NCBI RefSeq assembly: GCF_009725235.1
Contig: NZ_WJFC01000094.1
Location: 1 to 47,217 of the forward strand
Reading direction: 5' to 3'
Source of the DNA: Scytonema sp. UIC 10036
Lineage (GTDB): Bacteria > Cyanobacteriota > Cyanobacteriia > Cyanobacteriales > Nostocaceae
DNA length: 47,217 nucleotides
Part shown: positions 1 to 47,217 of the stretch, piece after piece
Layout of the letters: the number at the start of each line of letters is the position of its first letter
Position numbering within the stretch: position 1 is the stretch's first letter
Position numbers and translations under genes: made by a program
Notes under the pieces: generated by a model
Database searches by the model: none
Told to the model about the DNA's origin: nothing
What the model saw: only the letters and a program-made list of their open reading frames with translations

Positions 1-169
1 AATTAGTATAAGTTATTCATTAAACAGGGTATAACTACATCTACTTTCTCGCGAATATGGCATCCTCTGATTTTTACACATAAAATCTAAATCAAGACAA
101 AGCTAAAATTTTTTAAATAAATTTGTTTGTCAATTAATTCAGGGTTAAACAGCTATTACATATCCACAA

Positions 170-1093
170 ATGGAAATGGTAGATCGGATAAATGATATCG
201 TTTGGCAGGCTCACCACGGTAGCGTTGCTGCAATAATTCAAGTGTTAAACGAGAAACTCGCTGGTTCGGGCGTCAGAACTAGAGCTATTTTTGACGCTGG
301 TGTGTTGCAATTACTGTGTGAGGCACGTACATTAGATAACCTCGAACAAAGGACTCTGGTTGAGCAAGTCCAGCAAATTCTTGAGTCTATTGCACCGCGC
401 AACGTTTATCGAGTCAATATCAATAGTCGTATTGTTCGAGAACAGCAATTGCTGTGGTTAGAGGAAATTAGTCGCGATTCTGAGAATCAATTGCTTTGGT
501 CACAGGAAATTACGTTAGTTCAACCTAATATTTTTAAGCAATTGATAAAAGATTTCAAAGAGCGAAAAAAAGATCGGGGCAAGGCGGTTCTGCCAACCTC
601 CCAATCTTCTCGTCTTGTCGTAGTTAATAAGAAGAACAAATTCAGATATTCTCGTGCCAAAAGATTGTTAGGAGGAGTTAGTTGTGTCGTGTTTTTACTG
701 TCGCTTGGGTGGGCTGGTTATACATTGTTTGGTAGCCAATCAAAAAATAACGATCGCGCAGAATCACTGAATTCAATAGTTTCAGGAATAACAAATCAAA
801 CCAATTTTCCCACTCAACCTACCACTAGCATCCCAAGTGCTTCTACGTCATCTGAAGATCCCTTTTCAGCAGCAGTGCGAATTGCTAACCAAGCTTCTGC
901 AACTGGTAAAATGGCTCAAACCTCAGTTCAATGGTTAGATTTGGCTGCTCGATGGCAACGGGCATCAGAATTAATGAAATCTGTACCACCAAACCACAGC
1001 CGTTATGAGGAAGCTCAAATCCGTACTAAACTATATAAAAAATATAGTGAAGCTGCTGAAAAAGAATCTAGAAAAAAACCTTCTGAGTTCTAA
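170..1093 (+). CDS. Hypothetical membrane-anchored protein, 307 aa
   Basis: I do not recognise a characterised family. The first ~100 residues form a compact soluble domain, ending in a charged stretch ([19 protein letters not shown]) that looks like a domain common in cyanobacterial proteins of unknown role. A basic segment at ~130-165 precedes one hydrophobic helix (~168-188, [20 protein letters not shown]). A Ser/Thr/Asn-rich linker (~190-235) follows, then a charged helical tail (~240-307). The layout suggests a single-pass protein with its N-terminal domain in the cytoplasm and a tail outside; that topology is inferred. The last 4 bases overlap the 3' end of convergent nadA. Confidence 0.7.
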
Positions 1094-2064
1094 GCGCTCA
1101 TCTCTAGCATCCTCTGAATGGGTTTCAATGCAGCTACGCGAGTATCCTCTGGTAAGGTAATTTCCGGAGTTCGATTTTTCATTGCCCAGTATAGCTTCTC
1201 TAAGGTATTTAGCCGCATAAAAGGACACTCGTTACAAGCACAGTTGTTTACCGGCGGTGCTGGTATAAAGCGTTTATGGGGCGCTTGTTTTTGCATTTGA
1301 TGAATGATACCCGGTTCCGTAGCGACAATAAATTCTTGAGAGGAACTTTCCGCACAATATTTGAGTAATGCCGCTGTCGAACCAATAAAGCTGGCATGGC
1401 GCAATACGCTTGTTTCACATTCTGGGTGAGCGATCGCTTCTGCTTCTGGGTGGGCAATTTTTAGCTGCACTATTTTCTTTTCAGAAAAAGTTTCATGAAC
1501 AATACAGCTTCCATCCCACAATACCAAATCTCGTCCCGTTTGTTCCATCACATACCGCCCCAAATTTTTGTCAGGTGCAAATATGATGGGCTGTTCTTTT
1601 GGGATTTGCTGAACAATTTTGACGGCATTGGAACTGGTGCATATAATATCGCTTAGTGCTTTAATCTCAGCAGAGCAGTTGATGTAGGAAACCACTAGGT
1701 GATCTGGGTGTAAGGCTTTAAAAGCGGCAAACGCTTCTCTTGGACAACTATCAGCTAAAGAACAGCCAGCATTGAGATCCGGTAACAGTACCATTTTATC
1801 TGGATTGAGAATTTTTGCCGTTTCTGCCATAAAGTGAACACCAGCAAAGACGATCGCATCCGCTTGTGTATTGGCTGCGGCTTTGGCAAGCTGGAGCGAA
1901 TCTCCTATAAAGTCTGCAATATCTTGAATATCTGGTTCTTGATAGTAATGTGCCAGGACGATCGCATTGAGTTCTTTTTTAAGAGTCTCAATGGCTGCAA
2001 ATAAATCCAGTGGTAGAGCGCCCTGTTCCGTTTTTCCACGTTGAGCTAGTGCGGTAGTAAACAC
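1090..2064 (-). CDS. nadA: Quinolinate synthase A
   Basis: Condenses iminoaspartate with dihydroxyacetone phosphate to quinolinate in de novo NAD synthesis, using a [4Fe-4S] cluster. The family signature is clear: [17 protein letters not shown] near the start, the three cluster cysteines ([17 protein letters not shown] region/HPECETS, and CNECPFM near the C-terminus), and the DKNLGRY and WDGSC blocks. I place the start at a GTG (2064), giving IVFTTALAQ..., because cyanobacterial NadA typically begins MFTTALAQ. An upstream in-frame ATG at 2109 would add 15 non-conserved residues. Length (324 aa) is normal. The gene stands alone here, without nadB or nadC beside it, and is convergent with the preceding gene with a 4-bp overlap. 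Confidence 0.95.
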
Positions 2065-2218
2065 AATTAGGTTGTATTGGAATTGCAAATTTTTGTATCG
2101 TGGATTCAATTATAGTAGTTTTTACCAAAAATAGTTGGGGGGTAACCCTCCTTCCTTGGAGTTGTGTCAAAACCCCATAAGTTTCCTATGCTAAAAACAG
2201 ATATGCTTGGAAAGTGGC

Positions 2219-3148
2219 ATGACCAGTCAGAAAACAAACTCAAAAACCATAAAAATTGCTGTAGTAGGAGACGTTCACGACCAATGGGAAGAAGAAGATG
2301 GCATTGCACTCAAGCATTTGGGCGTTGACCTAGTGCTATTTGTTGGTGATTTTGGGAATGAATCGGTAGACGTAGTGAGAGCGATCGCTTCCCTAGACAT
2401 TCCCAAAGCAGCAGTCATGGGAAACCACGATGCTTGGTACACAGCCACGGAATGGGGACGAAAGAAGTGTCCTTACGATCGCACCAAGGAAAACTGGGTA
2501 CAGCAACAACTCGATTTGTTAGGAGAAACCCAAATTGGTTACGGGAAGTTGGATTTTCCCAACTGCAATTTAACCGTTGTTGGTGGTCGTCCCTTTAGCT
2601 GGGGTGGCTCTGAGTGGAAATACGCCGATTTCTACCAACAATGGTTTGGAGTCACCAGTTTTGAAGATTCCACAGCCCGCATTGTCGCGGCGGCAAAGAG
2701 TGCGGCTTATGAGAATATCATTTTTATCGGTCACAACGGACCCACTGGGCTGGGCGAACGTCCAGAAGACCCCTGCGGCAAAGATTGGCATCCCATAGGA
2801 GGTGACTTTGGTGACCCCGATTTGGCAGAAGCGATCGCGCAGTCCATGATTGCTGGTAAAACCATTCCCCTCGTCACATTTGGTCACATGCACCACACCC
2901 TGCGGCACACCAAAAAAGAACCGCGAAAACGTATTTTCACCAGTCCAGAAGGCGTTGTTTACTTGAATGCCGCTAGTGTACCCAGAATTGTGGAAACTAA
3001 TGTTGGTAAGCAACGTAACTTCTCAATTGTTCTGTTAGAAGGCGGTTCCGTATCCCAAGTGTCCCTTGTTTGGGTTGGCAAAGATTTCTCTGTTGCCTCA
3101 GAAGAAATTCTTTATAAAAAACCCAGCCCAGTAGTGCAAACTGCCTGA
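2219..3148 (+). CDS. Calcineurin-like metallophosphoesterase (TIGR04168-type)
   Basis: Predicted cytosolic two-metal phosphoesterase. All family motifs occur in order: GDVHDQW, GDFGNE, GNHDAWY, GHNGP and the C-terminal GHMHH. The length and the extended GNHD block match the family known in cyanobacteria and plants as TIGR04168; its physiological substrate is not known to me. The ATG at 2219 is preferred over an in-frame TTG 12 bases upstream. It is followed closely by tRNA-Ser. Nothing looks truncated. Confidence 0.9.
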   Translation: MTSQKTNSKTIKIAVVGDVHDQWEEEDGIALKHLGVDLVLFVGDFGNESVDVVRAIASLDIPKAAVMGNHDAWYTATEWGRKKCPYDRTKENWVQQQLDLLGETQIGYGKLDFPNCNLTVVGGRPFSWGGSEWKYADFYQQWFGVTSFEDSTARIVAAAKSAAYENIIFIGHNGPTGLGERPEDPCGKDWHPIGGDFGDPDLAEAIAQSMIAGKTIPLVTFGHMHHTLRHTKKEPRKRIFTSPEGVVYLNAASVPRIVETNVGKQRNFSIVLLEGGSVSQVSLVWVGKDFSVASEEILYKKPSPVVQTA

Positions 3149-3219
3149 AGATGAGATATACTTAGTAACTGGTCAGCTAATATCGCTGACAGCTGACAGC
3201 GAATAGCTGCAGCTTTACT

Positions 3220-3304
3220 GGAGAGGTGGCAGAGTGGTCGATTGCGTCCGACTTGAAATCGGATGATGCGAAAGCATCCGGGAGTTCGAATCTCCCCCTC
3301 TCCG
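3220..3304 (+). tRNA. tRNA-Ser (anticodon TGA)
   Basis: Class II cloverleaf. Acceptor GGAGAGG (3220-3226) pairs with CCTCTCC (3297-3303), with discriminator G at 3304. The anticodon stem TCCGA/TCGGA encloses loop CTTGAAA with anticodon TGA at 3254-3256. A long variable arm with a GAAA loop and the T-loop TTCGAAT complete it. CCA is not encoded. A TATACT at 3157-3162 could be its -10 box, but no good -35 is visible. Confidence 0.97.
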
Positions 3305-3650
3305 TTGAAAAATTAGAAAGTATTCTTTCTTAGGAAATGAGCATTTAGGAGAAAACTCCTTTAACATTTTCTGTTGACTGTAGCTTTCAGAATTACTTCC
3401 TGCCCCATACTATTTAGGGAAGAAACAACTTCATTAGGATTTTTACGTAGGGTCTGCTGAAAAAGTTTACAGAGCAAATCTAGAAGCAGCACAGCTTGAA
3501 AAATAGTCGATTCATCGCGCTCGTTTTCAAATTTCCCCAAGGATTTTCTACAAAAGTGCAAGGATTTTAAGCCTCTAAATGTTATAACTGGGCACTGGTT
3601 TGGAAAAAAAAAGCTGAAAACGCTTATCGTGTCTAGCTTTTACTTTTATT

Positions 3651-3829
3651 TAGCCCTCTTTTGTCACTATGGGGAGAGAAAAATCGAGGCTAAATGATGA
3701 AACTTAGATTTGGTAAGGAGATTAGCGCTTGCGAACGTGGCGAGACTGCAAAGCAACACTTTTTAGGTAAAGCCCTTCCTGAGCAAGGGTTCCAGATTAT
3801 TCCCTACCGAAAGTGACAAAAGAGCGCTA
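3651..3829. repeat. MITE-like element with 18-bp inverted ends
   Basis: TAGCCCTCTTTTGTCACT at 3651-3668 recurs in inverted form at 3812-3829 with one mismatch (17/18). The 179-bp element encodes nothing evident. I see no convincing target-site duplication. It may be a MITE or the deleted end of an insertion sequence, perhaps related to the broken transposase just downstream. The rest of 3306-3973 shows nothing I can call a gene. Confidence 0.55.
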
Positions 3830-3973
3830 GAGAATTATTTTCGTTTTTCTAAATCTTTTGAGGAAAAATTAAGTTTTCAAAAGGATTTTATCAAAAACAA
3901 TCTGTATCAGAGCGAATCAAAGTATGTTCACTGTGTCCAGATTTTTTCAGATACGAATAAGGACTTTAATTCC

Positions 3974-4677
3974 ATGCTCCGTCAGAAATATGAAGTGGAT
4001 AAAGAATTTAGTATTTTGATTCAATTAGCTGGAGAAATGGATGCTTTCATGTCAGAAATTGATAAAATTTTGGCAGATGAACAATTATTGAAATTAATTG
4101 AATCTGACTTATCATTGCGCTATCCAAAAACAACTAAAGCCGGGAGACTTTCAACTCCTGTAGAAGTTATCTTCAGAATGTTAGTGCTAAAACACTTACG
4201 TGGACTTAGCTATGAAAAGGTGATTGTCAATGTGAATGAAAGTTTAATCTTAAGACAATTTTGTAGAATTTACTTTCATCCGATTCCAGATAAAAGTACT
4301 TTGATTCGGTGGTCAAATCAAATTAATCACAAGATATTGGAGCAATTTAATCAGCGTCTAACTGCATGTGCGACACAGTTACATATCACTCAGGGTAAGA
4401 AGTTGAGAACTGATGGTACAGTTGTGGCAACGAATATTCACTTTCCCTCTGCAAAGGTGCCCCCTGCACCCCTGCATGGTTCGGTCATTGGCATAACGGC
4501 GTTGAGGGACGTATCAGTTTTCTGAAACGTTCCTTTGGATTAGAACGTTGTTTGTATCATGGAGAATCTGGATTTTCTCGTTGGGTTGGCTGGGGAATTA
4601 TTGCTCATAATTTAACTATTATGGGTCGCACTCTCGGACAAAACGAATCCTCAAAAAATCAGAAATCTCAAAGTTGA
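3974..4677 (+). pseudogene. Internally deleted transposase (IS5/IS1182-like, DUF772 N-terminus)
   Basis: The N-terminal ~165 residues read as a DUF772-type transposase start (TPVEVIFRMLVLKHLRGLSYE, FHPIPDKSTLIRW, KLRTDGTVVATNIHFP). The frame stops at 4525, but a second frame from ~4473 to the TGA at 4675-4677 encodes the conserved C-terminus (WHNGVEGRISFLKRSFGLER, WVGWGIIAHNLTIMGRTL). The middle of the protein, with most of the DDE core, is missing, so this is an internal deletion plus a frame change. Not functional. The exact IS family is uncertain. Confidence 0.85.
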
Positions 4678-5252
4678 AAGCTCACCACAACTTAATCTAA
4701 GCATCAAAATCAAGACTTCTCCCTTCTTGAACCAGAAGGTAAACAGCATTGCTTTGAAGCCGGAGCGCCTGAAATGTTCAATTCCCTGGTTGTTTTGTCA
4801 AATCCCTCCCTCCATTTATCTGAAATGCCCACTTGTCTTGGCTTTTCAAAAACTTTTTATTTGATTGGCGATCGCGCTCATCATCAGTTCATCATCAAAG
4901 TTTTCTAGCTCACACTGAATTTTTGAATCTTCATTCATCTCTGATTTTATCTAAACTTCATGGTCTAAAATATCTTTTATAATATTTGAATACCACTTGA
5001 GAGAATTTATTTTTCACAGATAAATCTTGAGAATTCATTAAGTTTTTTTCAGTAATTTGTTCAAGAGTTTCGCACTCCTGACTAGTCTAAACTCCAGACA
5101 AAAGCTAGAACACCGGTTCAGTAACAGGCGATCTTCGGGTAAGTCAACAAGCGCGGTTAAAAAGTTGGTAAGTAATAGCTGTATTAACGAATCCAAAAGC
5201 AGAGGTGATTTGAGAAGAATGAAAATTACTAAAGAGGTGTAGGAGACACCTC
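4678..5252. other. Gene-poor stretch
   Basis: AT-rich DNA with no reading frame I would defend; a 61-codon frame at 5057-5242 has no recognisable content. The last ~50 bases may hold the decayed end of an antitoxin gene ahead of the ParE-like fragment, but I cannot show this. Confidence 0.4.
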
Positions 5253-5366
5253 ATGAGTCGGTATAGAATTTCTACTCAAGCAATGCAAGACCTTGAGGAC
5301 ATTTGGAACTATGTTGCTGAATATAGCCCACAAGCTGCCGATCGTCTGTGTTCCGTTACAACCTAA
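5253..5366 (+). pseudogene. ParE/RelE-like toxin, N-terminal fragment
   Basis: An ATG with a purine-rich leader opens a 37-codon frame starting MSRYRISTQAMQDLEDIWNY. This is the typical N-terminus of ParE/RelE-type toxins (beta strand, then helix with DLEDIW). Full-length relatives are about 95-105 aa, so about two thirds are lost. The homology ends at ~5345, where the 3' end of the minus-strand ATPase gene begins. It therefore marks a recombination edge of the PIN/ATPase cassette. Confidence 0.7.
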
Positions 5367-6514
5367 AACTCGTGAGTGGCATTGGCGATGGATTCATTTG
5401 CTTTCTCATATAGTGCATTAAGGTAGTCACGCTGTCGAACACCTTGAATGTTACTACCTTTGGACAGCTGATAGAACAGTAGTCGTGCAGAATCCTCGTT
5501 CAAAAGGGTTTCATTTCCACGCTGCCATTGTTTGTCTGATACCAAATTTTTCGCTTCTCTCTTTGCTTGTTCGAGGTAAAAGCGAAATAATCTTACAGCC
5601 TCTTCTTCATTTCTTAAAGGAGTTAGTTGAACTTCATTTGAAAGACGACCCCTAATAGCAGGAAGCATTTCCCGGTAGCGATTAAGAGCATCTGTAGTTA
5701 ATGCAACCATTAGGAAAAGATATTTTGGAAGTGCATCGATTAAAGCACGCAAAGCTGATAAATATTTTAAAACAATAGTTTTAGAAAGGCTGAAATCTTG
5801 TTTTTCTAGTTCGTCTAAAAGAAGAAAAATTCCTGCTAGGGTTTTCATTTCTGCACCAAAATAAACAAGATCGCGTAATGCCCTGGTTTTTGCCTCTACA
5901 GTATCCAAACGGAAATTGACATTTAGTTCATTCTGATGAACTTTCCTCACAGGCATTCCTAAAAGCCATTGATGTGCTAATGATAAACGATAATCAAACT
6001 TTTCTTCAGATTCATTTTTAGCATTTAAGAGAGCTTGAAGCATAAGTTTAATTTCAACTGTTCTAACAAACTCTAACAGCTGGTCAATATTATTATCTTG
6101 TTTTTCTGATAGTACGTTAATTGACGAACGTAAGAAATCTTTTCCAAGATTTTCAAAAAGCGATCTAATTAATGGGTCAAAAGAAGGTTCTGGATCTGCT
6201 ACGTAGCGAATTACAAAAAAGCCCAGTGGACTAAGTTTTTCACGCAAAGCCGCCTCATATGCGTTCAGAAGATTTGTCTTGCCAATACCTTGGCTAGCAG
6301 TGATGGAAATTACATGAGATTTGCGATCGCTGTAAAATATTTTCACCGCAGTATCAACTTGTTTGTCCGCTTCTGTAGGCATATGTGGATGACCACTAGT
6401 CTGCCCAGCACTAGGGAAAGGGTTGGTTAACACACCAAACTTTTCGTAAAGTAACTTCTGAGTCTTTTCTGGGGTGTCAACAGCCTCGTCTGTAAATAGA
6501 TTTTCAAGAGGCAT
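5363..6514 (-). CDS. P-loop ATPase of the PIN/ATPase cassette
   Basis: A 383-aa AAA+/STAND-like ATPase. The P-loop ASQGIGKT (residues 73-80) lacks the usual first Gly. Walker B is IFLLLDELE (~229-237), followed by a sensor-like ALTTDALNR and RGRLSNEVQL, which may supply the arginine finger. I choose the ATG at 6514 because GAAGGAG lies just upstream; the longer frame would begin inside the previous gene. It overlaps the 3' end of the PIN gene by 11 bp, implying translational coupling. The fold recalls ATPases that power nucleases or load transposition proteins, but I do not recognise the exact family. Last gene of a three-gene operon. Confidence 0.85.
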   Translation of the reverse strand: MPLENLFTDEAVDTPEKTQKLLYEKFGVLTNPFPSAGQTSGHPHMPTEADKQVDTAVKIFYSDRKSHVISITASQGIGKTNLLNAYEAALREKLSPLGFFVIRYVADPEPSFDPLIRSLFENLGKDFLRSSINVLSEKQDNNIDQLLEFVRTVEIKLMLQALLNAKNESEEKFDYRLSLAHQWLLGMPVRKVHQNELNVNFRLDTVEAKTRALRDLVYFGAEMKTLAGIFLLLDELEKQDFSLSKTIVLKYLSALRALIDALPKYLFLMVALTTDALNRYREMLPAIRGRLSNEVQLTPLRNEEEAVRLFRFYLEQAKREAKNLVSDKQWQRGNETLLNEDSARLLFYQLSKGSNIQGVRQRDYLNALYEKANESIANATHEF

Positions 6515-8582
6515 TTTTAGCTCCTTCGACCTTGATACGTACCGTTGCTGTACCAGGTATGAGAAAATCACCATGATACAGAAAAATTTTCTCTAACTGA
6601 GGAATTCCATCACTTATCTTAAGAATCCAGAAATTATGCTGTTCAAAGCGTGTATCTGGTGTAGATCCTTCAACATATACATCTAATAACTTTTGGAACC
6701 GTGCCTTTTCTAAAAGTTCTCTAACAAATATAGGATGGATATGGTGGTAGAAAGCCAATTCTTCTAACCAAAGACCCGTAAGTACCCACTCTGTATCTCC
6801 CTGAGAGCAAATCAATTTATAAACCTCAACTGCTACATTAGCAAAATCCGTTAGTTCGGGTTTGTTGTCAGTAATAACAATTCCTCTGTTTGTTATGTTC
6901 AGCCAAGCACAAGCAGCTTCACCCAGTCGAATATAAGTTGATTTTGCTTTATTTCTAAGGGGCAATTCTTTATCATGAGGTTCAACAACCTTGAGTCTTT
7001 TAACATAATTATAAACTTTCTCAAATGAGGGGATTTTTCTCAAGTAATTTAAAAAACTAGTAAGATCTCTACTTAGTATACTTTGCCAAAGTGACATTAG
7101 GAATTGTGTCGATTTAATGCGCTCGTCGTGTATTTCAATAAATGAGCCACTGCGGAGGAAGTTTTTATATAGGTTAAAACGATCTTGATGTTTTAAGCCT
7201 ATTGTTGCTTGTGCTATTTCAGTTGTTAACTCTCTTGTCTCTACTAAACTTTTAATCAACTGAAACATTCTGTCTGGGCTGAATGCATAGCCTTCAGGTA
7301 AAATATCTGTATTTAGGGGAGAAGATGAACTCGTTTGTTGTTTACTTACGGTTACATCAGGTACAAATGAAAAAGAGCTAGTATCTGGTTGTACCGAAAC
7401 AATGCGAGTAGATGTTCCCGGCTCAAACTTGCCCCACAAAAGATCGTCCTTAATATGAAGTGGTTGCCAAGTTACTCCCTCAGAACTAGGAATACCCCAT
7501 AATTGTAGCGAGGCATTTGTGTCGGGATTGTGTATACGAAGACAACCAAAAGATACAGCTAACTCCCACAATAGAGTAGTCAGAGAAACAGTATAAAGTG
7601 TTGATTTAAAGGGGTGAAAAAGAGTTCCAGTAAGTGTTCTGCCATCAAATTTAGGAACAGAACGAGCTTGAAAAAACAAGACATCAATCCCTTCAGCCAT
7701 AGCCATTCTAGCCATTCCTTGATCGCTAGTTAGAAGAGCAAGGGGATGACTGGGGCGAACTTCTGTTTGAAAACGCCGAGCTGTTTCCACAATGAGACGA
7801 TCTGCAAAACTCCTAGTAACGTTTTGTAGCCCAAGAGCTTTGTCTTCAGAATCGCTACTAGATGTCACAATACCACGCAGGGGATCGGCTCCCAAATCAC
7901 CTCGCTCCATTTCTGCATCTGAATGGAACTCAAGACGTAGCAACGTTCTTTGTCCTCCTTGACTAAGCAAATGTTGACGAAGTGTTGCAGGATTACTGTG
8001 AGCTTTCTTCTTATTGTCACTATTCCATCGGATTTTAGACAAGTAATTGTCCACTTGAGCTAAGATTTCCATATGAACTATGGCTGGTACTTTTATTCTT
8101 GCCCAAGGGGTGAGAAAGCGACATACAAAATCTAGTCCTCCTTGGTGAACTGCTGATGTATCTGTCACGATAGTTATTGGTCGTTGTAAAGGTATTCGAG
8201 AAATTGTTTCAACATCAAAAACAGGTAAAAGTAGCAATGTGCGCCGAATAACGTCTTGTAAACCTTCCCGAAAAGCTTTTTCAACACTTTCTTTGGGGTA
8301 ACTAGAAGAATCTAAAAACTTAAAAATATTTTCCCTAAGCTTATCTGTGGTTGGTAGTTGCCATTCAAACCCACCGAATTTGGCAGCACAAAACTCATCG
8401 TATCGAGTTTCAGTTTCGGAAACTTGTCCTCCTGGGTATAACCAAATTCTTCCAACATTAACCCATTTATCTGTTCCGAAACAGATATCCTCCCCAAGGT
8501 CTATTTCAAATAGATTTCCTTGGCTACCTATTTCGGCAATGAATTGAAGTGCTTCTTGTTGACTAAGCAACCTGAATTCCAT
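6504..8582 (-). CDS. Large PIN-domain protein of the PIN/ATPase cassette
   Basis: 692 aa from an ATG preceded by AGAGGAAAAC; an in-frame upstream ATG at 8639 lies inside the preceding gene. Residues 1-135 are an unknown domain. Residues ~136-305 read as a PIN-type nuclease: TDTSA (D141), VHMEIL (E172), FADRLIVETARR (D261) and LTSDQGMARMAMAEG (D287), giving the four expected acids. A basic, Ser-rich insertion (~185-255) sits inside the domain. Residues ~455-690 are helical, possibly with a winged helix, and unrecognised. PIN proteins usually cut RNA; that this one does is inference. It is much larger than VapC toxins (~130 aa), has no antitoxin-like neighbour, and is coupled to an ATPase. Confidence 0.8.
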   Translation of the reverse strand: MEFRLLSQQEALQFIAEIGSQGNLFEIDLGEDICFGTDKWVNVGRIWLYPGGQVSETETRYDEFCAAKFGGFEWQLPTTDKLRENIFKFLDSSSYPKESVEKAFREGLQDVIRRTLLLLPVFDVETISRIPLQRPITIVTDTSAVHQGGLDFVCRFLTPWARIKVPAIVHMEILAQVDNYLSKIRWNSDNKKKAHSNPATLRQHLLSQGGQRTLLRLEFHSDAEMERGDLGADPLRGIVTSSSDSEDKALGLQNVTRSFADRLIVETARRFQTEVRPSHPLALLTSDQGMARMAMAEGIDVLFFQARSVPKFDGRTLTGTLFHPFKSTLYTVSLTTLLWELAVSFGCLRIHNPDTNASLQLWGIPSSEGVTWQPLHIKDDLLWGKFEPGTSTRIVSVQPDTSSFSFVPDVTVSKQQTSSSSPLNTDILPEGYAFSPDRMFQLIKSLVETRELTTEIAQATIGLKHQDRFNLYKNFLRSGSFIEIHDERIKSTQFLMSLWQSILSRDLTSFLNYLRKIPSFEKVYNYVKRLKVVEPHDKELPLRNKAKSTYIRLGEAACAWLNITNRGIVITDNKPELTDFANVAVEVYKLICSQGDTEWVLTGLWLEELAFYHHIHPIFVRELLEKARFQKLLDVYVEGSTPDTRFEQHNFWILKISDGIPQLEKIFLYHGDFLIPGTATVRIKVEGAKNAS

Positions 8583-8592
8583 GTTTTCCTCT

Positions 8593-9048
8593 TTAGCGCA
8601 GCGATACGTTAACACCTGGAACACCAACAAATGTGTCATATATCCACTGAATGTGCTGGCGTAACGCTAGAAGGTGATGTTGACGAAGATTTACATTTCC
8701 GCCATTGCTTAAATATCCGAACTCTTCTGAATCACCCCAAGATGAGTCATTTTTGCTAGACAATATAGTGTCCATAACTTCAATTGCTTTCTTAAGATTC
8801 TCGATTCCACGTTCATGAGGTGGTCTTGCTAGAGCAAAATTTTCTATTAATACCTCCCGTAGTTGCTGAGTTAACTCAGTACCAATAACAGAACCAAAAG
8901 GATCGCTAAACGGTTCCCACAAATAAATGCATTCTTGGAAAGAAGTAATATCTGCTAAACCGTTCTTGTTAGTGTCCAAGTATTCTCGTCGCCAGCGACA
9001 AGATTGCCAAACACGCAACTGCAATTGACTTGAACTATTGCTACTCAT
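8593..9048 (-). CDS. Unknown 151-aa protein, first gene of the PIN/ATPase cassette
   Basis: Soluble, mixed charge, no signal peptide or membrane segment, no family recognised. It ends 10 bp before the PIN gene, whose Shine-Dalgarno overlaps this gene's stop region, so the two are almost certainly cotranscribed. The middle (~60-95) is a predicted helical hairpin (TELTQQLREVLIENFALARP, then GIENLKKAIEVMDTIL). It could be a specificity or regulatory subunit; that is only a guess from position. Confidence 0.7.
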   Translation of the reverse strand: MSSNSSSQLQLRVWQSCRWRREYLDTNKNGLADITSFQECIYLWEPFSDPFGSVIGTELTQQLREVLIENFALARPPHERGIENLKKAIEVMDTILSSKNDSSWGDSEEFGYLSNGGNVNLRQHHLLALRQHIQWIYDTFVGVPGVNVSLR

Positions 9049-9386
9049 TGTGTTGCTCTCTAAGTATTGACGAACATTACGCTAAAACTTAAATATTACC
9101 TGTATTTATCGATGAGGAGTTAGACTCGTATCACCTAAACTCTACATCATACAACAATTCTTAGGGTCTCTACAGCAATCCTCAATAATTTGTGAGAGAA
9201 TATGATATTTGTTTATTCATATAAAGTCAAAATTTTAACAATTATGTGATAAGTCAAGTCAGGGGAACGCGAACACATTAACGAAATTTATCAACGCATG
9301 GGATAACAGAGATCCCCCTCTGTCCCTACCAACTCAAGCTAGTACTACAGTGCTACAATCCGTTATAAATTTTACGAGGTCAGTAG
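9049..9386. other. Intergenic region between divergent genes
   Basis: Contains the 5' regions of the PIN/ATPase operon (leftward) and of the RHH antitoxin (rightward). I see no RNA gene, repeat or clear promoter consensus. Confidence 0.4.
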
Positions 9387-9653
9387 ATGGCTACGCTTCA
9401 TAACTTAGATTTACCCGATGACTTGTATGAACAGTTGCAAGAGTTAGCTACAGCACAAGAAAGTTCTATCAACGCCCAACTCATCACTCTCCTACAAACT
9501 GGCTTGTCAGTAGTTCAAGAACAGCGAATGGTAGAACAGAGGCGACAGAATGTAGCAAAACTTTTCGAGGAAAGCCGTCGTCCTGAGAGTCGGCAAACTG
9601 AGATCGAATGGTCATATAGTACAGTTATGATTCGAGAAGACCGCGCTAGATGA
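9387..9653 (+). CDS. Ribbon-helix-helix antitoxin (VapB/FitA-like)
   Basis: 88 aa. The N-terminus (LHNLDLPDDLYEQLQELATA, then SSINAQLITLLQTGL) is an RHH DNA-binding domain of the FitA type. The tail (RQTEIEWSYSTVMIREDRAR) is the toxin-neutralising segment typical of VapB. The stop overlaps an ATG (ATGA at 9650-9653) that opens a toxin frame reading only MIDTN before a TAA. MIDTN is the usual start of a PIN toxin, so the partner has been cut off after five codons. A second copy of the antitoxin tail lies at 11701-11766. Confidence 0.85.
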   Translation: MATLHNLDLPDDLYEQLQELATAQESSINAQLITLLQTGLSVVQEQRMVEQRRQNVAKLFEESRRPESRQTEIEWSYSTVMIREDRAR

Positions 9654-9839
9654 TAGATACTAATTAACCACTAGGGCAAAAAGGGGTTACAAAAGTAAAT
9701 TTAGTATTACTCCCTTCGGTGCTATAAGATTACCGATCTGCTGTTTCTCTTTCTTCGTGCTCTTTGCGTCTTTGCGGTTCATTTAAATAGGTAATCTTCA
9801 GGCGGAAAGGAAGTAGTTAGTAGTGTGTAAGCTAGGCTG

Positions 9840-10733
9840 ATGGAACCGAGTTTAAATGTGACAATATTGGAAGAGTTAATTCATCAAATTCTTCCCGAAC
9901 GACCCCTGTTAACAAGCAAAGAAGCAGGGTGGAAGAATATCTTCCTTGCTTACTATCAACATCCAGGTTCAGAAATTTGCGAGCATACTGTTCCGTTTCA
10001 TGTGCTGGAAGTCATTGATACAAATTCCAGGTCGGCTCACTCACGCCGCTTAGGAGATAAGTTGCTGACTTATGAGATTAGTGGAGGTGAAACATTTCTT
10101 TGTCCAGCTAACACAAATCATTGGACAAGCTGGAAAGAAAAGCTGGGCTTCACATTACTAGTATTTGACCCATTATTTTTTAAGCAGTTAGCTCGTGAGA
10201 CAGAGGCGTTAGATTGCAATCAAATTGAATTCATTCCTCAATGGAAAGTTTTCGATCCCGTTATTCAAACTATAACGAATGCACTCAGGGCAGATTTAGA
10301 GGCTGGATGTCCCGCAGGTCGTTTGTATGGGGAGTCGTTTGGCACAGCCTTAATAACTCATTTAATGAAACGATTCCTAACATCTAAATGCACAACTTTT
10401 GAACCTTTTGAGGGGTTACCAAAACACAAACTAAAACAAGTCTTGGAACACATTCAAGCTCATTTAGCCGAAGATATTGCACTAGAGGATTTAGCAAAAG
10501 TCGCAGGAATTAGTCAGTTTTACTTTGCTCGGCTGTTTAAACAATCAATGCGGATTACACCACATCAATATGTTATTCGACAGCGCATAGAACTGGCAAA
10601 GCAGTTACTCAAGCAAACAGACTATAACGTTACGGATGTAGCTTTACTTTGTGGCTTTGCTCATCCAACTCATCTTAGTCGTCATTTTCACCGTTTAGTT
10701 GGCATATCCCCTAGAGCTTTCCGAAAGCAATAG
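9840..10733 (+). CDS. AraC-family transcriptional regulator
   Basis: 297 aa. The C-terminal ~100 residues carry the two AraC helix-turn-helix motifs (IALEDLAKVAGISQFYFARL, then NVTDVALLCGFAHPTHLSRH and the closing GISPRAFRK). The N-terminal ~190 residues form a cupin-like effector domain with no ligand I can name. The alpha/beta hydrolase starts 100 bp downstream on the same strand and may be its target. The pair lies between two VapBC remnants, so it looks inserted or captured as a unit. Confidence 0.9.
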   Translation: MEPSLNVTILEELIHQILPERPLLTSKEAGWKNIFLAYYQHPGSEICEHTVPFHVLEVIDTNSRSAHSRRLGDKLLTYEISGGETFLCPANTNHWTSWKEKLGFTLLVFDPLFFKQLARETEALDCNQIEFIPQWKVFDPVIQTITNALRADLEAGCPAGRLYGESFGTALITHLMKRFLTSKCTTFEPFEGLPKHKLKQVLEHIQAHLAEDIALEDLAKVAGISQFYFARLFKQSMRITPHQYVIRQRIELAKQLLKQTDYNVTDVALLCGFAHPTHLSRHFHRLVGISPRAFRKQ

Positions 10734-10833
10734 CAAGAATGTGCTGCTGTGTGCAAGAAAAGGCGCGACTTCACTTAGGATATCTCGATACAGTGTGAAT
10801 TGTTCAAATCTGAATAATTCAACTTCAAAGTGT

Positions 10834-11685
10834 ATGATGGATACTCTAACAACCAACACGATTGAATTGAATGGTGCTTGCTATCATGTCAAAGATTCTG
10901 AAAGGGGAAAGGACTGTGTTTTGTTGATTCATGGTTGGCCTGATGATAGCACTGTATGGAAACATCAAGTTACAGCTTTAATAGAGAATGGCTATCGTGT
11001 GATTTGTCCAGATCTACTTGGTTATGGTTTGAGTGAAGCACCCACAGATGTGAGTCGATATCAATTGGCTAATTTGGTCAATGATATGATTACCTTGTTA
11101 GATCGAATGGGAGTGGCTGAGGTACATTGTGTTGCTCACGATTATGGTGCTGTACTTGGTTGGGAACTAGCTGCCCACGCGAAGCAATTGAAAAGTTATA
11201 CAGCTATGTCTGTCGGTCATCTGGCAGAGTTTTTAAAACTATCTCATGAAAATTTACGCTTTCAATGGATTTATTTTCTCAACATTCATAATCTTGCTCC
11301 TCAACTTTATCGGGCGAACAATGGTCAATTTTTTCATGAAGTTCTTCGTACTCATCCTAACCGAGAGCAGCTTGTAGAGAATATAGTCAAACCTGGTGTA
11401 TTTGAGAATATGCAGAAACTGGAAAAAGCAAATCCAGTTGCCGAATATTTGCTTGCTGCTCTTGCTGGACAATTACCTAAACCCGTACAAATACAAGTTC
11501 CAACTCTCGGTATTTGGAGTACTAAAGACGATTTTCTCTGGGAATCACAAATGAAAGATTCTGAACAATACGTATCGGCTCAGTGGCAGTATGAGAGGAT
11601 TGAAGGTGCGGGGCATTGGTTTATGCTAGAGCGATCGCAGCAAGTAAATCAACTATTATTGAATTGGTTGGCAAAACATACTTAA
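10834..11685 (+). CDS. Alpha/beta hydrolase (epoxide hydrolase / haloalkane dehalogenase-like)
   Basis: 283 aa from the ATG at 10834; the frame is open further upstream, but that extension overlaps the AraC gene and has no family content. Motifs: oxyanion HGWPD (33-37), GYGLSEAP, and the nucleophile elbow AHDYG with Asp103 rather than Ser. The late GAGHWFMLE carries the catalytic His. An Asp nucleophile with HGWPD favours epoxide hydrolase or haloalkane dehalogenase over an esterase; the substrate is unknown. Confidence 0.85.
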   Translation: MMDTLTTNTIELNGACYHVKDSERGKDCVLLIHGWPDDSTVWKHQVTALIENGYRVICPDLLGYGLSEAPTDVSRYQLANLVNDMITLLDRMGVAEVHCVAHDYGAVLGWELAAHAKQLKSYTAMSVGHLAEFLKLSHENLRFQWIYFLNIHNLAPQLYRANNGQFFHEVLRTHPNREQLVENIVKPGVFENMQKLEKANPVAEYLLAALAGQLPKPVQIQVPTLGIWSTKDDFLWESQMKDSEQYVSAQWQYERIEGAGHWFMLERSQQVNQLLLNWLAKHT

Positions 11686-11700
11686 AAGTAAAGGGTTGAG

Positions 11701-11766
11701 CAGTTACCAACAGATATCGAATGGCCTGGTAGCACAGCTATGATTCGAGAAGATCGCGATAGATGA
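11701..11766 (+). pseudogene. VapB-type antitoxin, C-terminal fragment
   Basis: The frame ...IEWPGSTAMIREDRDR then stop matches the tail of the intact antitoxin at 9387-9653 (IEWSYSTVMIREDRAR). Only about 20 codons remain. As in the intact copy, the stop overlaps an ATG, here opening a dead 7-codon frame. This is what is left of a second VapBC pair. Confidence 0.75.
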
Positions 11767-12039
11767 GCAGGGCTTTACCCTGCTGACAAAGTTGCAACGG
11801 ATCTAGCTACTCTCAAAAGATTATCCCTAAGTGTTGTTTCAACAGCCGATTTGATGGAAGATGCAGTAAATATTGCAATATCTTATGGAATTTCTGCCTA
11901 TGATGCTTCTTACGTCGCCCTTTCACAGCAGGTTAATGCTACGTTACTAACTTTAGACCAGCGCTTAGTAAGATCTCTAGCTGCGACATCTTACAATGTT
12001 TGTTCGTTCAATGACTTTGAGGTTCCGCCACTACCATAA
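11767..12039 (+). pseudogene. VapC-type PIN toxin, C-terminal half
   Basis: The frame without an N-terminus reads DLATLKRLSLSVVS, SYGISAYDASYVALSQQ (with the third PIN acid, YDASY) and LLTLDQRLVRSL (with the fourth). It is the second half of a VapC toxin. The first half is missing; a TTG at 11851 could initiate only a 62-aa fragment without the first two catalytic acids. Confidence 0.8.
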
Positions 12040-12381
12040 ACGGAATACTTGATAGATGTAACAGATGGGTGTTCTTATCGACCTTACAAATAAACCATCC
12101 GTTATATCTACTACCTAATTTGTTACCATATTTGCGTCTTTACATGGAATTTCTAAAATTGAATTTTTGACGAAATGAAGTGTGTTTAGCAAGCTTGAGT
12201 CGAGAATCATGGCTAAGAGCGAAAAACATATGGAACTTTGAGACCTGAAAAACATCTAGATAATACAGAAACGATCGCTGAAATTGTAAAGTTTCCCAAT
12301 TTGAAAAAAGAAAGCAACTGCTAGTTCGGTGAGATTAAATCCAAGCAAGCCTTTTTCAATACACAATCCCAACTATTATCA
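12040..12381. other. Gene-poor stretch
   Basis: No credible reading frame, repeat or RNA gene seen. Confidence 0.4.
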
Positions 12382-12924
12382 TCAATTGCAATCCATCAAA
12401 CCAATGACTGAGTGAAATTCCGCCTCAATTTTCTCAGCTTCCCGAACTTCCATCAGTTGATTTTCCAGGAATTCATTATTTTCTGCAACAACTATACAAT
12501 GTTGTAACTTAACGCCTAGAGCATCTGCTACCTCTATCATTGTGTCAAAGCTCGCATTTTGATAATCTTGTTTTTCGTATTCTTTGATGTGCTCTTCTGT
12601 TAATTGCGTGAGTGCAGCGAGTTCTTTCTCTGTGATTTTCTTAGCAATTCTCACCTTGATTAAAATCTCTCCAATTTCATCTATATTAAGGTTCACATTT
12701 TGTAGAACCAAAGATTTTTCGGGATTGTGATTTTTCAGATTTTTATATTCTGCTATTTCTGTATGAAGATTTTTGATATGAGCGTAGTAAGAATCTATTA
12801 ACAGTTGCCAACCTTCTGGATCTTTACGCCTTTTTTCTTCATTCTGATACAAATTCATAATAGCTTGATGGAATTTTTCAATCCAAGATTTTGTGACCAT
12901 TAATTGATAATCGTTCTTAATCAT
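12382..12924 (-). CDS. XRE-type helix-turn-helix protein
   Basis: 180 aa. The N-terminal ~95 residues are helical (SWIEKFHQAIMNLYQNEEKR). Residues ~100-160 form a Cro/CI-type HTH (IGEILIKVRIAKKITEKELA, LTEEHIKEYEKQDYQNASFD, MIEVADALGVKL). The HTH at the C-terminal side with a helical N-terminus is seen in antitoxin-type regulators of the HigA/MqsA kind, but no toxin gene lies beside it, so an orphan regulator is equally possible. Confidence 0.8.
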   Translation of the reverse strand: MIKNDYQLMVTKSWIEKFHQAIMNLYQNEEKRRKDPEGWQLLIDSYYAHIKNLHTEIAEYKNLKNHNPEKSLVLQNVNLNIDEIGEILIKVRIAKKITEKELAALTQLTEEHIKEYEKQDYQNASFDTMIEVADALGVKLQHCIVVAENNEFLENQLMEVREAEKIEAEFHSVIGLMDCN

Positions 12925-13574
12925 TTTTTCCTCCCCAAAAAATTGTCATTGTGATGCCTGCTCTATTTTGTTCTCTGTTCATTAATTCAGTAGACAAGAT
13001 AAAGTTTTAGATATACAGAATTTCACGTCTCTACTTAGTGCAAGTTGTGACGCGATAGCGCTTATTTTGATGCACATCAACTAGATAAACCGCTGTTTTT
13101 TAGTTGAGTTGCACCTCAATTTTCTCCATAAAGAAGTATGTTTCAGGATATTTTCGCCCTTCGGTGAAAACGGCTTTGACATTCTGTCGTCACCAGTGTC
13201 GAAGAGCGGAAGCCCGCCACATAGGACATGGGGATGACTGTGAAGGTTTTTCACCAAGTAAATCATAATAACACGCAAAGACGCCAAGACCAACTTTTGA
13301 AGGGCAGTTGCTACAACTGGTTCCATAAGTGTCTTACTTCTTGAGACGAAATCTATCAAGGAGAGTGAATGGGTATTGTGCAACAACTGCGATCGGCACA
13401 CTCAACTTCATAAATTTACACAATTTTATTATTTAATCCCGTGTATACACTGAATTTTTTAATAACGGATTATCCGTAACTTTCCTGTATTAAATCACAG
13501 ATTACCTGTGGTAACTTGCTAAATATTCAGGGTGCCGCCGTGTCAAAAAAACAACGATCGCAGGCAGGTACTCA
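12925..13574. other. Intergenic region upstream of the NERD-helicase
   Basis: About 650 bp. A 106-codon minus-strand frame (13081-13401) has no protein-like content and includes the common cyanobacterial intergenic phrase CGCAAAGACGCCAAGACC, so I reject it. Small palindromes lie near the helicase start (GTGTATACAC at ~13440, ACGGATTATCCGT at ~13463) and could be operator sites. Confidence 0.4.
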
Positions 13575-15899
13575 ATGGCAGTTGCTAACGAAGAACAAAT
13601 TAGCAAATTTATTACTACCGAACCGCTAAAAGCAGGTTATGAAGCAGGTGAACAAAAAGTTTGGGACTCTATCAAAAATGCTTTTTCCGATAGAAAATGC
13701 ATAGCTTACTGGCGTTATCCCATTTTCTCCAAGGTGGGCAAAATTCGTAAGGAACCGGATATTCTTATTGCCGATCGCGAGTTTGGTTTATCGGTCATTG
13801 AAATATTGTCCGTCACTATTGACCAAATTGCTAGTATCAATGACGGAATCTGGCAGTTGCAGAACTTTGATATCACAGAAGCAAATCCCTATCAACAAGC
13901 CGAACATCAATTACGCGCTTTGATTGGGTACTGCGATAAGCTGGGTACAGCTTGCGCTAAGAGCGACCGCGATGCACATCCCGTGTCCGATAACCCCTCC
14001 TACTCCGTTAACGGTCAATCGAACGAAGTCCAGGAGGAAGCACATACAGATGATACCGACGCAGCTATTTGGCGCAAGGTTAACGGACGAGCTATTGTCG
14101 CACTTCCCCTGATTACTCAAGAACAATGGCAACAAAGAGGCTTAGACCAAATACCCAACTGTCCTCCTTTGATTTTTCAAGACCAATTAAGTAAAGTCAG
14201 TTGTATTGAACGATTTCAACAAATCTCTGCTGTCGTTCCTGGAGAAAACTTAGAGGATCGAGACTGGGAATTGCTACTGTCAGTGGTTAGCGGTACGCCA
14301 GTGCATCGCAAAAACACAAACCGCACAACATCTGCGATCGCTCTTAGCGCAAGCCGTACCCGGCTTATCGCAGACAACAGCCGTGCGAGGGTTATGGAAA
14401 ATCTGGGGCAAAAGCTATACGAAATTGATTTGCAACAAGAGCATATTGGCAAAGAAATCCCTCCCGGCCCTCAAAGAATAAGAGGTATTGCAGGCTCAGG
14501 CAAAACAGTACTGTTGTGTCAAAAAGCGGCTCACATGCACCTCAAGCATCCAGACTGGGATATTGCCATCGTGTTTTTCACTCGCTCTTTATATAACTTA
14601 ATCATTGAGCTATTGGATCGATGGATTCGCCGCTTCAGCATTGGTGAATTAACTTACGATCCAAAAACCAATCACAAGCTGCGAGTTCTCCATGCATGGG
14701 GTGCAAAAGAACATCCAGGCTTGTATGGGACAATTTGCGAGTTCCATGGTAAAAAACGCAAAAAAGTTGCAGATACAAAGGAAAGACAACCCAATCGAGG
14801 TTTAGCAGAACTGTGCAAACGGCTGCAAGAAGAAATCAATATTAAACCAATATTTGATGCCATCTTGATTGATGAGGGTCAGGATTTGGTATCCGAAGCC
14901 GATCTCAAAATCGACGATAAACAAGCAATTTACTGGTTAGCTTATCAGGCGTTGCGACCCGTAGATGAAGAAAATCCAGAAGAACGCCGCCTAATTTGGG
15001 CTTATGATGAAGCGCAAAGTTTAGATAGCATCGCAGTTCCCAAGGCAAAAGAAGTCTTTGGCGAGAAATTAAGCAATATTTTGAGCAAACAACCCCAGTA
15101 CTCTGGCGGGATCAAGCGTTCTGAGGTCATGCGTCGCTGTTACCGCACGCCAGGACCGATTCTCACTGCGGCTCATGCAATTGGTATGGGTTTGCTACGT
15201 CCCCAGGGAATGCTTGCAGGTATTACCAATAGAGATGATTGGAACAAAATTGGTTACGAAGTCAAAGGAGACTTTCGACGAGTTGGTAAGCCAATCACCG
15301 TACATCGACCAATGGAATACTCACCCAACCCCATTCCCGAACTTTGGGGCAAACCTGTTTTAGAATTTCAAACTTACAGTTCTCGCCGCGAAGAATTGCA
15401 GGCGCTGGCTGATAACATTATGCACAACGTTATGTTTGATGGTCTCAATCCCAGTCGTGATATTTTAGTCGTGGTTTTAGGCTCTAACTCTGAGGCGATG
15501 GAATTGGAAGTTGATGTCGCTGGTTTTTTATTAGACCAAAGTATTGATGTTTATATCCCTACAGCTTTAAACTTAAATGACTTGACTCCCCAATGGCCTA
15601 ATAATGACCCAGATAAATTCTGGCATGAGGGAGGGGTAACGGTATCTCGCACCAACCGCGCTAAGGGACACGAGGCGGATATGGTGTATGTGGTTGGCTT
15701 CGATAATGTGGCTCGCAATGAGAGTAATGTGAATTATCGGAACCAGCTCTTTGTCGGTTTAACCAGAGCAAGAGGTTGGGCTTGTCTGAGTGGTGTCGGC
15801 AATTATCTAATGTATGATGAGATGCGGCAAGTGATTTCCAGTGGCGACACTTTCACATTCACTTACAAGCGTCCGCCTAAGCGCGATATTGGAGACTAG
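13575..15899 (+). CDS. NERD-domain / UvrD-like superfamily 1 helicase
   Basis: 774 aa. Residues ~20-120 resemble a nuclease-related domain (EPDILIADREFGLSVIEI), but the catalytic ExK reads E76-I-L, so the Lys is missing and the nuclease may be inactive. The helicase core has Walker A GIAGSGKTVLL (~303-313), motif II ILIDEGQDL (~430), and a C-terminal half with FVGLTRARGWACL (motif VI). UvrD/Rep-like enzymes unwind DNA with 3'-5' polarity; the cellular role here is unknown. Two inverted copies of a 40-bp repeat lie in frame (13931-13970 and 14334-14373), around a low-conservation insert before the ATPase core. Confidence 0.85.
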   Translation: MAVANEEQISKFITTEPLKAGYEAGEQKVWDSIKNAFSDRKCIAYWRYPIFSKVGKIRKEPDILIADREFGLSVIEILSVTIDQIASINDGIWQLQNFDITEANPYQQAEHQLRALIGYCDKLGTACAKSDRDAHPVSDNPSYSVNGQSNEVQEEAHTDDTDAAIWRKVNGRAIVALPLITQEQWQQRGLDQIPNCPPLIFQDQLSKVSCIERFQQISAVVPGENLEDRDWELLLSVVSGTPVHRKNTNRTTSAIALSASRTRLIADNSRARVMENLGQKLYEIDLQQEHIGKEIPPGPQRIRGIAGSGKTVLLCQKAAHMHLKHPDWDIAIVFFTRSLYNLIIELLDRWIRRFSIGELTYDPKTNHKLRVLHAWGAKEHPGLYGTICEFHGKKRKKVADTKERQPNRGLAELCKRLQEEINIKPIFDAILIDEGQDLVSEADLKIDDKQAIYWLAYQALRPVDEENPEERRLIWAYDEAQSLDSIAVPKAKEVFGEKLSNILSKQPQYSGGIKRSEVMRRCYRTPGPILTAAHAIGMGLLRPQGMLAGITNRDDWNKIGYEVKGDFRRVGKPITVHRPMEYSPNPIPELWGKPVLEFQTYSSRREELQALADNIMHNVMFDGLNPSRDILVVVLGSNSEAMELEVDVAGFLLDQSIDVYIPTALNLNDLTPQWPNNDPDKFWHEGGVTVSRTNRAKGHEADMVYVVGFDNVARNESNVNYRNQLFVGLTRARGWACLSGVGNYLMYDEMRQVISSGDTFTFTYKRPPKRDIGD
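13931..13970 (+). repeat. 40-bp repeat, copy 1, inside the NERD-helicase gene
   Basis: Starts CTGCGATAAGCTGGGTACAG and ends with GAGCGACCGC. The same 40 bases occur inverted at 14334-14373 with three differences. It is translated in frame as CDKLGTACAKSDR. It looks like a dispersed HIP1-associated cyanobacterial repeat. Confidence 0.8.
14334..14373 (-). repeat. 40-bp repeat, copy 2 (inverted), inside the NERD-helicase gene
   Basis: Inverse complement of the repeat at 13931-13970 (37/40 identical), containing a perfect GCGATCGC. Translated in frame as AIALSASRTRLIAD. The arms enclose ~363 bp, so inversion or deletion between them is possible. Confidence 0.8.
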
Positions 15900-15976
15900 G
15901 GATTGGGGATTGGGGATAGGGCAATGGGCAATGGGAATAGCAATGAAAAAAATAGGATTGACTTCTGAAACATAAT

Positions 15977-16024
15977 GGGAGCGTGAGAGCCTCTCACTTT
16001 TAAGGGGAGGATGAAACGCGACAC
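15977..16024 (+). repeat. 48-bp conserved structured end of a TnpB/RHH element, copy 1
   Basis: Begins GGGAGCGTGAGAGCCTC and ends GGATGAAACGCGACAC. It matches a motif at 25820-25867 (inverse strand) at 45 of 48 positions. The inner part folds as CCTCTC...GGGAGG with one G-U pair; the other copy has CCTCCC...GGGAGG. In both places it lies just downstream of an RHH gene. Probably a transposon end or a structured RNA element. Confidence 0.65.
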
Positions 16025-16032
16025 ACAAGGAT

Positions 16033-16173
16033 TTATCCTTGTGTGTCTTTTAGCTCTAAAGTATCTATCCAATCCTCTACAAGTTGTGTCATAGTCTTTT
16101 CTTTCTTTTCTGAATATTTACGAAGTTTTTCTAATCTTGATTTAGTAATTCTCAAACTTAATCGTTCCTTCAT
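16033..16173 (-). CDS. Small ribbon-helix-helix protein beside a TnpB remnant
   Basis: 46 aa from the ATG at 16173 (an ATG at 16212 would add 13 residues of no clear conservation). The sequence (KERLSLRITKSRLEKLRKYS, then MTQLVEDWIDTLEL) is an RHH fold. A paralogue with the same layout lies at 25660-25812. It is divergent from the TnpB fragment, and the conserved 48-bp end lies just beyond its stop, so it probably belongs to the transposon, perhaps as a repressor. Confidence 0.7.
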   Translation of the reverse strand: MKERLSLRITKSRLEKLRKYSEKKEKTMTQLVEDWIDTLELKDTQG

Positions 16174-16233
16174 CTTTTTGGGTTGCCAGTGGATACCCTT
16201 ATAAGTTAACATATTTCTTAGAGGTGATAAAAG

Positions 16234-16599
16234 TTGTATAAAACAATTCAAGTTAGATTAAACGTATCCCAAGAAGTCATGGCTTTCTTGGTTCATCAAG
16301 GTCATGCTGCAAACAGTTTAATCAATAGTGCTCATTACGAGATACGACAGAGGCATTATGCAGAATGTCCAAAAGTGGAATTCTTTGATAAAGACGACTT
16401 TTATCGTACTAGGTTTAAAATCAAAACAGTAAAAGATGCAGGATACGCAAGTCTTTGTATTCTCATGAAAGATAATCCCCACTATCAACAATTAGGTGGT
16501 CAGTGCGCTCAACAAACTTTAAAGTCGGTTTCAGAACAGTATTCTAGCTATAATCAACTCCTAAGTAGTTGGGCTAAGGGCGAAGTACTAACTATGTAG
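16234..16599 (+). pseudogene. TnpB (IS200/IS605-type), N-terminal fragment
   Basis: 121 codons from a TTG: KTIQVRLNVSQEVMAFL, then EFFDKDDFYRTRFKIKT and QQTLKSVSEQYSSYNQLL. This is the N-terminal region of an RNA-guided TnpB nuclease. The frame stops after AKGEV, before the whole RuvC and zinc-finger region; intact TnpB proteins are ~400 aa. It cannot be catalytic. Confidence 0.8.
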
Positions 16600-16637
16600 G
16601 GGCGCGGCGGCCTTGCGCCCCTACTCACAACTAACTA

Positions 16638-17546
16638 CTAACTCTCACTTGAAAGCTTGTTTCTAGCTCGTTCGGCACGGGCTTCAGCCGATGCCATGAC
16701 ATCTTCCATATTTTCCAAAACTTCGCCTGGGAAATTTTCCAAAATTCTGGTAGAGAGGGCTACCCGACCTTTTCCTTCATCTAAATCTAAAATCGCAGCT
16801 TTTATGGGCTGACCGATTTGAAATACATTTTCCAAATTCTCAATAAATTTCTGGCTCACTTGTTTAATGTGGAGCAAAGCGCTTGTTCCATCTACATCCA
16901 CAAACACTCCAAAAGGTTTGATCCCCGTTACTTTTCCGGATACCAATTGACCAACTTCTAATGTACTGAAGTTAGCAGAACGTGCTGCTACACGTTGTGA
17001 AAGTATCAGTTTATTAGTGCTACGGTTTACTTCCAAAAAGCCAGCAGTTAAGGTTTGCCCTTTGAGTGCTTCTAAATTATCACGCTCGGTGAGGTGCGAT
17101 CGCGGAATAAATCCCCGCAAACCTTGAACATCAACAGTAACGCCACCTTTGTTGACATTATTTACCCGTACCTGGACTGTTTGGGAATTTTCCTGCATCT
17201 GCGCCAGTCGATCCCAAATATGCCTAATTTCCAGTTGCTTTCGCGATAAGGTGACTTGACCTTCTGCATCCTGGTCGCGGATAATTAAAAATTCTTGCTC
17301 TTCATTTAGTAGCAGTACCTCCGATAAATCAGTAACTGCTCTCAAAGAAGCCTCATCGCGGGGAATATAAGCTGACGATTTGCCACCAATATCGACGTAG
17401 GCTCCATCTGGATCGATTTGGAAAACTTTGCCGTGTACCACCTGTCCTTTTTGGAACTGGTAGTCGTGTTTTTCCAGTGCCTTGGCAAAATCGTCCATTG
17501 TAAAAGACGAATCGGCTTTTTGAGAAATTTTCGCGTCGGAGTTCAT
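16638..17546 (-). CDS. rps1b: Ribosomal protein S1 homologue (three S1 domains)
   Basis: 302 aa with three S1 RNA-binding domains: ~31-103 (GQVVHGKVFQIDPDGAYVDI), ~120-185 (VRVNNVNKGGVTVDVQGLRG) and ~197-266 (LVSGKVTGIKPFGVFVDVDG). This is the short cyanobacterial/chloroplast S1 form; bacterial S1 of the E. coli type has six. It binds mRNA at initiation or acts as a free RNA-binding protein. The ending (AEARAERARNKL) is charged. The symbol reflects the second cyanobacterial S1 paralogue and is tentative; this could be the main S1 gene. Confidence 0.88.
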   Translation of the reverse strand: MNSDAKISQKADSSFTMDDFAKALEKHDYQFQKGQVVHGKVFQIDPDGAYVDIGGKSSAYIPRDEASLRAVTDLSEVLLLNEEQEFLIIRDQDAEGQVTLSRKQLEIRHIWDRLAQMQENSQTVQVRVNNVNKGGVTVDVQGLRGFIPRSHLTERDNLEALKGQTLTAGFLEVNRSTNKLILSQRVAARSANFSTLEVGQLVSGKVTGIKPFGVFVDVDGTSALLHIKQVSQKFIENLENVFQIGQPIKAAILDLDEGKGRVALSTRILENFPGEVLENMEDVMASAEARAERARNKLSSES

Positions 17547-17655
17547 GACTTATAAACACTAATTGTTAATTGCTAATCGCTAATGGCTAATTGCTAACTG
17601 TTTTTTCTATTGGCCATTAGCTATTAGCCGTTGTTCAAACGGCTGTTTTTCCTAC

Positions 17656-18405
17656 CTAGCGGCTTAGTTGCTCTTGAAACAATTGTTTCACTTGCTCCCA
17701 AGCATTGGCTGCAGCTATTGAATTATAGCTGGCACGTTGGTCGCAGAAAAATCCGTGGTCAGCTCCATCGTAGCGAAACACGCGATGAGGAATTTTGTAT
17801 TTTTCTAACTCTGCTTCAATTTGGTTTACATGTTCTACTGGGATGCTGGCATCTTCCATACCAAAGAAGGCGTAAAGAGTGCCTTTGATTTCTGGGGTAA
17901 GAGTTATGGTAGGATTGCCACCTCCTGGTGTACGGGCGGGGATACCAGCACCATAGAAAGAAGCTGTAGCTTTAATATCTGGTAGGGTGGCGGCTAAGTA
18001 GGCAACATGACCCCCAAAGCAAAAACCTATACAGCCAAAGCTATCCTTTTTCACTTCGTCTACGGTTTTAAGATGGTCAATGGTTGCTTGAATATCAGCT
18101 AACAGTTGTGGTGCGGTTGTTTGCTCCCAAGCGTACTTTTTACCTACCTCTATATCTTGTGGAGTGTAGCCCGTCTCAAATCCGGGGGCAATTCTTTGAA
18201 ACAAGGCTGGTGCAATTGCTACATAACCTTCTTGAGCTATTCGTTCTGTAACGTCCCGAATGTGGGAATTGATTCCGAATATTTCTTGTAATACGACCAC
18301 TCCTGGGTAAGAACCTGGCTCCAAAGGCTTTGCTAGGTACGCATCGATTTGTACGTCATCTTGCAAAATTTTAACTTTTGTGGTATCAAGCGCTCGCTCT
18401 GCCAT
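17656..18405 (-). CDS. Dienelactone hydrolase family protein
   Basis: 249 aa alpha/beta hydrolase. The nucleophile is a cysteine in GCIGFCFGGH (C129). The early VVLQEIFGIN holds the conserved Glu, the acid is in FFGMEDASIP, and the His is in GADHGFF. This Cys-Asp-His triad defines dienelactone hydrolases (carboxymethylenebutenolidase). Cyanobacterial members usually lack a chlorocatechol pathway, so the true substrate is unknown. Confidence 0.92.
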   Translation of the reverse strand: MAERALDTTKVKILQDDVQIDAYLAKPLEPGSYPGVVVLQEIFGINSHIRDVTERIAQEGYVAIAPALFQRIAPGFETGYTPQDIEVGKKYAWEQTTAPQLLADIQATIDHLKTVDEVKKDSFGCIGFCFGGHVAYLAATLPDIKATASFYGAGIPARTPGGGNPTITLTPEIKGTLYAFFGMEDASIPVEHVNQIEAELEKYKIPHRVFRYDGADHGFFCDQRASYNSIAAANAWEQVKQLFQEQLSR

Positions 18406-18607
18406 AATAGTTTTTACCAGTACTGTGTGAGTATATAGATATCGCTCTAAGCTAGAGCTATGGGCTATCCCCGATCAATTATCAACCACCAGTAGCAACT
18501 GCACCAGAAATTTCTAATAGAGAAATTGAATCTATAAGTAATATATTTAACGATTGGCAGAACGCAGCTGGTTTTATGCAGCCACCACCATACAGGAGAC
18601 TTTGTTG

Positions 18608-19594
18608 ATGCTTCAATTCCGAATCCAACCAGACAGTGAAATACCCGCCTCCAACCAGCTGTTTAACCAAATTCGGTTTGCGATCGCATCTCGGCAATAT
18701 CCACCCGGATACAAATTACCGAGTACGCGGGCGTTGGCAATGCAGACGGGGCTACATCGCAATACAATTAGCAAGGTTTACCGCCAGTTAGAGGACGATG
18801 GGTTGGTAGAAAGCCTTGCTGGTTCGGGAATATATGTCCGCGCCCAAGGACATGAGGGGGGTAGTAAGCTGCAATCGCCGATTCTCAAACAGTATCCTCA
18901 AGCCAGCAAAGTTGTACAGCAAGCGCTTGATGAACTCCTCTCCCAAGGTTGTACGCTGAGTCAAGCACGGGAGTTATTTTTAGCGGAAATTGATTGGCGC
19001 TTGCGTTGTAGTGCGCGAGTGTTGGTTGCGGTTCCATCTCGAGACATTGGTGCGGGAGAACTTATGGTCTATGAATTAGAACAAGCCCTCAAAATACCAG
19101 TACAGTTAGTACCGATGGAAGAATTAGCGGCTGTTTTGGATCAAACTTCCTCTGCTACAGTCGTGACAAGTCGGTATTTTATTGGTGATGTAGAAGTGAT
19201 TGCAGCACCTAAAGCCGTGCGCGTAATTCCCCTGGATATTCATGACTATGCTAAGGAGTACGCTTTGTTTAAAAGCCTTCCAAAGGATAGCTGTCTTGGC
19301 ATAGTTAGCATGAGTTCTGGCATTTTGACTGCAATGGAAGTGATTCTTCACGGTTTGAGGGGAGATGAAATATTGATTATGACAGCGCAGCCAAAAGATA
19401 CCTATAGACTTCATGCAATGGTTAAAAGAGCACAAGTAGTTTTTAGCACAGATCAAGTGAGTTATTCAGCCGCCCAAGCAGCCTTGCAAGCTACTATGGA
19501 TGATATTATTCGTCCACCCAGGCTAATTTGTGGTGACAATTATATCGGTTCTAATTCGATTAACTTGCTGAAACGAGAATTAGGTTTGGGTTAG
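18608..19594 (+). CDS. GntR-family transcriptional regulator
   Basis: 328 aa from the ATG at 18608, preceded by CAGGAG; an earlier ATG at 18554 has no ribosome-binding site. The N-terminal winged helix is clear (NQLFNQIRFAIASRQYPPG, KLPSTRALAMQTGLHRNTIS, VYRQLEDDGLVES). The C-terminal ~230 residues look like a two-lobed effector domain rather than the aminotransferase of MocR proteins. Divergent from the dienelactone hydrolase, 200 bp away, which it may control (inference from position). Confidence 0.88.
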   Translation: MLQFRIQPDSEIPASNQLFNQIRFAIASRQYPPGYKLPSTRALAMQTGLHRNTISKVYRQLEDDGLVESLAGSGIYVRAQGHEGGSKLQSPILKQYPQASKVVQQALDELLSQGCTLSQARELFLAEIDWRLRCSARVLVAVPSRDIGAGELMVYELEQALKIPVQLVPMEELAAVLDQTSSATVVTSRYFIGDVEVIAAPKAVRVIPLDIHDYAKEYALFKSLPKDSCLGIVSMSSGILTAMEVILHGLRGDEILIMTAQPKDTYRLHAMVKRAQVVFSTDQVSYSAAQAALQATMDDIIRPPRLICGDNYIGSNSINLLKRELGLG

Positions 19595-19625
19595 GAAGTT
19601 CTAAATAAAAAATAGGACTTACGCA

Positions 19626-19871
19626 TAGCCCCCCTTTTTAAGCTATCCATTACCCGGATCTTTCTCAACATTTGCGAGAGTAATCACTCACGTTTTTTCT
19701 AACCCTGATTCGTTCCTTGTTCATTCTCAATAAAAATTGAATTTTGGCGAGAAGAATAAGTGTCATTTTGTCAAGCCTGTGAAAATCTTAGCGTCCAGGA
19801 TGGATTGTAGGCAAGGGTTTCAAGATTGTAAAGAAAGATGTGACTAATGGATAGCTTTTTAAGGGGGGCTA
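19626..19871. repeat. MITE-like element with ~27-bp inverted ends
   Basis: TAGCCCCCCTTTTTAAGCTA (19626 on, continuing TCCATTA to 19652) recurs inverted at 19845-19871 as TAATGGATAGC...AAGGGGGGCTA with a 1-2 base length change in the T-run. The 246-bp element has no open frame and is preceded by ACTTACGCA, a phrase often seen beside cyanobacterial MITEs. Together with the palindrome at 19897 it fills most of the 400-bp gap 19595-19993. Confidence 0.65.
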
Positions 19872-19896
19872 GGGGGGCGGAGCCTCCCTGAAGGCA

Positions 19897-19917
19897 TTCC
19901 CAGCCTGAGGCTGGGAA
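19897..19917. repeat. Perfect palindrome TTCCCAGCC-TGA-GGCTGGGAA
   Basis: 9-bp arms around TGA, a dispersed cyanobacterial repeat. It lies beyond the 3' ends of the GntR and SMC-like genes and could act as a two-way transcription barrier, but no T-tract follows. Confidence 0.6.
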
Positions 19918-19993
19918 CGAGAGACGATCGAGTGAGACGTGCTACTCTCCATTAACTAGGTGTATCCGCAGAAGTTGTGGGGGATCTAAAACC

Positions 19994-22066
19994 TTATCCT
20001 CTACGATTCACTTCAAAAATCTCTGTATATTCAAACTCATTAGGGCTTTGTCTCACTAAAGGATATAGTTCCCCGTCCAATTCAATGTAATCCTGTTCGC
20101 AATCAGGTTTAGAAGAGTAGTAAGTCAGTACATATTCTCTACCGATTCTGTCTACCATTTCTTCTTCTACTTCACCTCGCCACTGTGTCTTGCTCACTAA
20201 CACAATCAACTGATTTGCTAATTTGGGAATTGTCTTGGCAGTTTGTCTGCGAGAGATGACGTCTAAACTCCCAAAAGGTGAGTCCATTACAATTGGAAAG
20301 GCACTGCTATCAGGAATCATCAACATTTTCCTTTTTTCACTCCATTCCCTTACCCTATCGATAATGCTGGCAATAAACGATAAGCTTAAAATCTGATTTT
20401 CTCCTGTAGAAGCAGCAACAGGCATTTCTATACCAGCCGTATTCTCTACTAATGTCAGTTCGTATTTCTCACTGATTTTGGGCATATAAGGAGTAAAGGA
20501 AATTTCGCTAAAAATTTCTTGTACCCGCTTTTCTAGTTGAAATCGGAACTGCTTTTCTTGTCGTTCTCTAACTAAAGTTAATCTGTCTATAGCATCTTGA
20601 GTAGACGCAATCCGTCGTTGTGTCAGGATTTGCTTTTCTTCGTTTAATTTCTGCTTGGCTACTTGCTTGACTACAACTTCTAACTCTGTTTTAAAATTCG
20701 CAATTTTCTGCTGATTTGCACCTTCCTCTAGTATTAAATGTCTGATTTTTTCTTCTATTTCATCCAATCGCTTTTGTAAATTGCTAATTTCCTCATTGGC
20801 ATCTTTTCTCAATCTTTCTTGAATATTGTCTAACTCATTTTCAATTTGAGATATGGTTTGTCTGAGTTGATTGATTCTGACTTGTTCTCTATCGACTTCT
20901 TCCCAAAAGCTAGTTGCTTGCTTATCAATTCCATCGACTTGTGCTAACATACGAATCGCTGTCTCTTCTACCTCAGAAGAGCCAACTCTAGCCAATAATT
21001 TTTCTATATTCTCGTACCCTTGGCTACCCTTTCGGAACTTTGTACCACAAATACATTGTTGAGAAATCAATAAGTCGTTGACAAATTCTTTGGAAATCCC
21101 AGAGGTGAATTCTCCTTTCTGTTTGAAAGCATCAACAATTTCTTTAAATTTTAATGCAGTTCCAGAAAGTAAAACGGTGTAACCTCGTGTGGAAATAATT
21201 TTTTTAAGTGTATCTCTAGAGTCTCTTAGCGTTTGTTGATTGAATGATTTCTGCTTTTCTAATTCTTGACGCCTTTCTTCTAATTCTTTGGCTGCACTGA
21301 GTTCTCTAAATCGGACACTGGTTTCTTTTCTAAAGGTTTCTTGATATTCTAGCTCTTGTTGAATTTCTAATTGTCTTTGATGAATGGTATCTAGTTCATT
21401 TTCTATCTTTTCTTGCTGTTTTAATAATTGTTTTGTTTCCAAATCACCAATAGATTTTAACTCGCTTTCTAAGCTTCTTTTTGCTTCAATTAGATGTTTG
21501 ATAGAACGATTGATGACTTCAACACCTAAAAAAATCTTTGTGGCTTCGGCAATTTCTGCTTTTTTGTCAGAACGAACTATCTTTTCAATCCGTTCACCAT
21601 CGAAGAAAAAATATTGATGTAAACTGACGGGTAAAATTTGATTGATGATATCTTCTGGGTTTTGGGTGGGAAAATTCCAGATACCATCTGCACTGGCAAA
21701 TTGTAAATATAATTCTGTTTTGCCTGTATCAAAATCCGTTTCATTTTTATAAGCACGAAACTCTCGTTTGACTCGATAGCGTATGCCTTCATGTTCCCAT
21801 GCTATCTCAACCCAGCACTCTATGGGTTGACCCGATTTTGCTTCGGCGATCGCACGCTTATTGACTAATTGTTCTGATGATGCAAAAGCGGCGCTAAATT
21901 TCTCATACAGCACCCAAGTAAATGCATTGAGCAAACTTGTTTTTCCAGAACCATTATTCCCGTGAATCACGGTTGTGTTACGAGGATCTCCAACCGCGAG
22001 AGCAATTTCCGGAGTTTTGCCATAAAAAGAGCGAAAGTTACACAGTTTAATGGAAAGCAGTTTCAT
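19994..22066 (-). CDS. SMC/Rad50-like ATPase of DndD/LmuB type
   Basis: 690 aa. Starts MKLLSIKLCNFRSFYG, the hallmark of DndD/RecF/Rad50-type ATPases. Walker A is IHGNNGSGKTSLLNAF (~34-49). The long middle is coiled coil (LLKQQEKIENELDTIHQRQ and later stretches), broken by a hinge with CICG (a minimal zinc-hook-like motif). An ABC signature STGENQILSLSF and Walker B FPIVMDSPFGSLD follow. Such ATPases serve DNA-end sensing in phosphorothioation (Dnd) or Lamassu-like defence. The ATG overlaps the preceding small gene's stop (ATGA). No nuclease or dndBCE gene is adjacent, so the system assignment is open. Confidence 0.85.
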   Translation of the reverse strand: MKLLSIKLCNFRSFYGKTPEIALAVGDPRNTTVIHGNNGSGKTSLLNAFTWVLYEKFSAAFASSEQLVNKRAIAEAKSGQPIECWVEIAWEHEGIRYRVKREFRAYKNETDFDTGKTELYLQFASADGIWNFPTQNPEDIINQILPVSLHQYFFFDGERIEKIVRSDKKAEIAEATKIFLGVEVINRSIKHLIEAKRSLESELKSIGDLETKQLLKQQEKIENELDTIHQRQLEIQQELEYQETFRKETSVRFRELSAAKELEERRQELEKQKSFNQQTLRDSRDTLKKIISTRGYTVLLSGTALKFKEIVDAFKQKGEFTSGISKEFVNDLLISQQCICGTKFRKGSQGYENIEKLLARVGSSEVEETAIRMLAQVDGIDKQATSFWEEVDREQVRINQLRQTISQIENELDNIQERLRKDANEEISNLQKRLDEIEEKIRHLILEEGANQQKIANFKTELEVVVKQVAKQKLNEEKQILTQRRIASTQDAIDRLTLVRERQEKQFRFQLEKRVQEIFSEISFTPYMPKISEKYELTLVENTAGIEMPVAASTGENQILSLSFIASIIDRVREWSEKRKMLMIPDSSAFPIVMDSPFGSLDVISRRQTAKTIPKLANQLIVLVSKTQWRGEVEEEMVDRIGREYVLTYYSSKPDCEQDYIELDGELYPLVRQSPNEFEYTEIFEVNRRG

Positions 22067-22236
22067 CTGACAACTTCCTTCACAATTGCCAAAATGTCAT
22101 CATTAATATGACTGTTAATTTTCTTATCTAGTCGGCTTTTTTCCAGTTGCCATACACGCTCAATAATTTGCCGCACTTCTGGAGTTGCACTGGTAATTGG
22201 TTCTTGAACGTAATCAATATTGAGTTCTTTCGCCAT
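22063..22236 (-). CDS. 57-aa partner of the SMC-like ATPase
   Basis: MAKELNIDYVQEPITSATPE continues to a helical tail (INDDILAIVKEVVR). Its TGA shares ATGA with the ATPase start, so the two are translationally coupled, this one first. No known domain seen; predicted two to three helices. A small accessory subunit or inhibitor of the ATPase is plausible. The 4-bp overlap and protein-like composition are the main evidence that it is real. Confidence 0.75.
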   Translation of the reverse strand: MAKELNIDYVQEPITSATPEVRQIIERVWQLEKSRLDKKINSHINDDILAIVKEVVR

Positions 22237-22596
22237 GTTGCTTGCAAAACAAAATTGTTTGTATATTTTAACTGTTTGTTAGCTCGTTACCATCAGTGAA
22301 AGCGCGAGCAACAATTCTTTATCAAAATTTGAAGATGAGCGCCTGTTGTACGAAGGTAGAAGTAAGCAGGCAGAAGAGTCACTGCGGTAGACGGGTTTAT
22401 CGGCATAAAGCAAGCGGCGTGGCAGAAGGGTTAAAAGCTTAATCATACAAGCTTTGGGGTACGTTTTAATGGTTGTTGATAGATTTCTTGTGGTGCGGAG
22501 ACCCCCGTTGAGGTGACTGCGGGGCATCTTGCCTGTCATGAATGTATGATATTATACTGGTTGCTTGGACAAATAAGGCGAGGAGGTTCGGTGAAA
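22237..22596. other. Gene-poor stretch
   Basis: Carries the 5' region of the small gene/ATPase operon (leftward) and of the antitoxin-like gene (rightward). An 86-codon minus-strand frame (22279-22539) does not look like protein. Confidence 0.4.
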
Positions 22597-22809
22597 ATGC
22601 TGAGGAGCGACAGCTATCAGGACTATCTCATTGAATCTCTTAGAGACCCGAAAGAGGCTGTTGCCTATATTGAGGCAATATTAGAAGCAGAAAATCCTGA
22701 ACCTGAACTATTACGGTTAGCGATCGAAGATGTTATAGATGAGAAGTTCGCGATAGAGATGTATAGCCGTCAGCTTCGCGATCGCACCCAATTCGGTCTC
22801 TCGTTGTAG
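22597..22809 (+). CDS. Antitoxin-like protein, 70 aa
   Basis: An AGGAGG at 22581 supports the ATG at 22597, or a GTG at 22591. MLRSDSYQDYLIESLRDPKE continues AVAYIEAILEAENPEPELL, the N-terminal pattern of addiction-module antidote proteins of the HigA-like group. Full relatives end in an HTH of ~40 more residues; here the frame ends RDRTQFGLSL, so the DNA-binding part looks lost. A MITE begins three bases after the stop. No toxin gene is adjacent. Confidence 0.6.
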   Translation: MLRSDSYQDYLIESLRDPKEAVAYIEAILEAENPEPELLRLAIEDVIDEKFAIEMYSRQLRDRTQFGLSL

Positions 22810-22811
22810 TA

Positions 22812-23029
22812 CTAGAGCGCCGGTCCAGTAGAAGTGCTTGACGTAAAACCCAAAATATGGGGGTTATTAAAATCGGCGATTTTGGCGTTATGTTTTAATG
22901 CGTTCGCGTAGCGTCTCCGAAGGAGAATCGCTAAAAACCAAACCCAAATATTTAGTCCAAAATCAGCGTTTTCCCGTTATACACATAATATCCTTTTTGT
23001 CAACGTATATTAGTGGACTGGCGCTCTAG
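22812..23029. repeat. MITE-like element with 19-bp inverted ends
   Basis: CTAGAGCGCCGGTCCAGTA at 22812-22830 pairs with its inverse at 23011-23029 (17/19). The 218-bp interior holds another cyanobacterial repeat (GCGTAGCGTCTCCGAAGGAG at ~22910) and no gene. Confidence 0.7.
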
Positions 23030-23085
23030 GTCTTCAAGTTGACAACATCCTGCTGTTTCACCATTTACCCTGCAAATTTACCTTC

Positions 23086-23988
23086 ATGACTCAGACTCCA
23101 CTTAAGCAAATGCCATCCTTATATCAAACGCAATCTCCTGATACAAGCCCCGATGTGGAACAAATTTTGATTCGGCGGTGGCGCGAGATGCTTCCAACCC
23201 AAAAAGCAAAGCTTGTCCGCAATGCAACCAAGCGATGTTGGCAATTAAGTTTAATAGGAATTTGGAACCAACATTCACACTTGTTAACGATGAAGCAAGT
23301 GCGACAGGAATTTATCCGGCGACGATTTGGTGTTGAATGGATACAGGTGCTGTGCAACGAGGATTATTGGGGGAAGTTTGAGGATATTGCAGGAATTGAA
23401 GCGGTGATGGAAGATGCAGTGTGGTTGGCATTAAAACTTGCTGAAATTTTAGAAGGACTGGGTATTCCATATTTAGTGGGAGGGTCTGTAGCCAGTTCGC
23501 TGTTAGGAGAACCGCGTGCAACTTTGGATTTGGATTTGGTTGTCGATCTTCACTCATCCCAAATCGAATTGCTGATTGCAGCAATGATTGATGAGTTTTA
23601 TGTCAGCATTGATGCGGTAACCGATGCTGTTGAGCGCAAAGCCTCGTTTAATGCCATCCATCTTGAAACTACAGAGAAGGCAGACTTTTTTGTTCTAGGC
23701 GACGATGGGTTTTCGCAATCAAAACTGCGTCGCCGTCAAGTATATCGATTACCCGGACAATTTGGGCAGTCGATTTATATTTATTCGGCTGAAGATATCA
23801 TCCTGCAAAAGCTGCGGTGGTATAGGATGGGATTTAGCCAATCGGATCGTCAGTGGCGTGATGTTTTGGGGGTTCTCAAAGTTCAAGCGGAACATTTAGA
23901 TTTTGAGTATTTACGCCTGTGGGGACAAAGATTAGGTCTTGATGATGAACTCTCAAAAGCGTTTTGCGAATCTGGTTTGCAAGAATGA
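23086..23988 (+). CDS. Nucleotidyltransferase-fold protein with extra N-terminal domain
   Basis: 300 aa. Residues ~110-230 carry the NTase core: VGGSVASSLLG (GGS, 132-134), then RATLDLDLVVDL (D148, D150 as metal ligands), as in AbiEii/MNT-type or uncharacterised NTases. Residues 1-105 are a separate basic region with QVRQEFIRRRFGVEW that I cannot assign. AbiEii-type NTases act as toxins paired with an AbiEi antitoxin, but no partner is seen, so it may be an orphan. Confidence 0.8.
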   Translation: MTQTPLKQMPSLYQTQSPDTSPDVEQILIRRWREMLPTQKAKLVRNATKRCWQLSLIGIWNQHSHLLTMKQVRQEFIRRRFGVEWIQVLCNEDYWGKFEDIAGIEAVMEDAVWLALKLAEILEGLGIPYLVGGSVASSLLGEPRATLDLDLVVDLHSSQIELLIAAMIDEFYVSIDAVTDAVERKASFNAIHLETTEKADFFVLGDDGFSQSKLRRRQVYRLPGQFGQSIYIYSAEDIILQKLRWYRMGFSQSDRQWRDVLGVLKVQAEHLDFEYLRLWGQRLGLDDELSKAFCESGLQE

Positions 23989-24045
23989 TACTGTAAATTC
24001 AGCCGTGCTCGTGCTGTCTTCTGCCGTTGTGCCTAGCCGTGACTA

Positions 24046-24273
24046 TTGCAACCCGATCGCACTAATGCACTTGACATTATACTTACCAGAGAACCAATTG
24101 CGATCGATACGAGATTTGCTGAAGTTTTCTACCATCGAAGTCTTGCCTATGTTCAGATGAAAGATAAACAGAAAGCTCGTCAGGATTTTCAAAAAGCCGC
24201 AGACCTTTATAAGCAACAAGGAAAAACGAAGGATTATCAAAATGCACTGGCTAAAATCAAACAACTTCAGTAG
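24046..24273 (+). pseudogene. TPR protein, C-terminal fragment
   Basis: One clear tetratricopeptide unit (HRSLAYVQMKDKQKARQDFQ), then KAADLYKQQGKTKDYQNALA and stop. The only start is a TTG in a sequence without earlier repeats. Read as the surviving end of a longer TPR protein. Confidence 0.6.
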
Positions 24274-24513
24274 AGGTCAGTGCACGCTCGTTATTGGGGG
24301 GAATATGAGGAGAATAATTGCTCTCCTTGCTGCATCTATCTCAATATTCAAGATGTCCAAACAGCTTAGAAAAAAGCTAAGAATGAACACTCTTTCAGAA
24401 TAAGCAAAACTAAAATGGAAAATCTTTGCTTTGGGAGCTATAGGGGATTAAACAATTAATGCAATACGTCTTTAAAAAGACTTACAAAACTTACTCGTTG
24501 CTCCCATACAAAT

Positions 24514-24981
24514 TTAAGGATGGTAATTGGGATTATCAGTGATGAGGTTTTCGATTTGGGCAACTGCAAGCAAGCGCTCATCAGCAGTGAGAAAAGTGAA
24601 TGCCATCGTATTTGCTTGAGAGAATTGAGGCAAAATGCACAATGCTGAAGCAAGTTGAACGGCATCATAAGCTCTGAGGGGATGACGACTGACGAGTTCT
24701 CCTGCCATTTGAGTAACTGTTGGCAGTAATTCAACTTTTTGATACTGAGTATCAAAGTGGTAACGAAATGCTTGCAAAATTTGGCTAACCTGATTGCTAG
24801 AAAGGCTACCCTCGCGTTGGCGACGAGCCAATGCACTCAAAATTTCAACCCAGGTAATTCGGGCAATGACCAGCAAATTACCACTAGACTGAGCCGTTAA
24901 GAACTGAATCCAAGCAGTTCCTGTTTCTGAAACATACCGTTTAAGCAAAGCACTACTGTCTAAAAAATATGCTTTTACCAC
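24514..24981 (-). CDS. vapC: VapC-type PIN ribonuclease toxin
   Basis: 155 aa. The four PIN acids are in place: FLDSSALLKRY (D8), WVEILSAL (E46), AYDAVQLASAL (D106) and LTADERLLAVA (D134). It starts at a GTG inside the end of the upstream antitoxin gene (7-bp overlap), the usual arrangement for translational coupling. Known VapC toxins cut initiator tRNA or the 23S sarcin-ricin loop; the target here is unknown. Confidence 0.92.
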   Translation of the reverse strand: MVKAYFLDSSALLKRYVSETGTAWIQFLTAQSSGNLLVIARITWVEILSALARRQREGSLSSNQVSQILQAFRYHFDTQYQKVELLPTVTQMAGELVSRHPLRAYDAVQLASALCILPQFSQANTMAFTFLTADERLLAVAQIENLITDNPNYHP

Positions 24982-25262
24982 TCACCTCGATCCTCAATGA
25001 TTGTTTCTGACAGTGGTTGACCCGCAACGTGAATAGACTGTACCATTGCTGCCAAATCATCGTCAGAAATCGGTTCTGCATCAGAGGGAGTGGGAGGTGT
25101 AAGTAAACCAGACTCATAAAGAGGTTTGAGCAAAGGCATAAGTTCAGTTATGTTTTGCTCGGGTAACACTTGCAGCCAAACGGTTTGGCGGTCAGAAAAA
25201 TTCACTGGAGTTAAGGGACGCAACACTCCATTTTCGTAAATTGCCGGAATTGCCTTAGCCAT
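24975..25262 (-). CDS. Antitoxin (DUF104-type) paired with VapC
   Basis: 95 aa. The N-terminus AKAIPAIYENGVLRPLTPVN is the DUF104 signature, a small AbrB-like beta domain found in antitoxins of archaeal and cyanobacterial VapBC pairs. The acidic tail (DAEPISDDDLAAMV ... IIEDRGEW) probably wraps the toxin. Overlaps vapC by 7 bp. The module is intact, unlike the others in this window. Confidence 0.9.
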   Translation of the reverse strand: MAKAIPAIYENGVLRPLTPVNFSDRQTVWLQVLPEQNITELMPLLKPLYESGLLTPPTPSDAEPISDDDLAAMVQSIHVAGQPLSETIIEDRGEW

Positions 25263-25659
25263 TGAAATTCATCAACTTTTAGCTTTAAAGCTATTCTATA
25301 CTAAAATTAAGTAGGCGTCGCCGATGGCAAAGTCAAGACTTCAAAAAATATTTCAATGAAAAATAAGGTTAGTTTTGGAATATCCTAAATGTTATACAAT
25401 AGTCACACTCCAAACAAACTTTCCAATTTTGTCAATATATCCACCCTTCTCTCCTCAAAAGTTTTTAAGCCTTGCGCCTGCTAGCCCTCCTTGAAATTTT
25501 TAGATTGGCAATCTCCAAGATTCTTCGATTATATTTATTTTTATAGCCATAACTTCTCTTTACATTTTATAAATAAGGAAAGCATAACGCCTTAGCATCT
25601 TCTTCTGTTCCATTTCTCCATTGGTAAAACACATGAATGCAGCCACAAAGTGAACGTTT
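25263..25659. other. Intergenic region
   Basis: About 400 bp holding the 5' region of the DUF104/vapC pair. No further gene, repeat or RNA recognised. Confidence 0.4.
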
Positions 25660-25812
25660 ATGAAAGATAATTCGTTAAGAATAAGATTATCTACCCGTCG
25701 CCAAAATAAACTTTGCGTATCTGCTGTTCAAAAAGATAAAACTATTACTGCATTAATTGAAGAATGGATTGATAGTCTTGTTCTCGAAGAGGGAAGAGAT
25801 ACTGCGGACTAA
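25660..25812 (+). CDS. Small ribbon-helix-helix protein, solo copy
   Basis: 50 aa: KDNSLRIRLSTRRQNKLCVS, then ITALIEEWIDSLVLEEG. Paralogue of the RHH at 16033-16173 (shared RLS-R pattern and EEWIDSL/EDWIDTL). The conserved 48-bp element lies 7 bp past its stop, as at the other locus, but no TnpB remnant is present. Likely what is left of a related element. Confidence 0.7.
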   Translation: MKDNSLRIRLSTRRQNKLCVSAVQKDKTITALIEEWIDSLVLEEGRDTAD

Positions 25813-25819
25813 AGTCCTC

Positions 25820-25867
25820 GTGTCGCGTTTCATCCTCCCTTTAAAAATGGGAGGCTCTCACGCTCCC
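25820..25867 (-). repeat. 48-bp conserved structured end of a TnpB/RHH element, copy 2
   Basis: Read on the minus strand it begins GGGAGCGTGAGAGCCTC and matches 15977-16024 at 45/48 positions. The hairpin CCTCCC...GGGAGG is perfect here. It ends 16 bp before the 3' end of the helicase gene and could also act as a terminator between the convergent genes. Confidence 0.65.
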
Positions 25868-25883
25868 GTATTGTCTTGGTAGA

Positions 25884-27398
25884 TTATATATCTAGTAAAC
25901 CGTACCGCTTTTGTAAATTGAGCAACTTCATCCTAGCTTCACCTGCATTATCGGCTAGGTCGGCAAATTCCACAAATCTCAGTAATTCTTTCCGCAGTAA
26001 ATTTCGCTCAACTTCTAGCGTGTTTCTATCTAGATCTGGTGGTAAAACTATCATGTCAAATATGATTGCACGTTCTTTACCAGGATGGGGGCGCAAAACT
26101 CTTCCTCGTCTTTGGATAAACTGGCGCGGATTGCCAGAACTTGCTAAAATCACTGCAGTTTGAATTGCGGGAATATCGACTCCTTCATCTAAACAGCGAA
26201 TGGCGACTAAACCTTGTAATTCTCCACTCTCGAATTGACGGCGCAAAACTTCTCTTTCTGCTAATGTTGTTTGGGCAGTATAAGTACTTATTCTGTAACC
26301 CAACTCTGTTCCTAATATTTTGGCGACGGCTTTCACTTGATGTAAATCTGAACGCTGAGTGACATCTAGCGAACCATCGCTGCAATAAAAGAGGGTATGG
26401 GTGGTGTCCCGGCGATTTTGCATGAGTTCGCGCAAAGCATGTAACTTATTTTCGGCTGCACCTACTAACCTAGCTCTTTGCATTAATAAGGGTTTTAAGT
26501 CTTCGTTGTCTTCAAAATTTCCTAGAGCAACATTTTCCCGTTCTCGATACAGGAGTGCTCGTCCAATTTTTTGTGTCAGTTTAGCATATGCACGGCTTTC
26601 TGTTTCTGTTAATTCTACAAGTACGGGGTAATAGAGGTAATGGACTAAAGCACGTTGCGCGATCGCATCTCTTAAGGTAAATTCTGGTTGCAGAACTGAG
26701 CCAAAGTATCCAAATATAGATTGAGTTCCATCTTCATCAAAATATCTCTCTGGTGTAGCAGACAAAGCTAGCCGCAGCCCCAGGCGTCGGGGTAAACTTT
26801 CTTCCAATCTGGGTGCGCCGAGGTTGTGTGCTTCATCTCCGACAATCAAAGTTTTTTCGGGGAAGTACTTGAGTTGAGATTGAAAGCCATCGTTAATTAG
26901 GGTAGAGTTGCTGGTAATAACTGTCAGAAATGGTTGAGAACCAGAACGGATGTTGTAGAGTTGTGTGGAGAGTTGACTCTGCCAATTGCGTACACTCTCG
27001 AAGGCGAGGATGGGTTGCAAATTAAATTTTTCACATTCTCGCGCCCATTGAGTGACAAGATGGCGGTAGGGGCAGACAACTAACACGGCTTGCAGGTTAA
27101 TTTGCTTGTAGAGTTCGCAAACAATGGCAAGTGCAGTGATTGTCTTTCCACTACCAGTTGCCATTTTCAAAGTTCCCCTGCCGTTGTTAGCAAACCAATT
27201 TTCAATAGCTTGTCGCTGATATCCCCGCAATTCGATAGATATCGGCATTCTAGGGCATCCGGGTAATGATGGTTGCTGTATTTGATATTTGCTTTTGTTT
27301 TCACCTACAAATGGTGGCTTGAGGAGATATGTTGCTAAATTTGTCTCTTCTACCGTGTTGGAAGTTGGCAGTTGGATTCGCTTTTTTAACAAGTACAT
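25884..27398 (-). CDS. DEAH-box superfamily 2 helicase (phosphorothioation-restriction-like)
   Basis: 504 aa. Motifs in order: Q-like ELRGYQRQAIENW, I MATGSGKTITAL, II VGDEAHN, III LSATPE, V CLDEGVDIP and VI QRRGRVLRPHPGK. The layout is that of type III restriction/SSL2-like DNA helicases. The closest description I know is the 'DNA phosphorothioation system restriction enzyme' group (TIGR04095), recalled rather than searched. No dndBCE or dptFGH is nearby; the DndD-like ATPase is 4 kb away. A generic DNA-repair helicase remains possible. Confidence 0.85.
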   Translation of the reverse strand: MYLLKKRIQLPTSNTVEETNLATYLLKPPFVGENKSKYQIQQPSLPGCPRMPISIELRGYQRQAIENWFANNGRGTLKMATGSGKTITALAIVCELYKQINLQAVLVVCPYRHLVTQWARECEKFNLQPILAFESVRNWQSQLSTQLYNIRSGSQPFLTVITSNSTLINDGFQSQLKYFPEKTLIVGDEAHNLGAPRLEESLPRRLGLRLALSATPERYFDEDGTQSIFGYFGSVLQPEFTLRDAIAQRALVHYLYYPVLVELTETESRAYAKLTQKIGRALLYRERENVALGNFEDNEDLKPLLMQRARLVGAAENKLHALRELMQNRRDTTHTLFYCSDGSLDVTQRSDLHQVKAVAKILGTELGYRISTYTAQTTLAEREVLRRQFESGELQGLVAIRCLDEGVDIPAIQTAVILASSGNPRQFIQRRGRVLRPHPGKERAIIFDMIVLPPDLDRNTLEVERNLLRKELLRFVEFADLADNAGEARMKLLNLQKRYGLLDI

Positions 27399-27410
27399 GT
27401 GAAGAATGGT

Positions 27411-27482
27411 GGGTAGTGAGTGGTGAGTGGGGAGTAGGGAGTGGGGACATTTTCCCTATTCCCTACTCCCCATTCCCCATTA
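27411..27482. repeat. Low-complexity GTGAGTGGGGAGTAGGGAG repeat
   Basis: G-rich degenerate tandem units followed by their C-rich inverse (CCCTATTCCCTACTCCCC), making a long imperfect hairpin between the helicase and lexA. A similar tract (GATTGGGGATTGGGGATAGG) lies at ~15900. These are common filler repeats in cyanobacteria. Confidence 0.6.
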
Positions 27483-27489
27483 CCTATTG

Positions 27490-28095
27490 TTAGTTGTAAT
27501 TGCGCCAGATGGCGACTAAGGAACCTTGCACTTGTACTTGAAAGGCATTAACCTCTATGGGCTCGTATTTGGGATTTGCTGCTTTGAGGGTGACGCGATC
27601 GCCTTCACGATAGAATCGTTTTAAAGTTGCGCCAACTCCGTCAACTCTCGCAGCAACGATAGTGCCATTTTTGAGATGATCTGGTTCTGGTACGGGACGC
27701 AAAAATACCAAATCTCCATCAACAATAGAGTCCTCAATCATGCTGTCACCTGTTACCCGCAAAGCATAAGTTTTTGGAGGTAACGTCACACTGGTGAGGT
27801 CTATATACTCTTCCGCTTCGGTGACTGGTTCTATCAAACCCCCGGCTGCAATTTCACCCAAAATCGGGACACCTAGCTTTAATGGTCGCAAAATTCTAAT
27901 TGTTCGCGCCTTACCTTCACTCCATTCAATGTACCCTTTGGTACGTAAATGCTCTAAGCGACTTTGAATTGGTGCAGGAGATTTTAAATTCATTGCCTGC
28001 ATCATTTGTCGGATAGAAGGTGAATGCTGGTGCAATCGTATATATTCTGCCAGCCATTCGTAAAGTTCTCTTTGAGCTTCTGTGAGACGTTCCAT
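27490..28095 (-). CDS. lexA: LexA repressor
   Basis: 201 aa from the ATG at 28095; an upstream in-frame ATG (28119) lies in the promoter region. N-terminal winged helix (RLTEAQRELYEWLAEYIRLH, SPSIRQMMQAMNLKS). The self-cleavage site is Ala84-Gly85 (EIAAGGLIEP); the catalytic Ser118 (VTGDSMIED) and Lys159 (GATLKRF) are present, so autoproteolysis looks intact. In cyanobacteria LexA controls few SOS genes and also affects carbon and redox genes. A LexA box lies 33 bp upstream, indicating autorepression. Confidence 0.96.
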   Translation of the reverse strand: MERLTEAQRELYEWLAEYIRLHQHSPSIRQMMQAMNLKSPAPIQSRLEHLRTKGYIEWSEGKARTIRILRPLKLGVPILGEIAAGGLIEPVTEAEEYIDLTSVTLPPKTYALRVTGDSMIEDSIVDGDLVFLRPVPEPDHLKNGTIVAARVDGVGATLKRFYREGDRVTLKAANPKYEPIEVNAFQVQVQGSLVAIWRNYN

Positions 28096-28127
28096 AATTT
28101 TAAAAACAGGAAAATACAAATGTTCCT

Positions 28128-28141
28128 AGAACATTAGTACT
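28128..28141 (-). promoter_or_regulatory. LexA box upstream of lexA
   Basis: On the minus strand AGTACTAATGTTCT matches the published cyanobacterial LexA consensus RGTACNNNDGTWCB at every position. It lies 33 bp before the lexA start codon, suited to autoregulation. Confidence 0.8.
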
Positions 28142-28287
28142 ACAAAAAACATATTTATGCACTACTTATTTTCAATTTTTCTTAAAAAATTTTGGAATTT
28201 GGTGAGAAGAGAGGAGTGAAGAGAGAGGAATAAATACTCACATTTTCAATTTTACAACCTCTTACTCATAAACTCCTAACTTCTTTC

Positions 28288-29214
28288 TTAAATTTCTTCT
28301 GCTCCTAAAAGACTTGCAAGTAAAGCTTTTTGGATGTGCATTCGATTTTCTGCCTGGTTCCAAATTTGCGATTGGGAACCTTCCATCACAACATCTGTGA
28401 TTTCTTCACCGCGATGTGCTGGTAAACAGTGTAAAACAATCGCCTTGGGATCGGCAAGACTTAACAGGCGATCGTTAACTTGGTAAGGTTGAAAAACTGG
28501 CAATCGGTCGTCTGCTTCTTCTTCTTGTCCCATACTTGCCCAAACATCGGTGTAAATAGCATGAGCACCTTTTGTTGCTGCTTCGGGGTCATGGGTGAGC
28601 AATACCTCAGTTTTTCCACCTGCAATTTTGCGTGCTGTTTCTAGAATTGCTGCATTTGGTTCAAATTCATTGGGTGTGGCTACTCTTACATTCATTCCCA
28701 CCAAAGCACAGCCCAATAACAAAGAATTTGCCACATTATTCCCATCTCCAACATAGGTTAAGGTTAAACCCGTGCAGGAGCCAAAGCATTCTTGGACTGT
28801 CATCAAATCAGCCAATACCTGACAGGGATGTTCCAAATCGGTGAGGGCATTAATGACGGGAATTTTGGCATAATTAGCAAAAATTTCTAATTCCTGCTGT
28901 GCAAAGGTACGAATTGCCAAAATATCTAGATATCTATCTAAAACTCGTGCCGTATCTTGCACTGGTTCTCCACGACTCACTTGTGTGACATTGGGATTTA
29001 GATCTATTACCTGTCCACCAAGTTGATACATCGCTACAGTAAAACTGACTCTCGTTCGAGTAGATGCTTTGGAGAATAGCAAACCCAATACTTTATTGCA
29101 TCGCAATTTCAACTGTTGCGACTTTAGCTGGCTTGCCATTTGCAAAAGTTCTTGAACTTCCGTGGGACTGAAGTCTGCCAAACTTAATAAATCTCGTCCT
29201 TTCAACCCTGCCAT
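28288..29214 (-). CDS. argF: Ornithine carbamoyltransferase
   Basis: Makes citrulline from ornithine and carbamoyl phosphate in arginine synthesis. 308 aa from the ATG at 29214 (MAGLKGRDLLSLADFSPTEV); an ATG at 29238 would add 8 residues. Carbamoyl-phosphate loop STRTR (51-55), HPCQ in LEHPCQVLADL, and the ornithine-site HCLPAHRGEEI are all intact. Stand-alone gene, as usual in cyanobacteria. Confidence 0.96.
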   Translation of the reverse strand: MAGLKGRDLLSLADFSPTEVQELLQMASQLKSQQLKLRCNKVLGLLFSKASTRTRVSFTVAMYQLGGQVIDLNPNVTQVSRGEPVQDTARVLDRYLDILAIRTFAQQELEIFANYAKIPVINALTDLEHPCQVLADLMTVQECFGSCTGLTLTYVGDGNNVANSLLLGCALVGMNVRVATPNEFEPNAAILETARKIAGGKTEVLLTHDPEAATKGAHAIYTDVWASMGQEEEADDRLPVFQPYQVNDRLLSLADPKAIVLHCLPAHRGEEITDVVMEGSQSQIWNQAENRMHIQKALLASLLGAEEI

Positions 29215-29309
29215 GCTTGTTGATGTGCGATCGAACAATCTTTTATTTTCGTTCTTTTACCCAGTCTTGTCCAAAAAAAATTTGGATAAATACATTTTTG
29301 CGCGATCGC

Positions 29310-29338
29310 TTGCATAACCAAAATAACTATGCTATACT
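29310..29338 (+). promoter_or_regulatory. Promoter of tRNA-Thr
   Basis: TTGCAT (29310-29315), a 17-bp spacer, then TATACT (29333-29338): a near-consensus sigma-70 promoter, giving a leader of ~55 nt before the tRNA. Confidence 0.7.
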
Positions 29339-29400
29339 GTTTGACTAGTGCAATGCCTGAAAGCAATAAATCTTACGGTTATTGTCAAAGGTGTAAGCGT

Positions 29401-29472
29401 GCCAGCATAGCACAGTGGTAGTGCATCCGACTTGTAATCGGAAGGTCGTCGGTTCAAATCCGACTGCTGGCT
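29401..29472 (+). tRNA. tRNA-Thr (anticodon TGT)
   Basis: Acceptor GCCAGCA (29401-29407) pairs with TGCTGGC (29465-29471), discriminator T at 29472. Anticodon stem TCCGA/TCGGA with loop CTTGTAA, anticodon TGT at 29433-29435; T-loop TTCAAAT. CCA is not encoded. A CAST-type transposon end begins 24 bp downstream. Confidence 0.97.
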
Positions 29473-29566
29473 TTAAGATAAACAACGACATCTAATTGTC
29501 GATTGCCAAATTATTTGTCCGCGTTGTGGTTGTGATACAGTCGCAACCTCACCCCGGCTTTGGCTC

Positions 29567-29866
29567 TTGCCAAAACCTCCTCTCACCCTTGGGAAACCTT
29601 CCAGCATTCCTTCAAAATACGACTGGCAAAGCTTACGTTTAAAAGATGGTGATGCTTTAGAAATCCAGTACTGCCACACTTTAGAAAACCTGGGTAAAGA
29701 AAAAGGACTATTGGGCGTTATCTTCTGCAAATCGCAAAACAAAATTCAAGACCCTGCCAAACTCAAGCGACTGGTAGAACTTATCAATTAGGAAACTTGG
29801 ATTGGTTTAGATATCGACGTAAAAGGGAAAATTTACGTATGTTTGCACAAACTCAGTAATCAATAA
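29567..29866 (+). pseudogene. HsdM (type I methyltransferase) fragment, cargo of the CAST relic
   Basis: Reads KYDWQSLRLKDGDALEIQYC, LENLGKEKGLLGVIFCKSQN, KIQDPAKLKRLVELI, then an in-frame TAG and ETWIGLDIDVKGKIY. These are successive blocks of the N-terminal region of type I N6-adenine methyltransferases. Roughly 90 codons of ~500 remain, with at least one stop and no catalytic NPPY motif. Its 3' end overlaps the tniQ fragment head to head. Confidence 0.7.
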
Positions 29867-30042
29867 GACTTTTGATACTTTACCATATCCGCAAAAGTCA
29901 GAAAACACCGCTGACACCAACCATCTACCCACACTGCTGGAACCTTAAATTTTGCCTTACAGTTTGGACATTCTGACAACAAAGTTAATTTGTGGCTCGC
30001 GCACCCTTGCGTTACCTTCAACTGCCACTCAATCTTGTGGCA
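29860..30042 (-). pseudogene. tniQ C-terminal fragment (type V-K CAST)
   Basis: CHKIEWQLKVTQGCASHKLT, then ECPNCKAKFKVPAVWVDGWC, QRCFLTFADMVKYQK and stop. This follows closely the C-terminal zinc-finger region I recall for the short TniQ of V-K CASTs (CPNC, W-DG-C, RC, FAEM-K-QK). About 60 of ~165 residues remain. The join to tnsB sequence at ~30043 is direct, so one internal deletion removed the 3' part of tnsB, all of tnsC and the start of tniQ. Confidence 0.85.
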
Positions 30043-30408
30043 AGGCGAGTAATACGCTTACTGCCTTTATTACCTTCCTTATATGTATTGATAATGAACT
30101 GCTGCCAATCAGAATCTATTCGATGTTTGCCTTTATCAGCCCGTGTCGTGGTTTAAAGTGCAGCTAAACCCTCCTGTTCCCATTTTTTTACTAACCAACC
30201 GTCGTACCGTCCGCACTGACTTACCCAGTTTAGCTGCTACCTCCCTTTGCCTCTCTCCGTAGGTGATGCGATCGCAAGGTTCTAGCAATTTCTGAATCAT
30301 TTCCAGCAAATGCCTATCATCTGCTGAGAGTTCAGTCACTATCTCATTGGTTTCTGTCTCTCGATCGCCCTTGTGAGGATCATCCAGCATATTTACATTA
30401 ATGTTCAA
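30043..30408 (-). pseudogene. tnsB N-terminal fragment (type V-K CAST)
   Basis: Starts MNINVNMLDD and reaches MIQKLLEPCDRITYGERQRE, AAKLGKSVRTVRRLV, the N-terminal HTH of V-K TnsB. An extra A in the run at ~30184-30190 shifts the frame. In the shifted frame the homology continues WEQEGLAAL, stop, RADKGKHRIDSDWQQFIINT, YKEGNKGSKRIT, then ends at the tniQ join. It matches the corresponding blocks of the Scytonema CAST TnsB as I remember them. The DDE domain is gone. Confidence 0.88.
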
Positions 30409-30440
30409 TAAAAACGTAGTTGTATTGTACTATCTAAAAA

Positions 30441-30664
30441 ACACTTATTTTGTCAATTTTGGTGAAGATGTTGGCTCAAGTCACTTTTCAAGCAAGGACA
30501 GATATTTTGTCAAAAATTCAAAAGAGGACAGCTATTTTGGCAACGAATGTTTACTATGGTATTTTCAGCCTAAAACAATAAAACTCTTACTTGGCAAGGG
30601 TTTTAAGGTCAGTATTTTCAAGGACACGATTTTGTCAAGTGGTCAGATAATTTGGCAATCGACA
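30441..30664 (-). repeat. Array of TnsB-site-like repeats at the CAST left end
   Basis: Direct repeats of the form GGACAGNTATTTTGTCAA at ~30441-30456 (partial), 30496-30513, 30526-30543, 30607-30621 (partial), 30622-30638 and 30641-30658. The last leads into the terminal ATCGACA. Multiple spaced TnsB sites, with the terminal one at the tip, are typical of Tn7-like ends. Confidence 0.8.
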
Positions 30665-30685
30665 AATTCCGCAGATGGCGATCGC
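30664..30685 (+). repeat. 22-bp direct repeat, copy 1 (at CAST left junction)
   Basis: AAATTCCGCAGATGG continuing CGATCGC, identical to 32848-32869. It begins exactly at the CAST tip. Confidence 0.8.
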
Positions 30686-30941
30686 GTTGCTGCTGCAACT
30701 AAACTAGCTTAGCGCCTCCAGAGCGATCGCATTTATCCCTCTAGTATCTCCGTATCAGAGCCACTCTCCGCGAGGATCGGTTAGCACTTGGAGCAAGGGG
30801 AGAGGAATTGTGAGTTTTCCAAAAACTTTTTTAAAAGCCCAGTTTGGCTAACCTAAGATTAGTAAAGAGGTTTATTACTTTGAACCTCAAACTGTAGTTT
30901 ACTGGTAGTGTGAGGTTTCCTGGAACAGAATTAAGTGATAT

Positions 30942-31697
30942 ATGGCACAGCGACAGTATCGTAACCCGCCTATAGAAGAAGCAGTCTGTGAGTTTCGCTT
31001 TGCTCCTGGTTCGGCATGGAATTTTACAGTACCGGGTTTGTTTTATGAAAAAATAAAAGATTTTTACACGGGTGAACCACGACAGCAGAACTTAGTGGCG
31101 GCTGAATTCCAGACAAGTCCTCAGCCTCAAAATTCCGAAATTAGGGTAAGGCAGACAGTAAACAAGATACTATTTCCGTCTGCGAACACCACAAGATTAG
31201 TGGGCGTCGGACCCGATATTCTAAGTATCCACATCCTTCGCCCTTATGAAGGATGGGACGAGTTTAGGGGAAGAATTTCTCAAGCATTAGACGTTTATTT
31301 AGAGGTCATTAAACCTGTTGGAGTAAAGCGCACTGCTCTGCGCTACATAAATCGAATAGTTCTTCCAGAGAAGCAGAACATTGATTTAAGTCAGTACTTT
31401 ACCGTATATCCTCAGATTCCAAATGAGATTCAGACTCGGGTATCAGGATTCCTGAATCGAACTGACTTAATCTATGAGGATCTTCCAATCCAGTTAGGAC
31501 TAACTATATCAGATGCTTCAGACCCTATCGAAAACCCCGAAATTATCATTGATTTAGAAATTTCTCAAGAATGGACAGATAGCTTTTTAGCCCCTGAAGA
31601 AGCGCTTTCCAGTTTAAATGAATTAAAACAGAGAGAGGGGCAAGCCTTTGAAAGTTTGATTACCGATCGCACTAGGGAGTTATTCGATGGTGACTAA
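30942..31697 (+). CDS. TIGR04255-type protein, first gene of an uncharacterised operon
   Basis: 251 aa, soluble. The opening QYRNPPIEEAVCEFRFAPG and the block VGVKRTALRYINRIVLP, with a late PEIIIDLEISQEW, match the sporadically distributed family TIGR04255 as I recall it; no biochemical function is known to me. Its last 11 bp overlap the next gene. The operon sits between two 22-bp direct repeats next to a CAST relic, consistent with horizontally moved cargo. Confidence 0.8.
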   Translation: MAQRQYRNPPIEEAVCEFRFAPGSAWNFTVPGLFYEKIKDFYTGEPRQQNLVAAEFQTSPQPQNSEIRVRQTVNKILFPSANTTRLVGVGPDILSIHILRPYEGWDEFRGRISQALDVYLEVIKPVGVKRTALRYINRIVLPEKQNIDLSQYFTVYPQIPNEIQTRVSGFLNRTDLIYEDLPIQLGLTISDASDPIENPEIIIDLEISQEWTDSFLAPEEALSSLNELKQREGQAFESLITDRTRELFDGD

Positions 31698-32304
31698 ACC
31701 TTATGGTCGTTCTTATAGCGAACATAAATCCGAGATGACACTGTTATCCGATGAAAACGAGAAATTAGCCAGAGATTCATCCGCGCAATCGAGGGAAGCC
31801 GTGCAAAGCGTGTCAGTCGATGGACCAATAACTCTTGTTTCATCCAGCGAAACCTTAAACGCGCAAAATTGGGCGGATAGGCTTAAAGTCGCAAATTCCG
31901 AACTTCAAAGGGTTACGGCTGTTTTTGGGGGAGCTAAAAATTATGAACCTTCCCAAGCTTCGGAGCGACTTAACAACCCAACCATTCACAAAACTTACAG
32001 AACAATCTCTAGCTTGGGAGCAGCAAATAAAACTTTTGTCTACGCAATAGAATGGCTGGAGCGGCTGCGTGCAGCTGCTTTAAATGAGCAAATGTGGTGG
32101 CGTGAGCCACTGATAAATTTGGGTGTTGACTCAGAAATCGTTTTTGAATGGTGGTACGAGAATAAGAAAATAACCGTTTATATTCTGGATAATACAGCAG
32201 AATACATTAAAGTGTGGGGACACGATATCGACAACGAAATGGAGGACGGTTCGGCAACATCACGCGATGAAATCCTCAACCTTTGGAAATGGCTAGTTTT
32301 GTAG
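31687..32304 (+). CDS. Unknown 205-aa protein, second gene of the TIGR04255 operon
   Basis: Starts 11 bp inside the previous gene. The N-terminal ~60 residues are polar and probably disordered. The C-terminal half has a Trp-rich acidic region (EQMWWREPLINLGVDSEIVF, EWWYENKKITVYILD) like that of proteins co-occurring with TIGR04255. No membrane segment. Function unknown. Confidence 0.75.
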   Translation: MVTKPYGRSYSEHKSEMTLLSDENEKLARDSSAQSREAVQSVSVDGPITLVSSSETLNAQNWADRLKVANSELQRVTAVFGGAKNYEPSQASERLNNPTIHKTYRTISSLGAANKTFVYAIEWLERLRAAALNEQMWWREPLINLGVDSEIVFEWWYENKKITVYILDNTAEYIKVWGHDIDNEMEDGSATSRDEILNLWKWLVL

Positions 32305-32307
32305 GGG

Positions 32308-32781
32308 TTGACGGTGGATGATGTAGTTACAGATGATGAGCTATTGTATCGTTGTGTTTTTCATGGTGGAAATTATTACCAGATGGAGGAACACGGGGTG
32401 CGGCTTAGCTCGCAGGCATTTGCCGATCGAGGACAAGCGCCCTCCGTAGATCGGGCAAAACTTTGCAATCATAACCCGCAGTGGACGCAGAAAAACACAA
32501 ATGACGCTGTTGTAAGTTTGGTTGCTGGTGACATTCGGATGATAGACGATATCGTCCAGAAGGACGCTAAAGGCAAAGAGATTATCTATGCTTATAAAAT
32601 CGATGTCCACCCAAGACCGCTTGGGGACAACCCAGCCCACGCACAAATTGAGCCATCGCCAGCGTACCAGAATCGGAATGTTTTCAGAAAAGTATCAGAA
32701 AAGCTGGCACGGCTGGCAACCGAGAGAGTTGCCCACCATGGCTGGGAAATTGAGCCATATGAATTGCGACTCAACAACTAG
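32308..32781 (+). CDS. Unknown 157-aa protein, third gene of the TIGR04255 operon
   Basis: Starts at a TTG (32308) or GTG (32314), 3-9 bp after the previous stop. Contains VVTDDELLYRCVFHGG, a later LVAGDIRMIDDIVQKDAKG, and the C-terminal HHGWEIEPYELR. Basic/acidic mix, no recognised family. Cotranscription with the two genes upstream is very likely from the spacing. Confidence 0.7.
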   Translation: MTVDDVVTDDELLYRCVFHGGNYYQMEEHGVRLSSQAFADRGQAPSVDRAKLCNHNPQWTQKNTNDAVVSLVAGDIRMIDDIVQKDAKGKEIIYAYKIDVHPRPLGDNPAHAQIEPSPAYQNRNVFRKVSEKLARLATERVAHHGWEIEPYELRLNN

Positions 32782-32847
32782 GTAAAGCCATAGCGCTCGC
32801 CGTCACTTGAGGATGGAGGTTGAGTGCAAAGTAGACTCTATCTGCGG

Positions 32848-32869
32848 AAATTCCGCAGATGGCGATCGC
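32848..32869 (+). repeat. 22-bp direct repeat, copy 2
   Basis: Identical to 30664-30685. Here it is the right half of a near-perfect palindrome (ATCTGCGGAAATTCCGCAGAT, 32840-32860, one unpaired centre). The two copies bracket the 2.2-kb TIGR04255 operon. Confidence 0.75.
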
Positions 32870-32887
32870 CCTCACTCTTAGGTCGGT

Positions 32888-35278
32888 TCAATCCGATGTA
32901 CTCCACAAGCTTAGCTGCACAAACGTTTCCCCTTGTACTGATGGCTGATTTTTCTTACAAAATTCAGATTTAGTTAGCCACGTGCAATTATCTTTAGAGT
33001 ACGGCTGACTTCGATCTAGCAGTCCCAATCCCATTCCTTCTTGGTAAGAGTTGTACATATCCTCTTTAAAGTTTTCAAATTTTCGCCACCGCTCGCACAA
33101 GCTACTCCCTTCATAAGATTTGCTGGCAGGATTAGTGCGATAATGACTAAGCCTAGCCCAAATTCGATAAAACTTAGTATTCGTCATTCCGTGAGTTTGT
33201 GGCGCTTCTTGAGCGCTTTTCCAGTCGCAATTGTCCGGTGCAAATGGCTTGTTACGATCGCGTCGAATTAGCTGCAATCCCCGTTCGTAAGTTGAAGCCA
33301 TGTCCTCACAAAACAAAGCAAAGTCACGCCAGCGATCGCAAATACTAGAACCGTTGTAGTTTTTGGATTCGGGATTGCAATACTCGTTAACGGTTCGCCT
33401 CCAAAGCTTGTATATGGGTGTTCCAAATAAGGGGTGTGCTTGTTGATTGCCCCGCACCCAATTCCAATAACAGTTTTCTTTCGAGTACGGCTCGTTGGGA
33501 TTCATTAGGAAAAGGATTTTGCCCTCCCGATACCCCTGACTTATATCTTCGTAAAACAATGTAAAGTCTTGCCATCGAGAACACACGGGGATTCCTTCAT
33601 ATTTCTTTGAGTTGGGATTGGCTTTGTGATACACCAGATGAGACCAAAGACGATAAATCCTAGTCTTTGTCATGCCGTGAGTTTGATACAGTTCGCGCCT
33701 GGGAACCCACACGCAATTTTCTTTGGAATAAGGAAGTTTGGGATCGACTGGTTTAAGGTATAAACCTCGGTCGTAATTGTCGCCTGCGTCTTCGCAAAAA
33801 TTTCTAAAATCCTTCCAGCGATCGCAAATACTAGAGCCGTTATACTCTTTAGAATTTGGGTTAGTTAGTCCATGAACTAAGCCACTCCAGTATTTGTAAA
33901 ACCGGGTCTTTGGCGCATCCCTCGACATACCATGCGGCTTTTTCGCATCAATTCGCCCCGCGTGAATTCGCTTTTCAGCCGCCTCTACACTAATTCCTTC
34001 CCTTTTGGCTAGGGCTTCAGCAGCTGCTTGTACGGTTGGGTAAAGAACCGGAGCTCCTGGTAGTCTGGTGGGCTTACCTGGAGAACCACCGATTTCACCG
34101 CCCAAAGTAACGTTGTAGCCGTTGGGGGTTAAGGTGTTTAATCGCTGAATCCATTGACGCTCCTTAATTCGGAGTTCTTTAGGATTGGCAGCACAATCAA
34201 TAGACTCAATCGTAAAATTTTCTTTTCCGAATTCAGCAATCGCGTCGTGAACCAAAGAGCGATCGTGCCTGTAAACCTGCTCTAAATGCCTTTCCCACCG
34301 TTCTTTCAAAGACGTAGTAGTTAACCCTATGTATTGCTTGCCGTTTACGCAATTAGTGATTGTGTAAATAATTCCATTGTCATATCCAAGCTTGGGAGGA
34401 GTAAACAAAGCTGCCTCTGGCGTCATTCCTTCCGCGATACGTCTTTTAACAGTTGTAGAACTTACGGGAGCACTTAGTTGACGCACTGCGTCTTCTATGC
34501 CGTTGTAAGTTACACCGTTCACCCTAAAAGAGTGTTTCGGGTCGTGGGGTTCATCATCAAACGCTTGCGCCACAGTCCAACCTGCACCTAGCCGCTTCAG
34601 CACAACCCAATAATTTTTGCTTAATTTTTGACACGCTTGCTTGGTGCTAGTGTAGTGAATACCCTTGTACTCAAATCCGTGCTGAGCTTTCGTGGTAGAT
34701 TCTTTTGCACACGCGGGACAGCCACTTTTTCTGATGTGATTGCTGGGTGTTTGCTCAAAAGCGCCGTGCTGGGGACAAACAATAGTCACTTTAGTAGCGT
34801 GATTAACATACCTCACTTCGGAATAATCATATTTGTCACCGTGGGTGGCACGAGCTTTCTCAACAAATTCTAACAGCGTTAATGTCTGATTTTCATTAGC
34901 ACATTTCACACAACCCGAACCATTTATATGAGCTTTTGGATCTTGTTCAAAATCACCATGAACGGGACAGATAATCGTCACTTTGATATCGATTCGCTTG
35001 TAAACAACCTTGCTATAGTCATAGCGATCGCCGTGGGCTTCGCGAAATTTATCAATGATGGTGGATTGGGTATGGCGCTGGCGATCGGCATAGCAGTTGC
35101 GGCAGCCCACGCCTTTAAGGTGGTGGTAGGGAGCGATCTTAAACTCGCCGTGGTGGGGGCAAATGATAGTAACCTTACTTGCGGAATTGACATACTCAAC
35201 TAGGGAGTAGTCGTACAAATCGCCGTGCTTGGCTTGAGCTTGGGCGATGAATTCATATACGGTTTTACGTTGTGGCAT
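32888..35278 (-). CDS. Repeat-built GIY-YIG endonuclease-like protein, 796 aa
   Basis: The ATG at 35278 has AGGTGA upstream. Three N-terminal zinc-ribbon repeats (~8-62, 70-126, 135-190) share H-G-D-x-Y-D-Y-S, K-V-T-I-x-C-P-x-H-G-x-F and G-C-x-x-C. Two NUMOD-like segments follow (~200-245 and ~250-295). A GIY-YIG nuclease core is at ~302-395 (GIIYTITN, YIGLT, R328, E373, GYNVTLGG). Four ~80-aa C-terminal repeats (~449-527, 533-606, 618-686, 695-768) share HGM-T-x-(I/F)Y-x-W, NP-SK-Y-G, C-RW-F-F-ED and P-(Y/F)-x-NC-W. Each module type is known from homing or phage nucleases. The catalytic residues are present, so it is probably an active DNA nuclease. Followed on the same strand from an upstream unknown gene. 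Confidence 0.85.
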   Translation of the reverse strand: MPQRKTVYEFIAQAQAKHGDLYDYSLVEYVNSASKVTIICPHHGEFKIAPYHHLKGVGCRNCYADRQRHTQSTIIDKFREAHGDRYDYSKVVYKRIDIKVTIICPVHGDFEQDPKAHINGSGCVKCANENQTLTLLEFVEKARATHGDKYDYSEVRYVNHATKVTIVCPQHGAFEQTPSNHIRKSGCPACAKESTTKAQHGFEYKGIHYTSTKQACQKLSKNYWVVLKRLGAGWTVAQAFDDEPHDPKHSFRVNGVTYNGIEDAVRQLSAPVSSTTVKRRIAEGMTPEAALFTPPKLGYDNGIIYTITNCVNGKQYIGLTTTSLKERWERHLEQVYRHDRSLVHDAIAEFGKENFTIESIDCAANPKELRIKERQWIQRLNTLTPNGYNVTLGGEIGGSPGKPTRLPGAPVLYPTVQAAAEALAKREGISVEAAEKRIHAGRIDAKKPHGMSRDAPKTRFYKYWSGLVHGLTNPNSKEYNGSSICDRWKDFRNFCEDAGDNYDRGLYLKPVDPKLPYSKENCVWVPRRELYQTHGMTKTRIYRLWSHLVYHKANPNSKKYEGIPVCSRWQDFTLFYEDISQGYREGKILFLMNPNEPYSKENCYWNWVRGNQQAHPLFGTPIYKLWRRTVNEYCNPESKNYNGSSICDRWRDFALFCEDMASTYERGLQLIRRDRNKPFAPDNCDWKSAQEAPQTHGMTNTKFYRIWARLSHYRTNPASKSYEGSSLCERWRKFENFKEDMYNSYQEGMGLGLLDRSQPYSKDNCTWLTKSEFCKKNQPSVQGETFVQLSLWSTSD

Positions 35279-35294
35279 GGGTTCACCTAGATCG

Positions 35295-35741
35295 TTAAAC
35301 TCTCTCGTCACTTTCAAGCGACTTCATTTGCTGGGCAATGCTGTCCCACGGCGCTACATTGACCTCCACCAACTCACCCTCGTCTGTAATCTCAGCCCAG
35401 TCAGGATAGCGTTCTAGTGCCTTGCGAACGCTTTGCCTCAATATCGCGTCTCCATCTTCCCAGCACTCAAACAAGAAGTCAAAACCGGGGCATTCACCGA
35501 TATTGCACTCCCTAACAGTTTTAGAGGCAACAAGTATGGTGCGGGTTGGATTTACTGGGTCATGCCTCATAAAGACTCCGAGGACACTGAAACATGGGGA
35601 GAGGAAAGCGTTAAGCCACTGACAGAAGCCGATTTGCTCCAGATGATTCAGAAAGAAGTCAACGCGCATAACGTCAAAGTCGCCGAACTTACCGAGCAAC
35701 CGGAGTTGATTAAAGGAGCGCAAGAATGAACACTGAAGCAC
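35295..35741 (-). CDS. Unknown protein upstream of the GIY-YIG gene (N-terminal part doubtful)
   Basis: The 3' two thirds read like real protein (CPGFDFLFECWEDGDAILRQ, then SVRKALERYPDWAEITDEGE), acidic and with Trp. The first ~60 codons do not, and they lie antisense to another plausible gene. The stop is 16 bp before the GIY-YIG start, so an operon is likely. I read it as a gene whose original N-terminus was replaced at a rearrangement near 35510-35540. Confidence 0.45.
   Translation of the reverse strand: MLQCSFLRSFNQLRLLGKFGDFDVMRVDFFLNHLEQIGFCQWLNAFLSPCFSVLGVFMRHDPVNPTRTILVASKTVRECNIGECPGFDFLFECWEDGDAILRQSVRKALERYPDWAEITDEGELVEVNVAPWDSIAQQMKSLESDERV
35433..35729 (+). CDS. Unknown protein opposite the GIY-YIG operon
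   Basis: The C-terminal ~65 residues (NKYGAGWIYWVMPHKDSEDT, then PLTEADLLQMIQKEVNAHNV) look like genuine protein. The first ~30 codons are antisense to the minus-strand gene and less convincing; a start at the ATG 35563 is possible. The stop shares ATGA with a small downstream frame that has a strong AAAGGAG, supporting translation on this strand. Confidence 0.45.
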   Translation: MPQYRVSIFPALKQEVKTGAFTDIALPNSFRGNKYGAGWIYWVMPHKDSEDTETWGEESVKPLTEADLLQMIQKEVNAHNVKVAELTEQPELIKGAQE

Positions 35742-35788
35742 GAGCTATCATCCAAAACACCCTTCGAGCTGAAGGGGCGACAAAGTAA
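35726..35788 (+). CDS. 20-codon coupled frame, probably a gene stump
   Basis: MNTEARAIIQNTLRAEGATK, then TAA. AAAGGAG precedes the ATG by 7 bp, and the ATG overlaps the previous stop. Too short for a known family; probably the surviving start of a longer gene cut by the duplication that brought in the Uma2 genes. Confidence 0.4.
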   Translation: MNTEARAIIQNTLRAEGATK

Positions 35789-35841
35789 CTTTAAATAAAT
35801 TGCCAGAGCTAAAATTAAGAAGACAAACGCTTGCGACCATT

Positions 35842-36399
35842 ATGTTCACCATTGCGGATTTACAAGAATTACAAACAGAGCACCCAGACTGGCAAATGGA
35901 ACTAGTGGACGGGAGTATTGTTGTTATGGGTCCATCGGATTACGAATCAGAAGAGATTGGTGCCGAGTTTGTGCGACAGCTTGCAAACTGGGTACGCCCT
36001 CGCAAGTTAGGGAGAGTAACGGGTTCCAGTGCTGGATTTATTCTGCCAACTACAAAAGAGCAGGGCGAGCGGGACTTACGCGCTCCTGACGTGTCGTTTG
36101 TCAAAGCCTCGCGCCTGAAAAAGACCAAGCGTGATTTTGTACAGTTAGTTCCAGACCTAACAGTTGAAGTAAAATCCAAAACCGATCGCGTTAAGGTTTT
36201 GGTAGAAAAAATTCAACTTTTCCTAGAACTGGGGAGTACTGTTGGTATCTTGATTGACCCCGATGAACGAACTGTTACAGTTTATCGGCTCGGTCAAAGC
36301 CCTACAGTTTTAAGGGATAGCGATCGCCTGACGCTACCAGACTTATTACCGGGATGGGAATTGGTAGTATCGGATTTGTGGCCGCCTGAATTTGATTGA
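35842..36399 (+). CDS. Uma2 family (DUF820) PD-(D/E)xK protein, copy 1
   Basis: 185 aa from the ATG at 35842 (upstream in-frame codons are not conserved in the second copy). Uma2 features: WQMELVDGSIVVMGPSDYES, RAPDVSFV (metal Asp), LTVEVKSKTD (ExK), then QLFLELGSTVGILIDPDERT. The fold is nuclease-like and catalytic residues are present, but the biological role of the very numerous cyanobacterial Uma2 proteins is unknown. Tandem duplicate of the next gene. Confidence 0.9.
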   Translation: MFTIADLQELQTEHPDWQMELVDGSIVVMGPSDYESEEIGAEFVRQLANWVRPRKLGRVTGSSAGFILPTTKEQGERDLRAPDVSFVKASRLKKTKRDFVQLVPDLTVEVKSKTDRVKVLVEKIQLFLELGSTVGILIDPDERTVTVYRLGQSPTVLRDSDRLTLPDLLPGWELVVSDLWPPEFD

Positions 36400-36488
36400 A
36401 CTTGCTTTACTAGGAGGGCTTATCTCGAAATCCGTCCGATGTGATTTAATGTCATAAGATCGGTCAATCTTCCATAATTTTTAGTGAT

Positions 36489-37046
36489 ATGTTTACCGTT
36501 GCGGATTTACAAGAACTACAAACAGAACACCCAGATTGGCAAATGGAACTGGTGGATGGGAGTATTGTTGTCATGGGTCCATCGGATTATGAATCAGAAG
36601 AAATTGGTACCGAGCTTGCCGCTCAACTTCGCAACTGGGTTAAGCCTCGCAAACTAGGGAGAGTAACGGGTTCCAGTGCTGGATTTATTCTGCCAACTAC
36701 ACAAGAGTCTCCTGGTAGGGACTTACGCGCTCCTGACGTGTCGTTTGTCAAAGCCTCGCGCCTGAAAAAGACCAAGCGTGATTTTGTACAGTTAGTTCCA
36801 GACCTAACAGTTGAAGTAAAATCCAAAACCGATCGCGTTAAGGTTTTGGTAGAAAAAATTCAACTTTTCCTAGAACTGGGGAGTACTGTTGGTATCTTGA
36901 TTGACCCCGATGAACGAACTGTTACAGTTTATCGGCTCAGTCAAAGCCCTACAGTTTTAAGGGATAGCGATCGCTTGACGCTACCAGACTTGTTGCCGGG
37001 ATGGGAATTGACAGTATCTGACTTGTGGCCGCCTGAATTTGATTGA
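36489..37046 (+). CDS. Uma2 family (DUF820) protein, copy 2
   Basis: Same length as copy 1 and nearly identical over the C-terminal ~115 residues. Differences cluster at ~43-55 (EFVRQLANWVRP versus ELAAQLRNWVKP) and around residue 75 (KEQGER versus QESPGR). The PD-ExK residues are unchanged. The ATG at 36489 follows GTGAT. A recent tandem duplication. Confidence 0.9.
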   Translation: MFTVADLQELQTEHPDWQMELVDGSIVVMGPSDYESEEIGTELAAQLRNWVKPRKLGRVTGSSAGFILPTTQESPGRDLRAPDVSFVKASRLKKTKRDFVQLVPDLTVEVKSKTDRVKVLVEKIQLFLELGSTVGILIDPDERTVTVYRLSQSPTVLRDSDRLTLPDLLPGWELTVSDLWPPEFD

Positions 37047-37074
37047 CCTTGCTTTATAAAGAAGGGGACGAGCA

Positions 37075-37683
37075 ATGACGCAAACCTTACGCCAACTAGT
37101 AACCTTTGAAGAATTTGTTCGGTGGAAACCGGACAGTGGACGCTATGAATTGCACGATGGAGTCATTGTTGAGGTGTCGCAGCCAACAGGAGACCACGAA
37201 GAAGTAACGGGATCTTTGGTGACAAAGCTAGCTGTCAAATACGCAAGGTTGCAGCTGCCCTACTTCATACCCAAGACTGCATTAGTTAAACCACCGGAAA
37301 ATGAATCGGCTTATTCACCAGATGTGGTGATACTGAATCGGCTCAACCTGGTTAACGAACCGCTATGGAAAAAAGAATCTACCGTCACTCAAGGTGCGTC
37401 AATTCCCTTAATCGTTGAGGTTGTAAGCACTAACTGGCGGGATGATTATTTGACAAAGGCTGGCAAATACGAAGAGATTGGGATACCCGAATATTGGATT
37501 GTCGATTATCTCGCCCTTGGCGGTCGTCGGTTTATTGGCAACCCCAAGCAACCAACTATCTCCATTTATTCCCTGGTCGAGGGCGAGTACCAAGTTACTC
37601 AGTTTAGAAACGGCGATCTCATCACTTCACCAACATTCCCGGAATTAAATTTGACAGCAGAGCAAGTTTTTCAACCTACCTGA
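37075..37683 (+). CDS. Uma2 family (DUF820) protein, distinct subtype
   Basis: 202 aa, 28 bp after copy 2. LVTFEEFVRWKPDSGRYELH, DGVIVEVSQPTGDHEEVTGS, YSPDVVIL and PLIVEVVSTNWRDDYLTKAG. The ExK position reads EVV, with the Lys replaced; in this subtype the metal site may still form. KYEEIGIPEYWIVDYLA is the usual C-terminal block. Not a copy of the previous two. Confidence 0.88.
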   Translation: MTQTLRQLVTFEEFVRWKPDSGRYELHDGVIVEVSQPTGDHEEVTGSLVTKLAVKYARLQLPYFIPKTALVKPPENESAYSPDVVILNRLNLVNEPLWKKESTVTQGASIPLIVEVVSTNWRDDYLTKAGKYEEIGIPEYWIVDYLALGGRRFIGNPKQPTISIYSLVEGEYQVTQFRNGDLITSPTFPELNLTAEQVFQPT

Positions 37684-37744
37684 TCCTCATCGGGCATACC
37701 GATTACTGTTTCAATTAATTGCTAAAAATAAATTATACGCAAGA

Positions 37745-38704
37745 ATGCTAACACCTCTCAACCATGCTTTGGATGTATTAGAACGGTCATATAATATTGT
37801 TACGACAGATGATAAATCTGCTAGAGATTTCTTAGAAATACTTCATCGTAAGATGTTACTTCTCAAAACGTCTCAAACAAGATTTAGGAATTGTTATATA
37901 GCTGAATTTAACAATCTTGAGCATGAAGTGTTAATGATTGGCGAAGGTGTTGCTAGTAAAGTTGATGGAAGGCATAGTGAAGAAGATATCAACTGGGAAA
38001 TTAAAAAAGCTGAGAAAGAAATAGAGTTAGCTACAAAGCAAACAGTGGAGAAAATACAGTTGGGCTTGGAGGAGGAATTAAGTAACCTCCAAATTCATCT
38101 CGAAAAATTATTGCAATCAAGGCTGGGGCGATCTTTAGCTGAAGAAGTACAAGTTTCATCAACAAGTAGACAAAAAGTTGATTATGAAGAATTTGGAGAA
38201 ACTCAAGAAATGCCATCTTTCTTAAAAAAAAGTACTGAAGCTGTGCGGGCTATAGGAAGTTTTGCCTCAGCAGTTTCTAGAGATCTAGTTTATAACATCG
38301 GTAAATTTTTTGGTGTTAAGTTTCGCCCTTGGGGAGCGGTTAACGCTGCTAAGTTCATCAGAGGTTTAGGACCTATTATTGGAGGCGTAGGTGCAATTTT
38401 AGAAATTTTTATAGCGGTTAAACAAGAAAAGGATGAAGCAGAGTATGAGCAAAAGCTTCGTGAAGCAAGATCGGATTTACGCCAGAGCTTTAGGCAAGTT
38501 GCCTCAGAAATCAGAAGTGAGTATGAAAGGAATATTAAACTTGAGATAATTATCGGCTTTTATGAAGCTGAATTTCAAGATATTGAACGTCAGAGAGATG
38601 AACTGCGAAATAATGAAAGCTCAACAATTGAGATAGTTAATCAAATCAAAAATATGATGCAAAAAATCAAGAAGGAGATAGCTACAATAGAAAATAATTT
38701 TTAA
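37745..38704 (+). CDS. Dynamin-like (LeoA-type) C-terminal half without GTPase
   Basis: 319 aa, mostly helical. Long amphipathic coiled coils at ~75-125 and ~225-315 flank a hydrophobic stretch (~200-225, FIRGLGPIIGGVGAILEIFI) preceded by FRPWGAVNAAK. This is the stalk/paddle end of LeoA-family dynamin-like proteins, which act at membranes and are tied to toxin secretion or phage defence. No G1-G4 motifs are present, so it is either a truncated gene with a new start or a stand-alone helical partner. No GTPase half is found upstream. Confidence 0.6.
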   Translation: MLTPLNHALDVLERSYNIVTTDDKSARDFLEILHRKMLLLKTSQTRFRNCYIAEFNNLEHEVLMIGEGVASKVDGRHSEEDINWEIKKAEKEIELATKQTVEKIQLGLEEELSNLQIHLEKLLQSRLGRSLAEEVQVSSTSRQKVDYEEFGETQEMPSFLKKSTEAVRAIGSFASAVSRDLVYNIGKFFGVKFRPWGAVNAAKFIRGLGPIIGGVGAILEIFIAVKQEKDEAEYEQKLREARSDLRQSFRQVASEIRSEYERNIKLEIIIGFYEAEFQDIERQRDELRNNESSTIEIVNQIKNMMQKIKKEIATIENNF

Positions 38705-38943
38705 ATAATATCCAGTTTATCTAGTAATTCGATTGATTTGCGACTGTGCAGCACGGGGGACGTAACTGTGGCAGAGCTATTCTAGTAATATTAACACGCT
38801 TAATATCCAGTTCGGTTAATGAGTTACTATTCAACAAGCTCTGCAAAAACTGGAAAACCCGCTCCCCATCTCCCTATCCCCCTATGCCCCCATCTACCTT
38901 AACGAGCGGTCTTTTCCGGAAATGATATAACGGCAACGTTTAA

Positions 38944-41241
38944 TCAACTGGTTTCGCTGAAAACTAAATTCGGCATGGATTCCAAAACTCCCATTGCTTG
39001 AGTGTAAGCCTCTTTAGCAGCAAGTTGTTTGGCTGTTTTCTTGTTAGGATAATCAGCTAAAGTCAGGATTTCTTGCTCAAACAATTCAATGCGACAGCGA
39101 CAGCGAAAACCTCCGCCTCCTAGCTGAGTAAAGGTATATTTTGGTTCTTGTTGCTTGAGTTTTATAACCAGTTCTTGAAGGAGTCCAACGAAATTGAGAT
39201 CGGGAACACTCAAGTCAACAGTATCTATTACAATGGGTTTCTGAACTTCAGTTTTTCCCTTGACGGATAACTCTCTTTCACTAGGATTCACTAAGCGACC
39301 AGCAAGATAGTCCCGAACCCAATGAACAGCTGCTTGGTTGCGACTCGCGTTTTTTCCTGGGGCGATCGCACACTCTCTTGTTGTCAGCATCGAACCATCA
39401 ACCTTGACGACAAACCAAGTACAGAATTCTTTGCTCTCATCAAGAATTGAGTCTTCTATCTTCCAACTCGTATTAAGTTGACTTTGCATCATCAGTGCCG
39501 AGACTGCCATGTAAGGAACTTTGGTTAAAGCCGAGTAAATTACCTCGTGTACCCTAGCATCTCGACTGTGAAATAAAAGGTAAGTAAAGTCTGAGGCTTG
39601 CAAAAGTTCTTGTTGTCCCCGTCTTTCAATTTCATCAATTATGCTTTCAACCGTATTCAGTTCAATAGCACGCTTAACCTCGCGGCTAAACTCTTTTGGG
39701 GTCAGTTCTTCCATGGTTACGGAATCGCAAAGCACTGCTGATGGCTGCAGATCGCTTTCAACCTTAGAGGGCAATTCTCGTTCATCGGGAGGAACCAAAG
39801 TACCTCGAAGATACTCCTTAATCCAGAGAACTGCTGCTCTATTGCGGCTAGTTGCTTTCCATAGATCTGTTACACCTTTTTTTGTTGTTAGTGCCACACC
39901 ATCAAGACTGACAACAAACCAAGTACAAAATTCCGTACCTTCATCAACAATAGAATCTTCTACCTTCCAGTTTTCATCTTTTTGACACTGTATGGTCAGT
40001 GCTGAAACTGCTAGGTTAGGAGTTTCGTTTAAAGCTGAACAGGCTATCTCATGGACATTATTATCTTGTGCGTAAAATAGAAGGTAGGTAAAATCTGGAG
40101 GTAGGAGTATTTTTTCTTGCGCCCTGCGCTTGATTTCATCAATTATAGTTTCAACAGTGTTCTGCTTGGCAGCATATTTAATTATGCGAGAAAAATCTCT
40201 TGGAGGAAGTTCTTTAAACTCGTTAGATACTATTATTTTCTCGTACTGTTTTTTCTTTTGCCCTGAGAAATAAGCATCAGCATTTTCTTGTAAACTATTT
40301 CGATATTCAGTTGCTTTAATTGCAATTTCTTGAAGCTCTGCTTTGGTGTAGGGCAGTTTTTGTCCCTTTAACCAAGCCTTGATGATTCTGTGGTTGACCA
40401 GATCCACATACCGCCTAATGGGAGATGTGAAATGGCAATAAGCTGGTATTGACAAAGCAAAATGTCCTGCTAAAGAAGGGCTATATTCTGCCTTGTTCAT
40501 CCAATTAACTAGTAACGCCTGAATGTAGCCCATAGAAGCTACAACGGATATTGATTCTAAGATGCGCTTGCGATCGGGAGCGATCTCCTTAGCTGAATGG
40601 TTTCTATACACAATGTTGATTCCCGCCTCCGCCATGGTATTGGCTACCACATAGTTACAGAGAATCATAAATTCAGCGATAATTTGCTGGCTTTTATACT
40701 CAACCGCAAGCAAACGCCCATCTTCAGTAACTAGTAAATTATCGCTTAATGAGATAGCGATCGCACCATGTTCTTGCCGTCTAATGTTGAGTTTTTTTGC
40801 TACGACTTGACAAAGTTTTAAAGCCTCATGGAACTCGTCATTCCGATCTTTCAAAGTAGCATCTGCTTGAGCGTAAGAAAATCTCCTCAGGCTACAAAGT
40901 TCCGATTCAAAAATTCTAGTTGCTAAAATTTCCGTGCTATCTGACAGCCGAACTTGTACTGTTATGGTATCTCGTGTTTGCTTTTCCAACAAGCTCAGGT
41001 CATTTTCTGCAAGCTGCCTGGGCAGCATGGTACTCACGCTACTGGCTCTATATCTCGTTTCTATTCTGTTATAAGCCGTGCGATCGATGTAGCTATCTTT
41101 CTTTACATGGGCTGCGACATCAGCAATATGGATAGACAGCAGTATCCCTTCGTTTTGTTGCTCGATCCATATTGCATCGTCCAAGTCCTTTGAAGTTTCA
41201 CCGTCGATTGTGAAGCCAACGACTCCTACTCTTTGTTGCAT
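38944..41241 (-). CDS. RNase II-type (RNB) exonuclease fused to dsRNA-binding modules
   Basis: 765 aa. RNB catalytic domain at 1-~335: IDGETSKDLDDAIW (D13, D19, D21, D22 match the RNase II metal ligands) and YCHFTSPIRRYVDLVNHR. No N-terminal cold-shock or C-terminal S1 domain. Two ~148-aa repeats follow (345-492 and 514-661). Each begins PxxFSRxxKxAxxxNTVExIIDEI and ends in a stretch shaped like a weak dsRBD (EFCTWFVV, then SRNRAAVLWIKEYL / SRNQAAVHWVRDYL). A canonical dsRBD closes the protein (~681-754: NFVGLLQELVIKLKQ, KKTAKQLAAKEAYTQ). A hydrolytic 3'-5' exonuclease directed at structured or double-stranded RNA is inferred. It is not the housekeeping RNase R/II. Confidence 0.85.
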   Translation of the reverse strand: MQQRVGVVGFTIDGETSKDLDDAIWIEQQNEGILLSIHIADVAAHVKKDSYIDRTAYNRIETRYRASSVSTMLPRQLAENDLSLLEKQTRDTITVQVRLSDSTEILATRIFESELCSLRRFSYAQADATLKDRNDEFHEALKLCQVVAKKLNIRRQEHGAIAISLSDNLLVTEDGRLLAVEYKSQQIIAEFMILCNYVVANTMAEAGINIVYRNHSAKEIAPDRKRILESISVVASMGYIQALLVNWMNKAEYSPSLAGHFALSIPAYCHFTSPIRRYVDLVNHRIIKAWLKGQKLPYTKAELQEIAIKATEYRNSLQENADAYFSGQKKKQYEKIIVSNEFKELPPRDFSRIIKYAAKQNTVETIIDEIKRRAQEKILLPPDFTYLLFYAQDNNVHEIACSALNETPNLAVSALTIQCQKDENWKVEDSIVDEGTEFCTWFVVSLDGVALTTKKGVTDLWKATSRNRAAVLWIKEYLRGTLVPPDERELPSKVESDLQPSAVLCDSVTMEELTPKEFSREVKRAIELNTVESIIDEIERRGQQELLQASDFTYLLFHSRDARVHEVIYSALTKVPYMAVSALMMQSQLNTSWKIEDSILDESKEFCTWFVVKVDGSMLTTRECAIAPGKNASRNQAAVHWVRDYLAGRLVNPSERELSVKGKTEVQKPIVIDTVDLSVPDLNFVGLLQELVIKLKQQEPKYTFTQLGGGGFRCRCRIELFEQEILTLADYPNKKTAKQLAAKEAYTQAMGVLESMPNLVFSETS

Positions 41242-41469
41242 ATGCCTTACAAGTAGTACAAATACACATTATTTTAGCTAGTTTGTCAACAGATCTCCCC
41301 ATTGCTTTCACTTGGTATCGTTGTTAAAGTCTACCCTAAGCCGTGGTTTGGAAAATATTTTTCGTAATTATTGGGATTTTCTTGACGTTGAGAGCGTTGC
41401 ATTTCATGGAACAGAGCGATCGCGGAAATATGTTTAATAATAAAAATACCCCATTCTGGAGTTGTGCTT

Positions 41470-42006
41470 ATGACAGATCTTTATGGAGGAATAGATCCTA
41501 GAGACATCCCAAGTTATTCCATCAGTGATGCTGCACGCTACCTACGCATTCCAAGAGGTACAATTCGAGCGTGGACAGTGGGGCGGCGTTACCGGATTAC
41601 TTCGGGATCTAATTTCTTCAAGCCCTTGATTCCAATTCGCAATCGCAGACCACGGCTGCTTTCATTTACCAATCTCATTGAAGTTCACGTTCTTCGAGCA
41701 ATTCGCAAGCAACACAAAATTGATTTGTATAAGGTGCGATCTGCTCTTGATTTCATTGAGGAACAATTTCAAGTATCTCATCTTCTAGCCCATGAAATAT
41801 TTCGTACTGATGGCGTTGACCTGTTTATCGAGCGGTATGGTTCCCTGATTAATGCTTCAAAAAGCGGACAGGAGGAACTGAGAGATGCTTTTAATGCTCA
41901 TCTTGAACGAATTGAACCCGATGACACGGGGCTTGCAATTAAACTTTACCCCTTTACTCGCTCTCACGAGGAAGAAAGCCCTCGTATCGTCGTTATTGAC
42001 CGCTAA
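41470..42006 (+). pseudogene. VapB45-type antitoxin, N-terminal part (split gene)
   Basis: 177 native residues plus one. A MerR-like HTH (YSISDAARYLRIPRGTIRAW) is followed by LSFTNLIEVHVLRAIRK and the helical middle, then IKLYPFTRSHEEESPRIVVID. In VapB45-type antitoxins this last phrase runs directly into PRIAFGR of a DUF433 domain. Here it stops after one foreign codon, at the left end of an inserted element. The DUF433 half resumes at 44163. The ATG at 41470 is preferred over a GTG two codons upstream. Confidence 0.85.
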
Positions 42007-43742
42007 TTAAAATCTAGAGAAATCTGCATATGCGTAGATTGACTACGTTTACGAGGTTTTCTAGACCTAGATACAGCAACGGTTACTGTATCATTCCCCG
42101 TTGGGATTGCACCAACCTCGAAAAGCTCCAACTGTATTGGATTGACCAATTGTCCATGCTGACCTACAAAGCAAGTCAGTTGACAAAAAGGCGTAACCTT
42201 TCGTGCTCTGTTAAAGCGGGATGTAAAATATTTGTGCCTAGGAGTGCCTTTGACGCTCCTAGAGACCCTACTCCACTGCGACCAAACGTGCTTTCCAATA
42301 GGATAGGCGGACTTGGAATGAAGTAAGTGATGAAGTTTTGGAAGTCTTTCTGAAAATCTTCTGCCATGACGTGCAATAACGAAGGCAGCAGCAGAAGCAG
42401 AATTCATGCCATACATGGACATGAACTTGAGCATAGCGATCGTACTGCTAAAGGCAGGATTTACTTTCTTATGATAAATCCCGTATTTTGAGCAAGCACT
42501 ATCTAAAGCTTCGTGCCATTGGGAATAAGCAAATGATGAAAGCATTCTGGCAGATTTTTTTCCTTTCTCTTTAATTTGTTTCTTCTTTTCGGAAAAATCC
42601 AATTTCTCAGATGCAACTGGAAAGTTATATTGTTTTGCTTTTAATGCGATAAAGGTGGCTGCATCGCTAAAAATCGCTGCTCTTTGATTGGATGTTTTAG
42701 AATGTAAATCCAACTTGTAGTCGCCATATTCAAGCAAGTTACCTTGGGTGTCACACACAGCCCATCCAATGGAGTCCGCATTTAAGTCAATGCCAACATA
42801 GCCAGATAGATATTCGGATGTAATTTCTGGTAGGTTGATATCTGTCGTGGCAGCAACGTACCAACAATTATCTTGCCAGTAGAATCGGAGCGTGACCGCG
42901 TTGTAACCAATAGCCCACTTTTCGGTTCCATCTTTGGTTTTTACTTGATAACATCGCTCTGAAATGGATTCAACGATTTCGTGGAAGCCATGCTTGAAAT
43001 TCAATCCATCAATCCGGATGTAATCACCGCCCAATCTTTCCTCTAACGCGTAGGGAGTGCGAATAGAGAGCACAAAGCTATCCGGATTTTCAATGTAATC
43101 GAATTGCGCTAGTTGGTTGCCTGATGACTCGTCCTTGCTGCCAACCAAGACAAAACTGTTGGCAATATCTGGTAACGCGTACTTTGGTTTTGTCGCCTTC
43201 AAATGCGCCAACTGTGACTGAAGTAGATGCAATCGCCGTTTCTTTTGATGCCAACCAAATTTTGCATCTTGAAGTTGTGTTGTTTGACGTGACTTTGCGT
43301 AAATGCTACACGCTTTTTTGATTTTAGTTTTACTGGTTTTAAATCCCTTTTTCGCGCTCCTACTCTTACTTGTTAGCATATGTTCTTGTTTGGCAAAATC
43401 TTTAATTTGCTTAGAGCGTTTCTTGATGTCAGATTTTATCGACTTAATCTGACCTTCTAGGATTTTGATATGGTTGGCTCTGTTTTTGTTGGCATTAGTA
43501 ACAATTCCTTGTACTTCAGTATAGATGGAATTGCTGTATCGCTTGTTTATATTGAATAAGCGTTGTAATTCTTTGTTGCAATCAAGCTGGCTTTTCTCAG
43601 CCAGAATCATTTCCAGGCAGTGATGGCGGGCAGAGTCAATTAGATTGGAGATAGCAAATAACTCTCCCCAATGCCAAAAGTCTATTTGGTCTGTATAGGT
43701 TTTAGTTTGCTCTGTTTTAATTAACTCTGCCACGCTTATCAC
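42003..43742 (-). CDS. Large TnpB-related protein (RuvC-like, third Asp lost)
   Basis: 579 aa, longer than normal TnpB (~400). Helical, basic N-terminus (~85-185). RuvC-I at ~315-330 (GYVGIDLNADSIGWAV, D319); RuvC-II at ~374-383 (FPVASEKLDF, E379). Where TnpB has TS-C-x-x-C...D-x-D-x-NAA, this reads VNPAFSSTIAMLKFMSMYGM, NSASAAAFVIARHGRRFSER. Both the zinc-finger cysteines and the RuvC-III Asp are missing. I recall this as the 'IS200/IS605 accessory TnpB-related' family. It may be nuclease-dead and act as an RNA-guided binder or transposition factor (inference). The start at 43742 follows GGAGGTGATA. Confidence 0.8.
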   Translation of the reverse strand: MISVAELIKTEQTKTYTDQIDFWHWGELFAISNLIDSARHHCLEMILAEKSQLDCNKELQRLFNINKRYSNSIYTEVQGIVTNANKNRANHIKILEGQIKSIKSDIKKRSKQIKDFAKQEHMLTSKSRSAKKGFKTSKTKIKKACSIYAKSRQTTQLQDAKFGWHQKKRRLHLLQSQLAHLKATKPKYALPDIANSFVLVGSKDESSGNQLAQFDYIENPDSFVLSIRTPYALEERLGGDYIRIDGLNFKHGFHEIVESISERCYQVKTKDGTEKWAIGYNAVTLRFYWQDNCWYVAATTDINLPEITSEYLSGYVGIDLNADSIGWAVCDTQGNLLEYGDYKLDLHSKTSNQRAAIFSDAATFIALKAKQYNFPVASEKLDFSEKKKQIKEKGKKSARMLSSFAYSQWHEALDSACSKYGIYHKKVNPAFSSTIAMLKFMSMYGMNSASAAAFVIARHGRRFSERLPKLHHLLHSKSAYPIGKHVWSQWSRVSRSVKGTPRHKYFTSRFNRARKVTPFCQLTCFVGQHGQLVNPIQLELFEVGAIPTGNDTVTVAVSRSRKPRKRSQSTHMQISLDFN

Positions 43743-43898
43743 CTCCTTACTTTGCTAAATGCGTCCTGAAATTGTATCAGAGTTATCGCTATATTCAACG
43801 ACTAATTCACCAGAATTAACTTGAATATTTTGTCAAGATATCTCGTGCAGTTCTCTCATTAACTTAAGGTTTTTTCTAAAGAAGGGAACCATAAAAAT

Positions 43899-43965
43899 AA
43901 TTCGTAATTCCTAATTCGTAATGGAAATTCATAATTACGAATTACGAATTATGAATTACGAATTA
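43899..43965. repeat. AATTCGTAATT palindromic/tandem repeat
   Basis: AT-rich units AATTCGTAATT and inverse ATTACGAATT repeated about six times, able to form a long hairpin. A common cyanobacterial filler repeat. It has replaced the middle of the recombinase gene; it is not a CRISPR array, since there are no uniform spacers. Confidence 0.75.
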
Positions 43966-44089
43966 TTCGGTTATGTCCTCCCTCTGTCGTCACAAACTCT
44001 AATTTTCCTGAATTCGTCCAATCCCTAACAGTTTCTACTCTTACTCCCTTAATTTTTGCGACTTCTCCTATCGCTAAATATTTTTTCAT
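43949..44089 (-). pseudogene. IS607-type serine recombinase (TnpA), N-terminal fragment
   Basis: 46 codons: MKKYLAIGEVAKIKGVRVET, VRDWTNSGKLEFVTTEGGHN, RIIRNS, stop. This is the MerR-like HTH that begins IS607 TnpA (IGEVAKxxGV, RxW...GKL, T-GGH-R). The serine-recombinase catalytic domain is gone, cut off at the AATTCGTAATT repeat. Upstream of and in the same orientation as the TnpB-related gene, as in IS607 elements. Confidence 0.8.
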
Positions 44090-44162
44090 TTTCTAGAGAT
44101 TTTGTTGTAGCTTCTATAGAATTATACAGCTTTCTCGGTATTTGTGTTTAGCTGATTCAAAC

Positions 44163-44330
44163 CCTCGTATCGCTTTTGGTCGCCTCGTCATTGCTGGAAC
44201 GGGAATTCCGATTGATATCTTGACAGAACGTTATGAAGCAGGCGACTCAATTGATGAACTTGCTTATGATTACGAAGTAAATCGACTAGCGATTGAAGAA
44301 GCTATCCGCTATGAACTGCTAGCTGCATGA
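44163..44330 (+). pseudogene. VapB45-type antitoxin, DUF433 C-terminal part (split gene)
   Basis: PRIAFGRLVIAGTGIPIDIL, TERYEAGDSIDELAYDYEVN, IEEAIRYELLAA: a complete DUF433 domain. It continues the frame interrupted at 42000. A TTG at 44142 could start a 62-aa product on its own. The expected VapC45/DUF5615-type toxin is absent downstream; the next ATG gives only MSLYEW before a stop. Confidence 0.85.
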
Positions 44331-44377
44331 GCCTTTATGAATGGTAATGAGGGGTAATAAATCTTTATTGAGATTGC

Positions 44378-44401
44378 GTTACAAGGCAGTAGCCCTGTAA
44401 C
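44378..44401. other. Stem-loop GTTACAAGG...CCCTGTAAC
   Basis: An inverted repeat with an ~8-bp arm and 6-base loop between the antitoxin relic and the aminotransferase 3' end. No T-tract follows on either strand, so a Rho-independent terminator is not supported. Confidence 0.4.
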
Positions 44402-44454
44402 GAGAAAAAAGCTTGATTTCAAAGGGTTTTACCTTAACAAGCGTACCATTCCCC

Positions 44455-45603
44455 CTAACCCTTGACTCCTACTTTTTCCAATGCATCTACAAATTTATCA
44501 ACACTTTCTTGACGGCTGTTAAAACCCATAAGCCCAACGCGCCAAACCTTACCTGCTAGTTCGCCCAATCCTCCCCCAATTTCAATATTATGCTCGTTCA
44601 GTAACTGTCGTGCGATCGCTTTACCATCGACTCCGGGTGGAATGCGAACTGTTGTCAGCGTAGGAAGGCGAAATTCTCGCTCAACGTGCAAACTTAGCCC
44701 CAAATTCTCCAACCTTTCCCAAAGATATTCTGCATTTTGTTGATGGCGCTGCCAGCAGTTTTCCAATCCCTCTTCTGCAACCAGGCGCAATGCCTCTCGC
44801 AAAGCATAATACAAATTAATGGGAGCAGTATGGTGATAAACACGTTCTTGACCCCAGTACTTGTTCAGCAACGTCATATCCAAGTACCAGTTAGCTACTT
44901 TATTCGGACGCTTTTGCAATTTCTCAACTGCACGGGGACTCATTGTAAATGGTGAAGCTCCTGGCGGACAGCCCAAACCTTTCTGGCTGCAACTGTAAGC
45001 CAAGTCTACTCCCCACTCATCTAAAAATATGGGAACGCCTCCCAAACTGGTCACAGTATCGACCAGTAGCAGACAGCCAAATTCGCGACACAGATCGCCA
45101 ACTCCCTCCAAAGGTTGGCGTGCGCCTGTAGAAGTTTCAGCATGAACTAAAGCCAACAAACTCGGACGATGAGTTTCTAAAGCACTCCGCAATTCATCCA
45201 GAGTAAACACTTGTCCCCAAGATTTTGCGATCGTTCTCACATCTGCACCATATCGCCCCGCCATATCCACAAGACGATTGCCAAAGTAACCCATCACACC
45301 AACTAAGACAACATCACCGGGTTCTACAGTGTTAGCGATTGTTGCTTCCATTGCAGCAGTTCCCGTACCTGAAACCGCAATCGTCAAAGGGTTTTCCGTT
45401 TGCCATACGTAGCGCAAAAGTGACTGAATTTCATCCATTAGCCCCAAAAAAGCAGGATCGAGGTGTCCCAATGGGGAAGTGTTCATCGCCTCAAGAACCG
45501 CAGGATGGGCATTAGATGGTCCCGGTCCCAACAGAAGACGAGATGGAACTGCAAGAGGTGCCAGTTGCAGTTTTTGGTTATTATTAATTGAGAGTGTTTG
45601 CAT
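44455..45603 (-). CDS. Alanine/serine-glyoxylate aminotransferase family protein
   Basis: 382 aa class V PLP enzyme. LLLGPGPSNAHPAVLEAMNT at the start; PLP contacts SGTGTAAMEA and HAETSTGARQP; VDTVTSLGG holds the ring-binding Asp; the Schiff-base lysine is K208 in YSCSQKGLGCPPG; the late MGFNSR binds phosphate. Likely interconverts glyoxylate and glycine using alanine or serine, in cyanobacterial photorespiration; the annotation 'soluble hydrogenase 42-kDa subunit' belongs to the same family. It is 3 bp downstream of the Rieske gene, so cotranscribed. Confidence 0.92.
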   Translation of the reverse strand: MQTLSINNNQKLQLAPLAVPSRLLLGPGPSNAHPAVLEAMNTSPLGHLDPAFLGLMDEIQSLLRYVWQTENPLTIAVSGTGTAAMEATIANTVEPGDVVLVGVMGYFGNRLVDMAGRYGADVRTIAKSWGQVFTLDELRSALETHRPSLLALVHAETSTGARQPLEGVGDLCREFGCLLLVDTVTSLGGVPIFLDEWGVDLAYSCSQKGLGCPPGASPFTMSPRAVEKLQKRPNKVANWYLDMTLLNKYWGQERVYHHTAPINLYYALREALRLVAEEGLENCWQRHQQNAEYLWERLENLGLSLHVEREFRLPTLTTVRIPPGVDGKAIARQLLNEHNIEIGGGLGELAGKVWRVGLMGFNSRQESVDKFVDALEKVGVKG

Positions 45604-45606
45604 TAT

Positions 45607-46929
45607 TTATTTCTCAGCATGCACATAGTCTACAAAGTAAAATTTAGGGCTTAAGAAGAATTTGAGCCAAGCGTAAACTGATAGGCTCAAAAGTGCCAAA
45701 ACAATCAGGGGTACACCGAGTCTCACTCGCAGTGCATCGGGAAAGGTAGCAACTGCTGAAACAATTATGACAAAGCATCCCAAAAATATCCATTGCAGGC
45801 GCTGTATGTTTTTCAGCGCACCTCGACAGCTACTACAATGTTGAGTGTGTTGCCTGTAGCGATTGAGTAATTCTTGACGATTCTCGTCTAGCGTCAAATT
45901 TTCTGGAACAGTGATTCCAACTTCGCTCCAAGGTAACTGTCCTTGACAATATCTATCAAACCATTTCCGAAACTCAATAACCAAGCGGTCTGCACTTGTG
46001 GGTAGTTTGTAAGCAGTTTTCCAGTTACCTTTTTGCTGTTGGAGAAAATACTCTTGCTGGTGTAAAAAAACCATATCTCCATCAAGTACCAAATTCCGGT
46101 TGTGAACGTGATCCCACCAACGAGGTATGAGACGATGAAGGGTTTTGGCAAAGTTACGGGGAAACTGAGCGACAATCCTTGATTTACCTGGAGCGACTGG
46201 TATGCAATAAGTCACAAGCCCTACCTGTTTTCCTTGGTTACCAAAACTGATGGCGTATTCTAAGTGACAAGGTGGCTCAAAAGTAATTGTTGTGTTAAGT
46301 GCTCTTTGATTGGTGACTTGAATTAGGTTCGGTGTTGATTCTACAACTTTCATGTCCATGGGAGCTGCTTTTGAGCGATCGCCCTGCACTCCATGATGGG
46401 CAAAAGGAACATGACTGGGGTCTGCTACATTTTCTACAAGGGTTTGCCAGTCATAATCCAAATCCCTTACAAAAGAAGACCACACAAAACCTTTGCTTGC
46501 ATCCACCTGTGGCGATAGAGGTAACGGTGTATTGGCTGCTTGCTCCGCAGAATTCACATCCGGCCAAACCCAGAGTAAATCATTTTCCTGACGGCAAGGA
46601 AATGCGATCGCACACAGTTGTTTGTTCTCAGTCACGAGTTCCGGCTTTTCTGCTTGGGGAACGTGAGTGCAAATCCCTTGAGAATCAAATTGCCAACCGT
46701 GATAGCTGCACATTAAATTGCCAGTTTTATCGTCAATTCGTCCTTCACTTAAGGGTGCAAGACGGTGGGGACATCGATCTAAAAAGACTTGGAAATTTTC
46801 CGATGACTTTGGTTTCCAAATGACCAAACGGAGTCCTAAAAGCGTGACTGGTGTTGGTCGCGTTGAGTCAAGGTCTTCTATAGGTGATACGGGATACCAG
46901 TGTTGATAAAAATTGAATTCCGTTTGCAT
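45607..46929 (-). CDS. Rieske non-heme iron oxygenase, pheophorbide a oxygenase-like
   Basis: 440 aa. Rieske [2Fe-2S] ligands C53-P-H55 and C74-S-Y-H77. Mononuclear iron motif VENVADPSHVPFAHHG (H173 and H178, with an Asp further on). A C-terminal CSSC and two membrane helices (~375-420) are the marks of the PaO/Tic55/PTC52 group. Plant PaO opens the chlorophyll-derived pheophorbide ring; cyanobacterial members act on uncertain tetrapyrrole or other substrates, probably at the thylakoid membrane. AGGAG lies 7 bp before the ATG. Operon with the aminotransferase. Confidence 0.9.
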   Translation of the reverse strand: MQTEFNFYQHWYPVSPIEDLDSTRPTPVTLLGLRLVIWKPKSSENFQVFLDRCPHRLAPLSEGRIDDKTGNLMCSYHGWQFDSQGICTHVPQAEKPELVTENKQLCAIAFPCRQENDLLWVWPDVNSAEQAANTPLPLSPQVDASKGFVWSSFVRDLDYDWQTLVENVADPSHVPFAHHGVQGDRSKAAPMDMKVVESTPNLIQVTNQRALNTTITFEPPCHLEYAISFGNQGKQVGLVTYCIPVAPGKSRIVAQFPRNFAKTLHRLIPRWWDHVHNRNLVLDGDMVFLHQQEYFLQQQKGNWKTAYKLPTSADRLVIEFRKWFDRYCQGQLPWSEVGITVPENLTLDENRQELLNRYRQHTQHCSSCRGALKNIQRLQWIFLGCFVIIVSAVATFPDALRVRLGVPLIVLALLSLSVYAWLKFFLSPKFYFVDYVHAEK

Positions 46930-47143
46930 ATAGAACTCCTATTTGATTTTTCTACTATACATAGGTACGGCTAAAGCCCACCAAAAGCTTTATGTGGTAA
47001 ACGTTAATTTATAGTATATATGTACCAACTTTGCCAAAGTGACTCATAAAATTTTAATTTTTCCTCTGCGCTCTCTGTGCCTCTGCGGTTCAAAAGTCAT
47101 TTATTTAACCGCCGAGACGCATGCTAAAAACTCAAATTCGACG

Positions 47144-47217
47144 TAGGTTGGGTTGAGGAACGAAACCCAACATTTATCAGCATTTGTTGGGTTTCGCGCT
47201 TCGCTCAACCCAACCTA
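47144..47217. repeat. TAGGTTGGGTTGAG palindromic repeat
   Basis: TAGGTTGGGTTGAG...CGAAACCCAACA (47144-47172) is mirrored by TGTTGGGTTTCG...CTCAACCCAACCTA (47185-47217). This common cyanobacterial palindromic element folds into a long hairpin; it may continue past the window end. Confidence 0.85.

Follow-up and report, generated by a model that had tools for sequence, protein, structure and literature searches.

Probable relic of a type V-K CRISPR-associated transposon behind a tRNA-Thr gene in Scytonema sp. UIC 10036

We analyzed a stretch of 47,217 bases of contig NZ_WJFC01000094.1 from Scytonema sp. UIC 10036 (hereafter the window), in which a tRNA-Thr (TGT) gene, detected by ARAGORN and by Rfam RF00005, lies on the plus strand at 29401-29472 and is the attachment-site gene of the 1.17-kb segment behind it. 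The original prediction took this segment, 29497-30664, for the relic of a type V-K CRISPR-associated transposon (CAST) bounded by two shared terminal sequences that face each other. The terminal sequences were borne out: 29496-29520 and 30641-30665 form 25-nt inverted repeats that are complementary at 23 of 25 positions (92%), and a search of the whole window for a 23-nt end motif, allowing up to 3 mismatches, gave only the two copies at the relic ends, with no match in 100 shuffles. The left end starts 24 nt behind the tRNA gene and is present as its terminal 30 bp only (29497-29526, plus strand), an exact 30-nt match to the left ends in loci L111 and L112. Alignment with six other left ends showed that it lacks the inner repeat resembling a TnsB site, and a discontinuity follows directly at 29526/29527. 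The right end is nearly complete and retains its internal repeats together with the region upstream of tnsB (30445-30664, minus strand, aligned with L103 and L106); right end and tnsB start together give a 621-nt match to relatives at 83-85% nucleotide identity, which reaches the last base. V-K CASTs generate a target-site duplication of 5 bp. No such duplication was found at the relic, where CTAAT precedes the left end and AATTC follows the right end, nor was one seen in G007, G180, and G213, in which both ends were read with strict TGT boundaries. The arrangement of inverted ends, with the right end beside tnsB and the left end by a tRNA gene, is that of a V-K CAST. The left end points at the tRNA gene, as in the elements of L104, L111, and G213 and as in the scheme given in the available text of PMC9938897.

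Next to the right end, on the minus strand, lies the 5' end of tnsB (30044-30444), corresponding to codons 1-131 of 578 in the numbering of the L103 open reading frame (Nostoc sp. FACHB-973), whose true start is uncertain. Its frame is shifted by 4 extra bases and contains an in-frame TAA; a further stop is found at about codon 5 (L103 numbering), and a possible start lies after it. It had been proposed that the first ~120 codons of tnsB survive with a frameshift and a stop, in good agreement with this reading. Further along the same strand, at 29863-30048, are the last 62 codons of tniQ (about 60 had been expected), identified by comparison with ShCAST TniQ, L103, and G342. They represent codons 106-167 of 167 and show a 77% match to the TniQ of Nostoc sp. 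FACHB-973; the adjoining 29838-29862 is tniQ-downstream sequence, which also matches the relative.

Family names were assigned to the fragments by sequence search against solved structures (PDB). Pfam and NCBIfam profiles were tried and set aside, their matches to the fragments being weak, mostly to helix-turn-helix or zinc-ribbon families, and below the cut-offs. ShCAST TnsB (7svw) matched two minus-strand frames with E values of 6.2e-13 (residues 29-84) and 9.3e-18 (residues 82-131), and the strong structure matches of the TnsB pieces are to V-K TnsB only. The tniQ tail matched ShCAST TniQ at E 4.7e-20, whereas the next TniQ type in the PDB (8fcu) was 16 orders of magnitude weaker at E 4.6e-4. 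The best PDB matches are thus V-K TnsB, as a broken 5' piece of 131 codons, and the short V-K TniQ, as its last 62 codons. Homologues of TniQ and TnsB are also present in Tn7-like, Tn5053-like, and type I CAST families, and the weak 8fcu match could be read as a trace of one of those elements. We consider such an origin extremely improbable in view of the V-K TniQ and TnsB scores, and the closest complete relatives, which carry Cas12k, already contradict it.

The tnsB and tniQ pieces meet at 30044-30048, where they overlap by 5 bp of microhomology. The rest of tnsB, all of tnsC, and most of tniQ are gone at this junction. The 5-bp overlap bears out the earlier suggestion of a single deletion at ~30043 as far as the tniQ/tnsB join is concerned; that suggestion does not describe the whole segment, in which other junctions also exist. 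A 40-nt query spanning the tniQ/tnsB junction, with up to 3 mismatches allowed, had no match in 388 genomes belonging to the order of Scytonema sp. NIES-4073 (G001). Among the matches listed for the relic, none extends past the join by more than 8 nt, so there is no sign in these genomes that the deleted form has spread. This absence also argues against a non-autonomous mini-CAST, deleted elsewhere and moved here in trans by an intact CAST. Such an origin would account for the presence of both terminal sequences and the near-complete right end, but the left end without its inner repeat is a further argument against it, and we regard it as very unlikely.

The tniQ tail is followed, across a second junction at 29837/29838, by an internal fragment of a type I methyltransferase gene (hsdM) on the plus strand at 29574-29837, which carries an in-frame stop and matches 2okc_A at E 5.8e-12; no Pfam or NCBIfam match was obtained for this fragment. 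Between the left-end stub and hsdM, a host dispersed repeat (29527-29591) covers the break and overlaps the start of the hsdM match. Similar copies of the repeat were found in G001, G010, G011, and others among 12 genomes searched; it is dispersed in genomes of the Scytonema/Brasilonema clade, with no further copy within the window. The original inventory therefore stood for the tnsB and tniQ pieces and was incomplete in that the hsdM fragment, the 29837/29838 junction, and the 29526/29527 break had gone unreported.

We searched 388 genomes of the order of G001 for relatives of the segment, and 137 of them gave some match. Four (G007, G180, G213, and G342) carry a right end of the relic's family together with Cas12k, TnsB, TnsC, and TniQ on one stretch, and G180 and G213 also have both ends of this family. 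The Cas12k of G007 scored 967 bits against NF038191, the same figure being given for the Nostoc sp. FACHB-973 element. The best collinear relative among the matches listed is a nearly complete V-K CAST in G342 (L153-L154), located at a tRNA-Ala gene. Here 29574-29837 matches hsdM at 88% nucleotide identity, 29838-30048 matches the tniQ end at 85%, and 30044-30664 matches the tnsB start and right end at 83%. PADLOC classed the G342 hsdM open reading frame as a type I methyltransferase (652 bits). Since the hsdM cargo, tniQ, tnsB, and right end of G342 follow the order and orientation of the relic at 83-88% identity, three segments of a single V-K element account for window positions 29574-30664, and the proposal that tnsB and tniQ lie on one strand in CAST order is upheld. 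G342 differs in having full-length Cas12k, tnsC, and tnsB, with the Cas12k gene between hsdM and the tRNA-Ala gene, i.e., on the tRNA side; in its position at tRNA-Ala rather than tRNA-Thr; and in a left end of another sequence type. Its tniQ lacks an internal part, which, with the differing left end, counts against the reading of the segment as a decayed V-K CAST. In G342, the right end of the CAST with hsdM is closely followed by a second, divergent Cas12k gene (33735-35678 of the joined L153-L154), which has 39% identity to the FACHB-973 Cas12k, as if two CASTs stood in tandem.

The element of Nostoc sp. FACHB-973 (L103-L104) has ends of the relic's family, matches the tnsB start and right end at 85% nucleotide identity over 621 nt, and also carries type I restriction cargo. 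It differs in its size of ~32 kb, in having all four CAST genes (Cas12k, tnsB, tnsC, and tniQ) and CRISPR repeats (Rfam CRISPR-DR15), and in a left end that lies behind tRNA-Arg. Its hsdM was considered as the ortholog of the relic fragment and rejected, since it is a different hsdM with no match to the window; the G342 gene fits. ShCAST/Tn7747 and its kin resemble the relic in the sequence, order, and strand of tnsB and tniQ, in the ends, in the right end beside tnsB, and in the left end placed behind a tRNA gene that faces the element. The relic, at 1.17 kb, is far smaller than the relatives measured (~10-32 kb in G213, G180, and G007), and its genes are broken. Unlike these CASTs it has no detected Cas12k, tnsC, CRISPR, or guide: neither a relative's Cas12k used as query nor TnsC gave a match in the whole 47-kb window, no CRISPR match was obtained in it with Rfam at gathering scores, and no anchor spacer matching the tRNA was found within 700 nt of tRNA-Thr. 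The absence of these parts from the window counts against the CAST reading, as does the lack of a target duplication, and we infer RNA guidance from the relatives.

Fragments of this kind were also encountered on plasmids. A plasmid search returned three Nostoc plasmids with an open reading frame that resembles the tniQ tail, and in the two plasmids examined the tniQ remnant, annotated as hypothetical protein, stands beside a toxin-antitoxin pair of the SocA/PemK type (L001, 11963-12223; L002, 11999-12232). In L107 (9155-10902), a decayed CAST, the same pair comes immediately after tniQ, and L104 (3269-4797) belongs to the same set of observations. These observations suggest that V-K CAST cargo has spread to plasmids together with a piece of tniQ.

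We then turn to the target site. Truncated crRNAs of V-K CASTs are directed against attachment sites, mostly tRNA genes, and these sites differ even among close relatives, as stated in the available text of PMC11406308. A 17-nt anchor spacer perfectly matching tRNA-Thr is present in six loci (L018, L036, L037, L038, L053, and L055), which had been preselected. The six spacers lie 166-296 nt behind the tRNA, have a GTN PAM, and are followed by CTTTCAACCC, a remnant of the V-K repeat. Anchor spacers at tRNA-Arg (G007, G307, and L111) and tRNA-Val (G213) match with 0 mismatches and that of G342 has one mismatch to its own tRNA-Ala; G007 and L111 were already known to carry the spacer, and G342, G213, and G307 were fresh tests. 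In the window, the guides of L018, L037, and L038 point to a candidate GTA PAM (29418-29420, plus strand) with its 17-nt protospacer (29418-29437 overall), and those of L036, L053, and L055 to an alternative GTT PAM (29452-29454) with its protospacer (29452-29471 overall, plus strand). From PAM to the left end of the relic, the distance is 76 nt for GTA and 42 nt for GTT. Since the distance from PAM to left end is given as 46-82 nt, with one exception of 147, in the available part of a published survey (PMC9938897), GTA fits the relic better than GTT. The 76 nt, inside this range, is longer than the 55-63 nt measured in eight relatives (L018, L037, L038, L055, G007, G307, L111, and G213), which counts against the assignment. 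L036 and L053 belong to the six tRNA-Thr loci with anchor spacers, and their left ends are only 26 and 23 nt behind their own PAM; the spacing rule therefore has exceptions at tRNA-Thr.

Among 80 argF loci from related genomes, 73 have the tRNA-Thr gene (the other 7 are outside the hotspot count), and a CAST-like left end of one of four types was found within 90 nt at 25 of these 73 sites, all of which extend for 90 nt or more past the tRNA, whereas none of 3,397 control segments had one. Because the four reference left ends were picked after inspection of the same loci, this count is descriptive and not an independent test. The tRNA-Thr gene is a recurrent landing site of CASTs and a hotspot of guided insertion. 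By analogy with the six anchor spacers and these landing-site counts, a past RNA-guided insertion at this tRNA-Thr, with loss of the relic's own guide, is well supported; the claim that an RNA-guided transposon once used the gene is supported indirectly, through the spacers that relatives hold against the same tRNA. On the right-hand side, the first three genes after the relic (30942-32781, plus strand: a TIGR04255 protein and two genes of unknown family) were found in 1 of the 80 argF loci (L051), near tRNA-Thr and inverted, so no orthologous empty site can be defined. They are perhaps accessory genes of the hotspot.

The same tRNA gene can hold more than one element. In L055 (9480-9560), behind tRNA-Thr, a left end of the type found in the window runs for 26 bp before a second CAST left end interrupts it, 59 nt behind the GTT PAM of that locus. 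Such stacked ends raise the question of whether the relic is a chimera, in which the 30-bp left stub and the hsdM-tniQ-tnsB-right-end part came from different V-K CASTs, two or more, stacked at tRNA-Thr. This would be in keeping with a left end that gives way to unrelated repeat DNA after only 30 bp, with the missing target duplication, and with the different left end of G342, which matches the rest; nevertheless, both ends belong to one family, as their 23 complementary positions of 25 indicate, and one relative, G342, is collinear with the relic for every internal CAST piece. We judge a chimera to be unlikely. The break at 29526 lies 72 nt behind the GTT PAM, and one could envisage a layered invasion in which a V-K CAST arrived via the GTA PAM and a second CAST inserted via the GTT PAM into its left end, later to be lost, leaving the left stub and the repeat scar. 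We hold this to be rather improbable; if true, tRNA-Thr would be a site at which successive CASTs inactivate one another.

The preferred reading is that 29497-30664 is very probably the residue, probably immobile, of one type V-K CAST that inserted at tRNA-Thr and then decayed. Both ends, the collinear pieces of tnsB, tniQ, and hsdM cargo, the deletions between the pieces, and the match of the ends to those of Cas12k-carrying elements carry this conclusion and agree with the original prediction, which thus passed both of the tests proposed with it, on the database matches and on the ends. In the proposed history, Cas12k with a crRNA containing a 17-nt anchor spacer would have recognized tRNA-Thr next to a GTN PAM, most likely the GTA at 29418-29420. 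TniQ and TnsC would then have brought in TnsB, which would have inserted the element, left end first, ~76 nt downstream. Selection on the element presumably ceased later; at least two internal deletions followed, one of them with the 5-bp microhomology, the left end was truncated where the host repeat now adjoins it, and small mutations were added. Decay of this kind would have removed Cas12k, the CRISPR array, tnsC, and most other genes.

Several other genes of the window were noted in passing. A 579-aa protein (42003-43742, minus strand) weakly resembles the TnpB family (E 7.5e-11, which does not reach the family cut-off), and the gene that adjoins it on the opposite strand (41464-42006, plus) has a weak excisionase-type match. 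A tandem pair of very similar Uma2-family genes is found at 35800-37046 (plus), and a LeoA/dynamin-like helical protein at 37745-38704 (plus; PADLOC E 2e-41, C-terminal half of the model only). An 809-aa protein with a GIY-YIG homing-endonuclease-like domain (32888-35317, minus) and a DndD-like ATPase below the family cut-off (19994-22066, minus) were also recorded.

The segment is an ordinary relic of a known kind of element, with a clear history. In a literature search on remnants or degenerate copies of V-K CASTs, with preprints outside its scope, only PMC9938897 was found, which in its available text reports 12 degenerated Cas12k proteins. Degenerate V-K systems are thus already in print and tRNA genes are their usual target, and the high interest originally claimed for the relic is overstated. 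Its value is that it can be explained almost base by base by near-complete relatives, and that short CAST relics of this kind are recognizable from their ends together with pieces of tnsB and tniQ. A census that relies on Cas12k alone would overlook them, so earlier CAST activity at tRNA genes may be higher than such a census indicates. With its two alternative guide positions and stacked ends, the tRNA-Thr hotspot provides a usable natural record of repeated guided insertion.
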